The translations under genes and the position numbers were made by a program. From assembly GCA_016196035.1 (NCBI GenBank), contig JACPYM010000081.1, forward strand, positions 1-47,794: DNA of 47,794 nt, given 5' to 3'. Position 1 is the stretch's first letter, and each line of letters opens with the position of its first letter. A model generated the notes under the pieces. It was not told the DNA's origin, made no database searches, and saw only the letters and a program-made list of their open reading frames with translations. This document shows, in pieces, positions 1 through 47,794 of this stretch. This DNA comes from Acidobacteriota bacterium. GTDB taxonomy: Bacteria > Acidobacteriota > Blastocatellia > RBC074.

Positions 1-821
1 AACGAAGCGCCGATGATCTGGTTCGTCGTCGCGTCCATATCGGCATCGGGCAAGACCAGCATGAAGTTTTTCGCGCCGCCCGCCGCCTGCACGCGTTTGC
101 CGTGTGCGGTGCCGGTTTCATAAATATATTTCGCCACCGCCGTCGAACCGACAAAGCTGATCGCCGCGACATCGGGATGTTTGAGCAGCGCATCCACCGT
201 CTCACTGCCGCCATTCACGACGTTGAACACGCCCTTGGGCAAACCCGCCTCGGTCAGCAATTCCGCCAGCCGCAACGGCGTCAACGGCACCTTCGGCGAA
301 GGCTTCAGGATGAACGTATTCCCGCAGGCGATGGCAATCGGGAACATCCACAACGGCACCATCGCCGGGAAATTGAACGGCGTAATGCCTACGCACACGC
401 CAACGGGATGGCGTTCAACGCGCCCATCAATCCCGCGCGCCACGTTATCCAGCGCCTGCCCCATCAAGATCGAAGGTGCCCCGCAGGCCAACTCCACCAT
501 CTCGATGCCGCGCCGGATGTCGCCCTTCGCCTCGTCGTGCGTCTTGCCGTGTTCGCGCGTCACCAGCCGCGCCAATTCATCGAAATGCTCTTCCAGCAAA
601 CTGACAAAGCGGAACATCACGCGCGCGCGCTCGACCGCTGGCGTATCGGCCCACGCCGGAAACGCCGCCTTGGCCGCCTGCACGGCGTCGTCCACGGCCT
701 GCGCGTCGTCGGGCACGTGCGCAATCACTTCGCCGCGCGAAGGGTTGTAGACAGGCGTGAATTGCGCTGTCGCAGTGGCAGCCAGTGCGCCGCCGATGTA
801 GTTCTGACAAATGGTGCTCAT
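1..821 (-). CDS. mmsA: CoA-acylating methylmalonate/malonate-semialdehyde dehydrogenase, C-terminus cut by window edge
   Basis: The gene starts with ATG at 821 (MSTICQNYIGG) and runs off the left edge after about 273 residues. Features seen include the ALDH N-terminal fold with ITPFNFPAMVPLWMFP, the nucleotide-binding FVGSTAVAKYIYE and the family signature GAKNFMLVLPDADMD. The window ends just before the expected catalytic Cys, so that residue cannot be checked. Known family role: NAD- and CoA-dependent oxidation of malonate semialdehyde or methylmalonate semialdehyde to acetyl-CoA or propionyl-CoA, the last step of beta-alanine and beta-aminoisobutyrate (pyrimidine) and valine breakdown. It is the most distal gene of the minus-strand catabolic cluster, which supports a pyrimidine role. 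IolA (inositol pathway) belongs to the same family and is an alternative. Confidence 0.9.
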   Translation of the reverse strand, partial: MSTICQNYIGGALAATATAQFTPVYNPSRGEVIAHVPDDAQAVDDAVQAAKAAFPAWADTPAVERARVMFRFVSLLEEHFDELARLVTREHGKTHDEAKGDIRRGIEMVELACGAPSILMGQALDNVARGIDGRVERHPVGVCVGITPFNFPAMVPLWMFPIAIACGNTFILKPSPKVPLTPLRLAELLTEAGLPKGVFNVVNGGSETVDALLKHPDVAAISFVGSTAVAKYIYETGTAHGKRVQAAGGAKNFMLVLPDADMDATTNQIIGAS

Positions 822-823
822 CG

Positions 824-1144
824 TTACTCCTCGTTCTCTTTGTCGCGCTCATTGGCAGGCGGCAACCGCAGCCCGGCCTTGAGCAACTTGTTTTCGATGC
901 GTAGTTGAAATTTCTCGCGCTGATCGGCTTCGTGTTGTTTGGCGTAGTGCAATTCATCGCGCAACCGCTGCACTTCAAAGGCTAACCGTTCAATGGTGTT
1001 TTCGTTGCGCCGTAGTTGCTCACCCATTGTCCGGGTCAATTCCCGGACTTCACCTTGCAATTCTTTGACCGTATGCTGTGTGCGTTGCTGCGCTTCGGTC
1101 AGGGTGAAAATTTGCCGGATATACTCAAAAACTGAGTTCGACAT
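824..1144 (-). CDS. Small coiled-coil protein of unknown function
   Basis: The 106-residue protein starts MSNSVFEYIRQIFTL. Most of the rest is a charged heptad-like helix rich in Glu, Gln, Arg and Leu, ending in a polar tail (NERDKENEE). It has no signal peptide, membrane segment or recognisable domain. Its stop lies 2 bases before the mmsA start and its N-terminus overlaps the preceding small gene by 20 bases, so the three are probably translated together. I do not recognise a function. The coiled coil suggests self-association or binding to the equally helical neighbour. Confidence 0.6.
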   Translation of the reverse strand: MSNSVFEYIRQIFTLTEAQQRTQHTVKELQGEVRELTRTMGEQLRRNENTIERLAFEVQRLRDELHYAKQHEADQREKFQLRIENKLLKAGLRLPPANERDKENEE

Positions 1145-1325
1145 AAGGACGCTCCTTCAGCCGCGCCAAAAGCTCGCGGGTTTCGGCCTGCATGGCTTCC
1201 GTCTCCGCCTGGTCACGGGCGATCTGCTCGTTGGCCTTACGGATGGCAACCAGCATACGCTCCATCTCCGCATCCATCGCTACAGCTTCTTCCAGCGTAA
1301 ATCCAAGTTCGGAACTTTCGTTCAT
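1125..1325 (-). CDS. Very small helical protein, probable partner of the downstream coiled-coil protein
   Basis: The 66 residues (MNESSELGFTLEEAVAMD...) are predicted to be almost entirely helical and are rich in Glu, Ala, Met and Arg. The ATG is preceded by a clear AGGAGG-type ribosome site (complement of 1331-1337, 'tacctcctag'). The 3-prime end overlaps the next coiled-coil gene by 20 bases in another frame, which suggests translational coupling. No known domain is recognised. Overlapping small helical pairs resemble toxin-antitoxin or adaptor pairs, but nothing in the sequence proves that. Confidence 0.55.
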   Translation of the reverse strand: MNESSELGFTLEEAVAMDAEMERMLVAIRKANEQIARDQAETEAMQAETRELLARLKERPYVELSF

Positions 1326-1472
1326 CTGTATACCTCCTAGCGTCGCAGATCATACTGCCACGCTAGGCTTGTTGAGAAACTCTTCCAATAAATTCCCTGT
1401 CGCCTGCATGCGAAACGCCGCCGTCGGACGCACCTCATCAATCGGATAAGTTTGACAACTTGCCCTGCCGAT

Positions 1473-2621
1473 TTAATCGAGCGAAACCCAACGCTCTTCC
1501 TTCGCACTCTTCAAAATCGCCTCGCCGAGCAGCAATTCATAATGCCCATCAGCAAAGGTCGGAAAGACCGACGGAGCCTGCAAATCGCCGCCTCGCAGCA
1601 CGCGATAAAATTCGCTGTAAAGCTGTTTGAACGTGTCGGGGAACCCTTCGTTGTGGCCGCCCGGATAGCTGGCGAATTGGCGCGCTGCGGGCACGAGCAG
1701 CGAGGGGTCTTTCAGCAACAATTCATTCGCGCGCTCACGATGCCCGATCCACAATTCGTTCGGGCGCTCGCTGTCCCAGGCCAACGAAGACTTGGCGCAA
1801 TCCATCTCGTAAAACAAACGATTCTTGCGGCCCGCGCTGACTTGCGAGACGGTCAACACGCCGCGCGCGCCGTTGGCAAAGCGCAACATCACCGTCGCGT
1901 AATCTTCGGTGTTGATCGGCTGTTCGATGTAGTCATCCGGTGTCAGCAGCTTGCCGCCGAAGGTCTCCAGCGCCTGCTTGGGTTTCTTGCGCGTTTTGAG
2001 GAAGGTCGCAAAGTCGGCGCACACCGCCGTAATTTTCTGCCCCGTGATGAACGTCATCAGGTCGAGCCAGTGCGAACCGATGTCGCCCACTGCGCGCATA
2101 TCGCCGCCCAAGCCCGGCTCCAAACGCCAGTTCCAATCGGTGTCATACAACAGCCAGTCTTGCAGGTAAGAACCTTGCACGATGTAAACATCGCCAAGCT
2201 GCCCACTTTGCACGACCGCGCGCGCCTGCTGCGCCAACGGATAAAAGCGCAGATTGAAATTCACCGCCGCCAGCAGATTGTTCTCTTTCGCCAGCGCCAC
2301 CAGTTCGCCGGATTCTTTCGTATTCAGCGCCAACGGCTTTTCGCATATAACGTGCTTGCCCGCGCTCAACACGGCTTTGGCGTGCGGATAATGTAGATGA
2401 TTCGGCGAAGTGATATGCACGACGTCAATCGCCGGATCGGCCAGCATCTCTTCCAACGCGCCGTATGCTTTGCCAATGTGCAATGCCGCAGCGCGTTCTT
2501 CGGCGCGCTCCATCGGCACATCTACCAGCGCGACGACTTCCATACCGAGACGCCGCAGCGCCTCAACGTGAACGGGACCAATAAAACCGGTGCCCACTAT
2601 CCCAACACTGATTTTTTTCAT
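1473..2621 (-). CDS. Gfo/Idh/MocA family NAD(P)-dependent oxidoreductase
   Basis: The protein has 382 residues. The start is set at the ATG at 2621, because the Rossmann strand begins immediately ([15 protein letters not shown], GxGxxG at 10-15) and a GAAAGGA ribosome site lies upstream; a 40-residue N-terminal extension is possible but lacks homology. The EKP motif (K95) of the family is present, and so is [10 protein letters not shown] near residue 185, which carries the usual substrate-binding/catalytic His. Family members oxidise or reduce hydroxyls on sugars, inositols and related polyols using NAD(P). The substrate is not evident. It lies downstream of the molybdenum hydroxylase genes after a gap of about 190 bp in which I see nothing. 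Confidence 0.85.
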
Positions 2622-2812
2622 CTTTATTCCTTTCGTCATTGGACTGTCGTCAGCTTTTGTGAGCAGCAACGAAAGCCAATGCTTTGAGCCTTCGTGAGTA
2701 AAACGAAACAAACTTCGACGCCTTGCGGGGCAATTCATCAAAGCGGATCAGAGCCAAATTGTGATTGCTGATGAGTGGAAAAGAATACTGCAAATCTGCG
2801 GTGCTGCCACGC

Positions 2813-3673
2813 CTAGCGCAACTGCGACAAAAAATCTTGTAGCAAGTTGCTCGCGACTTGCGCGCGATACCCCGCCGTCGAACGAATGTCGTCAATCGGT
2901 TTCAACTCAGTAACCAGCGCCGCGCAGGCATCCTCGATTGCCGCCGCATCTAAAGCCCGCCCGCGCAAGGCCGCCTCCGTTTGCGCCGCACGCACTGGCA
3001 CCGGTGCGACGCTGCCATACGCCAGCCGGATGTCTTTGAGGGTGTCCGCATCCAGCAAGGCCATTCCGGCAAAGCAGACTTTCGAGATCGCCTGCGCCTT
3101 GCGCGTGCCGACTTTGCGCGAATGTTGCCGCCAACCCGCTGTCGCGCGCGGCAAGCGAATCGCGCGGATCAACTCATCCGGGCGCAGCACCGTCGTTTTG
3201 TAGCCGGTGTGAAAGTCCCGATACGCCACCCAACGCGCGCCTTGCGTGGAAACCAATTCCAGATCAGCTTCATACACCAGCAACGCGGGCAGCGAATCGG
3301 CGGCGGGCGAGGCGTTGGCGATGTTGCCGCCCAGCGTCCCGCGATTCTGAATCGCAATGCTGCCGGTCAGGCTGGCGGCTTCGCCCAGCAGCGGGAATTC
3401 GGCTTGCAGTACGGCCTGCGTTTGCACTTGCGTATAGGTCGTCAACGCGCCCAGCGTGATGTATTCATCAGTCACGTTGATGCCGCGCAATTCGGGCAAG
3501 TGCCACAGGCTGATGAAACGTTGGTGCGCCAGCTTGCCCGCTTCGAGCAAGACCATCAAGTCGGTGCCGCCGGCGAAGGGCTGCCAGACGGTGGGTGCTT
3601 CAGCCAATAAAGACAGGGCTTCGGCCAGCGTGGCCGGGGCTTTCAATTCATAATCGGGAAGATATGCACGCAT
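2813..3673 (-). CDS. Molybdenum hydroxylase (xanthine dehydrogenase family) FAD-binding subunit
   Basis: The protein has 286 residues, starting MRAYLPDYELKAP at 3673; a further in-frame ATG upstream would only translate the palindromic repeat and is rejected. FAD-binding signatures are FAGGTDLMVLL near residue 35 and TLGGNIANASPAADSLP near 105-120, followed by the CO-dehydrogenase flavoprotein C-terminal domain. It passes electrons from the [2Fe-2S] clusters to NAD or another acceptor. Order on the strand is large subunit, Uma2 gene, FeS subunit, FAD subunit, so the three subunits form one enzyme even though a nuclease gene separates them. Length fits the CoxM/CutM type. Confidence 0.92.
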   Translation of the reverse strand: MRAYLPDYELKAPATLAEALSLLAEAPTVWQPFAGGTDLMVLLEAGKLAHQRFISLWHLPELRGINVTDEYITLGALTTYTQVQTQAVLQAEFPLLGEAASLTGSIAIQNRGTLGGNIANASPAADSLPALLVYEADLELVSTQGARWVAYRDFHTGYKTTVLRPDELIRAIRLPRATAGWRQHSRKVGTRKAQAISKVCFAGMALLDADTLKDIRLAYGSVAPVPVRAAQTEAALRGRALDAAAIEDACAALVTELKPIDDIRSTAGYRAQVASNLLQDFLSQLR

Positions 3674-3684
3674 AACACGATGTA

Positions 3685-3795
3685 CAGCGGACTGACAGTC
3701 CGCTGATGGCACTCAATTCAAACCCAAACCGGAATGCTGACAGTCTCGGCCAATGTCTGCGGCGTCAAGACTGCCAGCGGACTGACAGTCCGCTG
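3685..3795. repeat. Pair of 21-bp palindromes (family A) at the FeS/FAD subunit junction
   Basis: Two copies of a 21-bp palindrome (10-bp arms CAGCGGACTG / CAGTCCGCTG around one A) lie at 3685-3705 and 3775-3795. The flanking TGTA and TACGG show the two copies are in opposite orientation, so the whole segment is itself an inverted repeat with about 70 bp inside. The right copy lies inside the FeS subunit gene and is translated there as TADCQSA; the left copy sits between that stop codon and the FAD subunit start. Confidence 0.85.
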
Positions 3796-4270
3796 TACGG
3801 CTTTGCTGACACGCCCGCACCACCGACTCAAAAATCTTCATATACCCCGTACACCGGCACAGATTCCCCGCCAGCCCATTGCGCATCTCATCCAGCGTCG
3901 GTTGCGGATGTTCCGCCAGCAACGCGACCGCCGCCAGCACCATCCCTGGCGTGCAGATGCCGCATTGCGCGCCGCCGCATTCAATAAAAGCCTGCTGGAC
4001 GGCGTGCAACTGTTCGCCGTCAGCGACACCTTCAATCGTCGTGATGTTCGCATGCGCCACTTGCGCGACGGGCACCAGACAACTGTTGACCAACGCGCCA
4101 TCGAGCAAGACCGAGCACGCGCCGCATTCGCCTTCGCCGCAACCTTCTTTGGTGCCGGTCAGGCGCAATTCTGCGCGCAATACGTCGAGCAGCCGCGCCA
4201 TTGGATAAACCCGCGCGGAATGCGCCGCGCCATTGACCGTAAAATTGATGGTGATTTTTTCGGCGGGCAT
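3713..4270 (-). CDS. Molybdenum hydroxylase [2Fe-2S] subunit with repeat-derived C-terminal tail
   Basis: The protein has 185 residues. The plant-ferredoxin-type cluster is shown by CGEGECGACS and a later Cys, and the second cluster by CGICTPGM and CRCTGY. It carries electrons between the molybdenum centre and the FAD subunit. Homologues usually end soon after CRCTGYMKIFESV, at about 155-165 residues. Here about 25 extra residues follow, and they are encoded by a 21-bp palindrome (TADCQSA, about residues 159-166) and the sequence after it (DCQHSGLGLN). The stop is 39 bases before the FAD subunit start. The tail looks like accidental capture of a repeat. Confidence 0.93.
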   Translation of the reverse strand: MPAEKITINFTVNGAAHSARVYPMARLLDVLRAELRLTGTKEGCGEGECGACSVLLDGALVNSCLVPVAQVAHANITTIEGVADGEQLHAVQQAFIECGGAQCGICTPGMVLAAVALLAEHPQPTLDEMRNGLAGNLCRCTGYMKIFESVVRACQQSRTADCQSAGSLDAADIGRDCQHSGLGLN

Positions 4271-4275
4271 GGCGC

Positions 4276-5010
4276 TTAAGTCAGAGTAGCGGGATCAATG
4301 CCAAGCTCGCGCAACTTGGCGGCAAGGCGTTCGTTTTCCTGTATGACCTGCGCCGCGCGTTCGTGTTCGCGTTCGGCGAATGCGGCAGCCTGGCGCGCTT
4401 GCGCTTCGGCCTGGCGCGCGCGGGCCTCCTGTTCGACGGGCGAGAGGAATTTTCGCCCGTCAGGGCGGTACAAACTCAAGGCTCCATCGGCTTCGAGTTT
4501 GAGCGTGACGCCCAGCAAGCGGCTGCGCCACGCGCCGACAAAGGCGAGCGGTTTCAATGCGCCGCCTTCGCACAACCAGATGCGCAGCTTGCCCGTGTCG
4601 GGATCGTATTCGTAATACTCCTCGACACCGTATTGCTGGTAAAACTCGCGCTTCTCTTCCATTTTCAGCCACGAATTGCTGGGCGAGATGATCTCGAAGA
4701 CGACTTGCGGCGCAATGCCGTCTTCTTCCCATTGGCGGTAAGAAAGACGATGTCCTTTGGGGCGGCCAAAAACCACCATCGTGTCGGGCGCATACACGAT
4801 GTCGGTGCGCCCCTGTACCGGATACCAAAACAAATCGGCGGCGACGAAGACCTTCGGGTCAGCAGCAAACAGCGCATCCAATTCGCCCTGAATGGTCACG
4901 ATGTATTGATATTGTTTTGTATTTTCGGCCATCGGCTCTCCATCGGTGTCGGGATAGACGATGGCGCCTTCGTTGACGGTCAGCGTAATGAGTTTGGCGG
5001 GTTGAGCCAT
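4276..5010 (-). CDS. Uma2-family (DUF820) restriction-endonuclease-like protein with coiled-coil tail
   Basis: The protein has 244 residues. The PD-(D/E)xK-like core is visible: APD (D76), VVFEIISPSNS (E106) and MEEKREFYQQYGVEEYYEYDP (K120). After residue 190 a coiled coil rich in Ala, Gln, Glu and Arg follows, a common ending in this family. Uma2 proteins are abundant in cyanobacteria, Chloroflexi and Acidobacteria and their biological role is not settled. The gene sits between the large and FeS subunits of the molybdenum hydroxylase, with 5 bases to the FeS subunit start, so it is probably co-transcribed. It is likely an insertion with no role in the enzyme. Confidence 0.85.
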   Translation of the reverse strand: MAQPAKLITLTVNEGAIVYPDTDGEPMAENTKQYQYIVTIQGELDALFAADPKVFVAADLFWYPVQGRTDIVYAPDTMVVFGRPKGHRLSYRQWEEDGIAPQVVFEIISPSNSWLKMEEKREFYQQYGVEEYYEYDPDTGKLRIWLCEGGALKPLAFVGAWRSRLLGVTLKLEADGALSLYRPDGRKFLSPVEQEARARQAEAQARQAAAFAEREHERAAQVIQENERLAAKLRELGIDPATLT

Positions 5011-5064
5011 CGGTAATTACTCCTTGTGAAAGCTAAGCGGTGACGCGGCGATCATAACATTTCT

Positions 5065-7290
5065 TCAACGCGGCAACAGCGGCAGCAGCATTTCCGGCAA
5101 CAACGGAATGCGTGTGCAACTAACGCCCGTCGCGTCTTCAATCGCATTCAGGACCGCCGGCGCGGGGCCATCCATCGGCAATTCGCCGATGCCTTTCGCG
5201 CCTGCCGGGCCGTAGGCGTATGGCCGCTCTTCAAAATACACGCGAATCGGCGGCAGATCAGCCGACGTGGGCATGATGTAATTCGTCATCTGATTATTGA
5301 CCATCCGGCCTTCGCGCCAGACGACATTTTCATAGAGCGCGTAACCGATGGCCTGCGCCACGCCGCCTTCGATCTGCCCGGCGGCCAGCACGGGGTGAAT
5401 GACTTTGCCGACTTCCTGAAGCGCGACGAAATCGTCAACGCGCGCTTCATACGTCACCAGATCAACGGTGACTTCGGCAACGTAAACAGCCCAGGCATAA
5501 GTGCCATAGGCGTCGCCCTGATATTTCTCGTCGTCCCACACCACGCCCGGCGGCGGGTCGTAGCGGCTAAACGTTTTCAGCGCGCCGTAACCTTCGATGT
5601 AGGCGCGACAGGCGGCGGCGAATTCAGCGGACGTATACGCCTCATCCAACAAACCGCTGTTGCGCAGCGTTTGTTTCAAACCGAGCGCGGCGGATTCGAC
5701 CAATTTGCCGACGACCATCGTCGTGCGCGAAGCGACGGTCGGGCCGCTGTTGGGCACGTTCGCCGTGTCGGGTTGCGCGAGTTCGATCAGCGCGTAATCA
5801 ATGCCCAACGTATCGGCGACGATTTGCGAGAAGACCGTGTTCGTGCCTTGCCCAATCTCAGTGCTCGCGGCCAGCACGCGCACGTGGCCGTCGGCCGTGG
5901 CTTCTACGCCGACGACCGACGAGAGATAGACCTCGCCCGAACCGGTGAAGCCCGCGCCGTGCATAAACGTGGCAAAGCCGATGCCTTTCTTTTCGGTTTT
6001 GTTGGCGGCGTTGTGCGCGGCAAAGCGCTCGCGTTTGGCGTGGTATTCGCTCAGTTCGAGCGCGCGGCTGAGCAAGCCATCCAAATCAATCTTTTCGCGG
6101 ATGACTTGTCCGGTCGCGGTCGTCTCGCCTTGCTGCAAAAAGTTGAGGCGGCGGAATTCTGCGGGCGTCAGGCCCACGGCGCGCGCGACTTTGTCCATCT
6201 GGCGTTCGAGCGCAAAGATGCTCTGCGGCGCGCCAAAACCGCGAAAGGCCCCGTGCGGCGGATGATTCGTCGCCACGGCGCGCGCGTGGATGCGCACGTT
6301 CGGACAATGGTAAGGCCCGGCGGCGTGAATCGTCCCGCGCGACAACACGACGGAAGACAGCGTGGCATACGCGCCGCCATCAATCACGAAATCAATTTCC
6401 AGGGCCAGCAGCTTGCCGTCTTTCGTCACCGCCGTGCGCTGGCGCGTGCGTGACGGATGCCGCTTGGTCGTCGCAGCCATGTCTTCGGCGCGATCATAAA
6501 CGAGCTTGACTGGCTTGCCCGACTTCCACGCCAACAACGCCGCGTGCCCGGCGATCAACGAGGGGTATTCTTCCTTGCCGCCGAAGCCGCCGCCGGTGAC
6601 GGTCTGAATCACGCGAATCTTTTCGGGCGGCAGATTGCTGAACAGCTTGAGCATCGCCTTGTGGACGTAATACGGGCATTGCATCGAACCCCAGACCGTC
6701 ACGCCTTCTTGCGCATTCGCCACGGCGATCATCCCGTTGGTTTCAATGTAAAGCTGTTCCTGCGCGCCGGTCTCGTATGCGCCCTCGACGATCAGATCGG
6801 CCTGCGCCCACGCGGCGTCCACGTCGCCCTTGTCCATCAAATAGCTTTTCAGGACATTGTCCGTGCCCCAGATGATTTCGGTTTGGTTGAGCGAATCTTC
6901 AATGGTGAAGATGGCGGGCAGCGGCTCGATGTCGAAGGTCACCGCGCGACGGGCTTCTTCCAGCAAATACTTGTCGGGATGCGCGAGCAGCAAGATCGGC
7001 TCTTCGGGATGATTGATTTGCTCGGCGGCGAGGTAAGGCTGATCGTCCAAAATCAATGCAACAACATTGGTGCCGGGAATGTCCGCCGCAGTGACGATGG
7101 TGAATTCAGTCCACGGGATGTGCTTGGCAAAATTGATCTGGTGAATACGCCCGCGCGCCACGGGCGAGCGCACGGTCGCGCCGTAGAGCATGCCGGGCAA
7201 TTGAATATCGTCAACGTATTGCGCGCGGCCCGTGACTTTGTCGTGGCCCTCTTTGCGTTGGACAGGTTGACCGATGATTGGTGTTTGCAT
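5065..7290 (-). CDS. Molybdenum hydroxylase (xanthine dehydrogenase family) molybdopterin-binding large subunit
   Basis: The protein has 741 residues, normal for the family. Motifs include GRAQYVDD near the N-terminus, GGGFGGKE (E240, at the position of the substrate-binding Glu of xanthine dehydrogenase), GAFRGFGAPQ (R350), STEIGQGTNT for cofactor binding and GAKGIGELP (E703, the catalytic Glu). The xanthine-dehydrogenase-like GGKE and FRGFG, with no CO dehydrogenase active-site Cys loop, point to hydroxylation of an aromatic N-heterocycle such as a purine or pyrimidine-like compound. The exact substrate is unknown. It is the first subunit gene, followed by Uma2, FeS and FAD genes. Its place in a pyrimidine-type cluster suggests a heterocyclic substrate. 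Confidence 0.92.
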   Translation of the reverse strand: MQTPIIGQPVQRKEGHDKVTGRAQYVDDIQLPGMLYGATVRSPVARGRIHQINFAKHIPWTEFTIVTAADIPGTNVVALILDDQPYLAAEQINHPEEPILLLAHPDKYLLEEARRAVTFDIEPLPAIFTIEDSLNQTEIIWGTDNVLKSYLMDKGDVDAAWAQADLIVEGAYETGAQEQLYIETNGMIAVANAQEGVTVWGSMQCPYYVHKAMLKLFSNLPPEKIRVIQTVTGGGFGGKEEYPSLIAGHAALLAWKSGKPVKLVYDRAEDMAATTKRHPSRTRQRTAVTKDGKLLALEIDFVIDGGAYATLSSVVLSRGTIHAAGPYHCPNVRIHARAVATNHPPHGAFRGFGAPQSIFALERQMDKVARAVGLTPAEFRRLNFLQQGETTATGQVIREKIDLDGLLSRALELSEYHAKRERFAAHNAANKTEKKGIGFATFMHGAGFTGSGEVYLSSVVGVEATADGHVRVLAASTEIGQGTNTVFSQIVADTLGIDYALIELAQPDTANVPNSGPTVASRTTMVVGKLVESAALGLKQTLRNSGLLDEAYTSAEFAAACRAYIEGYGALKTFSRYDPPPGVVWDDEKYQGDAYGTYAWAVYVAEVTVDLVTYEARVDDFVALQEVGKVIHPVLAAGQIEGGVAQAIGYALYENVVWREGRMVNNQMTNYIMPTSADLPPIRVYFEERPYAYGPAGAKGIGELPMDGPAPAVLNAIEDATGVSCTRIPLLPEMLLPLLPR

Positions 7291-7295
7291 ACGGG

Positions 7296-7514
7296 TTAAG
7301 ATGTGCGCTTCCCAAAGTTCGCATAGCCTGCATTCAACATCGTTTCCAACTGGTTGAGCTTCACGCCATTTTCAGCTTGCAACCGATCAATTTCCGCATG
7401 CACTTTTTCGCTGTGTGCGTTTGATTCATCAAGCACTTGATTCAATTGATCGAGGACAACGCATAGCAGCGCAGCTTCCGCTTGCGTAATTTCCAATTTG
7501 ATCGTCTCTTCCAT
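7296..7514 (-). CDS. Small helical protein of unknown function
   Basis: The 72-residue acidic protein (MEETIKLEITQAEAALLC...) has a predicted helix-loop-helix with heptad spacing and no known domain. Its stop is 5 bases before the large-subunit start, so it is probably co-transcribed with the molybdenum hydroxylase. Size and composition resemble the small helical proteins at 824-1325, though they are not alignable by eye. No function can be assigned. Confidence 0.55.
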   Translation of the reverse strand: MEETIKLEITQAEAALLCVVLDQLNQVLDESNAHSEKVHAEIDRLQAENGVKLNQLETMLNAGYANFGKRTS

Positions 7515-7559
7515 ACTGCTCGCCTTCGAATAAGCTTTAGCACACGGTGAAATCTTCGT

Positions 7560-8552
7560 TCATTCACACGCCGGGATCACGTCGCGGCCATACACGTCAA
7601 CCGTCTGTTCTTCATCTCCGCACATCAGGTAGATATTGAATTGTGTCACGCCGGCGTCTTTCAATTCATTCAGCCGCCGCACTTGCTCCGCCACCGGCCC
7701 GACCAGGCAAAAACGATCCACGACTTCATCCGTCACGAACTCGGCATTGCTGCTGCCGACCTCGGCGTGATGCAGATAGTTGTAGCCCTGCCGGTCGCGG
7801 ATGAAGCCCGTCAATTCAGGCGGCAACTCTTCGGGTTTGTATTTCGACACCAGATCAACGACGTGGTTCGACACCAGCGCCGGGAACCAGCGCACACGCT
7901 CGCGCGCCACAGCCAAATCATCCGACACCCACACCGGCGCCGCCGCCATCACTTTGATCTTTGAAAAATCACGGCCCGCTTCCTCAGCGCCCTCGCGCAC
8001 GAACTGCAAACACCATTTGATCAGGTGCGGGTCGGCGAATTGCAGGATCACCCCGTCGCCAATCTTGCCCGCGCAACGCAACGCTTTTGGCCCGTAGCCC
8101 GCCACCCAAATCGGCGGCACGCCCGCATCGGCCCAAGCCATCTGAATCTCTTTCTCTTCGTAAACCAGCGCCTTGCCCGCACACAGATCGCGCACCGTTT
8201 GCACACACTCTTCCAGCACCGCCAGTGTCGTAGGCCGCTTGCCCATCACGCGCCGCGACGAATCGCCGCGCCCGATGCCGATGTCCATGCGTCCGCCCGA
8301 AATGCGATTCAACGTAGCGAACAAGCTCGCCGTCACTGTCCAATCACGCACCGCCGGATTGGTCACGCACGGACCGATGCGCATGCGTTCGGTGTTCGCC
8401 GCCATCAACGTCATCAGCGGAAACGGCTCCTGCCACAGCACGTGCGAATCGAACATCCAGCCGTAAGCAAAGCCCGCCGCTTCCGCTTGCCGCGACAAGC
8501 TGACGATGCGTGGCGGCGGCATATCGGGTTTGAAAGTAATCGCAAATTCCAT
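7560..8552 (-). CDS. TIGR03842-type LLM-class F420-dependent oxidoreductase
   Basis: The protein has 330 residues. The start is ATG at 8552 (MEFAITFKPDM), since homology begins there; 38 upstream in-frame residues are basic and non-homologous. Strong family signatures are GWMFDSHVLWQEPFPLMTLMA, CVTNPAVRDWTVTASLFATLN and DIGIGRGDSSRR. The fold is the luciferase-like TIM barrel, close to methylenetetrahydromethanopterin reductase. Reaction unknown; the cofactor may be F420 or FMN. The location within a dihydropyrimidinase/ureidopropionase cluster suggests a step in N-heterocycle catabolism. RutA, which opens the uracil ring, belongs to the same superfamily but is a different subfamily. Confidence 0.88.
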   Translation of the reverse strand: MEFAITFKPDMPPPRIVSLSRQAEAAGFAYGWMFDSHVLWQEPFPLMTLMAANTERMRIGPCVTNPAVRDWTVTASLFATLNRISGGRMDIGIGRGDSSRRVMGKRPTTLAVLEECVQTVRDLCAGKALVYEEKEIQMAWADAGVPPIWVAGYGPKALRCAGKIGDGVILQFADPHLIKWCLQFVREGAEEAGRDFSKIKVMAAAPVWVSDDLAVARERVRWFPALVSNHVVDLVSKYKPEELPPELTGFIRDRQGYNYLHHAEVGSSNAEFVTDEVVDRFCLVGPVAEQVRRLNELKDAGVTQFNIYLMCGDEEQTVDVYGRDVIPACE

Positions 8553-8728
8553 CGTTGTTACCTCATTTGACTGTGTATTCACGCGCCCAGATCGAGCGCG
8601 TTTTGCCTGTCGGAGTGACCGGCGTGAGTGTAACACAACTGTCTTTTTGTACCCGCGCATCCGCAAGGACTAACGCCAAGCGCCACCGGCAGCGGTTTGC
8701 GTGGCGCTCCGCCAAATCTGGTTCAAAA

Positions 8729-11683
8729 TCAATCCCGCTTCCCCTGTAAATTTGCCCACTCGCCCGATTGAATAAAGCTCGCCCAGTAGTACGGATGCTC
8801 GCGGTCTGGGCGCTTGAGCAGCCGCAGTTGCACTTCGCGCAAGGCGGCGCTGCGTCCCCCGCCTTTTTGCAGCGCCTGGTAATACTCGATCATCAGGTCG
8901 CGCGTGCCTTTATCCGAGACCGGCCACAAGCTCATCACCTGCGTCTCAGAGCCTGCCAGCACCAGCGCGCGCCGCAACCCATAAACGCCCTCGCCCGTTT
9001 TCACCTCGCCGACGCCGGTGTCGCAAGCCGACAGCACGACCAGCTTCGTTCCCCACAAATTCAGCCCGGCAGCCTCTTGCGCCGTTAAAATGCCGTCGTC
9101 GTCATCGTTGCCCTTGTGCAAGTTCGCCCCTGCCAACGCCAGCCCCGACCGCAGCAACGGATTTTCAATGCGCCCGGCCATTGGTTCCGCGCCGCCCAAT
9201 TGCATCAACTTCAGCCCCCGTCCTTCATTGGCTGGTGGTGATTGATTTTCGAGAAAGAAGCCGTGCGTGGCGATGTGCAAAATGCGCGGGTGGTTCAGGC
9301 GTTTGAGCGCGGCTTCGGTCGCCTGCGCCTGCACCAGCACTGTCGCATCGCCCACGATAGCCTTGAGCGCCTGTGCTTCCTCCGCCGTGCCGGGCAGCGG
9401 CGGGAAGTAGTAACCCGCCAGCACCGCCCCTTCGCCCGTGGCGGCCTTCGTGCCGGGGCGATACGTCAATTTCAAGAGGCGTTCCTGCGCCTTGCCGTCT
9501 TTAGCCTCTTCGCCGAAGTCGGGGTTGGCGACGACCATTGCCGCTTGCCCGTTTTCCTGTTTGCTCTCCTGGTTGACCTGCAACCGCAGCAAGTCGCGCC
9601 CGCTGGTCAGGTAGCTGAACTCGTAGCTTTCCACCAGATAGCGATTCGCCTCATCCACCAGCGCGGCGAAGGGCACGAGGTTGAGCGCGCCATCGGGCGA
9701 GAGCAGCACGCGCCGCGTTTTGCCGAGCAGCGGACGCAGCGGCTGCATCACCAACCGGTCAACTTCGCGCGCCAACGGCTTCACGTCTTGACGAGTCTTA
9801 TCACGCAAAGCCTGCCGCAGCTTTGCGACCGCTTCATCAATCACGCCCACTTCGCCCAAATCCACCCACGACGGCTCGCCCTGATTGCCGAGCGCGTAAG
9901 CCACATAGCGGCGTGCTCCGGCCTTGAGTGTTTTGGCATCAAGCGGAAGAAAGGAGGCAAATTCAATCAACATTGCACTCAGGGGAATGGCCTTCTGCAC
10001 AGCCGCAAATGTGATGGGTTGAAGCTGTGTGCCAAACTCAGCGTTGCGGGCGCTGATCTCTATTTCGAGTTTTTCAACGCGTTCGCGGAGTTGACCAAGA
10101 TCGGCTTTGTATTGCGCCACATCCTTATCGCCTAGCCCGCCGAGCGTAGTCTGCGAAAGTCGCGTGAGGGCTTCAGTATATTGATCGAGCAGCGCACGAT
10201 CCTGCGGCGTGGCGCGGTTACGCAGTTGTGCGAGCGTGTCGCTCATCGCATCAAGTGCGCGCCCTTTGCGCGAGAAGAGCACAGCCATTGCCATCCGGCT
10301 TGCGGCTGCATCTTTTGGTGCGGATGCTGTGTGGAGCGACAGAGTGAAATCAAGCTCGTTTGCCGATTGATTGAGATAAAGCAGCTTTTGGCGTTCGGAG
10401 CCGGTGGTGAGATTGCGCGTCAGGTCGCGTTCTATTATTTCGTGAACGCGCATGATGTAGGAGACTGCTTTCGCGTAGATGCCTTTGCTTCTGTACAACA
10501 CTGCTAGATCGCTCAACTCAGCAAGCGGGTCCCCATTAAGTTTCTCGCTGATCGCCAGCGCTCGCTGAAGCAATTGCTCGGCCTTCGCGTAGTCGCCTTT
10601 GCTTCGGTATAACTCTCCAAGATTGCCCAGTGTAGTGGTGACAGCAGGATGGTCAACGCCGAACGTTTTTTCATATATTGCCAGCGCACGCTGATAGAGC
10701 GACTCAACCTTCGTGTAGTCGTCTCTGCTGTCGTATAACGCTGCCAAATTGTTCAGCGACTCGGCGACAGCGGGATGCTCAACGCCAAGTGCCTCCTCCC
10801 TAATTACGAGTGCCTGCTGAAGCAGCGGCTCGGCCTTCGCGTAGTCCCCTTTGCTCCTATACAACCCCGCCAGATTGTTCAGCGACTCCGCGACGTAGGG
10901 ATGTTTTGCGCCGAGCGCCTTTTTATAAATCGCCAGTGCCCGCTGATGGAGCGGCTCAGCCTTCGAGTAATCACCTTTTGTCTCGTACAACACCGCCAGA
11001 TTGTTCAGAGCCTTGGCGACCTCGGGGTTCTCCGCACCAAACCATTTCTCAAATATCGGCAGCGCTCGTTGATAAAGTGGTTCGGCCTTCGTGTAGTCGC
11101 CTTTTCTATAGTACAACGTCGCCAAATTATTCAGCGGTGCAGCGACAGCGAGATTCATTGCGCCTAGCGCCTTCTCCGTAATAGCTAGTACCCGTTGATA
11201 GAACGGCTCGGCTTTCGCATAGTAACCGTTGCTCTCGTAAAACTCCGCCAAGTTGTTTAGTGAAGCAGCGACAGCGGGATGCTCTGGGCCGAGCGCCTTT
11301 TCGCGGATCGCCAGCGCGCGTTGGTAGCTCTGCTCAGCTTTAGTATTGTCGTGTGTGCTGGCGTAGAGCATGGCGAGGTTGTTAAGCGCGCTGGCGACGT
11401 AAGGATGCTCTGCACCGAACGCCTTCTCAAAAATCGCCAACGCACGTTTAGCCAGAGGAAGCGCTTGATCGTATTTGCCCGCCTGGTCCAATCTGTCAAT
11501 CTCTTCCGTCAATCTAGTAGTTTCCTGCAAAGCGCGCTCCGCTTCCTTTTCCTTTGATTGCGCGAAGACGTTGCCGCCGGAGTGGATGAGCGCGAGCAGC
11601 AGCGTGGCGAAGACGCCGCAGCGCAGGGCGAGTTTCAGGCTGGCGCGGGACGGCAACCAGGGCGATAGGTTTGTCAAAGTCAT
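8729..11683 (-). CDS. Secreted TPR-CHAT protein, putative caspase-like peptidase
   Basis: The protein has 984 residues from ATG 11683; ATG 11686 is equally possible, with AGGAGG immediately upstream. There is an N-terminal signal peptide (hydrophobic VFATLLLALIHSGG, AQS cut site). At least eight 42-residue kinesin-light-chain-type TPRs follow, each with the pattern HP.VA.SLNNLA.LY...GDY.KAEPL.QRAL. The C-terminal CHAT domain has its His at about 807 (LHIATHGFF) and Cys at about 887 (LSACDTG), the expected caspase-like dyad. CHAT peptidases cut partner proteins after TPR-mediated recognition; no partner is evident here. The signal peptide implies an extracytoplasmic location, unlike defence-type TPR-CHAT proteins. 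A 170-bp gap upstream shows nothing recognisable. Confidence 0.92.
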   Translation of the reverse strand: MTLTNLSPWLPSRASLKLALRCGVFATLLLALIHSGGNVFAQSKEKEAERALQETTRLTEEIDRLDQAGKYDQALPLAKRALAIFEKAFGAEHPYVASALNNLAMLYASTHDNTKAEQSYQRALAIREKALGPEHPAVAASLNNLAEFYESNGYYAKAEPFYQRVLAITEKALGAMNLAVAAPLNNLATLYYRKGDYTKAEPLYQRALPIFEKWFGAENPEVAKALNNLAVLYETKGDYSKAEPLHQRALAIYKKALGAKHPYVAESLNNLAGLYRSKGDYAKAEPLLQQALVIREEALGVEHPAVAESLNNLAALYDSRDDYTKVESLYQRALAIYEKTFGVDHPAVTTTLGNLGELYRSKGDYAKAEQLLQRALAISEKLNGDPLAELSDLAVLYRSKGIYAKAVSYIMRVHEIIERDLTRNLTTGSERQKLLYLNQSANELDFTLSLHTASAPKDAAASRMAMAVLFSRKGRALDAMSDTLAQLRNRATPQDRALLDQYTEALTRLSQTTLGGLGDKDVAQYKADLGQLRERVEKLEIEISARNAEFGTQLQPITFAAVQKAIPLSAMLIEFASFLPLDAKTLKAGARRYVAYALGNQGEPSWVDLGEVGVIDEAVAKLRQALRDKTRQDVKPLAREVDRLVMQPLRPLLGKTRRVLLSPDGALNLVPFAALVDEANRYLVESYEFSYLTSGRDLLRLQVNQESKQENGQAAMVVANPDFGEEAKDGKAQERLLKLTYRPGTKAATGEGAVLAGYYFPPLPGTAEEAQALKAIVGDATVLVQAQATEAALKRLNHPRILHIATHGFFLENQSPPANEGRGLKLMQLGGAEPMAGRIENPLLRSGLALAGANLHKGNDDDDGILTAQEAAGLNLWGTKLVVLSACDTGVGEVKTGEGVYGLRRALVLAGSETQVMSLWPVSDKGTRDLMIEYYQALQKGGGRSAALREVQLRLLKRPDREHPYYWASFIQSGEWANLQGKRD

Positions 11684-11872
11684 CATTCCTCCTATTGGCA
11701 AACAGCAAGCTGTGATTGTTGAGACGGCGCAAAGGGTGACATCCCCAAGCTCTTACTGCGCACAGACTCCTTGCAGCCGAATTCCCACCGCCCAGCCGTT
11801 TACCTACGCTTCAGCGCCGCCTCACGTCGAAAGGGCTTCCGCTGCTCAAGCGACGGCGGCGGCAAGGGCTGC

Positions 11873-12450
11873 TCAACCGCCTGCTGATTTGAAGCAGATT
11901 TGACTGAGTGCCCCGACCGTCCTGCGCAATCCCTGCTTGGACAAAGTTGCCAGATACTGGGCCGGAGTCTTGGGCGGATTCTGCAACGCCTGTTGATGCG
12001 TCTCGACCGTTGCGCGAACGACCAGCGGGTTGAGGGCGATCAGGCGCAAGACAAACTCATCCGGGTGTTGCGCTTCAATTCCGCAAGGTTGCAGCACACG
12101 CGCCGGAAAGTCCCGCAGGTTGTAAGTGACGATCACCTGCGCCTGTGCCGCGAGGGCGGCGGCCAACACATGGCGATCATCCGGGTCAGGCAGCGTCAGG
12201 CGCTCAATCCGCTCTTCGTAACCAGTCACCAGACAATCGCGCACGGCGGCATTCATCAATTGCCGTGTCCGCTCCAATTGGGCGGCGGAAAGGTCGGGGC
12301 GATTTGCCAGCACGTTGCGGATCCATTCATCGTGAATGGCGTCCGTCCACCGCGCCCGAAACAAGCCCGTGCGCGCCGGGCGGACAAGCAGGTCACGCAA
12401 GGGCGGGGATAAAGCAGACAGGCATCATAAATGGCGCTCAGTTCGGGCAC
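11873..12450 (-). pseudogene. Frameshifted PIN-domain toxin gene
   Basis: The reading frame from GTG 12450 gives the PIN N-terminus (VPELSAIYDACLLYP with the first Asp), then leaves frame at CCCC (12405-12408). The other frame resumes exactly with LRDLLVRPARTGLFRARWTDAIHDEW and continues through DPDDRHVLAAA and VTYNLRDFP to a stop at 11873. A single missing base reconciles the two parts. The TTG at 12400 that could open the second frame is simply the Leu of PLRDLL, so it is not a real start. The GTG lies 2 bases after the antitoxin stop. It is either a decayed toxin or an assembly error in a C run. Confidence 0.8.
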
Positions 12451-12452
12451 GA

Positions 12453-12796
12453 CTACTCATACCCTATGTTCAACTCCTGCGCCTGCGCCGTCAGTTCATT
12501 CAGAATGGCGGCGGCTTCTTCATCGCTGCGTTTTTATAGGCGAGCAAGTCAGCGAGTTTGATAACCGGTTGGCCGATTACAACGGTGCCCGGCAACTCAG
12601 CGCCAGCGAGCAGGCTTTCGACAAAGCTGACCGAGACGTTTAGCACTTCCGCCGCTTGTGTCAGCGAGAGTTCCGGTTCAGCGGGAAACGCGCCAGGCGC
12701 GCTACGGTCATTGAGCAGTTGTTTCAGCAATTGCCGTTCGGAAAGGGGCAGTTGCGTAACTTGCTGCAAAATACTTTCGAGGGAAACTCCAATCAT
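12453..12796 (-). pseudogene. Frameshifted helix-turn-helix (excisionase-type) antitoxin of the downstream PIN toxin
   Basis: From ATG 12796 the protein reads MIGVSLESILQQVTQLPLSERQLLKQLL and then an excisionase-like DNA-binding segment (LSLTQAAEVLNVSVSFVESLLAG...VVIGQPVIKLADLLAYK). At the A5 run 12531-12535 the frame is lost and ends early in AAMKKPPPF. Restoring one A gives RSDEEAAAILNELTAQAQEL, the usual tail of this antitoxin type, ending at TAG 12453-12455, directly before the toxin GTG. Such antitoxins bind their own promoter and neutralise the PIN RNase. Both members of this pair carry one-base losses in homopolymers. Confidence 0.78.
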
Positions 12797-12855
12797 GGTT
12801 TTTGACCTCCCAAAGATTCTTCCTCAGTCAACGAATTCAAGGGGTCTTGCTTACC

Positions 12856-12955
12856 TCACCGGCGCGCCGCAGCCCCCAGCAACACCTGCCCAGGCCGCGC
12901 CTGCGGTCAGCTTGCCGTCATCCAGCACGACCAAGTCATTGCCGATTTCGCACAA
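12856..12955 (-). pseudogene. Remnant of a second amidohydrolase gene (3-prime end only)
   Basis: On the minus strand this stretch reads NDLVVLDDGKLTAG and, after a one-base frame change, RPGQVLLGAAARR and a stop. It matches the last residues of the intact amidohydrolase gene at 13772-15367 (NGAVVLDGGKMTEA, RPGQVLLGAAARR, stop). The DNA matches over about 90 bp with scattered substitutions. The PIN/antitoxin pair 12960-13744 lies exactly between the remnant and the intact gene. This points to a tandem duplication that was later largely replaced or deleted. Confidence 0.75.
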
Positions 12956-12959
12956 AGCA

Positions 12960-13298
12960 CTAACCGGTGTGTTTCGCTTTGCGTGCCTCAATCAATGCGC
13001 GCATTTTTGCAGCCGTCTCGACGCTAAGTTCCGGTTCAGGGGCGACGCGCTCGCGTTCGGCCAGCACGCGATCTATTTCATCATCGGAAGCGGTTCCCAG
13101 ACGATCAAGCAAGGCGAGGAAATCGGCGCGTTGTTGCAAGCGTTCCGTGTCTGAAGTCGCGCGTACACGATAATTCGACATGGCATACGCAAACATGGCA
13201 TTCAACAGGTACTGGCTCAGGGAAAGCCCTTCGGTTTGCGCCAGCCCTTGCAATTGCCGGTAAAGCGTATCAGGCAAGGTCAACGTCACGGTATTCAT
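12960..13298 (-). CDS. Probable ribbon-helix-helix-type antitoxin paired with an upstream PIN toxin
   Basis: The protein has 112 residues from ATG 13298 (MNTVTLTLPDTLYRQLQGLAQTEGLSLSQYLLNAMFAY). The start is chosen because the beta strand then helix-helix pattern of a MetJ/Arc-type DNA-binding domain begins there; a GAGAG ribosome site lies upstream and 54 further in-frame residues are unrelated. The C-terminal half is charged and helical (DEIDRVLAERERVAPEPEL), probably the toxin-binding part. It follows the PIN toxin by 32 bases, so the order is toxin first, the reverse of classical vapBC. Confidence 0.7.
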   Translation of the reverse strand: MNTVTLTLPDTLYRQLQGLAQTEGLSLSQYLLNAMFAYAMSNYRVRATSDTERLQQRADFLALLDRLGTASDDEIDRVLAERERVAPEPELSVETAAKMRALIEARKAKHTG

Positions 13299-13330
13299 GG
13301 CAATTCTCTCCGCAGGTAAAAACGTTGCGA

Positions 13331-13744
13331 TTAGTTCGGGTCGGTCAGCGCCATAACAAATTCCACGGGCGACATTACGCGCAAGCCCAGCGTCTTCTGC
13401 GCTTGCGCTAAATCTCGTATGTTTGCAGTCACAACAGTCGCGTCCGCGTTCATCGCGCAATCAATCAGATGATCGTCGCCCGGATCAGGCGAACTCGGAC
13501 GCCACGAGAAATAGATTGTCACAAACTCGGCTTGTCCCAACAAGCTGCGCAAAACAGGTTGTATTTGTGTCCAGCGTCGGGCCGAAAGTTTACGCCCCAG
13601 CACGTCTTCGTATTCATAAGCGAGCGCATTGGTGACGCAGGCTTCGATCAGTCCCGCGCGCCAAGCGTCTACGATCAAGCCGCAAACGCTGCCCTGTTTC
13701 GTCAAGCCTTCAAAAATCACATTGGTGTCTATCACTGCCCGCAT
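13331..13744 (-). CDS. PIN-domain RNase toxin (TIGR00305/PIN_3-like)
   Basis: The protein has 137 residues. The PIN acidic residues are complete: D6 (AVIDTNVI), E44/E46 (YEYEDVL), D90-D91 and D95 (PGDDHLIDCA), and VTANIRDL near 105-112. PIN toxins cleave RNA with Mg2+. The gene lies between the intact amidohydrolase and the antitoxin, and its stop is 32 bases before the antitoxin ATG. Its start is 27 bases after the amidohydrolase stop, so it probably depends on read-through or an unseen internal promoter. Confidence 0.82.
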   Translation of the reverse strand: MRAVIDTNVIFEGLTKQGSVCGLIVDAWRAGLIEACVTNALAYEYEDVLGRKLSARRWTQIQPVLRSLLGQAEFVTIYFSWRPSSPDPGDDHLIDCAMNADATVVTANIRDLAQAQKTLGLRVMSPVEFVMALTDPN

Positions 13745-13771
13745 GGGTTTCCCAACAGAATGTTTTCAGTT

Positions 13772-15367
13772 TCACCGCCGCGCCGCCGCCCCCAACAACA
13801 CCTGCCCGGGCCGCGCTTCCGTCATTTTACCGCCATCCAGCACAACCGCGCCGTTGACGATCACGTAGCTGAAGCCTTCGGCATACTGATGCGGCTCGGC
13901 AAAGGTCGCCTTGTCACGCACACGTTCCGCATCGAACACGACCACGTCCGCCTTCATACCAGGACGCAACAAGCCGCGATCAGTGAAGCCCATACGCCCG
14001 GCAGGCAGCGAACTCATTTTGCGCACGGCATCTTCCAGCGTCAGCACACGCTTTTCGCGCACATATACATTCAGCACGCGGGCGAAGGTGCCGTAGCTGC
14101 GCGGATGGGGCACGCCGCGTTTGGGAATCTCGACGCCGCCGTCCGAAGCGATCATTGTCAGCGGGTCTTTGAGGATGCGCACGAGGTCGTCTTCGTTGAT
14201 GGCGTGAAAGATAGCCGACGCGCCGCCACGGGCGACAAGTTCGAGCGTCGTTTCCGCCGCGTCTTCAAACGACGTGGAACGCCCACGCGCTTTGGTGATC
14301 TCCGCCAGATTCTTGCCCTCTAAACTTTGATCCCAAGTGCAGCGCGCGATGTATACGTTTTTGGGATCGCCGCCGCCGCGATCAAACTTGATGTTCTCGA
14401 TGATGGCGGCTTTGATCTTGGCGCGCGTGGCCGGGTCTTCCAGGCGTTTGACCAGTTCGCGCAGGCCGCCTTCCTGCGCCCATTGCGGCAGCAGCGCGAC
14501 GAGGCCGGTGCTCGACGCGGTATATGGGTATTGGTCAATCGTTACGTCTACGCCACGCGCGCGGGCTTCGGCAACGAGGTGCAAGGTGTCAACGCTGCGG
14601 CCCCAGTTGTCTTTGCCAATGATCTTGTGATGCGTGACCTGCGTTGGCAGTCCGCCTTGTTCGCCAATGGCGATGGTCTCGGCAACGCTTTTGAGCACGC
14701 CCGCCGCTTCGTCGCGCATGTGCGAGGTGTGAATGCCGCCCATGCGGCCCGCGACTTTGGCGAGTTCGATGACCTCTTCGGTCGGCGTGTAATTGCCGGG
14801 CACGTAAAACAAGCCAGTGCTCAACCCCAGCGCGCCTTGTTCCATCGCCTCTTTGACCAGGGCTTTCATCTTTTCGATTTCGTCCGGCGTGGCGGGGCGA
14901 TTGACCAGGCCGATGACCTTTTCACGGATGGAGCCTTGGCCGACCAGCGCGCCCATGTTGATCGCGATGCGCGCTTGCACAAGTTGGTCAAAGAAGGGTT
15001 TGAGCGGCAGCGGCGAACTGCCATCCGGCCCTTCAATCGCGGTGGTCACGCCCTGGCGGATGTAGTTTTCGGCCTTCGTCTCTTCAAAAATCTGCCGCCG
15101 CGCGTGCGAGTGCGTGTCAATGAAACCGGGCGCGATGATTTGGCCATTGGCTTCGATCACGCGGCGCGCGGTGGCACCCTCGAGCTTGCCGACGGCGGCG
15201 ATGGTGTCGCCGCGCAAGGCTACGTCGCCGCGAAACCAACTGTTGCCCGCGCCGTCTACGATGCGTCCGTTGCGGATGAGCAGGTCGTAAGGCTGCGTTT
15301 GCGCCGTGTGCAAGGCGGGCGCGAGCAAGAAAAGAAAGCTCAGCAAGAGAGAAAGCGTTATTTTCAT
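13772..15367 (-). CDS. Secreted D-aminoacylase / N-acyl-D-amino-acid deacylase family amidohydrolase
   Basis: The protein has 531 residues from ATG 15367, where a signal peptide begins (MKITLSLLLSFLFLLAPALHT). Upstream in-frame codons would come from the palindrome and are rejected. The amidohydrolase fold starts at YDLLIRNGRIVDGAG. Metal ligands seen are FIDTHSH (H86, H88), later QVTHHK and MIASDGG. Family members remove acyl groups from N-acyl-D-amino acids or act on related amides. The export signal suggests it releases amino acids outside the cytoplasm. A copy of its last ~30 codons is found at 12856-12955. The substrate is not provable from sequence. Confidence 0.85.
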   Translation of the reverse strand: MKITLSLLLSFLFLLAPALHTAQTQPYDLLIRNGRIVDGAGNSWFRGDVALRGDTIAAVGKLEGATARRVIEANGQIIAPGFIDTHSHARRQIFEETKAENYIRQGVTTAIEGPDGSSPLPLKPFFDQLVQARIAINMGALVGQGSIREKVIGLVNRPATPDEIEKMKALVKEAMEQGALGLSTGLFYVPGNYTPTEEVIELAKVAGRMGGIHTSHMRDEAAGVLKSVAETIAIGEQGGLPTQVTHHKIIGKDNWGRSVDTLHLVAEARARGVDVTIDQYPYTASSTGLVALLPQWAQEGGLRELVKRLEDPATRAKIKAAIIENIKFDRGGGDPKNVYIARCTWDQSLEGKNLAEITKARGRSTSFEDAAETTLELVARGGASAIFHAINEDDLVRILKDPLTMIASDGGVEIPKRGVPHPRSYGTFARVLNVYVREKRVLTLEDAVRKMSSLPAGRMGFTDRGLLRPGMKADVVVFDAERVRDKATFAEPHQYAEGFSYVIVNGAVVLDGGKMTEARPGQVLLGAAARR

Positions 15368-15396
15368 TGGTGTTCTCGGTCGGGAAAGGCACGCCT

Positions 15397-15535
15397 CTGG
15401 GAACGCAGACATCCCTGCCTGCTGTGAAAAAAGCGGCGCAGCCTTCCTTACTCCATCAGTCAAACCGCGAGAGACAAGGAAAGAGGAGCGCCTCGCGGCT
15501 TCTATTACAGCAGGCAAGGATGCCTGCGTTCCCAG
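15397..15535. repeat. Inverted repeat with 29-bp arms (family J) upstream of the amidohydrolase
   Basis: Arms at 15397-15425 and 15507-15535 match at 27 of 29 positions (CTGGGAACGCAG...GCCTGCTGT). The 81-bp centre contains no gene. The element fills the whole gap between the nitrilase stop (15539) and the amidohydrolase start. It could form a hairpin in the transcript between the two genes. Confidence 0.85.
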
Positions 15536-15538
15536 GCT

Positions 15539-16408
15539 TTATCCCTGCACTAGCGTCCCATACGTATCAGGGCGCCGGTCGCGGAAGAACTGCCACGTAT
15601 TGCGCACTTCGCGGATCATATCCAGATTCAAATCGGCCACGACTACGGCGTCTTCGTCACGCGGCCCTTGCGCAACGATTTGGCCGCGCGGATCGCAGAA
15701 ATAACTCTGACCGTAAAACTCGCCGATGTTCCAGGGCGCTTCAACACCCACGCGATTGATCGCGCCGATAAAATAACCATTCGCTGCCGCGTGTGCAGGC
15801 TGTTCCAGCTTCCACAGATATTCGCTCAAGCCCGCGACTGTCGCCGACGGATTGAAGACGATTTCAGCGCCGTTCAAACCGAGAGAGCGCGCGCCTTCGG
15901 GAAAATGCCGGTCGTAGCAGATATACACACCGATACGCGCATACGCCGTGTCAAAGCACGGGTAGCCCAGATTGCCGGGCTTGAAATAGAACTTCTCCCA
16001 AAAGCCGGGCGCGACGTGCGGGATGTGGTTCTTGCGGTACTTGCCCAGGTATTTGCCGTCGGCGTCAATCACGGCGGCGGTGTTGTAATACACTCCCGCC
16101 TGCTCTTCTTCGTAAATCGGCACGACCAGCACAATGCCGTGGTCGCGCGCGACTTCCTGCATCAGCTTGACTGTGGGGCCGTCGGGAATTTTCTCGACCG
16201 CGTCGTACCAGCGCGTCTGCTGTTCGGCGCAAAAGTACGGCGTAGTGAAAACTTCCTGCATGCAGACGATCTTGGCGCCCGCGCGGGCGGCGGCTTCGAT
16301 CAGGTTCAGGTGGCGCTCGATGTTGATCTTTTTGATCTCGTCAATCGGCAGATCGGTCGGCGCGGCGTTCTTTGCTTGTATCAAACCACATTTCACAATG
16401 CGTGCCAT
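15539..16408 (-). CDS. Carbon-nitrogen hydrolase, beta-ureidopropionase-like (nitrilase superfamily)
   Basis: The protein has 289 residues. The nitrilase triad is complete: E52 (CMQEVFTTPYF), K126 (YRKNHIP) and C164 (GVYICYDRHFPEGAR). Beta-ureidopropionase hydrolyses N-carbamoyl-beta-alanine or N-carbamoyl-beta-aminoisobutyrate to the beta-amino acid, CO2 and ammonia. That is the next step after dihydropyrimidinase, encoded in the same cluster. N-carbamoyl-D-amino acid hydrolase is in the same superfamily and would fit hydantoin use instead. The permease gene upstream ends 54 bases before this start, inside the family C palindrome. Confidence 0.88.
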   Translation of the reverse strand: MARIVKCGLIQAKNAAPTDLPIDEIKKINIERHLNLIEAAARAGAKIVCMQEVFTTPYFCAEQQTRWYDAVEKIPDGPTVKLMQEVARDHGIVLVVPIYEEEQAGVYYNTAAVIDADGKYLGKYRKNHIPHVAPGFWEKFYFKPGNLGYPCFDTAYARIGVYICYDRHFPEGARSLGLNGAEIVFNPSATVAGLSEYLWKLEQPAHAAANGYFIGAINRVGVEAPWNIGEFYGQSYFCDPRGQIVAQGPRDEDAVVVADLNLDMIREVRNTWQFFRDRRPDTYGTLVQG

Positions 16409-16421
16409 AATTGCTCCTCAT

Positions 16422-16511
16422 CGGTACCGCGCGCGTCAGCAAGCGGCACCTTCAAATTTGCTCAATTGGTTGAAGTTGACGACGCACCGCTTGCTGACGC
16501 GCGCGGTACCG
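16422..16511. repeat. Palindrome with perfect 25-bp arms (family C, copy 1) that ends the permease gene
   Basis: Arms at 16422-16446 and 16487-16511 are perfect (core GGTACCGCGCGCGTCAGC and complement), with a 40-bp centre. The right arm is inside the permease gene and encodes TVPRASASG; the permease stop codon lies in the centre (16462-16464). A second copy lies at 27363-27434. Confidence 0.93.
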
Positions 16512-17997
16512 TTGCGGGCGGAAAGGTCTTCATCAACCCATAATGAACTACCGCTCCCACACCAAAGCCCACAAACCAGCCATAATCGAAGAGTGGCTTA
16601 AACAGCGGGACTTTCCAGCCAATCAGCGCCAACCCGCAACCTATAGCAGTGGCAACCACGGCGCGCCAATTCCACCCACTCGCATAGGTGTAGCAGCCAG
16701 TTGTCCGATATAAATCGCCCAATACCAATTCCCGATTGCGCACCAGCCAGTAATCCGCAATCAAGACACCTGCAATTGCGCCTAAGCCTCCCGAATAACC
16801 ATTCAGCCAACGAAAGATATAAACGTCCGGGCTGGAAAGCAGCTTCCACGGCTGCATCGCAATGCCGAGCAAGCCGGTAATCAGGCCGCCCGTGCGGAAC
16901 GAGATCAGCTTCGGGAAGGCATTCGCAAAATCGTTGGCGGGCGAAACGACGTTGGCCGCGATATTCACCGCCAGCGTCGCCACCACCGCCGTGAACATCG
17001 AAAGCGCGACGACAAAGACGTTGCTGAATTGCCCAACGACCTTGAGCGGGTCCCACAACTCTTCGGGCTTCATCTGCGGATAGATCACGATGGCCGCCGA
17101 AGTAATCATCACACCCATCGCGGCAAAGACGGTCATCGTCGTTGGCAAGGCCACGACCTGGCCGACGGTCTGTTCGCGCTGGCTGCGTCCGAAGCGCATG
17201 AAGTCGGGCATATTCAACGACAGCGTCGCCCAGAATCCGATCATCGCCGTCAGCGACGGAATGAACACAGGCCAGAATTCCCCCAGCGTTTGGAACTTAC
17301 CCGCATTGGTGAAGAGCGTGCCCAGGCCATCGGCGCGCCAAATCGCCCAGCCCAGCAACACCGCCGTCATCACCAGCACATACGGCGCGGCCCAGTTTTC
17401 GACCGCGCGCAACAAATCCATCCCGCGATAGATGATCCAGATGTTCAGGCCCCAAAAGAGCAGAAACGACAGCCACTCCGTCCCCGTATGCCCACCGACT
17501 GGCCCGCCCAGCAGCGTTTGCCAGCCGGGAATGATGGCCTTGAAAAAGGTGTGCAGCGCCTCTCCGCCGATCCACGCCTGAATGCCAAACCAGCCGCACG
17601 CCACAATCGCGCGCATCAACGCGGGCAGATTCGAGCCGATGGTGCCGTAACTCGCGCGCGCAAACACGGGGAACGGAATGCCGTATTTCGTGCCCGGATG
17701 CGAGTTGAGCAAGATCGGAATCAGCACAATCGTATTGCCCAGCAAGATCGTCACCAGCGCCTGCCACCAATTCATCCCCGCCGCAATCAAGCCCGACGAG
17801 AGCATATAAGTCGGGATGCAATGCGCCATCGAAATCCACAGCGCCGCATAGTTATACGTCGTCCAATTGCGTTGCTGGATGGGCACGGGCGCGAGGTCTT
17901 CGTTGTAGAGCGGGCTGGCGCTGATGGCGGCGGGGTCGCGGAGTTCAACGCGACCGTCTGGGTGGTGGATGGTTTCGGGAACATTTTTAGCGGACAT
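16462..17997 (-). CDS. NCS1-family nucleobase/hydantoin:cation symporter with repeat-derived C-terminus
   Basis: The protein has 511 residues with about twelve hydrophobic segments. NCS1 signatures are the N-terminal LAPVPIQQRNWTTYNYAALW, WWQALVTILLGNTIVLIP, GIPFPVFARASYG and GLNIWIIYRGMDLLR. Family members import uracil, cytosine, allantoin, thiamine or hydantoins with Na+ or H+. Here it probably feeds the pyrimidine or hydantoin pathway encoded around it. Residues 496-511 (TVPRASASG and following) are encoded by the family C palindrome, so the original stop has been lost. The first gene downstream is the nitrilase. Mhp1-type hydantoin transport is an alternative. Confidence 0.92.
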   Translation of the reverse strand: MSAKNVPETIHHPDGRVELRDPAAISASPLYNEDLAPVPIQQRNWTTYNYAALWISMAHCIPTYMLSSGLIAAGMNWWQALVTILLGNTIVLIPILLNSHPGTKYGIPFPVFARASYGTIGSNLPALMRAIVACGWFGIQAWIGGEALHTFFKAIIPGWQTLLGGPVGGHTGTEWLSFLLFWGLNIWIIYRGMDLLRAVENWAAPYVLVMTAVLLGWAIWRADGLGTLFTNAGKFQTLGEFWPVFIPSLTAMIGFWATLSLNMPDFMRFGRSQREQTVGQVVALPTTMTVFAAMGVMITSAAIVIYPQMKPEELWDPLKVVGQFSNVFVVALSMFTAVVATLAVNIAANVVSPANDFANAFPKLISFRTGGLITGLLGIAMQPWKLLSSPDVYIFRWLNGYSGGLGAIAGVLIADYWLVRNRELVLGDLYRTTGCYTYASGWNWRAVVATAIGCGLALIGWKVPLFKPLFDYGWFVGFGVGAVVHYGLMKTFPPATVPRASASGASSTSTN

Positions 17998-18025
17998 ACA
18001 AAGCCTCTTGCTTAAATTATGAGTG

Positions 18026-18709
18026 TCACTTTTGCTTCGGAAGCTTAGAGGCTGCTTGGGGAAGGATGTAAACCCCGTTCAATAGATGCTCGACGACATT
18101 CATTGCAATAGACAACTGTTCGTCCGAGTGCGGTTTTACTTCGTGAGCAGCATCATTGCCTAGAGTTCTCAAACTGTGAAGAATCTCTGCCCCATCCTTA
18201 GTCAGTACCCCCAGCGCTACTAAGCTATCAATATTTTCTTTTAGATTCTTGCCAGAAGCTTCTTTCTCCTTACATACCGTCTCTATCAATGCTCGTATAC
18301 CAATACCCGCCAATACGGGCATTTTGTTGCAGAGTGCGGAATGGGTTTCTTTGTAGATATTTGCCACTTGAGAAGGAAGAAAATGCATATCACTTAGTTG
18401 GCGCCTTCCCGCAACACGGCTAGGATATAAGCTCTCATCAGGTATATAAATGTCATCACCATCACTTACTTCTACATAGCTATCTGAACTCCCATGAACC
18501 TCACGGAACGAGATCTCTTCGCAACCATTACATTGAACAATCTGGTATAGATCTTCCCACCAGTACGCTAAAGGCGGAGTTCCCTCTACATTATCGATAT
18601 CCACTGATTGCATCACACGATGCTTAGTTTTGATATGGCACTGTCTACACGGTAGCCGATGCTCCTCATTCTGTGACTTGTTGATAACTGATGTTGTTTT
18701 GACACTCAT
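18026..18709 (-). CDS. DUF4145-domain protein with zinc-knuckle N-terminus
   Basis: The protein has 227 residues from ATG 18709. Two Cys pairs, C21-x2-C24 and C60-x2-C63, form a likely zinc ribbon. The DUF4145 helical domain follows (GIGIRALIETVCKEKEASGKNLKENID, LRTLGNDAAHEVKPHSDEQ). DUF4145 proteins are often found near restriction or defence genes; the molecular role is unknown. Base composition is clearly more AT-rich than the neighbours and codon choice differs (many TCT, TAT, AAT), which suggests recent transfer. It lies between the permease and the HNH gene and has no link to the pathway. Confidence 0.82.
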   Translation of the reverse strand: MSVKTTSVINKSQNEEHRLPCRQCHIKTKHRVMQSVDIDNVEGTPPLAYWWEDLYQIVQCNGCEEISFREVHGSSDSYVEVSDGDDIYIPDESLYPSRVAGRRQLSDMHFLPSQVANIYKETHSALCNKMPVLAGIGIRALIETVCKEKEASGKNLKENIDSLVALGVLTKDGAEILHSLRTLGNDAAHEVKPHSDEQLSIAMNVVEHLLNGVYILPQAASKLPKQK

Positions 18710-18778
18710 AAAGCCATTGCTCCGTCTTGTAAGAGTGGCTGACTTTAAGCAGATCATTGATAACCTGCACCACGCCAT

Positions 18779-19180
18779 TTACGGGAAAAGGCCAAACCGC
18801 ATCCAATGCGCCCTCGCCGCCAACGAAAATGCCTGATTCATGCGCAACCGCTGCACCGTAGCGCGCCCAATTTCAGTCAAGCCTAAAATCTTTCGGCTTT
18901 CTACCTCGACGGTAAAATGTTCTTCCCACCGATCTTGCCGCGGATGAAAAAGCCGGATTGCCTGCTGTGAGGCTTCATCAAAGCCCGTGAGGTAATCGCC
19001 TTTGAAAAGATTGCAAGCGCGGCAAGCCAGTGCCAGATTCGCTTCGTCATCACTCCCGGCATGGCCTTTTGGGTGAATGTGCTCGACTTCAAAGGCGTAG
19101 TTGAAAATATCTTCGGGCGCGCGGCAATACTCACAACGATGCGCCGCGCGTTCTGCCACCAAAGGGTAGTGCGGATTCAT
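18779..19180 (-). CDS. HNH endonuclease
   Basis: The protein has 133 residues. A treble-clef HNH core is visible: CEYC (C16, C19), EVEHIHPK (H34, H36) and CRACNLFKG (C53, C56). Such small HNH proteins nick or cut DNA with a metal ion. The ATG overlaps the stop of the preceding 120-residue gene by 4 bases (ATGA), so the two are translated together and probably function together. It lies inside the pyrimidine-type cluster between the permease side and dihydropyrimidinase, and is most likely a mobile or addictive insert. Confidence 0.88.
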   Translation of the reverse strand: MNPHYPLVAERAAHRCEYCRAPEDIFNYAFEVEHIHPKGHAGSDDEANLALACRACNLFKGDYLTGFDEASQQAIRLFHPRQDRWEEHFTVEVESRKILGLTEIGRATVQRLRMNQAFSLAARAHWMRFGLFP

Positions 19181-19539
19181 GGCGCTAAATCCAGCAGTGC
19201 TTGTTCAGCACGCCGTCCCGCGCCTTGCACTTCAGCCTCTATCAAAGCTTCCAGTTCAAGCTGTTCATGCGGCGGCAACTGTTGGCCTGTATCGCGAGCC
19301 ATGCGCCATTGCGCCATCAGCGCCGCCAGCCGTTGCTGTTGCGCCGCGCTAAAAAACTGATCGGGCCGTTTTGATCCCACGATCACCCGCGCTTCGGATT
19401 CATCCAAAGCCAATTGCGCAGCCAAAGCATCCAATGCTTCGCCCATTGTCTTGCCCTGCGAACGTTTGTCACCTGCTACAGCACGCCAGATGATTTCGCC
19501 CGGTACGGGATGTTCAGGAATGATTGAGATCGTCGTCAT
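19177..19539 (-). CDS. Uncharacterised partner of the HNH endonuclease
   Basis: The protein has 120 residues from ATG 19539 (MTTISIIPEHPVPGEIIWRAVAGDKRSQGKTMGEALDALAAQL). The motif GSKRPDQFFSAAQQQRL in the middle is one I associate with proteins next to such HNH genes in cyanobacteria and related bacteria, from memory only. The N-terminal half resembles a small beta-strand/helix antitoxin-like domain; the C-terminal half is helical and acidic. The stop overlaps the HNH start (ATGA). It could be an antitoxin, inhibitor or specificity partner. No catalytic motif was found. Confidence 0.7.
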   Translation of the reverse strand: MTTISIIPEHPVPGEIIWRAVAGDKRSQGKTMGEALDALAAQLALDESEARVIVGSKRPDQFFSAAQQQRLAALMAQWRMARDTGQQLPPHEQLELEALIEAEVQGAGRRAEQALLDLAP

Positions 19540-19595
19540 CGCTATGTCCTCTTGTTCGGTTTCCGGCAATCGCCATTAGACGGCTAAAGGTAAAC

Positions 19596-20987
19596 TCAGT
19601 GCGCTCCCGTCTCACCACGCTTCAAAAACTGCCCCGCGCCCGCCTGCCCTTTCCATTCCCCATTTTCGACAATCACGTTGCCACGCGACAGCACGACTTC
19701 GGTCACGCCCTTGATCGTCCAGCCTTCATACGCGCTGTAATCCACGCGCATGTGATGCGTCGCGGCGCTGATCGTCTGTGCGCGGTTGGGATCGAAGATG
19801 ACGATGTCGGCTTCGGAGCCGACGGCGATGGTGCCTTTGCGCGGGAAGAGGCCGAAGATTTTGGCCGCTGCCGTCGAAGTCAGTTCGACAAAACGATTGA
19901 GGCTGATGCGGCCCTGCGCCACGCCACCGTTGTAAATCAGGCTCATGCGGTGTTCGACGCCGGGGCCGCCGTTGGGAATCTTGCTGAAATCGTCAATGCC
20001 CAGCTCCTTTTGCTCTTTCATACAGAACGGGCAATGGTCGGTCGAGATGACTTGCAGATCGTTGCTGCGCAAGCCGCGCCAGAGCAGTTCCTGATTCTCT
20101 TTGCCGCGCAACGGCGGCGTCATCACGTACTTGGCGCCTTCAAACCCTTCCTGTTCGTAGTAGCTGTAATCCAAGAACAGATATTGCGGGCAGGTTTCGG
20201 CGTAGGCCGGCAAGCCAAGGTCGCGGGCATTTTGGACTTCTTTGAGCGCGTCGTAACAACTCAGATGCACGATGTAAACGGGCGCTTCGGCCATTTCGGC
20301 GATGGCGATGGCGCGGTGCACGCCTTCGGCTTCGGCCTTAGTGGGCCGCGTCAGCGCGTGGTATTTCGGCGCGGTGCGCCCCGAGGCCAGCGCGCGTTTG
20401 ACCAGCACGTCAATGATGACGCCGTTTTCAGCGTGCATGCAGATCAAGCCGCCGTGCTCGCCCGCCTTGGTCATCGCTTTGAAGATCGTCCCGTCATCCA
20501 CCAGAAACACGCCGGGGTAGGCCATGAACAGCTTGAAGCTCGTCACGCCCTGATCAATCAAACCTTTCATTTCTGGCAAGCGCTCGTCAGGCAGATCGGT
20601 GCAAATCATGTGGAAGCCGTAATCGGTCGTCGCCTTGCCTTGCGCTTTGGCGAACCAGACATCAAGGGCTTCGTTGAGCGCCTGCCCGTGCTGCTGGACG
20701 GCGAAATCAATGATCGTCGTCGTGCCGCCAAAGGCCGCTGCGCGCGTGCCGGTTTCGAAATCATCGGACGAAGACGTGCCGCCGAAAGGCAAATCCATGT
20801 GTGTGTGCGGATCAATGCCGCCGGGGATGACCAGTTTGCCGGTGGCATCAATCGTTTTGTCTACGGTGCCGACGATGGCGGAAAGGTCTTTGCCGATCAT
20901 GGCGATGGTTGCGCCTTCGATCAGGATGTCGGCGATGTAGGAATCAACGGCGGTGACGATGTGGCCGTTTTGGATGAGGGTGCGCAT
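19596..20987 (-). CDS. hydA: Dihydropyrimidinase / D-hydantoinase
   Basis: The protein has 463 residues. ATG 20987 is chosen over GTG 20996 because AGGAG lies 7 bases before it. Metal-binding residues of the cyclic amidohydrolase family are complete: H61 and H63 (GGIDPHTHMDLPFGG), the carboxylated K152 (VTSFKLFMAYPG), H185 (CMHAENG), H241 (HLSCYDALKE) and D317 (STDHCPF). It opens 5,6-dihydrouracil or dihydrothymine (or 5-substituted hydantoins) to the N-carbamoyl amino acid. The PIN toxin gene stops 5 bases before the start, so translation may be coupled. The nitrilase and aminotransferase in the cluster supply the next two steps. Confidence 0.95.
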   Translation of the reverse strand: MRTLIQNGHIVTAVDSYIADILIEGATIAMIGKDLSAIVGTVDKTIDATGKLVIPGGIDPHTHMDLPFGGTSSSDDFETGTRAAAFGGTTTIIDFAVQQHGQALNEALDVWFAKAQGKATTDYGFHMICTDLPDERLPEMKGLIDQGVTSFKLFMAYPGVFLVDDGTIFKAMTKAGEHGGLICMHAENGVIIDVLVKRALASGRTAPKYHALTRPTKAEAEGVHRAIAIAEMAEAPVYIVHLSCYDALKEVQNARDLGLPAYAETCPQYLFLDYSYYEQEGFEGAKYVMTPPLRGKENQELLWRGLRSNDLQVISTDHCPFCMKEQKELGIDDFSKIPNGGPGVEHRMSLIYNGGVAQGRISLNRFVELTSTAAAKIFGLFPRKGTIAVGSEADIVIFDPNRAQTISAATHHMRVDYSAYEGWTIKGVTEVVLSRGNVIVENGEWKGQAGAGQFLKRGETGAH

Positions 20988-20992
20988 AAACT

Positions 20993-21418
20993 TCACTCCT
21001 GATTAGTATTGAGTTGAGTTATCAGTTCAGCGGGTGTGAATGCGGGAATTATGGAATTCCGAAAGCCGTCTTTGTCGCGTGTGACGATCGCGTCCAGATC
21101 GGCAAGCGTGGCACAAGCGATTTGCAAATTGTCTTCGAAGTCAACGCCGGGCAAATCCAGCGCCTGCTCCAATGCCCGCCGATCAACTTGGCAAATCGCA
21201 AACGTATCAAGGCAGACACGAATTGCGTCGAAGGCGCTAGTCAGCCCTTTATGCTTGCGCGCGATGTAGAAAATGTCGGTGAGCGTCGAGGCCGTCAAGC
21301 AGCCCATAATTCTTCCCTCATCGCAAGCCTGCCAACAACCAGCAGCTTCGGCATCCCAAGGCGCGCGTTTCAGCAAAGCGTCGAGCAGCACGTTGGTGTC
21401 AAAGAGCACTTGCGTCAT
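20993..21418 (-). CDS. VapC-like PIN-domain RNase toxin
   Basis: The protein has 141 residues. PIN motifs are D7 (VLFDTNVLLDALL), STLTDIFYIARK, D93/D96 (GVDFEDNLQIACA) and VTRDKDGF near 112-119. The TDIFYI motif is typical of the PIN_3 group of toxins. Its ATG overlaps the antitoxin stop by 4 bases. It lies directly upstream of dihydropyrimidinase with a gap of only 5 bases, so the module is embedded in the catabolic operon. Confidence 0.85.
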   Translation of the reverse strand: MTQVLFDTNVLLDALLKRAPWDAEAAGCWQACDEGRIMGCLTASTLTDIFYIARKHKGLTSAFDAIRVCLDTFAICQVDRRALEQALDLPGVDFEDNLQIACATLADLDAIVTRDKDGFRNSIIPAFTPAELITQLNTNQE

Positions 21419-21660
21419 CCGTACTTCTCCATGCGATGTTCATCCAGCCATTGCTTAACTTCCGCATCGGTTGGAGCAGGCTGCTCAGTCGTCAATAGTC
21501 CTAAGGCCCGAACAAGTGTCTTTTGACGCTTTTTTGGTGGGGCAATTCTAGGTGAGAGTTCCCTCAACACATCTTGGACTAATTCCATTTGTTGCGCAGT
21601 TGGCCACTGCCGAACCGTACTGAGAACCAAGTCATAGTTGCTGCTTTGAGTCTGACTCAT
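21415..21660 (-). CDS. Small antitoxin-like protein of the adjacent PIN toxin
   Basis: The protein has 81 residues (MSQTQSSNYDLVLSTVRQWPTAQQMELVQDVL...). The N-terminal helix-rich part resembles the LVRDLLTxL-type dimerising region of small antitoxins, the middle is basic (PPKKRQKTLVRAL), and the C-terminus PTDAEVKQWLDEHRMEKYG is the typical toxin-binding tail of this kind of antitoxin. The stop overlaps the toxin ATG (ATGA). It follows the aminotransferase by 27 bases in the same direction. Confidence 0.75.
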   Translation of the reverse strand: MSQTQSSNYDLVLSTVRQWPTAQQMELVQDVLRELSPRIAPPKKRQKTLVRALGLLTTEQPAPTDAEVKQWLDEHRMEKYG

Positions 21661-21687
21661 CGTTTTCTATCCTCCTTCCTAAATACG

Positions 21688-22977
21688 TTACACGGTAGCC
21701 AGTGCTTCATCCAACGCCGTCGCCAATTCATCCGCATTATCTTTCGTCATAATCAGCGGCGGCCCGAGGCGGATGCAGTTGCCATACAGCCCGCCCTTGC
21801 CGATCAGCACGCCGCGCTTTTTGGTTTCCTCAAACACCTTCACGACGGCCTGCGGATTTGGTTCTTTGGTCTTGCGGTCTTTGACGAATTCGAGCGCCTG
21901 CATCAGGCCCATGCCGCGCACATCGCCGATCACGTCGTATTTCTCCATCAAGCCCATCAGCCGTTCGCGCAAATGATCGCCGACGACTTTGGCGTTGTGC
22001 GCCAGGTTTTCCTGTTCGATCACTTCAATCGTCGCCAGCGCCGCGCGCGAGGTCACCGGGTTGCCGCCAAAGGTCGAGAACGTCAGCGTCGGCGTGGCGG
22101 CGGCCACTTCCGGCGTCGTAATCGTCCAGCCGATGGGCGAGCCGTTGGCCATGCCTTTGGCCGAGGTGATGATTTCTGGTTCAACGTCCCAGTGCTCGAT
22201 ACCGAACCATTTGTCGCCCGTGCGGCCCCAGCCGGTTTGGACTTCGTCGGCGATGAAGACGCCGCCGTATTGGCGGATGATGGCGACGGCTTCTTTGAAA
22301 TACTCTTTGGGCGGCGTGATGTAACCGCCGACGCCCAAAATCGGCTCGGCCATAAACGCCGCGATGTTGCCTGAGGTCGCCGTCTCGATCAGTTCTTTCA
22401 TGTCTTTGGCGCAAGCCAGATCGCATTCGGGATAAGTCAGCTTGAACGGACAGCGGTAACAATACGGCGCGGGCGCGTGGTAATAGCCGGGCACCTGGGT
22501 CGGCAAGACCTTCCAGCTTTTGTGCCCACCAGCGGATTGCGCGGCGGCGCTGCGTCCGCTGTAACCGTGGCGCAAGGTGATGATCTCTTGCCGCCCGGTG
22601 TAAAGCTTGGCCGCTTGCGTCGCGGTTTCATCGGCTTCGGTGCCGCTGTTGGTGAAGAAGGATTTTTGCAATTTGCCGGGCGCAAGCTCGGCCAGTTTGG
22701 CGGCGAGTTGGGATTGTGGCGCGTTGGCGTAAAGCGTCGAGGTGTGCGTGATCTTTTGCACCTGATCAATGATGGCGGCGGTGACGTGGGGATTCACGTG
22801 ACCGACGCTGGTGGTCAGCACGCCGCCGAAACAATCGAGGTATTTGTTGCCCTGATCATCCCAGACGTGCATGCCTGCGCCGTGATCGAGCGCGAGCGGT
22901 TCCTGGTAATACATCGTGACGGCGGGAAACAGGTAATCTTTGTGTTGCTGAACGGTGCGATTTTCGCTGGTACTCAT
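21688..22977 (-). CDS. Class III (PLP) aminotransferase, AGT2/beta-alanine-pyruvate type
   Basis: The protein has 429 residues. Signs of fold type I class III are TNSGTEADETA, FIADEVQTGWGRTG (D244) and the Schiff-base Lys K274 (TSAKGMANGSPIG). A four-Cys group YCYRCPF...CDLAC (173-189) marks the alanine-glyoxylate-2-like subfamily often linked to pyrimidine breakdown. Likely reaction: beta-alanine or beta-aminoisobutyrate plus pyruvate to the semialdehyde plus alanine, feeding the semialdehyde dehydrogenase at the left end of the window. It is the first gene of the minus-strand cluster, with a ribosome site AAGGAG 11 bases upstream. Confidence 0.9.
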   Translation of the reverse strand: MSTSENRTVQQHKDYLFPAVTMYYQEPLALDHGAGMHVWDDQGNKYLDCFGGVLTTSVGHVNPHVTAAIIDQVQKITHTSTLYANAPQSQLAAKLAELAPGKLQKSFFTNSGTEADETATQAAKLYTGRQEIITLRHGYSGRSAAAQSAGGHKSWKVLPTQVPGYYHAPAPYCYRCPFKLTYPECDLACAKDMKELIETATSGNIAAFMAEPILGVGGYITPPKEYFKEAVAIIRQYGGVFIADEVQTGWGRTGDKWFGIEHWDVEPEIITSAKGMANGSPIGWTITTPEVAAATPTLTFSTFGGNPVTSRAALATIEVIEQENLAHNAKVVGDHLRERLMGLMEKYDVIGDVRGMGLMQALEFVKDRKTKEPNPQAVVKVFEETKKRGVLIGKGGLYGNCIRLGPPLIMTKDNADELATALDEALATV

Positions 22978-23049
22978 AAATGACGTTACTCCTTCGAGGT
23001 TTGGAGAAATGATTCTGGTGGCGCTGGTCGAGCGTCAAAGGTGAGGCGG

Positions 23050-23078
23050 ATTATGGCATTGCCGGGCTATTCCACCAA
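23050..23078 (-). promoter_or_regulatory. Candidate sigma-70-type promoter of the catabolic cluster
   Basis: On the minus strand TTGGTG (23073-23078) is followed after 17 bases by CATAAT (23050-23055), 73 bases before the aminotransferase ATG. The -10 is good (5 of 6), the -35 weak (3 of 6). It lies between the gene and the family B palindrome. Confidence 0.35.
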
Positions 23079-23092
23079 TAGAAAGGCGGGCG

Positions 23093-23193
23093 CTTGCCAC
23101 AGAGGCACGGAGTCACAGAGAAAAAGACAGAAGGAGCCATAGCGCAAGGCCATGCCGGTTCTCCGCTCTGTGACTCCGTGCCTCTGTGGCAAG
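23093..23193. repeat. Palindrome with perfect 28-bp arms (family B, copy 1)
   Basis: Arms at 23093-23120 and 23166-23193 are perfect complements (core CCACAGAGGCACGGAG), with a 45-bp centre. It lies between the divergent aminotransferase and TPR genes and is followed on the plus strand by CTTTT. A diverged relative is at 31241-31331. Confidence 0.92.
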
Positions 23194-23273
23194 GCTTTTG
23201 TCTCAATCCAGTTCAAACACGGCCTGCCGCAATCTTGCCGTAATCTGGCGAATCCGTTAGCCTCTCGGTCGCT

Positions 23274-24590
23274 ATGATCTCCATTCCAATTCGTTTTATG
23301 GCGCTGCGACTGGCCTTGCTCTTGGTCTTGACCGTCGCGTTGGGCTGGCTCGGCTGGTCAATCACGCGCGCAGCCATTGGCGACAGCCTCAGCAGCTATG
23401 CTGAACGCACGCCGAACCTGTCGAACGAAGCGCGGTTGCGTAGCGCCGATGCGGCGGCCAAGTATGCCCCGCAAGATCCGCTGGTACGTTGGAACCGCGG
23501 CGGCCTTTACTTGGCGGCGGCGGCGGACGAACAGGCAGAGCAGTTTTTGCCCACCGCCGTGGCCGAGTTGCGCGCCGCCACGCAAGCCAGCCCGAATGAC
23601 TACCGTTTGTGGTTGACCTACGGACGCGCGTTGGAACGCAATGGCACATTGGCCGAGGCGCGGGCAGCGTTCAAGCGCGCCGTCGAACTCGCGCCCAATC
23701 ATTTCGATTCGCAATGGGGCCTGGGCAATTACTTGCTGCGGGCGGATGAACGCGCAGCGGCCTTTGACGCATTGCGCCAGGCGTTGCGGCAACGGCCCGC
23801 CGCGATGCCGTTGATCTTTGATTACGCCTGGAATGTTTATGACGGCGACAGCCGCGCCATCGCGGAGGCGCTGGCTGAGACCAACGAAACGCGCGCGCAA
23901 CTGGCCGCTTTGCTCAGCACGCGCCATCGCGTGGATGACGCGCTGCAACTCTGGCGCGAGAGCAACCCGCACACGCCCGCCGAGACGCGCCAACTCGCCA
24001 TAGCGCTGACCAACGCGGGTCATTTCAAAGCCGCTTATGACCTCTGGCGCGCGACCAAAGACGACGCGTTGCCGCCACTGGATAGCAATTCCATGCTGGC
24101 CAATGGCAGCTTTGAACAGAATTTCGATCCGGCTTCGACCTTGCCGCTCCTGAGTTGGCGCTGCCAGCCCGGCCAGACCGTCAACGTCTCGCTCGACCAA
24201 CAAACCCACGCGGTGGGGCAAATGAGTCTGCGCTTCCGCTTTGAACAGGAAGAAAACCTGACGCTGATTCTGGCGACGCAAACCGCGCCCGTGCAACCGA
24301 ACACGAGTTATTGCCTGAGCTTTGCGGCGCGCACCGAGGCGTTGCAAAGCCTGAGCACGCCGCTCGTCAGCGTGACCGACGCGGTGGAAGAAAAACGGCT
24401 GGGCGTCTCGTCGGCGCCACTGCCCAATGGCACCCGCGATTGGCAACCGACGACGCTGCGCTTTACCACTAAACCCGCGACCGAAGCCGTCACGGTGCGT
24501 GTGCAACGTTTGCCCTGTGCGGAACCGCCGTGCCCGCTGACAGGGCGTCTGTGGCTGGATGATTTCAAATTGGCCGAGTGCGCAAAATGA
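23274..24590 (+). CDS. Membrane-anchored TPR protein with C-terminal beta-sandwich domain
   Basis: The protein has 438 residues. The N-terminal hydrophobic segment (ALRLALLLVLTVALGWLGW) is a signal anchor. Residues 45-250 are helical TPR-like repeats (WNRGGLYLAAAADEQAEQFL, LWLTYGRALERNGTLAEARAAFKRAVELAPNHF). From about 265 (MLANGSFEQNFDP) a carbohydrate-binding-module-like jelly roll follows, ending in PLTGRLWLDDFKLAE. NGSFE and WLDDF motifs are typical of CBM4/9-like domains. It probably acts at the envelope, perhaps in polysaccharide export or assembly. The start ATG 23274 has no strong ribosome site; ATG 23298 is an alternative. It is single and divergent from the catabolic cluster. Confidence 0.75.
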   Translation: MISIPIRFMALRLALLLVLTVALGWLGWSITRAAIGDSLSSYAERTPNLSNEARLRSADAAAKYAPQDPLVRWNRGGLYLAAAADEQAEQFLPTAVAELRAATQASPNDYRLWLTYGRALERNGTLAEARAAFKRAVELAPNHFDSQWGLGNYLLRADERAAAFDALRQALRQRPAAMPLIFDYAWNVYDGDSRAIAEALAETNETRAQLAALLSTRHRVDDALQLWRESNPHTPAETRQLAIALTNAGHFKAAYDLWRATKDDALPPLDSNSMLANGSFEQNFDPASTLPLLSWRCQPGQTVNVSLDQQTHAVGQMSLRFRFEQEENLTLILATQTAPVQPNTSYCLSFAARTEALQSLSTPLVSVTDAVEEKRLGVSSAPLPNGTRDWQPTTLRFTTKPATEAVTVRVQRLPCAEPPCPLTGRLWLDDFKLAECAK

Positions 24591-24600
24591 AAGCGCCCGC

Positions 24601-24665
24601 CTTGTAGTAGCGAATTTATGCGCGGGGTTACTTGGCGAATATGCGAATAAATTCGCTACTACAAG
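24601..24665. repeat. Palindrome with 23-bp arms (family F)
   Basis: Arms at 24601-24623 and 24643-24665 match at 22 of 23 positions (CTTGTAGTAGCGAATTTAT...), with a 19-bp loop. It starts 10 bases after the TPR gene stop, so it may act as a transcription end or mRNA 3-prime stabiliser. Confidence 0.9.
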
Positions 24666-24750
24666 GGAGAACCCGACTGTCACACAATTTGCTTCTTCAA
24701 TGGTTTTGCGTTGAAACCAAAATGACAACCAATTTTCCAGGAGGGGAGCG

Positions 24751-25941
24751 ATGAACCGACGCTTGATTAACCTGGTCAGCGTTTTGTTACTGCTGGCGTT
24801 TCCGCTGGCGGCTGGGGCGCAAACCCGCTCTGCCAGTAATGCGGAACGCGAGGCCGTGATGCGCGAACTGGACTACCGCCTGACCCGCGAACGCGGTGCT
24901 GATATAGAAATCCGTATTGAGCTCGCCGAAGCCTATCCGCTCGGCAACAACGAAACGGGTGTGCGGGGCCGCGCTATGATTCGTGCACGCAACCGTGATT
25001 GGGAATCGCTCTGGTTCGATTCCGCGCTCGAACGCCGTGGGGGCCGCGTGACGCGGTTGGACTGGGGTTACGGCAACCGGCGCGGCGATGCTCGGCCCGG
25101 TGATCCCCGCACAAACGATCCGCGCCCTGACGACCGTTATCAGGGGAGCAGCAGCATTGGCGTGTTGCGCAATGGCCGCTACGAAATTCAACTAGTGGCG
25201 ACCAATCGTCTGCTCGACATCGGCAACGGCAACCAGGTCGTGCAACGCGAGGCCAGCCGCGCGCGCAGTCAGCAATGGGATTTGGAAATCGCTGGCGGCA
25301 ACTATTACTCCATACGCTCGGCGGAAACTGGCGAAGTGATGACCTTTGAAGGCCGTGGCGAAAGCGGCGACAACGTCATCTTGACGCGCGAACGGCGCAA
25401 TGATGAGGCGCAACTTTGGGAAATCCGCCCCGGCCCGGACAACGGCTATTACTTCATCGCGCGCAACGGCAAATCCATGGATTCGCCCAGCAGCGCTCGC
25501 AACGACGGCGGGCGGATGCAGCTATACAACCGCAACGGCGAAGCCAATCAGCGCTTCCGCTTGCGCCTGGTTGACGACCGCACGCGCCTGGATGATCGCA
25601 ATCGGGGTCGGGATCGTTACGACGACCGGGGACGCGAGAACAGCGGCGCCTCAAGTTTGCGCTGGAGCGGGCGCGTGGATGGCGAGATCGAAATCGAGGT
25701 GCGCGGCAATGTGGTGCGCGAACGGCATATTTCAGGCCAGGCGCCCTATGACGTGCGCACCAGTTCGGGTTGGTCGCTGCCGCGCCGTGACGTAACGGTG
25801 CGTGTCAATCGCCTGCGCGGACGCGGGCGCGTCGAAGTGGTTGAACAACCCACCTCGCGCAATGGCTATGTGGCGGTCATCCGCATCAGCGATGCCGACC
25901 GGGGCGCGGATGATTACGAACTCGAAATCAGTTGGAACTGA
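24751..25941 (+). CDS. Secreted protein with ricin-type beta-trefoil lectin domain
   Basis: The protein has 396 residues, with a strong AGGAGG ribosome site. It has a signal peptide MNRRLINLVSVLLLLAFPLAAGAQ. Residues 35-130 carry an Arg-rich region with DPRTNDPRPDD spacers. Residues about 138-275 form a ricin-like trefoil (GRYEIQLVATNRLLDIGNG, QWDLEIAGGNYYSIRSAETG, NGYYFIARNGKSMDSP, NQRFRLRLVDD). After a basic linker (DRNRGRDRYDDRGREN) a beta-rich domain follows. The trefoil suggests binding of glycans or cell-wall polymers outside the cell. Catalytic residues are not evident. The gene stands alone between palindromes F and D. Confidence 0.78.
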   Translation: MNRRLINLVSVLLLLAFPLAAGAQTRSASNAEREAVMRELDYRLTRERGADIEIRIELAEAYPLGNNETGVRGRAMIRARNRDWESLWFDSALERRGGRVTRLDWGYGNRRGDARPGDPRTNDPRPDDRYQGSSSIGVLRNGRYEIQLVATNRLLDIGNGNQVVQREASRARSQQWDLEIAGGNYYSIRSAETGEVMTFEGRGESGDNVILTRERRNDEAQLWEIRPGPDNGYYFIARNGKSMDSPSSARNDGGRMQLYNRNGEANQRFRLRLVDDRTRLDDRNRGRDRYDDRGRENSGASSLRWSGRVDGEIEIEVRGNVVRERHISGQAPYDVRTSSGWSLPRRDVTVRVNRLRGRGRVEVVEQPTSRNGYVAVIRISDADRGADDYELEISWN

Positions 25942-26002
25942 CAACACCAGCGACCTAGCGCCGTGGAAGTCGCCGGTCGCGGCGTGAATTGACGCGCAGC
26001 GT

Positions 26003-26105
26003 CTTTGGAGTGCGCGCGGCACAGGCCGCCGCTTTGGTAATCCCTTGGTTAGCAAATGATCAAAGGCTTACCAAAGCGGCGGCCTGTGCCGCGCGCACTC
26101 CAAAG
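26003..26105. repeat. Palindrome with perfect 38-bp arms (family D/E, copy 1)
   Basis: Arms at 26003-26040 and 26068-26105 are perfect complements (CTTTGGAGTGCGCGCGGC...GCTTTGG), with a 27-bp loop. It lies between convergent genes (lectin gene stop 25941, reductase stop 26123), where it could end transcription from both sides. A related copy is at 30128-30286. Confidence 0.95.
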
Positions 26106-26122
26106 GCTTCGCCCAGCCAAGT

Positions 26123-27349
26123 TCAGCGGCTGTCTGGGGCGGTTCCAATTTCAATCGCCATACCCGCCTGTTTCAACCGTTCGGCCAAAATGTCGCCCAA
26201 GCCAGTCGCCGGCGTCAACAAACCGCCATGTGGCGCGCCGCCAGGCAAAGCGGCGGGATTACCTGTTAAACATAAGGCCGATTCGCACAGAAATTTCACT
26301 GTGGCGCGATTGCCAGGATCGCCTTGGCCTTTGATGACGCCGCGCACCTGACGACCATCTACCGCCACACCCAGTAATTCACAGCGGAACCAGCCTTCAT
26401 TCATCGTCTTTTCCGCAGGCCCCTGCCCCGGCGCGGGCAACACGGATTTCAAGAGGGGCCGCAGCGGCGATTGCAGCGCCAATTCAAACAGCGTCGCGCC
26501 CGCCGCTAATCCGCCAGCCGGCAGCCAGCCCAGCGGGCCGTTGAATTTGGTGTATTCCTGATAACTGAACTCCGCGCCATACCCCGCCTGCCATTCACTG
26601 AACAGCGCCTGACTGCGGCGCACGACGCGCGTGTTGATCGGCCCCATCACAAACGGCGCGACCCACGCGCCCGCGTCGGCGTCGTAATGCGGCGTGACTG
26701 GGTCCTGGTTTTGCCGTAAAGCGGCGCGTGTCGCCTCCGGCACAGGGTTCAGCAAAAACGGATGGCGCGCGTGGACGGCCTGCCCGCTTTCATACAGGTT
26801 GAAGGCCGTCGCCAGCGTGCCGCCATTCACGCCGCCCGCCATTTGAAAGTAGGCTTTGACGCTCCGGCAATCCACACCGAATTGCTGTTGGATGTGACGC
26901 GCCATCAGGAACGCGCCCAAATCGGAAGGCACCGAGTCAAAGCCGCAAAACGGAATGATGCGCGTGCCCGTCGCGGCGGCTTCGGTGTGGTAACGATCAA
27001 TCAACTCTCTGACCCAAACGGTCTCGCCCGTGATGTCTACGTAATGTGTCTGGTGGCGCACGCAGGCATCCACGAGCTTCGTACCGTACAAGGCAAACGG
27101 CCCGGCGGTCGTGAGCACGACACGCGTGCGCGCGGCGATGGCATCCAACGCGGTTTGATCCTGACTGTCAGCGACGAGGATGTCAGCCGAAGCGCCGATT
27201 TCAGCTTGCACGGCAGCCAGCTTTTCATGATTGCGCCCGGCCATGGCCCAGCGCACGTTTGGCGCATGCTGAGCGAAATAGGCGACCGTCTGTTTGCCGG
27301 TAAAACCGCTCGCGCCATACAACACGACATCGTAATCACGGGTTTGCAT
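26123..27349 (-). CDS. Saccharopine-dehydrogenase-like NAD(P)-dependent reductase (trans-acting enoyl reductase family)
   Basis: The protein has 408 residues. The Rossmann motif is at the N-terminus (YDVVLYGASGFTGKQTVAYFA). Further family landmarks are TAGPFALYG, HYVDITGE and CGFDSVPSDLGAFL. The same architecture is shared by mycobacterial trans-acting enoyl reductases and saccharopine dehydrogenase-like lipid-associated proteins. The substrate is unknown, possibly an acyl chain. The PNPOx-family gene upstream on the same strand and the 28-bp-arm palindrome in between suggest a weak operon. The C-terminus (GTAPDSR) ends just before palindrome D/E. Confidence 0.85.
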   Translation of the reverse strand: MQTRDYDVVLYGASGFTGKQTVAYFAQHAPNVRWAMAGRNHEKLAAVQAEIGASADILVADSQDQTALDAIAARTRVVLTTAGPFALYGTKLVDACVRHQTHYVDITGETVWVRELIDRYHTEAAATGTRIIPFCGFDSVPSDLGAFLMARHIQQQFGVDCRSVKAYFQMAGGVNGGTLATAFNLYESGQAVHARHPFLLNPVPEATRAALRQNQDPVTPHYDADAGAWVAPFVMGPINTRVVRRSQALFSEWQAGYGAEFSYQEYTKFNGPLGWLPAGGLAAGATLFELALQSPLRPLLKSVLPAPGQGPAEKTMNEGWFRCELLGVAVDGRQVRGVIKGQGDPGNRATVKFLCESALCLTGNPAALPGGAPHGGLLTPATGLGDILAERLKQAGMAIEIGTAPDSR

Positions 27350-27362
27350 AGGGGCCTACTTT

Positions 27363-27434
27363 GTACGGTACCGCGCGCGTCAGCAAGCGGCTGCCTACGC
27401 TGCGCACCGCTTGCTGACGCGCGCGGTACCGTAC
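27363..27434. repeat. Palindrome with perfect 28-bp arms (family C, copy 2)
   Basis: Arms at 27363-27390 and 27407-27434 are perfect (GTACGGTACCGCGCGCGTCA and further), with a 16-bp loop. The same 24-bp core occurs at 16422-16511, 11 kb away. Here it sits in the gap between the PNPOx-family and reductase genes without entering either reading frame. Confidence 0.95.
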
Positions 27435-27441
27435 CGATACG

Positions 27442-27921
27442 CTATTCCTGCCAAGTCAGAATCTTGCCGCCCTGCCCCAACATCAGACTGCCCGGCATCA
27501 CGCGCAAGCGCCAGGGTTCCAGCCGCAACGCGACAAAGGCGTCGCACGTCGGGCTTGTCCAGGCGGGAATGATTGCGGGGTTGTAGCCGAGCGGCGCCGG
27601 CGTGCTGTCAAAGAGATTCCACAGCATCGTGCGCGTCTCTTCGTCAAAGGCCCAACTGGCGCGGCATTCGGCGACGCAAGTGTCGTGGTTCGCGGCCCAG
27701 TAATTCAGCGACAGATACGGGCTGGCTTGCAGGTGCGCGCGTTTGGTCGGCGTCGGCGAAGTGCCAATCCAACCGACCAACTTCGCGCCGTCCCATTGCC
27801 AGATCGGATGCAGGACGCGCGAACGCGGACGGCCCTGGGCATCCACCGAGGCGGCACTGGCCCAGACGATGCGATGCGCCATTTCGACAAAGGCGGGAGC
27901 GACTTCCTTTAACTTTTGCAT
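27442..27921 (-). CDS. Pyridoxamine 5'-phosphate oxidase-family protein
   Basis: The protein has 159 residues. The split-barrel flavin-binding signature is seen in VWASAASVDAQGRPRSRVLHPIWQWDGAKLVGWIGT, followed by SPYLSLNYWA. Members bind FMN or F420 and reduce or oxidise small molecules, and many are of unknown substrate. It is shorter than true PdxH and lacks its PLP-binding motifs, so a general PNPOx-like role is the safest call. It lies upstream of the saccharopine-like gene on the same strand. Confidence 0.85.
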   Translation of the reverse strand: MQKLKEVAPAFVEMAHRIVWASAASVDAQGRPRSRVLHPIWQWDGAKLVGWIGTSPTPTKRAHLQASPYLSLNYWAANHDTCVAECRASWAFDEETRTMLWNLFDSTPAPLGYNPAIIPAWTSPTCDAFVALRLEPWRLRVMPGSLMLGQGGKILTWQE

Positions 27922-28014
27922 GGCAACTCATCCATCACAACGCTCTAAAAACCAAGCGCGGCCACGGCGTGGGGAAAAGCCGTCGAGCCGCGCTGGCGGA
28001 TTGCGCCGAAAGGC

Positions 28015-28431
28015 TTATTTGATCTTGTAACCAGCCTCGCGCGAGCCTTCGCGATGCGCGGTGTGGCAGCCCATGCAGGTGCCCTGGATTTTTTGCTGCT
28101 CGGCGGGAATCTTGTCCCATTCGCCAGCCGCGGCGAGTTTGCCGATGGCGGCGGCGGCATTTTTCCCGGTGACGGAAAAATCCACCGCGTCCTGCGCCTT
28201 GTGCTCTTTCCAGAAATCTTCGGAAGTTTTGAAGATGGCTTCCAGCTTGGCGGCATCGGACTTGGCGCCGTCAGCGTTTTTCTCGGTGACGTTTTTGCGC
28301 AGGCTGCCGTTGGTCGGCATGATCGTTTTCATGGCCGCTTCAAACGCGGCTTGGTCAAAGGCCCGGGGCGTCGCCGCGAGGACGCTTAAGGCCGTGAGGG
28401 TCAGTACAACAGAGAGTTTCAAAAGCTTCAT
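28015..28431 (-). CDS. Class II (cytochrome c'-type) haem protein
   Basis: The protein has 138 residues. The signal peptide is MKLLKLSVVLTLTALSVLAA. A four-helix bundle is followed by a C-terminal CMGCH (C119, C122, H123) haem site, the position typical of class II cytochromes c. Exported, so it acts in the periplasm in electron transfer or in binding small gases such as NO. It is a stand-alone gene between the PNPOx-family and HerA-like genes, with a GGAG ribosome site. Confidence 0.88.
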   Translation of the reverse strand: MKLLKLSVVLTLTALSVLAATPRAFDQAAFEAAMKTIMPTNGSLRKNVTEKNADGAKSDAAKLEAIFKTSEDFWKEHKAQDAVDFSVTGKNAAAAIGKLAAAGEWDKIPAEQQKIQGTCMGCHTAHREGSREAGYKIK

Positions 28432-28525
28432 GTGTTCTCCTAACTGGGTTGTTTTGCTAATTCAGTTTGTGTGAAGCGGGCCTTGCCAGGTGAACCGCCA
28501 AGTTGATAGTCAGGGAGGAAAATCG

Positions 28526-30001
28526 TTACCGCCGCCGCCCGCTGCCGCCAAAAATTCCACCCAGCAAGCCGCGCGAAATTTCGCGCGCCACCTGCGTCCC
28601 AATCGAACGCGCCGCGCTTTTGGCGAACGCGCCCAACAATCCGCCCGCCACGCCCATCACGCCGGCCATCGCGCCCGACATTGCGTCTGGTTGCGCGGGC
28701 GCGGCCTCCGGTTCCGCCTGCATCTGAGCCGCGCGGTTCTTCAACATTTCGTAGGCCGAATCGCGATCCACAGCGTTTTCATAATGGCCATAAAACGACG
28801 AGCCGCGAATCACGGCTTGCCGCTGTTCGGGCGTGATCGCACCCAGCTTGCTTTCGGGCGGCGCGATGAACGCGCGGCGCACGATGGTCGGCGTGCCCTT
28901 TTCGTCAAGCACTGAGATCAGCGCTTCGCCCACACCAAGTTCCGTAATCGCGGCTTCGGTGTCGAGCGCGGGGTTGACGCGAAACGTCGTGGCGGCGGCC
29001 TTGACCGCCTTTTGGTCGCGTGGGGTAAAGGCGCGCAAGGCGTGTTGTACGCGATTGCCCAATTGGCCCAGCACTAGGTCGGGAATGTCGAGCGGATTCT
29101 GGCTGACGAAATAGACGCCGACGCCTTTTGAGCGCACCAGGCGCACGACCTGTTCGATCTTGGTCAGCAGCGCGTCCGGCGCGTCGTCAAAGAGCAAGTG
29201 CGCTTCGTCGAAAAAGAACACCAGTTTGGGTTTGTCGAGGTCGCCGACTTCGGGCAGCATTTCGTAAAACTCCGAAAGCAGCCAGAGCAGAAAGGTCGCG
29301 TAAAGCATCGGCGAGGCCAATAATTTATCCGCCGCCAAAATGTTGATGACGCCGCGCCCATCATCGCCGCTTTGCAGCATGTCGTTCAAATCCAGCGCGG
29401 GTTCGCCGAAGAATTTGTCGCCGCCCTGTTGCTCGACTTCCAGCAAGCGGCGTTGAATCGCGCCCACACTGGCCGCTGAAACGTTGCCGTAGCTGGTCGT
29501 CAATTCTTTGGCGTTGTCAGCCACGTGCTGCAACATCGCGCGCAGGTCTTTCAGATCAAGCAGCAACAGTTTGTTGTCGTCGGCGACCTTGAAAACCAGA
29601 TTGAGCACGCCGCCCTGCGTGTCGTTCAGGTTCAAGACGCGCGTTAGCAAGAGCGGCCCCATCTCCGAAATCGTCGCGCGCAGCGGATGCCCCAGTTCGC
29701 CGAAGACATCCCAAAAGACGACCGGATAAGCCTGGTATTTGAAATCGTCGCGCGCGAACTGTTGCACGCGCTCGGCCACTTTGGGATTGTCGCCGCCCGT
29801 CTGCGAAATGCCGGCCAAGTCGCCTTTCACGTCGGCCATAAACACCGGAATGCCCTGGCGGCTGAAACTCTCGGCCAGCACGCGCAGCGTCACGCTTTTG
29901 CCGGTGCCGGTCGCGCCCGCGATCATGCCGTGGCGATTGGCCATCTTGGGCAGCAGGTAAATCTCTTCGGTATCTTTGGCGAGCAGAATTGGGGTTGCCA
30001 T
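28526..30001 (-). CDS. HerA/FtsK-like ATPase (DUF853 family)
   Basis: The protein has 491 residues. Walker A is GATGTGKS (29-36) and Walker B is [11 protein letters not shown] (D265, E266). DUF853 members (E. coli YjgR type) are hexameric P-loop ATPases related to HerA helicases. The C-terminal 60 residues are Ala- and Gly-rich and end [11 protein letters not shown], as in other members. Role unknown: DNA translocation or a phosphatase-like role has been suggested for the group. No NurA or other helicase partner lies nearby. Confidence 0.9.
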
Positions 30002-30127
30002 CTCGTTCAGTTTCCTTCTTTTGAGTTATTGAGTGGGGTTGTGCGCTGCGCAGTATAGCAGCGATGTGGCGGAACGGGGAACAGCAGCGCAAGGGAGATA
30101 AATGAAGCTTGTGCTTATTTCGGTATG

Positions 30128-30286
30128 CGCAGCCTTTGGAGTGCGGCGGCTCGACGCCGCTTTGGTAGGCCCTCGGCAACAGACGTGCAGCAGGCAGTCA
30201 AAGCCAATGGCAAGTGTTCCCGGCCTGCTGTCCCGAGCCAAAGCTATGCCAAAGCGGCGTCGAGCCGCCGCACGCCAAAGGCTGCG
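30128..30286. repeat. Inverted repeat with 38-bp arms (family D/E, copy 2)
   Basis: Arms at 30128-30165 and 30249-30286 match at 37 of 38 positions (CGCAGCCTTTGGAGTGCGGC...). The 83-bp centre holds no gene. Outer arm sequence CTTTGGAGTGCG and CCGCTTTGG are shared with the copy at 26003-26105. It lies in the 449-bp non-coding gap 30002-30450 upstream of the HerA-like gene. Confidence 0.93.
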
Positions 30287-30349
30287 CCGCGCCAAAGTAT
30301 TGACGGGCCGCCGGAGAAATAAGCACAGGCCTCAGATAATTGCCCACCA

Positions 30350-30419
30350 CAAAAAGGCGCAAAAGGCGCAAAAGAATTCAAACTGGTCAATCTGTTTTGC
30401 GTTTTTTTGCGCCTTTTTG
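30350..30419. repeat. Imperfect inverted repeat rich in GGCGCAAAA (family G)
   Basis: Left arm 30350-30373 and right arm 30395-30419 pair as CAAAAAGGCGCAAAA with a mismatched stretch, around a 21-bp loop. The right arm ends in GCCTTTTTG, so on the plus strand it resembles a terminator-type hairpin. It is the second palindrome in the 30002-30450 gap; nothing else was seen there. Confidence 0.75.
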
Positions 30420-30450
30420 CGGCGGCTTTCTTCGATGATGATGGTCGTGA

Positions 30451-30684
<234 letters not shown>

Positions 30685-30754
30685 TCACCTCGCCACCCTA
30701 TTTTCACCGCCCAGCAGTCGCAAAGAAAGTCATCTATACATCAGGAGGAAACGC

Positions 30755-31228
30755 ATGCCCAAACGTTACTGGCTGTTGAAGTCGGAGCCGGAGGCATTTT
30801 CGATTCAGGATTTGGCCCAGGCGAAAGGCCAAACCACCTGTTGGGACGGGGTGCGCAACTATCAGGCCCGCAATTTCATGCGCGAGATACGGCTGGGCGA
30901 CCAAGCGTTTTTTTATCACAGCAACGCCGCGCCGCCCTGCATCGTCGGCAGCGTCGAAATCGTCAAGCAGGCCTATCCCGATCCCACGCAATTCGATCCC
31001 AAAGATCATCATTACGATCCGAAAAGCAAAATGGATAGCCCGGCCTGGGACATGGTGGACGTCAAGCTGGTCGAGATTTTCCCGCGCGCGCTGGGCCTGG
31101 ATGAACTGCGCGAAGTGCCGGAACTGGAAGGCATGGAACTCTTGCGGCGCGGTTCACGTTTGTCGGTACAACCGGTCAGCCCTGAACAATGGAAAGTCAT
31201 TGTCAAACTGGCCAAACGTAAGAAATAA
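30755..31228 (+). CDS. EVE-domain protein
   Basis: The protein has 157 residues from ATG 30755, preceded by AGGAGGAAACGC. EVE-fold landmarks are YWLLKSEPEAFSIQDL, WDGVRNYQARNFMREIRLGD, FFYHSN and WDMVDVKLVE. The domain is PUA/YTH-like and binds modified bases in DNA or RNA (5-methylcytosine family). Bacterial stand-alone EVE proteins are proposed to read modified DNA, some in defence. No restriction genes lie beside it here. The stop is 12 bases before palindrome B copy 2. Confidence 0.9.
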   Translation: MPKRYWLLKSEPEAFSIQDLAQAKGQTTCWDGVRNYQARNFMREIRLGDQAFFYHSNAAPPCIVGSVEIVKQAYPDPTQFDPKDHHYDPKSKMDSPAWDMVDVKLVEIFPRALGLDELREVPELEGMELLRRGSRLSVQPVSPEQWKVIVKLAKRKK

Positions 31229-31240
31229 CATTCGGGACAT

Positions 31241-31331
31241 GTTTGCCAGAGAGGCACGGAGGCACGGAGGAAAAACAGCAATTCCCTGCTCACTTAGAAA
31301 TCCTCTGTGTCTCCGTACCTCTCTGGCAAAC
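31241..31331. repeat. Inverted repeat with 30-bp arms (family B, copy 2)
   Basis: Arms at 31241-31270 and 31302-31331 match at about 26-27 of 30 positions (TTTGCCAGAGAGGCACGGAG). They share CAGAG/GAGGCACGGAG blocks with the perfect copy at 23093-23193. It lies between the EVE and VOC genes. Confidence 0.88.
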
Positions 31332-31365
31332 TCCCCTTGTCTTACCTTTTCAAAGGAGCATCCCA

Positions 31366-31755
31366 ATGGCAGCACGTGTCGCACATTTTGAAATTCACGC
31401 TGAAAACCCCGCACGCGCTATCGCGTTTTACACCCAAACGCTGGGCTGGGAATTCCAGCAATGGGCCGATCAACCGTATTGGCTGATTTCCACCGGCCCC
31501 ACCGATCAACCCGGCATCAATGGCGGCTTGCTGCCGCGTCACGGCGCGGGGCCGCTGGATGGCCAAGCCGTCAATGCTTTCGTCTGCACCGTGATGACCG
31601 ATGCGCTGGATGAATTGCTGACAACCATCCCGGCCAACGGCGGTTCGATTGCGCTGCCCAAAATGCCGGTGCCGACCGTCGGCTGGCTGGCCTATTTCAA
31701 AGACACCGAAGGCAACATCTTTGGCGCGATGCAAAACGATCCGAATGCGCAATGA
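31366..31755 (+). CDS. VOC-family (glyoxalase/bleomycin-resistance-like) protein
   Basis: The protein has 129 residues from ATG 31366, with AAAGGAG upstream. Two beta-alpha-beta-beta-beta modules are seen: RVAHFEIHAENPARAIAFYTQTLGWEF with a metal-binding-type His, and ...GWLAYFKDTEGNIFGAMQ at the end. VOC proteins use a divalent metal for isomerisation or C-C chemistry, or bind drugs. Substrate unknown. A longer open frame upstream is only the translation of palindrome B and is rejected. Confidence 0.88.
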   Translation: MAARVAHFEIHAENPARAIAFYTQTLGWEFQQWADQPYWLISTGPTDQPGINGGLLPRHGAGPLDGQAVNAFVCTVMTDALDELLTTIPANGGSIALPKMPVPTVGWLAYFKDTEGNIFGAMQNDPNAQ

Positions 31756-31760
31756 CAACC

Positions 31761-31857
31761 GTGTCAGTAGCCCGACTGTGAAGGAGGGCTGGCTTCAAGT
31801 GAAACCCAATCAATCTGATTTGAAGCCAGCCCTCCTTCACAGTCGGGCTACTGACAC
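31761..31857. repeat. Palindrome with perfect 38-bp arms (family H)
   Basis: Arms at 31761-31798 and 31820-31857 are perfect complements (GTGTCAGTAGCCCGACTGTG and further) with a 21-bp loop. It starts 6 bases after the VOC stop and ends 14 bases before the DUF2461 start. Genes are in the same direction, so it separates two units. Confidence 0.95.
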
Positions 31858-31871
31858 AACGAGGAGCCCCG

Positions 31872-32585
31872 ATGGCAAAAGAGCTACGCTTCACCCCCGC
31901 CCTGTTCGACTTTTTGCGCGAACTCAAGGCCAACAACAACCGCGAGTGGTTCGAGGCCAACAAGCCACGCTACCTGGCCGATGTGCGCGAACCCTTTCTG
32001 GCCTTCATCGCCGCGCTGCGTCCGCGTTTGCAAAACCTCAGCCCGCATTACGTGGTCGAGCCGAAATGCATGTTCCGCATTTACCGCGACACGCGTTTTG
32101 CCAAAGACAAGACGCCGTATAAAACCGCCGCGTCGGCTTACTTCTGGCATCAGGCCGGCAAGCTCGATACGCCGGGCTTTTATCTGCACATGGAACCGGG
32201 CGACTGTTTCGTGGGCATGGGGCTGTATGAACCCGCGCCCGCGCTGCGCAATCAGGTCGTCGCGGCCATCGCCGCCAATGCCGACGAATGGCGCGGCATC
32301 ACCGGCGCCAAAGAATTCAAAAAGCAGTTCACCTTTAGCGGCGATGCGTTGCAGCGCGTGCCGAAGCCGTATGGCGAAGATCAGACGCTGGCGCCCGTCT
32401 TTGAAGATTTGAAACGCAAGTCTTTCATCGTCGTCGCCAAGCTGAACGAAAAGCAGGTTTGCGCCAGCGATTTTTTGGACAGATACGAAGCGCTTTGCAC
32501 TGCGGGCGCGCCGCTCGTGGCCTTCCTGACGCGCGCCGTCGGGTTGCCGTGGAGCGCAACCGATAAAGGGACAAGGAAAAAGTGA
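31872..32585 (+). CDS. DUF2461 (TIGR02453) family protein
   Basis: The protein has 237 residues with the ribosome site GAGGAG. Family motifs are FTPALFDFLRELKANNNREWFEANKPRYL near the N-terminus and MFRIYRDTRFAKDKTPYKTAASAYF near 70. The domain is conserved across bacteria and its activity is unknown. The stop overlaps the ATG of nth by one base (TGATG), so the two are translated together; this suggests a link to DNA repair or nucleic acids but does not prove it. Confidence 0.9.
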   Translation: MAKELRFTPALFDFLRELKANNNREWFEANKPRYLADVREPFLAFIAALRPRLQNLSPHYVVEPKCMFRIYRDTRFAKDKTPYKTAASAYFWHQAGKLDTPGFYLHMEPGDCFVGMGLYEPAPALRNQVVAAIAANADEWRGITGAKEFKKQFTFSGDALQRVPKPYGEDQTLAPVFEDLKRKSFIVVAKLNEKQVCASDFLDRYEALCTAGAPLVAFLTRAVGLPWSATDKGTRKK

Positions 32586-33250
32586 TGCCGAAAAAGAAAC
32601 GCGAGACCCAGGCGGAACGCTACGACCGCACTCAAAAAATCATCCGCGCGTTGAGCAAGACGTACCCTGAACCCAAGTGCGCGCTCGATCACGCCAATCC
32701 GTTTGAACTGTTAATTGCCACGATCCTTTCGGCCCAGTGCACCGACGTGCGCGTCAACCTCGTGACCGCCGATCTCTTTCGCAAATACCGCGCGCCGCAG
32801 GATTACCTGAACGTGCCGCAGAGCGAACTGGAGCGCGACATTCACTCGACCGGCTTTTACAAAAACAAAGCCAAGAACATTCAGGGCGCGTGTCAGGCGT
32901 TGGTCGAGAAACACAACAGCGAGGTGCCGCGCACGATGGACGAATTGCGCGCGCTGCCCGGCGTCGGGCGCAAGACGGCCAACGTTGTGCTTGGCAATGC
33001 GTTCGGCATCGCTTCGGGCGTGGTGGTGGATACGCACGTCACGCGGCTCTCGCAACGGCTGGCCCTGACCGAACAAAAGACTGCCGAAAAGATCGAAGAG
33101 GATTTGCTCGAACTCGTGCCCGAAAAGCATTGGATCAACTTTTCACACTGGCTGATCTTGCACGGACGCGCCGTGTGCAATGCGCGCAAACCGCTCTGCG
33201 ACAAATGCGTGATCGAGCCGCTGTGCCCGTCTTCATTGTTGCGGACATAA
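32585..33250 (+). CDS. nth: Endonuclease III (DNA glycosylase/AP lyase)
   Basis: The protein has 221 residues from ATG 32585; GTG 32582 is also possible. Helix-hairpin-helix LPGVGRKTANVVLG has the catalytic Lys K130, and VDTHVTR has the catalytic Asp D149. The [4Fe-4S] ligands C198-x6-C205-x2-C208-x5-C214 are complete. It removes oxidised pyrimidines such as thymine glycol and cuts the abasic strand in base-excision repair. It overlaps the DUF2461 gene upstream; a cupin gene follows after 14 bases. Confidence 0.97.
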   Translation: MPKKKRETQAERYDRTQKIIRALSKTYPEPKCALDHANPFELLIATILSAQCTDVRVNLVTADLFRKYRAPQDYLNVPQSELERDIHSTGFYKNKAKNIQGACQALVEKHNSEVPRTMDELRALPGVGRKTANVVLGNAFGIASGVVVDTHVTRLSQRLALTEQKTAEKIEEDLLELVPEKHWINFSHWLILHGRAVCNARKPLCDKCVIEPLCPSSLLRT

Positions 33251-33264
33251 CCTACGGAGAACCT

Positions 33265-33636
33265 ATGAAAAAGCTGTTCACACTGGTTGGTTTAGTGTCG
33301 CTGCTGCTGCTTTGCATGCGTTGGGGCAGCGCCGTCCCGCAAGACCTCGATCCGCTAAAAGTGGCGAGCGACACGCACAAGCTGCTCTTTGAGAACCGCT
33401 TTGTGCGCGTGTTGGAAGTCCACGTGCCGCCCGGCAAAACCGAACCCTGGCACCAGCATGGCAATCGCGTAGTTGTTTACCTCTCGGATTACCACACACG
33501 CATCACCGAACGCGGCGGCCAGCCACAAGAGAACCTGCGCAAAGCCGGACTGGCGCGTTGGAGCGAACCCACCATTCACCAGGTCGAGAACATCGGCAAA
33601 ACCGAGGGGCGCGTCATCAGCGTGGAACTCAAATAA
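33265..33636 (+). CDS. Exported cupin-like protein
   Basis: The protein has 123 residues from ATG 33265 with GGAGA upstream. A signal peptide (MKKLFTLVGLVSLLLLCMRWGSA) is followed by a single cupin barrel: FVRVLEVHVPPGKTEPWHQHGN has the metal-binding His pair H63 and H65, and the barrel ends with EGRVISVELK. Substrate unknown. It follows nth by 14 bases and precedes the alpha/beta hydrolase by 8 bases, so DUF2461-nth-cupin-hydrolase forms one operon. Confidence 0.8.
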   Translation: MKKLFTLVGLVSLLLLCMRWGSAVPQDLDPLKVASDTHKLLFENRFVRVLEVHVPPGKTEPWHQHGNRVVVYLSDYHTRITERGGQPQENLRKAGLARWSEPTIHQVENIGKTEGRVISVELK

Positions 33637-33644
33637 GGAGCGAT

Positions 33645-34709
33645 ATGAGCGCACGTTATCTTGGCTGTTTTGTGCTGCTATCAATGAGCGCCTATCTTGC
33701 AGCCATAACTTTAACCCGGCCCACGGCAGCGGCCCGCGACAAAGAGCAGGCCCGCAACCGCGCGGCATTTCTAAAGCTGATTGAGCGCCCGCGCGTGCCG
33801 CTCGCTCCGGAAGTCAAAGAGTTGGGCGCAGCGGACGATCTCGCGCAAACGCAGTTCAGCTACGCCGCCGAAGCCAATCAACGTGTTCCGGGCTTGCTGG
33901 TCAAGCAAGCCAAAGCCAGTGGCCGCCGCCCCGTCGTGATCGCGTTGCACGGCACGGGCGGCAACAAAGAAAGCCAGTTGGCGCTATTGCAAGACCTGGC
34001 GCGGCTCGGTTTCATCGGCGTGGCGATTGACGGGCGCTATCACGGCGCGCGCACCAAGGCGGGCAAAGGCTCTGAGGGATACAGCGCAGCCATGCTGCGC
34101 ACCTATCGCACCGGCAAAGAGTTGCCCTTCCTTTACGACACCGTTTGGGACGTGCTGCGCTTGTTGGATTATCTGGAAACGCGCGCCGATGTGGATGCAC
34201 AACGCATCGGCCTGATCGGCTTTTCAAAAGGCGGGATGGAAACCTATCTGGCCGCCGCCGTGGATGCGCGCATCGCTGTCGCAGTGCCCTGCATCGGCGT
34301 GCAAAGTTTTCGCTGGGCGCTCGATCAAAATGCCTGGCAGTCGCGCGTGGGCACCTTCCAAACCGCCATCAATGGCGCAGCCATAGTCGAAGGCGTCACT
34401 GACATCAACAGCGCGTTTGTGCGCAAGTTTTATGATCGTGTGATGCCGGGGATTTATGGTGAATTCGATGGGCCGGAAATGTTGCCGCTGATCGCGCCGC
34501 GCCCCTTGCTGGTCATCAATGGCGATTCGGATGCGCGCACGCCGCTGCCCGGTTTGATGGAATGCGTTGAACGAGCGCGCACGGCGTACAGCAACGCCAA
34601 AGCGGACGAGAAGTTTGTCTTTCGACTTCAAGAAAAGACCGGCCACGCTGTCACGCCCGCCGCGCGGCAAGCGGCGTTGGATTGGTTTGGCAAATGGCTG
34701 AAACCATAA
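33645..34709 (+). CDS. Exported alpha/beta hydrolase (dienelactone hydrolase / acetyl xylan esterase-like)
   Basis: The protein has 354 residues from ATG 33645 with AAGGAG upstream. An N-terminal hydrophobic segment (CFVLLSMSAYLAAITL) directs export. Catalytic triad: S194 in GFSKGGM, D294/D296 in INGDSDARTP and H334 in KTGHAVTP; HGTGG near 102 forms the oxyanion hole. It likely cleaves esters or amides outside the cytoplasm. It is the last gene of the DUF2461-nth-cupin operon, ended by palindrome I. Confidence 0.87.
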   Translation: MSARYLGCFVLLSMSAYLAAITLTRPTAAARDKEQARNRAAFLKLIERPRVPLAPEVKELGAADDLAQTQFSYAAEANQRVPGLLVKQAKASGRRPVVIALHGTGGNKESQLALLQDLARLGFIGVAIDGRYHGARTKAGKGSEGYSAAMLRTYRTGKELPFLYDTVWDVLRLLDYLETRADVDAQRIGLIGFSKGGMETYLAAAVDARIAVAVPCIGVQSFRWALDQNAWQSRVGTFQTAINGAAIVEGVTDINSAFVRKFYDRVMPGIYGEFDGPEMLPLIAPRPLLVINGDSDARTPLPGLMECVERARTAYSNAKADEKFVFRLQEKTGHAVTPAARQAALDWFGKWLKP

Positions 34710-34734
34710 CGACCACCGCTTCAACACGGGGCAC

Positions 34735-34808
34735 AAGAGCATGGAGTTCAGGCTTCAGCCTGTCTGGGAAATCTCGCAGACAGGCTGAAGCCTGAACTCC
34801 ATGCTCTT
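34735..34808. terminator. Palindrome with perfect 32-bp arms (family I), probable two-way terminator
   Basis: Arms at 34735-34766 and 34777-34808 are perfect complements (core GAGTTCAGGCTTCAGCCTGT) with a 10-bp loop, followed by TTTTT on the plus strand. It lies between the convergent hydrolase and metalloprotease genes. Confidence 0.8.
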
Positions 34809-34823
34809 TTTACGAGAGCTAGG

Positions 34824-35573
34824 TCAGGGCTGTTCGGCGCGCACGATCGCTTCCACAACAACTTGGTCAGGGTATTCAGTCAACAGGCGCTGCACGTTCC
34901 AGTGCTGCTTGTCCAGCAGATGCGCCACCAGCAAATTAAAGCGCCAGTACAAGCCCGACTTGGCCCAATCCATTTTCCGATCGCCTGCCAGAAAGGCGCG
35001 TTTCGCTTCGTCGTAATTGAACGCCGCGCCTTTGCCCACATAATCGGCATAGCCCTCACGCACCCATTGCGGCAAGCGGTGATAGGCGATGCCGCCGACG
35101 GCCTGGCCCGTGAGCGTGTGAGTGATTTCGTGCGCGATGAAATAGTCCAGGGTGCGCTCGCCGGGCACACGCTTGCCGCTCGGCCCGATTAAGCAGTTTT
35201 CTTCAATCAGCGAATCGCGCAGGAAGACGTTGGTCGTAACCGGGTAGTAATTGACGCCGCCAGCGCCGTAGACATAGGTGAAAAAGAGCCGCTGCCGCCA
35301 GCGCGCGTTGCAAATGAATACTGTGTGATCCTGTTGAGCCGAATAAAGCGGAGATGTCGCCAGCTTGGCCTCGACCTTATCCATGACCTGTTTGCCCATT
35401 TCAGGCGCAAACGGCTGATCGGAATACAACGCCAGATTGTTGGCGCTTACCGAGGCATGAAAGAAGGCTTTAGGAAACGACAGCAGCCCCCACAACAAAC
35501 CAAAAACAGCGGCGCAGCCCACCGCTGTTTTCAGCAACACACGCTTCCAATTTTTCAGCCACTGGCGTTTCAT
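34824..35573 (-). CDS. Membrane-anchored HExxH metalloprotease-like protein
   Basis: The protein has 249 residues from ATG 35573. One N-terminal membrane segment (VLLKTAVGCAAVFGLLWGLLSF) places the rest outside. Zinc site HEITH (H148, E149, H152) and a downstream Glu in EGYADY (E173) fit a gluzincin. Substrate unknown. It is convergent with the hydrolase operon; the gap to the next gene holds nothing clear. Confidence 0.75.
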   Translation of the reverse strand: MKRQWLKNWKRVLLKTAVGCAAVFGLLWGLLSFPKAFFHASVSANNLALYSDQPFAPEMGKQVMDKVEAKLATSPLYSAQQDHTVFICNARWRQRLFFTYVYGAGGVNYYPVTTNVFLRDSLIEENCLIGPSGKRVPGERTLDYFIAHEITHTLTGQAVGGIAYHRLPQWVREGYADYVGKGAAFNYDEAKRAFLAGDRKMDWAKSGLYWRFNLLVAHLLDKQHWNVQRLLTEYPDQVVVEAIVRAEQP

Positions 35574-35694
35574 CAATTGAACCTCGCTTTGTTCATCGAA
35601 ATCAGCTTTGGCGTGCGTTTGTTTGCGCCCGCCGCTTTTTGCGCACCATAGCGCAGCTTGCGAGGTGTGTACAGCAAATGGCTTGCTCGTGGGG

Positions 35695-37800
35695 CTATTT
35701 GATATTGATGCGCACCGTATTGGCGACTATGCCATCCACCGTCAGCACTACATCCACATCGCCACGGCCAGCCAGGCTGCGCGGGATGCGCAAGTTGACC
35801 TGATCCACACCGGCCAAGCCGCCTTGTTTTCCAGCGAAAAGCACTTCGGCTGCCGTGCCGCCGATGGTCGCCGTGACGTTGGCTTGAGCGCTGCGTTTGC
35901 GCAACCCGGTGCCGTACAAAATCAGGAAGACCTGCTCGCCGTCAGGGCCAAGGTCAAGCGGCACGGCGCCGAATTTGTTGGTGGATACATTCAACTGCGC
36001 GACTGTTTCATAACTTTGCGCGCCGTTGGCTTTGACGCGCAAGACGACTGCCGCCGCGACGCCCTGGCCGTTGGCGTTGGCGGAAAACAACCCTGGCGCG
36101 ATGGTTTGCACCGGCAACGTGCCGCCCGAAAGCGAACCATCACCAGCGGTCACCGTGATCGTCGCATTGCCGTTGGCGGTGCCTTCGGGCAGTTGGTAGT
36201 TGATCTGGCCCGGCGAGACAAAAAACAGCGGGGCCAGGCGTTCGGTGCCGGCGCTGTCACGCACGCGCACGCTGGTGCCGGCCAAAGTTGTCGGCAGCGG
36301 CACACTGGTGGCCGCTTGCGTGCCCGTTGCGAGTCCGGTGCCAAAGGCCGAGACGATCTGTTCGCTGGCAAAGCGCGCGGCGCCGAAACTGGCGGCTGAA
36401 GTGCAGGCCACATCTTTCACGGATGGCCCCACCACATCCGACCAACTCGATCCGTTCCACCGCCCCAGGCGCGGCGTATCCACGGCGGTGGTGCTGTTGT
36501 TGTACGCCTTTTGGAACGTGCCGCCGGTGTAAACAAACCCCGCCAATTCCAAGATCGTTTGCGTCTGCGTGTCCAAGCCATTTCCCGTATTGCCGGTCGA
36601 AGCGCCCAAGGCCGACCACGCCGTGCCATTCCAGCGCACGATGTTGTTGGCGCTCACCGTCGTGCCATCGCCGTTGTTGCCGGCTGAAAATGCGCCGCCC
36701 AAATAGACATTGTTGCCGCTGGCATAAAGCGTATTGAGATAGCCATTCACACCGTTTTTGCTCGCGCCCGCGACGCCATTGAAAGGGGCCCACGTCGTGC
36801 CATTCCAACGCGCCACAGCGTTCACGCGCACGACATTGGCGGCGCTGTTATAGACATTGAAAAGGCCGCCCCCGACGATCAGATCAGTGCCGCTCACGGC
36901 CAGCGCGCTAACGCTGAAATCCGTGCCGTTCGCCTTGTCGCCGCTGCCCGTACCGAGTGCGGCCCAGGTATTCGTTGCCGCATTCCAGCGCGCGACATAA
37001 TTCGCGCTAACTTCATTGCCAGTGTTGTTGAGGGCTTTGTTGAACGAACCGCCGACGTAAAGATCGCTGCCAATCAGCGCCAGCCCATGCACCCAGGCTT
37101 GGCCGCCCGCGACACCGTTGCCATTCGCTGCTGTGCCATTGCCCAAGGCCGTCCACGACGAACCGTTCCAACGCGCGACGCCATTGGCAAAGACGCTGTT
37201 GCCGGCCGCGTTGTAAGCCACGGTGAATGCGCCGCCGAGATAAACATTGCCGCCGCTGACCAACACGTCATCTACGCGCTGATTCACACCGTTGGCGCTC
37301 AGGCCGCTGCCGCCGCCCAACGCCGCCCATTGGCCGGTCGCGCTATTCCAACGCGCCACGCCATTAGCGCTGACCGCAGTCCCCGCACTCTGATAAACAT
37401 TGCTGAAGCCACCCACGACATACACATCATTGCCGCTGATGGCGAGGTCTTCGACAAAGCCGCCCACGCCGTTGCCAGTCGAAGTCGTGCCCGTGCCCAG
37501 CGTCGTCCACACGCCAGTTTTGACGTTGAAGCGCGCCACGCCATTCGCGTTCACGCCGCCAATCGTGTGGAAGCTGCCCCCGGCATAAACGAAATCGCCC
37601 TCGCCCGCCAGCGCCGAGACCGCGCCATCCGCACCCGCCAGATCGAACCACAGGGCGGTCGCGCTGGCCTTGGGCGCCGCCGCTTGCACTTGATCGTGCC
37701 CCGGCGCCAGCGTGGCGGTCAGATTTAACCAGGCGAAGACAAGACTCAACACCCTGAAAGCACGATGAGACAGCAAGCGGCGAATCGTTGTGTTATTCAT
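35695..37800 (-). CDS. Secreted beta-propeller protein with TIGR03437-type C-terminal domain
   Basis: The protein has 701 residues from ATG 37800 with GAGAGG upstream; 17 extra in-frame residues upstream are not needed. The signal peptide is FRVLSLVFAWLNLTATLAPG. Six or seven repeats of 60-70 residues follow (pattern NGVARWN....W..LG.G....NGV......SG.NVYLGGAF), forming a propeller. The C-terminus carries a TIGR03437 domain (APLFFVSPGQINYQLPEGT, GLFSANANGQGVAAA, ILYGTGLRKRS), a domain concentrated in Acidobacteria such as Solibacter. It probably binds a surface polymer. No enzymatic residues were seen. Confidence 0.9.
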   Translation of the reverse strand: MNNTTIRRLLSHRAFRVLSLVFAWLNLTATLAPGHDQVQAAAPKASATALWFDLAGADGAVSALAGEGDFVYAGGSFHTIGGVNANGVARFNVKTGVWTTLGTGTTSTGNGVGGFVEDLAISGNDVYVVGGFSNVYQSAGTAVSANGVARWNSATGQWAALGGGSGLSANGVNQRVDDVLVSGGNVYLGGAFTVAYNAAGNSVFANGVARWNGSSWTALGNGTAANGNGVAGGQAWVHGLALIGSDLYVGGSFNKALNNTGNEVSANYVARWNAATNTWAALGTGSGDKANGTDFSVSALAVSGTDLIVGGGLFNVYNSAANVVRVNAVARWNGTTWAPFNGVAGASKNGVNGYLNTLYASGNNVYLGGAFSAGNNGDGTTVSANNIVRWNGTAWSALGASTGNTGNGLDTQTQTILELAGFVYTGGTFQKAYNNSTTAVDTPRLGRWNGSSWSDVVGPSVKDVACTSAASFGAARFASEQIVSAFGTGLATGTQAATSVPLPTTLAGTSVRVRDSAGTERLAPLFFVSPGQINYQLPEGTANGNATITVTAGDGSLSGGTLPVQTIAPGLFSANANGQGVAAAVVLRVKANGAQSYETVAQLNVSTNKFGAVPLDLGPDGEQVFLILYGTGLRKRSAQANVTATIGGTAAEVLFAGKQGGLAGVDQVNLRIPRSLAGRGDVDVVLTVDGIVANTVRINIK

Positions 37801-38179
37801 ACGACCTCTCTGAATTTGTAGGTTGGACGCTGGCGGGACAAACCGCGTCAAAGGTTGTTGGCGGCGCTTGATTGCCGGGCAGCAGACGGCGGCGCAGTAT
37901 TTCTTGAATTGGACTGGGATGCAGGTTACGGCGCTTGGCGGGAATCAGCAACCAGGGGCGTAGTTCGCTCATGACAAGTCACCCAGCTTCAGACATCTAC
38001 CACGCCACGTGTCGAGGTGATCAAACGGGCTAAATGTTACGTTAGGAACGTGTGCCCGGGGCCGCTGGATTGCTGGCGATTCTTGAGCGCGTGATTGTGC
38101 GTGCGCTATGCTGCAACCGTTGAAACGCGCGGGAAGTAACACGAGCCTTCGCTGAACGCAGTTGCTGGAAATGAAACCG
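37801..38179. other. Non-coding gap between the propeller gene and the UPF0175/PIN pair
   Basis: A 379-base stretch holds no conserved gene. A 59-codon open frame on the minus strand (37793-37972) overlaps the propeller start and looks accidental. A candidate promoter for the plus-strand pair lies at 38083-38112. Confidence 0.5.
38083..38112 (+). promoter_or_regulatory. Candidate promoter of the UPF0175/PIN pair
   Basis: TTGAGC (38083-38088) is followed after 18 bases by TATGCT (38107-38112); each matches four of six consensus bases. It lies about 70 bases before the UPF0175 start. Confidence 0.35.
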
Positions 38180-38500
38180 ATGTCTGAGACAACTACGATA
38201 TACGACGTGCTCGCCCTGGCGCGCACGCTTACCCTTGCCGACCGTTCGCGCCTGGCAAGGCTATTCACCCGTGCGGAAAATACACCGCTGCCAGAGCGCG
38301 CTTCCCTTGACGAGGCGCTTGAATTGTATCTGGCGGATGCTTGCAGCCTGGGACGGGCGGCTGAACTTTCGGGTGTCACGCGCTGGAAGATCATCGCTTA
38401 TTTGAAGGAACGCGGCATCCCGGTGCTGGCACTGGGCGAGCAAACCGCCCACGAGTTGGATGCCCAGGCGGAGCAACTCGAACGGGAAGGAATCCTGTGA
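38180..38500 (+). CDS. UPF0175-family antitoxin-like protein
   Basis: The protein has 106 residues from ATG 38180; ATG 38171 is an alternative, only three codons longer. UPF0175 motif: ALELYLADACSLGRAAELSGVTRWKIIAYLKERGIPVL, a helix-turn-helix-like DNA-binding unit. Members occur next to PIN-like (DUF3368) genes and are regarded as antitoxins. The TGA stop overlaps the GTG start of the next gene (GTGA). Confidence 0.82.
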   Translation: MSETTTIYDVLALARTLTLADRSRLARLFTRAENTPLPERASLDEALELYLADACSLGRAAELSGVTRWKIIAYLKERGIPVLALGEQTAHELDAQAEQLEREGIL

Positions 38501-39021
38501 TCGTCGTCGGCACCACCAATATCCTCAGTTTCCTGGCGGCGGGCGACTCGTTACCGGCATTCCTGCGCTTGTTCGCCCGTTCCAAACTGGTGATTCCGCC
38601 CGGCGTGCAACAAGAACTGCAAGCCGGCTTGAACGCGGGTGCCAACTACCTCGAACCGGTGCTCCAAGCCATCCAAGCCAATCAAATCGAAGTCAGCGCG
38701 CTTTCGGCAGAAGAAGAGTTTCTCACCTACAACTTGCCGCGCAGTCTCAACGAAGGAGAACTCCAAGCTCTCGCCCTCACCCAAAAGCGGCGCGCGCCCT
38801 TGCTGTGCAACGACACCCAGGCCCTTCGTTATTGCCAACCGCGCGGCATCACCGTCGTCAATCTGGTCGCCATTTTGCGCCTGCTCTGGGTAAAAAACGT
38901 GCAGTCGCCTGATGAGGTGCGCAGGTTGATCGAGCAGATGGAGCGGGTCGAAGGTTTGGCGCTGTCTCCCAGGCAGGTGGATGAGATTTTTGCTCAACAC
39001 GAAGGCACTGAGACAGACTAA
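38497..39021 (+). CDS. PIN-like (DUF3368-type) toxin partner lacking the first catalytic Asp
   Basis: The protein has 174 residues from GTG 38497. Family features are the N-terminal strand MIVVxxTNILSFL, LVIPPGVQQELQ (E40), NEGELQALAL (E86, E88) and LLCNDTQALRY (D106). In family members the second residue after VV(S/G) is Asp (VVSDTNIL); here it is Thr (VVGTTNIL, residue 6). All other landmarks are present. With that Asp missing, Mg2+-dependent RNA cleavage may be lost. The C-terminus is long and charged (RRLIEQMERVEGLAL). Start codon overlap implies coupled translation with UPF0175. Confidence 0.78.
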   Translation: MIVVGTTNILSFLAAGDSLPAFLRLFARSKLVIPPGVQQELQAGLNAGANYLEPVLQAIQANQIEVSALSAEEEFLTYNLPRSLNEGELQALALTQKRRAPLLCNDTQALRYCQPRGITVVNLVAILRLLWVKNVQSPDEVRRLIEQMERVEGLALSPRQVDEIFAQHEGTETD

Positions 39022-39038
39022 CAACAGGGCGTTATAAT
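39010..39038 (+). promoter_or_regulatory. Candidate sigma-70 promoter of the AbrB-DUF5678/retropepsin pair
   Basis: GAGACA (39010-39015), 17 bases, then a perfect TATAAT (39033-39038), 33 bases before the ATG at 39072. The -35 overlaps the last codons of the PIN-like gene, so the pair has its own promoter. Confidence 0.55.
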
Positions 39039-39071
39039 CAACGCACAAAACCATTCCAGGAGGGACGAAAT

Positions 39072-39539
39072 ATGCTTGAGACTCTGACCATTGAAGACGG
39101 CGGTAAGGTCGCCTTGCCTGATGCTGTGCAAACACGTTACGGATTCAAACCTCACACATCCATCCGCTTGATCGAGACCAAAAACGGCGTTTTGCTGGTG
39201 CCGCTGACAGATGCGCCGATGAGCGCGGCACTCCAAGCCGAATTGGAAGAATGGCAGGCGCTGGGTGCGGGTGAATCTGTCAACGGAAATATGGTTGTGC
39301 CTGCACCGTATGTCCTGGCGACGAATCTTTCCATCAAAGATCGTTCGCGCGAGGACGAATGGTTGCACGCGCACCAGGTCGAATACGCAGGTCAGTACGT
39401 CGCGCTCGAAGGCAATCGGTTGGTCGCCCACGGAAATAGCTTTTCTGAAGCAGCCACGGCAGCGCGCGCGGCAGGCGTCCAGGATGCGCTGGTCGTTTTT
39501 GTGGAAAGCCCAGACACGCCGCCTTATCTCGGATTCTGA
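39072..39539 (+). CDS. AbrB/MazE-like DNA-binding domain fused to DUF5678
   Basis: The protein has 155 residues with AGGAGG upstream. The N-terminal 45 residues are a swapped-hairpin AbrB domain (LETLTIEDGGKVALPDAVQTRYGFKPHTSIRLIETKNGVLLVPL). The C-terminal 70 residues are DUF5678 (DEWLHAHQVEYAGQYVALEGNRLVAHGNSFSEAATAARAAG...DALVVFVE). A linker of about 40 residues joins them. AbrB domains are typical antitoxin repressors. The retropepsin-like gene starts 2 bases after the stop. The fused form may be a natural antitoxin for the downstream protein. Confidence 0.8.
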   Translation: MLETLTIEDGGKVALPDAVQTRYGFKPHTSIRLIETKNGVLLVPLTDAPMSAALQAELEEWQALGAGESVNGNMVVPAPYVLATNLSIKDRSREDEWLHAHQVEYAGQYVALEGNRLVAHGNSFSEAATAARAAGVQDALVVFVESPDTPPYLGF

Positions 39540-39541
39540 TC

Positions 39542-39952
39542 ATGACCTATCAACTGAACTTCAGCCAAAAACAACGTTACGACTCGCTGGAAACGGGCAT
39601 TTCCCTGGAAGTCGCGCTTCAGTATGGCGGCAACAAAACGCATTGCCGCGCCAAAATTGATAGTGGCTCGCAGGCTTGTTTGTTTGAGCGCGGTATCGGC
39701 GAGTTTCTCGGCATTCCAGTTGAAAGCGGACTCCGGCGGGATTTCTCCACCCTGACCGGCAGGCTAACGGCTTTCGGTCACGAAGTGGTGCTGGAAAGCC
39801 TGGGGTTGCAATTACAGAGCTTTGTTTATTTCGCTGAATCTGACGCGATCAAACGCAACCTGCTGGGTCGGCAAGGCTGGCTGCAATTACTCAAGTTTGG
39901 TCTGGTTGATTACGACAGCGAAATTTACCTGAGCCTTTACGATGAAAAATGA
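39542..39952 (+). CDS. Retropepsin-like aspartyl-protease-type protein
   Basis: The protein has 136 residues. The active-site-like loop is AKIDSGSQACLFERG (D40-S41-G42), followed by LGIPVESG and the second conserved half NLLGRQGWLQLLKFGLVDY. Together these give the single-lobe retroviral-protease fold, which works as a dimer. The gene is coupled to the AbrB-DUF5678 gene (2-base gap) and shares its promoter. Substrate unknown; proteolysis of the partner or of a host protein is possible. Confidence 0.78.
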   Translation: MTYQLNFSQKQRYDSLETGISLEVALQYGGNKTHCRAKIDSGSQACLFERGIGEFLGIPVESGLRRDFSTLTGRLTAFGHEVVLESLGLQLQSFVYFAESDAIKRNLLGRQGWLQLLKFGLVDYDSEIYLSLYDEK

Positions 39953-39982
39953 TTGCGAGCGAATCCAGCCAGACTCCCAATT

Positions 39983-41515
39983 TCACTTCATCGTCAACAA
40001 CACCGCCATCGTCTCAATCCCATCCCACAAATTCTGCAACCGCATATTCTCGTTCGCGCTGTGCTGGTTGTTGTCGTGATTGGCAATCGGCACGCCGATG
40101 CAGGGCGTTTTCAGATGGTCGGTGAAAATGTACAGCGGCACGCTGCCGCCCAGCGTGGGCATTTTGATGACCGGGCCGCGGGTACTTTCAACAGCACTAG
40201 CGACGGCGGCGATGATGGCTTGGGAGATGGGCAGGTCCATCGAAGTTTTGGACGCGTTGTAGCCGCCCTGGCGCATGACTTTGGCGATCTTGGGATATTT
40301 CAGGCGCGTGGCGTCGTCGGGGTCAGCTTCGACGATGTAGTAGCCCTGGGCGCGGATGTGTTCGACGACTAAGTCTACGGCGCGGCGATGGTCGAGGCCT
40401 TTGACCAGGCGGATGTCGAGCGAGGCCGTGGCGGTCGAGGGCACGACGTTGCGGGCGGTCGCGCCGACTGAAGAGCTGACGAAGCCGCGAATGTTAAGCG
40501 AGGGCAAGTTGAGCATTTCGCTCAAGCGTTTGCCGCCGCCTTCGCTCCAACCCAGACCGAGTTCGCGTTTGAGCAGCGCGTCGTTGTCGGGCGCTTCAGC
40601 AAAAGCGCGCAGTTCGGTGGCGCTGAGCGGTTCGATGCCGTCGTAATAGCCTTTGATCAGCACGCGCCCGTCATCGTCTTTCATCGAAGCCAGCAGCTTG
40701 GCCAGCATCAACGCCGGATTGGGCGCCCAATTGCCGTAATGGCCGCTGTGCAATTCGCGGCGCGGGCCGTACACAGTAACCTCAAGACCGGTCACGCCGC
40801 GCGCGCCGAAATAGATTTGTTGGCGGCGTGTTTGGTCTACGGGGCCGTCGCATATCAGCCAGGCATCGGCTTTGAGCAGGTCTTTGTATTTGGCGACGAA
40901 TTGTTCCAGATGCGCCGAACCGGCTTCCTCTTCGCCTTCAAAAAAGAATTTGAGATTGGCTTGGGGTGTGATGTTGTTGGCGCGCATGGCGTCGAGCGCG
41001 GCGCAGATGGTGATAATCGGCGCTTTGTCATCGCCGGTCGAACGCGCGTACAAGCGCCATTCGGGATCGAAGGGCTGACCTTTGGCGGGGAACGGAATGT
41101 CTTTGCCGCCCGCTTCGAGCGAGGCCGAACGCAGGATTGGTTTGAACGGATCACCGCCCACCCACTTGGCCGGTTCGACCGGCTGGCCGTCGTAGTGGGC
41201 GTAAAAGATCAATGTGCGCGTCGCGCCGGGCGTATTGATTTCGCCATAAACGACAGGCGGCACATCGGGCAATTCCAGCAATTGGGTTTTGACGCCGCGT
41301 TTTTGCAGCAGCTCGACGATTAGCGCGGCATTGCGGCGGATGTTGGGCAGATCAGAGGCGACGTTGGGGATGGCGAGCAGGCGCGTGTATTCGGCCATGA
41401 TCTCGTGCTCGTGCTGCTGGCGGTATTGGCGCGCGGCTTGGGCGGCGGGGGATGTTTGGGCAACCACCGGATAAGTCAGCAACAGCAAGGTCAAGAGGGC
41501 GGGTTTGGTGTTCAT
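39983..41515 (-). CDS. Exported M20-family zinc metallopeptidase
   Basis: The protein has 510 residues from ATG 41515. The signal peptide is MNTKPALLTLLLLTYPVVAQ. M20 metal ligands and catalytic residues seen: FYAHYDGQPVEP (His, Asp), RSTGDDKAP (bridging Asp) and FFEGEEEAGSAH (catalytic Glu-Glu). The lid/dimerisation domain follows (NIRGFVSSSVGATARNVVPSTA), and a further His is at the C-terminus (HSANENMRL). It likely cleaves small peptides or dipeptides outside the cytoplasm. Convergent with the retropepsin pair. Confidence 0.9.
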   Translation of the reverse strand: MNTKPALLTLLLLTYPVVAQTSPAAQAARQYRQQHEHEIMAEYTRLLAIPNVASDLPNIRRNAALIVELLQKRGVKTQLLELPDVPPVVYGEINTPGATRTLIFYAHYDGQPVEPAKWVGGDPFKPILRSASLEAGGKDIPFPAKGQPFDPEWRLYARSTGDDKAPIITICAALDAMRANNITPQANLKFFFEGEEEAGSAHLEQFVAKYKDLLKADAWLICDGPVDQTRRQQIYFGARGVTGLEVTVYGPRRELHSGHYGNWAPNPALMLAKLLASMKDDDGRVLIKGYYDGIEPLSATELRAFAEAPDNDALLKRELGLGWSEGGGKRLSEMLNLPSLNIRGFVSSSVGATARNVVPSTATASLDIRLVKGLDHRRAVDLVVEHIRAQGYYIVEADPDDATRLKYPKIAKVMRQGGYNASKTSMDLPISQAIIAAVASAVESTRGPVIKMPTLGGSVPLYIFTDHLKTPCIGVPIANHDNNQHSANENMRLQNLWDGIETMAVLLTMK

Positions 41516-41543
41516 CGGTTCTCCGGCATTCAAAAGACCAATT

Positions 41544-42098
41544 TCAAATTTGAGATTTCAAAATGATGGCGCTCATCCGCTGGCGTTTGCCGCTGTCTTG
41601 ATCGGCAATGCCGCCATCACGGCAATGCTGCAAATTTGCCAGCGCCAGACGCGTGTTTAATTCGTCAAGCGGCACCAGATGCTCTTCGTCCAGTTCATTC
41701 ACCGCTTCGGGCGTGGTGAAATTGAGCGGGCAAAAGTCTACTTCCGGCGCGCCGTCTTCGGCCTCGAAGAGCAGCGGCAAGCCTTGGGTGCGGCAGATCA
41801 GCGGGCGTGATTCGTAGATTGCACAGCGTTCATTCACGAGCAGCGGACAGGCGACGGGTTCGCCTCGTGCTTCGCGTTGGTTGACCTCAGCGGCTTGCTG
41901 TTCGATGCGTGTGCGCAGGTCTGGCGGCAATTCGTCCAAGGTGGCGGCGATACACGCGGCTTCCACTGGAAAGACAGAAAGATGATGCTGACAGCAGCCG
42001 CTGCACCCGGCGCGGCAGGCCAGATGCGCGGCGTAGCGCTGGGCGAGTTGCGTAGTCAGGGCGTCAACGGTTTGAACGAGTTGTTCGTAAGGAGTCAT
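41544..42098 (-). CDS. YkgJ-family Cys-cluster (zinc/iron chelatase-like) protein
   Basis: The protein has 184 residues from ATG 42098; ATG 42110 is a four-codon-longer alternative. The Cys pattern [12 protein letters not shown] near the N-terminus, [20 protein letters not shown] in the middle and a later CPLN is the YkgJ/CxxCxxxCC signature, presumed to bind Zn or Fe-S. Function unknown. It is upstream of the M20 gene on the same strand and divergent from lysS. Confidence 0.85.
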
Positions 42099-42192
42099 CG
42101 CGCGCCGCATCCTACGCGCGCACGGGCGGCAAAGGCAATGCCGCGAATTGACCGAGCAGATGGCCGAACAAATGCTTGACCAATTGCCTGAA

Positions 42193-42222
42193 TTGACACT
42201 CGTAAATTGGCATTCCTATAAT
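42193..42222 (+). promoter_or_regulatory. Near-consensus sigma-70 promoter of lysS
   Basis: Perfect TTGACA (42193-42198), 18 bases, perfect TATAAT (42217-42222). It lies 44 bases before the lysS TTG start and fits the housekeeping role of the operon. Confidence 0.85.
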
Positions 42223-42266
42223 CGCGCCTCATTTTTCCCAGGCAGATCATCGCTGAAGGAGCACTT

Positions 42267-43844
<1,578 letters not shown>

Positions 43845-43869
43845 CAGACGAAAATAAGGAGCAGGCATC

Positions 43870-45588
43870 TTGGCGAAGCATCCCTCGACAAAGGCCAAAA
43901 CAGGCAAGCAGGCTATTGAGACTCGGCCAGAATTGAATGAAACCATTACTCCTATCGAAGCCAAAGAATCCAAACCGAAACCCTGGCTGCTGATCGGACT
44001 GGCGGCAACGGTGGCGGTGGCCTTTCTCGTTGTTTACACCATGCGGCTGGATCACGTCGTCGGGCTGGTCGTGGACGATGCGTGGTATGTGTTGCTGGCC
44101 AAGGCACTGGCGACCGGACAGGGTTACACCATCATTAACTCACCGACACCAGGCATACGGCCCTTCTACGCCCCGTTCTTCCCCGCGCTCCTTTCGCTTT
44201 TCTATCGTTTCTCAAGCGGCTTCCCGGGCAACCTGCTGCTGCTGAAATCGGTTTCGATTGTGGCGATGTTTGGCGCGGGCGTGCTGGCGTATTTCTATTT
44301 TCGCCGGGTGCGTGAGGTGCCGGAATATACGGCATTGGGCATTGCAGCAGCGACCGTCTTATATCCGGCGCTGGTTTTTTTGGCGACTTCATCCGTGATG
44401 TCGGAATGCGTCTTCACGCTCTTGCAACTGGGCGCGCTACTGCTGATCGAACGCTGCGTGGCCGAACGCGAGAACAAAGCCGCGCTCAAATTTGCAACCT
44501 TTGGCGCGTTGCTGGTATCCGCCGCCTTTCTGACGCGCCCGGCGGGCCTCGGTTTGTTGTTAGGCAGTTTGCTGTATTTGCTCAAAGAGAGACTGACACG
44601 CACGTTATTGATCTTTGCGGCAATAATGGCGTTGCTGGTTGGCCCCTGGGTTTTGTATTCGCGTATTTATGCGCCTACGGCGGAACAACGCGCGGAGCAA
44701 GGGGCGAACATCGTGCAGCCCTATACGACACAATTTTGGCAAAAAGTGGCGGGCCAGCCTTTAGACGGTACGATTACTTTCGACGATCTACCGGAACGCG
44801 TCTGGAACAATCTCGCGGAAATCGGCAAATACGATATTGGTGGTATTGCGTTCTATTCACTCTTTCGCCCGCTCGAACCGGGCGAGCGCATTCGCATCGG
44901 TCAGGAAGGGCGCGGCCTGTCACTCCTTTTCGCGGCGCTGGCGTTGTTCGGTTATGTGATGACGGTGCGGCGACGCGTGACGCTGGCGGAAATCGTAACG
45001 CCGCTGGCCCTGGCAATTTCCCTTTCGTGGGGCTGGGAGCAGTTTCGCTTGTTGCTGCCTTTGGTGCCGTTGTTGCTTTATTACCTACTGATGGGCCTCA
45101 AAGGCTTTGGCGATTTGTATCAGTTACTGACGAGCGAACCGGCAGGGCGGCGACAATGGCTCCCGGCGACAGTGCTGATCTGGTTGATCGTCGTGCTGAA
45201 TCTTTACAGCAACAATCAATATATCCAGCGTAAGAACGATCCCTCACCCGCCTACCAGTTGAAATGGCTCAAAGCATTTGATGAGAACGAAGCGCTGATC
45301 AAATACGTCGGCGAAAGGGTGCCTAAAGATGCAGTCTTGGCGACCCAAAACCCGGCGCTGGTCAATCTCTATACCGGCCATAAAACCGTGGCATCGGACG
45401 ATCCAGCCGGGGCGTGGGAAAACTGGAAGAAGCTGGGCGTGCGGTATCTGGTGCGCACCTCGCCTTACCCGCTGGAAAAACCCGACGCCTCTGAAAGTAA
45501 ATTCAACATCCTCTATCGGCAGGGCGGTCAGTTGAATTTGCGCGTGGTGGATTTGGGCGAGGTGGCCACACGCCAGTCGTGGAAGTGA
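43870..45588 (+). CDS. GT-C (GT39/ArnT-like) polytopic membrane glycosyltransferase
   Basis: The protein has 572 residues, starting with TTG at 43870 (AAGGAG 8 bases upstream). Residues 1-35 are a charged cytoplasmic segment. The first membrane helix (LLIGLAATVAVAFLVVY) is followed by the GT-C DD loop (GLVVDDAWYVLLAKALATG) and ten or so more helices. The C-terminal region from 455 on (ENEALIKYVGERVPKDAVLA) is an outer domain. Members transfer sugars from polyprenyl-phosphate donors to lipids or proteins. The acceptor is unknown. Its stop overlaps the next ATG (TGATG). Confidence 0.87.
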   Translation: MAKHPSTKAKTGKQAIETRPELNETITPIEAKESKPKPWLLIGLAATVAVAFLVVYTMRLDHVVGLVVDDAWYVLLAKALATGQGYTIINSPTPGIRPFYAPFFPALLSLFYRFSSGFPGNLLLLKSVSIVAMFGAGVLAYFYFRRVREVPEYTALGIAAATVLYPALVFLATSSVMSECVFTLLQLGALLLIERCVAERENKAALKFATFGALLVSAAFLTRPAGLGLLLGSLLYLLKERLTRTLLIFAAIMALLVGPWVLYSRIYAPTAEQRAEQGANIVQPYTTQFWQKVAGQPLDGTITFDDLPERVWNNLAEIGKYDIGGIAFYSLFRPLEPGERIRIGQEGRGLSLLFAALALFGYVMTVRRRVTLAEIVTPLALAISLSWGWEQFRLLLPLVPLLLYYLLMGLKGFGDLYQLLTSEPAGRRQWLPATVLIWLIVVLNLYSNNQYIQRKNDPSPAYQLKWLKAFDENEALIKYVGERVPKDAVLATQNPALVNLYTGHKTVASDDPAGAWENWKKLGVRYLVRTSPYPLEKPDASESKFNILYRQGGQLNLRVVDLGEVATRQSWK

Positions 45589-46838
45589 TGCCATACGAAC
45601 TGTTCATCGCTCTGCGCTATTTGCGCGCCAAACGCCGTCAGATGGCCGTGTCGGTGATCACGGGCGTAGCCATCCTCGGCGTCACTATTGGCGTGGCAGC
45701 GCTATTGGTCGCCCTAGCTCTGATCAAAGGCTTCCGCCACGAAATTCAAGACAAAATCTTGCAAGGCACCGCGCATCTCAACCTGCTCAGAGCTGACGGC
45801 GGCAACATTGAAAATTATGGGGAATTGGCAGCGCAAATCAGCACTGTACCGGGAGTCGTGGCGGCTTCGGCAACAAGCTACGAGCCAGTCTTACTGACCA
45901 TCGGTGATCGCAGCGAACAAGCCATCATCAAAGGTGTTGATCTAACGGCCCAGGCGAGCGCCAACGAAGTCTTTGCAATCACCGTTGAAGGCGATGCCAA
46001 ACAATTGAGCCGCCCAGACTCACCAGCCGTTGAAGACAGTCCCGCCGGCATCATCATTGGCAAAGAGTTGGCTCGAACCCTGGGCCTGCAATTAAACGCC
46101 CGCGTCACCGTGGTATCAGCCGCAACCAGTTTAACCCCCGCCGGCATGTTGCCCCGTCCCAGATACACAAGCTTTCGAGTGGTAGGTTTTTTCGCTTCAG
46201 GTCTATATGAGTATGACTCGAAATGGGCCTATATCGCCTTGGATGTGCTGCAACAACTCAGCGGCAAAGGTAACACTGCGGGGGTCATTCAAATGCGCGT
46301 AGCCGATATTTACGCCGTCAGTGAGATTGGCGCGCGCGTGCAAGCTAAAGCTGGCGCAGCTTTCATTACAAACAACTGGCAGGAATTGAATCGCCCGCTG
46401 TTTGCGGCCTTGCAATTACAGCAACGTATCGTGGTGATCTTCTTTATTCTGCTGATTGCGGTTGCCATGTTAAATATCATCACGACTTTGACGCTCATGG
46501 TGGTTGAAAAGCATAAGGATGTCGCAATCCTACGGGCGCAAGGGGCTACGGCTGCTTCAATTGGCCGTATCTTTTGCTTGCAAGGAATATCTGTTGGAGT
46601 CATTGGCACAGTAAGTGGTTTCGCCTTAGGGGTCATTTTGTATTGGCTCATCAATGCTTACCACTTAATTGCAGTACCGGCGGAAATCTACTCCATTTCT
46701 CATGTTACCCTTCAATTGCGCGTTATAGATTGTTTGGGAGTCTGTCTCACTACCGTTTTTATCAGCTTTCTGGCTACGCTTTACCCGGCCTACACAGCCG
46801 CCAAACTACAGCCGGTTGAAGTTTTGCGGTACGAATAG
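45588..46838 (+). CDS. LolC/LolE-type ABC transporter permease
   Basis: The protein has 416 residues from ATG 45588. N-terminal YELFIALRYLRAKRRQMAVSVITGVAILGVTIGVAALLVALALIKGF is the LolE signature; a large periplasmic domain follows (residues 55-270), and three further helices end with FLATLYPAYTAAKLQPVEVLRYE. It moves lipoproteins or substrates out of the inner membrane together with a LolD-type ATPase, which is not in the window. It is translationally coupled to the GT39-like gene. Confidence 0.93.
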   Translation: MPYELFIALRYLRAKRRQMAVSVITGVAILGVTIGVAALLVALALIKGFRHEIQDKILQGTAHLNLLRADGGNIENYGELAAQISTVPGVVAASATSYEPVLLTIGDRSEQAIIKGVDLTAQASANEVFAITVEGDAKQLSRPDSPAVEDSPAGIIIGKELARTLGLQLNARVTVVSAATSLTPAGMLPRPRYTSFRVVGFFASGLYEYDSKWAYIALDVLQQLSGKGNTAGVIQMRVADIYAVSEIGARVQAKAGAAFITNNWQELNRPLFAALQLQQRIVVIFFILLIAVAMLNIITTLTLMVVEKHKDVAILRAQGATAASIGRIFCLQGISVGVIGTVSGFALGVILYWLINAYHLIAVPAEIYSISHVTLQLRVIDCLGVCLTTVFISFLATLYPAYTAAKLQPVEVLRYE

Positions 46839-46900
46839 CGGCATCACTAACTCTCACAAAATCAAAAAATTAAACATGCCGGACATGCCGATTAAAGCTA

Positions 46901-46929
46901 TTGACAAGACTCAGCACGATACGTAGACT
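46901..46929 (+). promoter_or_regulatory. Candidate promoter of the secreted-protein gene
   Basis: Perfect TTGACA (46901-46906), 17 bases, then TAGACT (46924-46929, 4 of 6). It would give a leader of about 250 nucleotides before the ATG at 47186. Confidence 0.5.
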
Positions 46930-47053
46930 TGCGCGCGTTGGTGAGTGCCCCTCACAGTGCACAGCCCGAACTTCTACTGACCCTCTTCGGAAAATTCGGT
47001 TGTCAGGTTCGCACAATGATTGCGCGATACTGCCTTTTTTTCAGTTAGTAGAT

Positions 47054-47131
47054 GGGTTGACTCGCTGACAGCAGGGTTGATTCCCTGAATGACCATAATG
47101 ACCGACTTCGACTCTTGGCAGCTTTGCCGAG
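47054..47131 (+). promoter_or_regulatory. Two 15-bp direct repeats and a hairpin in the long leader
   Basis: GGGTTGACTCGCTGA (47054-47068) and GGGTTGATTCCCTGA (47074-47088) match at 13 of 15 bases with a 20-base period, two helical turns, as in binding sites for a dimeric regulator. Further on, CTTGGCA-GCTT-TGCCGAG (47114-47131) can fold, followed by GGGGTTTT. The rest of the 347-base gap 46839-47185 holds nothing else seen. Confidence 0.4.
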
Positions 47132-47185
47132 GGGTTTTGCAGTTAACTAACAATCTCGTTTAAGAGAATAAGGAGAAACTCGAAG

Positions 47186-47794
47186 ATGCGAACCTCACGC
47201 AAACTCTCACAAATTGCGTTTATCTTTTTTGCGTTGCTGGTAATGGCCGCTTCTGCTTTGGCAGCGGACCCAGGCTCACCATATCCGGCAAGCTCTGAAG
47301 TCAGCGATCAAAAAGCTGGCTCGGTTTTGATCTACAACATCTACACGTCGAATGCTTCGGGTGGCAACACTCAAAACACGCGTGTGAACATCACGAACAC
47401 GAACCTGACCAATCAGGCCTTTGTGCACTTGTTCTTCGTCAGCGCGGATTGCACGATTGCAGACTCTTATGTTTGCTTGACGGCGGCGCAAACGGCGAGC
47501 TTCCTGGCGTCGGATGTGGATCCGGGCACCAAGGGCTACATCGTAGCGGTGGCAGTGGATAATCTGGGCTGCCCGCTCAACTTCAACTTCCTGATTGGCG
47601 ACGAATACGTCAAGTTCGCTTCCGGTCACGCGGCGAATTTGGGCGCTGAGGCCTTTGCGGCGCAAGGTGTGCTGCCGTGCGATCCGAATCAACCGTCAGT
47701 GGACATCAACTTCAGCGGCGCCACAGGTGGCTACAACAAGCTGCCGCGGGCGCTGGCGGTGTCGAACTTCCCGAGCCGTGCAGACGGCAACGAC
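47186..47794 (+). CDS. Secreted protein of unknown function, 3-prime end cut by window edge
   Basis: The first 203 residues are visible, with AAGGAG upstream. Signal peptide: [21 protein letters not shown]. The mature part is rich in Asn, Thr, Ser and Ala with beta-strand character ([47 protein letters not shown]). Five Cys are spread through it and could form disulfides. It may be a surface or extracellular structural protein. I do not recognise a family; similar proteins in Acidobacteria are recalled only vaguely. Confidence 0.75.

Follow-up and report, generated by a model that had tools for sequence, protein, structure and literature searches.

How did the last residues of an NCS1 permease come to be encoded by one half of a palindrome? 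The question is raised by contig C81 of a 9.59-Mb draft genome in 139 contigs; this contig, 47,794 nt long, was analysed over its whole length and is called the window below. The features around the permease end, and a second copy of the same palindrome, are the following.

15539..16408, minus strand: downstream carbon-nitrogen hydrolase, 53 nt after the permease stop and on the same strand
16422..16446, plus strand: REP, non-coding (downstream) arm of the doublet, from the palindrome search
16447..16486, no strand: 40-nt spacer between the arms, encoding the last tail residues and the TGA stop
16462..16464, minus strand: TGA stop codon of the permease, within the spacer (ORF call)
16462..17997, minus strand: NCS1-family nucleobase:cation symporter of 511 aa, ending in the repeat (ORF call, profile matches)
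16465..16512, minus strand: repeat-derived tail TVPRASASGASSTSTN, residues 496-511, predicted to be disordered (translation, structure model)
16487..16511, minus strand: REP, coding arm of the doublet, reading CGGTACCGCGCGCGTCAGCAAGCGG on this strand
27363..27434, no strand: second copy of the same REP doublet, intergenic, with 28-bp arms and a 16-nt loop

The permease and its palindrome

In the profile search the permease ORF exceeds the cut-offs of both PF02133 (405 bits) and TIGR00800 (392.7 bits). The two arms of the palindrome are complementary at 25/25 positions and enclose a loop of 40 nt. Codon arithmetic agrees with the initial annotation, which had derived residues 496-511 from the right arm and the centre of the palindrome: the coding arm specifies two of the three bases of T496, all of V497-S503 and part of G504, the codon of G504 straddles arm and spacer, and residues 505-511 as well as the stop are found in the spacer. 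The stop had likewise been ascribed to the element. This holds in so far as the TGA (16464-16462) lies in the spacer of the doublet; it is not part of the repeat core.

On its other side, the downstream arm is separated by 13 nt from the ATG of the hydrolase gene and by 2 nt from a GAGGAG ribosome-binding-like site. The best NCBIfam match of this hydrolase is N-carbamoylputrescine amidase (261.8 bits, under the cut-off of 410.25). Permease, amidase-like hydrolase and a dihydropyrimidinase (TIGR02033, 625.8 bits) share one strand at 15539-20996, possibly as a cluster for pyrimidine or hydantoin use. A transcription terminator at the permease end was considered and set aside; no T run follows the hairpin. 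The second doublet lies, as had been noted before, outside any gene, between a gene ending at 27349 and one starting at 27442 (own gene calling).

A family of inverted REP doublets

The 21-nt core of the palindrome (up to 3 mismatches) is present four times in the window, against a mean of 0.01 in shuffled sequence. The genome search for the core that the initial annotation had proposed returned 680 matches in the 9.59 Mb, against a single one for the reversed control. A sample of 1.99 Mb, consisting of 1.95 Mb fetched plus the window, was used to resolve the single elements. With up to 4 mismatches, a 24-mer of the repeat occurs 138 times in this sample and its reversed control 0 times. The copies form 71 elements, 61 of which are simple inverted (+/-) pairs that form hairpins, and the loop measures 37-41 nt in 52 of these 61 doublets. 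A single REP comprises 24 nt and is predicted to fold into a GGTA head, a 4-bp stem, a 2x2 internal loop, a 2-bp stem and a GTNA tetraloop. The genome contains a second REP with different letters and an identical predicted fold.

The two arms of a doublet resemble each other more closely than arms drawn from different doublets at random. The arm-to-arm identity, determined for 60 of the 61 pairs over the 24 REP and 6 flanking positions, amounts to 27.32, and the maximum of 500 shuffles is 26.52; the agreement is clearest at the third tetraloop base (0.85 versus 0.48). Since the arms match beyond all 500 shuffles, the doublet itself is the unit, as described for REPINs (PMC3116915). The repeat shares further traits with REPs and REPINs: a high copy number, a mostly intergenic position (63/71 sampled elements), inverted doublets with a spacer and complementary arms, and a predicted imperfect hairpin. 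The 5' GT(A/G)G head given for RAYT-flanking REPs (PMC2817692) is replaced by GGTA(C). Judged from its sequence, the permease palindrome is probably a REPIN, i.e. two inverted REPs that make up a non-autonomous mobile element.

In addition, 21 of the 61 doublets lie within a larger palindrome with TTAGATCGGTTTTCAC-like (TAGAnCGG-like) outer ends, which may represent a separate mobile unit of larger size in this genome. This larger form is absent at the permease doublet.

The window also contains palindromes of other kinds. The inverted repeat at 31761-31857 has perfect arms of 38 bp containing GTAGCCCGAC..GGAGGGCT; four copies, counting the one in the window, are present in the 1.99-Mb sample when up to 4 mismatches are allowed. 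It resembles the GTAG-headed repeat found in the flanks of a related transposase, the homologue at locus L281 in another genome of the class. The palindromes at 23093-23193 and 31241-31331 are made of CCACAGAGGCACGGAG-type units, one 24-mer of which occurs 49 times in the sample with up to 4 mismatches, versus 2 for the reversed control. Three more, at 26003-26105, 30127-30287 and 34735-34808, have 15-19 copies of the tested stretch each (up to 4 mismatches), with 0-1 in the controls.

A candidate transposase

The genome has 14 Y1_Tnp matches, and the one at C64:88435 is located directly between inverted pairs of the repeat, with REP pairs on both sides (L122/L255). Around the other 13, no repeat copy was found within about 1.5 kb on each side at up to 6 mismatches. 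Because a tyrosine (HuH/Y1) transposase gene sits between repeat copies, the system is of the REP/RAYT type. The C64 protein scores 29.3 bits against Pfam Y1_Tnp (cut-off 23) and 25.5 bits against the RAYT family NF047646 of NCBIfam, which is below the curated cut-off of 80. A sequence search of the PDB with the transposase gave two matches, both with E >0.8, and thus no relative.

The C64 protein contains HVH at positions 100-102 together with Y160 and Q165, corresponding to the HuH motif and the Y----Q signature of class 3. The Tyr and Gln are invariant across four aligned transposases. The first His of the HuH motif is not, as the motif reads HAH in the protein from C18 of the same genome and RAH in that of G008. 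Y160 of the C64 protein is the putative catalytic Tyr. The CnGA foot of the class 3 flanking hairpins is missing from the repeat, which begins with GGTAC.

A protein search added the C18 protein as a second homologue of the same genome; the Pfam matches do not include it. Both its gene and the homologue on C42 of genome G003 are flanked by the second REP with the same predicted fold. Transposase matches were obtained by protein search in 59/118 genomes of the class, the source genome included. The 32 best-scoring homologous loci were taken for a comparison of flanks, and two were dropped (one had too short a flank, the other shared only an N run). A 14-mer or longer word is common to both flanks in 24/30 assessable loci and lacking in 6/30; in the source genome the same was seen for 15/1000 random stretches and 6/298 genes of 400-700 bp. 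A stem of score at least 12 in both flanks is present at just 5/31 homologous loci. Protein search found no match to the C64 transposase in G009 (83% complete) or G006 (96% complete), two related genomes with 83 and 24 core copies, respectively, at up to 2 mismatches. From its position between the repeats, a RAYT-like tyrosine transposase, the one encoded at C64, most likely moves the REPIN.

Orthologues with and without the repeat

The C-termini of permease orthologues were compared, as the initial annotation had advised, and the repeat-free ends within the family are unrelated to the tail. They read FPPKMK in G006, IPPQPK in G008 and VPMRLAEELS in G007, each followed by the stop. In the source permease FPPA is followed by TVPRASASGASSTSTN and the stop. 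In a gap-free alignment the stops of the three orthologues fall 2 (G006), 2 (G008) and 6 (G007) codons past codon 496, where the repeat begins. Judging from the stops of these relatives, the element landed at the old stop or a few codons before it and gave the gene a new tail and stop, as had first been proposed.

The wider set comprises 80 orthologous loci (L031-L110), 77 of which have a readable end. A VPRA tail occurs in only one of the 77, L032 of genome G009, and L032 is also the only one of the orthologous loci with the repeat anywhere (up to 4 mismatches), at the same site as in the source permease. The same tail without the palindrome, which the initial annotation had named as the observation that would speak against it, was accordingly not encountered among the 77. 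In G009 the permease ends with FPPETVPRA, and the tetraloop GTAA gives the stop; a tandem copy that follows after 61 bp has the tetraloop GTCA. The relatives thus give good support to an insertion of the repeat at the permease end. G006 and G008 belong to the same genus as G009, and G007 to the family. No permease match was found in G001, a same-genus genome that is 73% complete.

A gene end together with the first REP arm has been tandemly duplicated at L032:3424-3547 (61-bp unit) and, in the source genome, at C15:216781-216918 (51-bp unit). Similar arrays of the first REP arm are seen at L026, L271 and L275.

Recurrence at other gene ends

Gene ends in the 1.99-Mb sample were assigned with a home-made gene caller. 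Apart from the 63 intergenic elements, 3 lie over a 3' end, 3 over a 5' end and 2 inside called genes; the 5' overlaps are possibly misplaced starts. The three 3' fusions are the permease, a gene on C5 (...HSQTVPRA) and a gene on C15 (...LVGAVPRA). For the C15 gene, a same-genus orthologue ends with ...LVASG, in a genome where the core has no match with 2 or fewer mismatches. For the C5 gene only distant homologues were found (46% and 33%), and their ends differ. Three ORFs of G009, the permease among them, also end with VPRA and a stop, in 21 contigs picked for holding hits. The permease fusion is one of several such events and not unique. At L259:1796-1860 of G009 a whole REP doublet lies in frame in a long ORF, with 411 open codons before it and hundreds after it, and is apparently read through.

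The elements are often close to stop codons. Among the 63 intergenic elements, 23 REP edges are located 0-15 nt after a stop codon. Uniform placement in the gaps gives a mean of 4.15, and 0/1000 runs reach 23. When the elements are moved within their own gap, the mean rises to 17.6 and 28/1000 runs reach 23. As this own-gap excess is slight, the closeness to stop codons is mainly a consequence of the short gaps in which the elements lie. At same-strand and convergent junctions, an element edge lies 2-15 nt from 24/80 gene 3' ends that face the element.

These numbers bear on whether the source permease and that of G009 were hit separately, by REPs that prefer the bases around stop codons. Such a pair of independent insertions is the alternative that survives best, and it is given odds somewhat short of even. 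The repeat is missing in G006, G008 and G007, so a shared origin needs several losses; the spacers of the two permease doublets differ (40 nt in the source, 15 nt in G009), each being near its own genome's usual length; and the near-stop edges greatly exceed uniform placement. However, the same spot would have to be hit twice. In the two genomes the spacing between the edges of the element and both neighbouring genes is identical, 14/17 bases agree over the stretch that leads from the element to the end of the ATG, and the own-gap control reduces the preference for stop codons to a slight one. The two permease fusions are perhaps one event.

The hairpin at the junction

A second alternative holds that a strong hairpin between permease and amidase was selected, for mRNA stability, for ribosome stalling near the stop or for coupling of the two genes, and that the tail is a side effect. 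A single extended hairpin is indeed predicted for the mRNA at the junction (-77.1 kcal/mol for 150 nt). In the preferred explanation, given below, a hairpin is likewise left between the two genes, where it may affect the mRNA. Ribosome stalling is reported for E. coli REPs that lie no more than 15 nt from a stop codon (PMC12306157, citing Liang et al. 2015), and by analogy similar stalling is possible at the permease stop. Furthermore, a palindrome is located at this junction in 5/5 readable genomes of the family (L125, L032, L127, L128 and L033), each exceeding its own 20 shuffles, and these palindromes are of three unrelated kinds.

Against selection of a hairpin stands the wider comparison, where only 11/22 short junctions exceed their own shuffles overall and 6/17 do so outside the family (7 longer junctions, which had no shuffle control, are excluded from these counts). 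The background of the source genome points in the same direction: a stem score of at least 12 is reached at 170/548 (31%) short same-strand junctions, 56/100 convergent and 4/34 divergent ones, and by none of the junction shuffles (five each). Because 170/548 short same-strand junctions have such a stem, the one at the permease junction is not special, and the idea of a special hairpin requirement there is weakened. A selected hairpin is considered unlikely as the reason why the element is kept.

The new tail

In the AlphaFold2 model of the permease (mean pLDDT 75.7), the last helix spans residues 473-491. The pLDDT is below 50 over residues 500-511 and about 30 over residues 501-511. Counted after the last conserved residues, the tail has 22 residues, compared to a median of 14 in the 77 relatives (range 5-50), and is equalled or surpassed in length in 8/77. 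Given this predicted disorder and the variable length in relatives, the permease most likely tolerates the tail without using it; the tail is probably a disordered extension beyond the last helix and close to neutral.

The opposite view, in which the peptide TVPRASASG... has acquired a function in the permease (targeting, stability or interaction), is very improbable. It could draw on the VPRA part that G009 has at the same site, but the coding arm of G009 stops after VPRA, and therefore the longer part has not been kept. With tails this variable and a predicted disorder, conserved tail function was rejected as a lead.

Finally, a chance palindrome is untenable because of the core copy number (680 versus 1 in the genome, four versus an expected 0.01 in the window), and an assembly artefact, for which only the draft state of both assemblies (139 contigs for the source, about 850 for G009) could be cited, is practically dismissed by the element at the same site in the second assembly.

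How the permease end may have been rewritten

The preferred explanation is that a REPIN, most likely moved by the RAYT-like enzyme, inserted at the permease stop or a few codons before it and supplied a new tail and stop (probability about 0.88). The proposed course is short. Once the REPIN had inserted at this position, translation would run through the first arm until the TGA in the spacer, since all three frames of the incoming REP are open with the tetraloop GTCA. Relative to the two sister orthologues, which stop at the position of residue 498, the permease would gain 14 residues.

The tetraloop adds a further aspect to these fusions. One frame of the REP reads V-P-R-A and then GTNA, which contains the stop TGA or TAA with G or A at N, respectively, and is read through as Ser with C. 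All 6/6 3'-end fusions, three in the source genome and three in G009, use this VPRA frame. The two arms differ at the tetraloop base in 4/6 fused doublets versus 10/75 others (Fisher p 0.007), in a post hoc test with small numbers and with G009 contigs chosen for holding hits. In the four differing fused doublets, the partner arm has the read-through form in three cases and another stop form in one.

It is tempting to regard the REP as a stop-codon cassette that lands on a stop and gives a short (A/T)VPRA end, with a single change of the tetraloop base toggling between this short end and a long tail into the spacer, like that of the permease. This reading is speculative and rather improbable. 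Equally doubtful is its corollary, that the coding arm tends to keep the stop form even where the partner arm does not.

Comparison with known systems

The closest parallels are REPINs (PMC3116915) and the RAYT-flanking REPs of 2010 (PMC2817692). As far as these are described there, they share with the repeat studied here the inverted REP doublet with a variable spacer and complementary arms, the high copy number, the mostly intergenic position and a tyrosine transposase flanked by the repeat. They differ in the head, which is GT(A/G)G in those REPs and GGTA(C) here, in a different sequence and phylum.

The class 3 TnpAY1 (HuH) transposases (PMC6006769) are similar to the C64 protein in that a HuH protein with Y----Q forms a REPtron-like system with hairpins by the hundreds. 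The hairpins flanking class 3 genes are described with a CnGA foot instead of GGTA(C). According to the same source, class 3 TnpAY1 is known from Acidobacteria, among others, with about 600 hairpins in Solibacter usitatus. Transposase-linked repeats are also mentioned for Koribacter versatilis (PMC3733652), and palindrome counts are given for three Acidobacteriota including Chloracidobacterium thermophilum (PMC12306157). A literature search over titles and the starts of abstracts recognised no description of this REP/transposase pair for Acidobacteria or Blastocatellia.

Rickettsia palindromic elements, as summarised in PMC3733652, are likewise palindromic repeats translated in a host protein. 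They belong to an unrelated host lineage and are mainly insertions within genes, whereas the element at the permease replaces a gene end. That mobile repeats supply gene ends is a known phenomenon, as REPs that contribute a stop codon and C-terminal amino acids have been published before (PMC3733652). In the GTAG- and CGTC-tagged REPs of that 2013 report, the stop is provided by the TAG that ends the REP. In the repeat described here, the stop is found in the tetraloop (TGA or TAA after VPRA) or, for the permease, in the spacer, and the presence of a stop codon in the REP tetraloop may be a new detail. With the general phenomenon already known, the value of the locus lies in this tetraloop stop codon and in a clean, testable example, where orthologues with and without the repeat document the way in which mobile repeats can reshape a protein's C-terminus.
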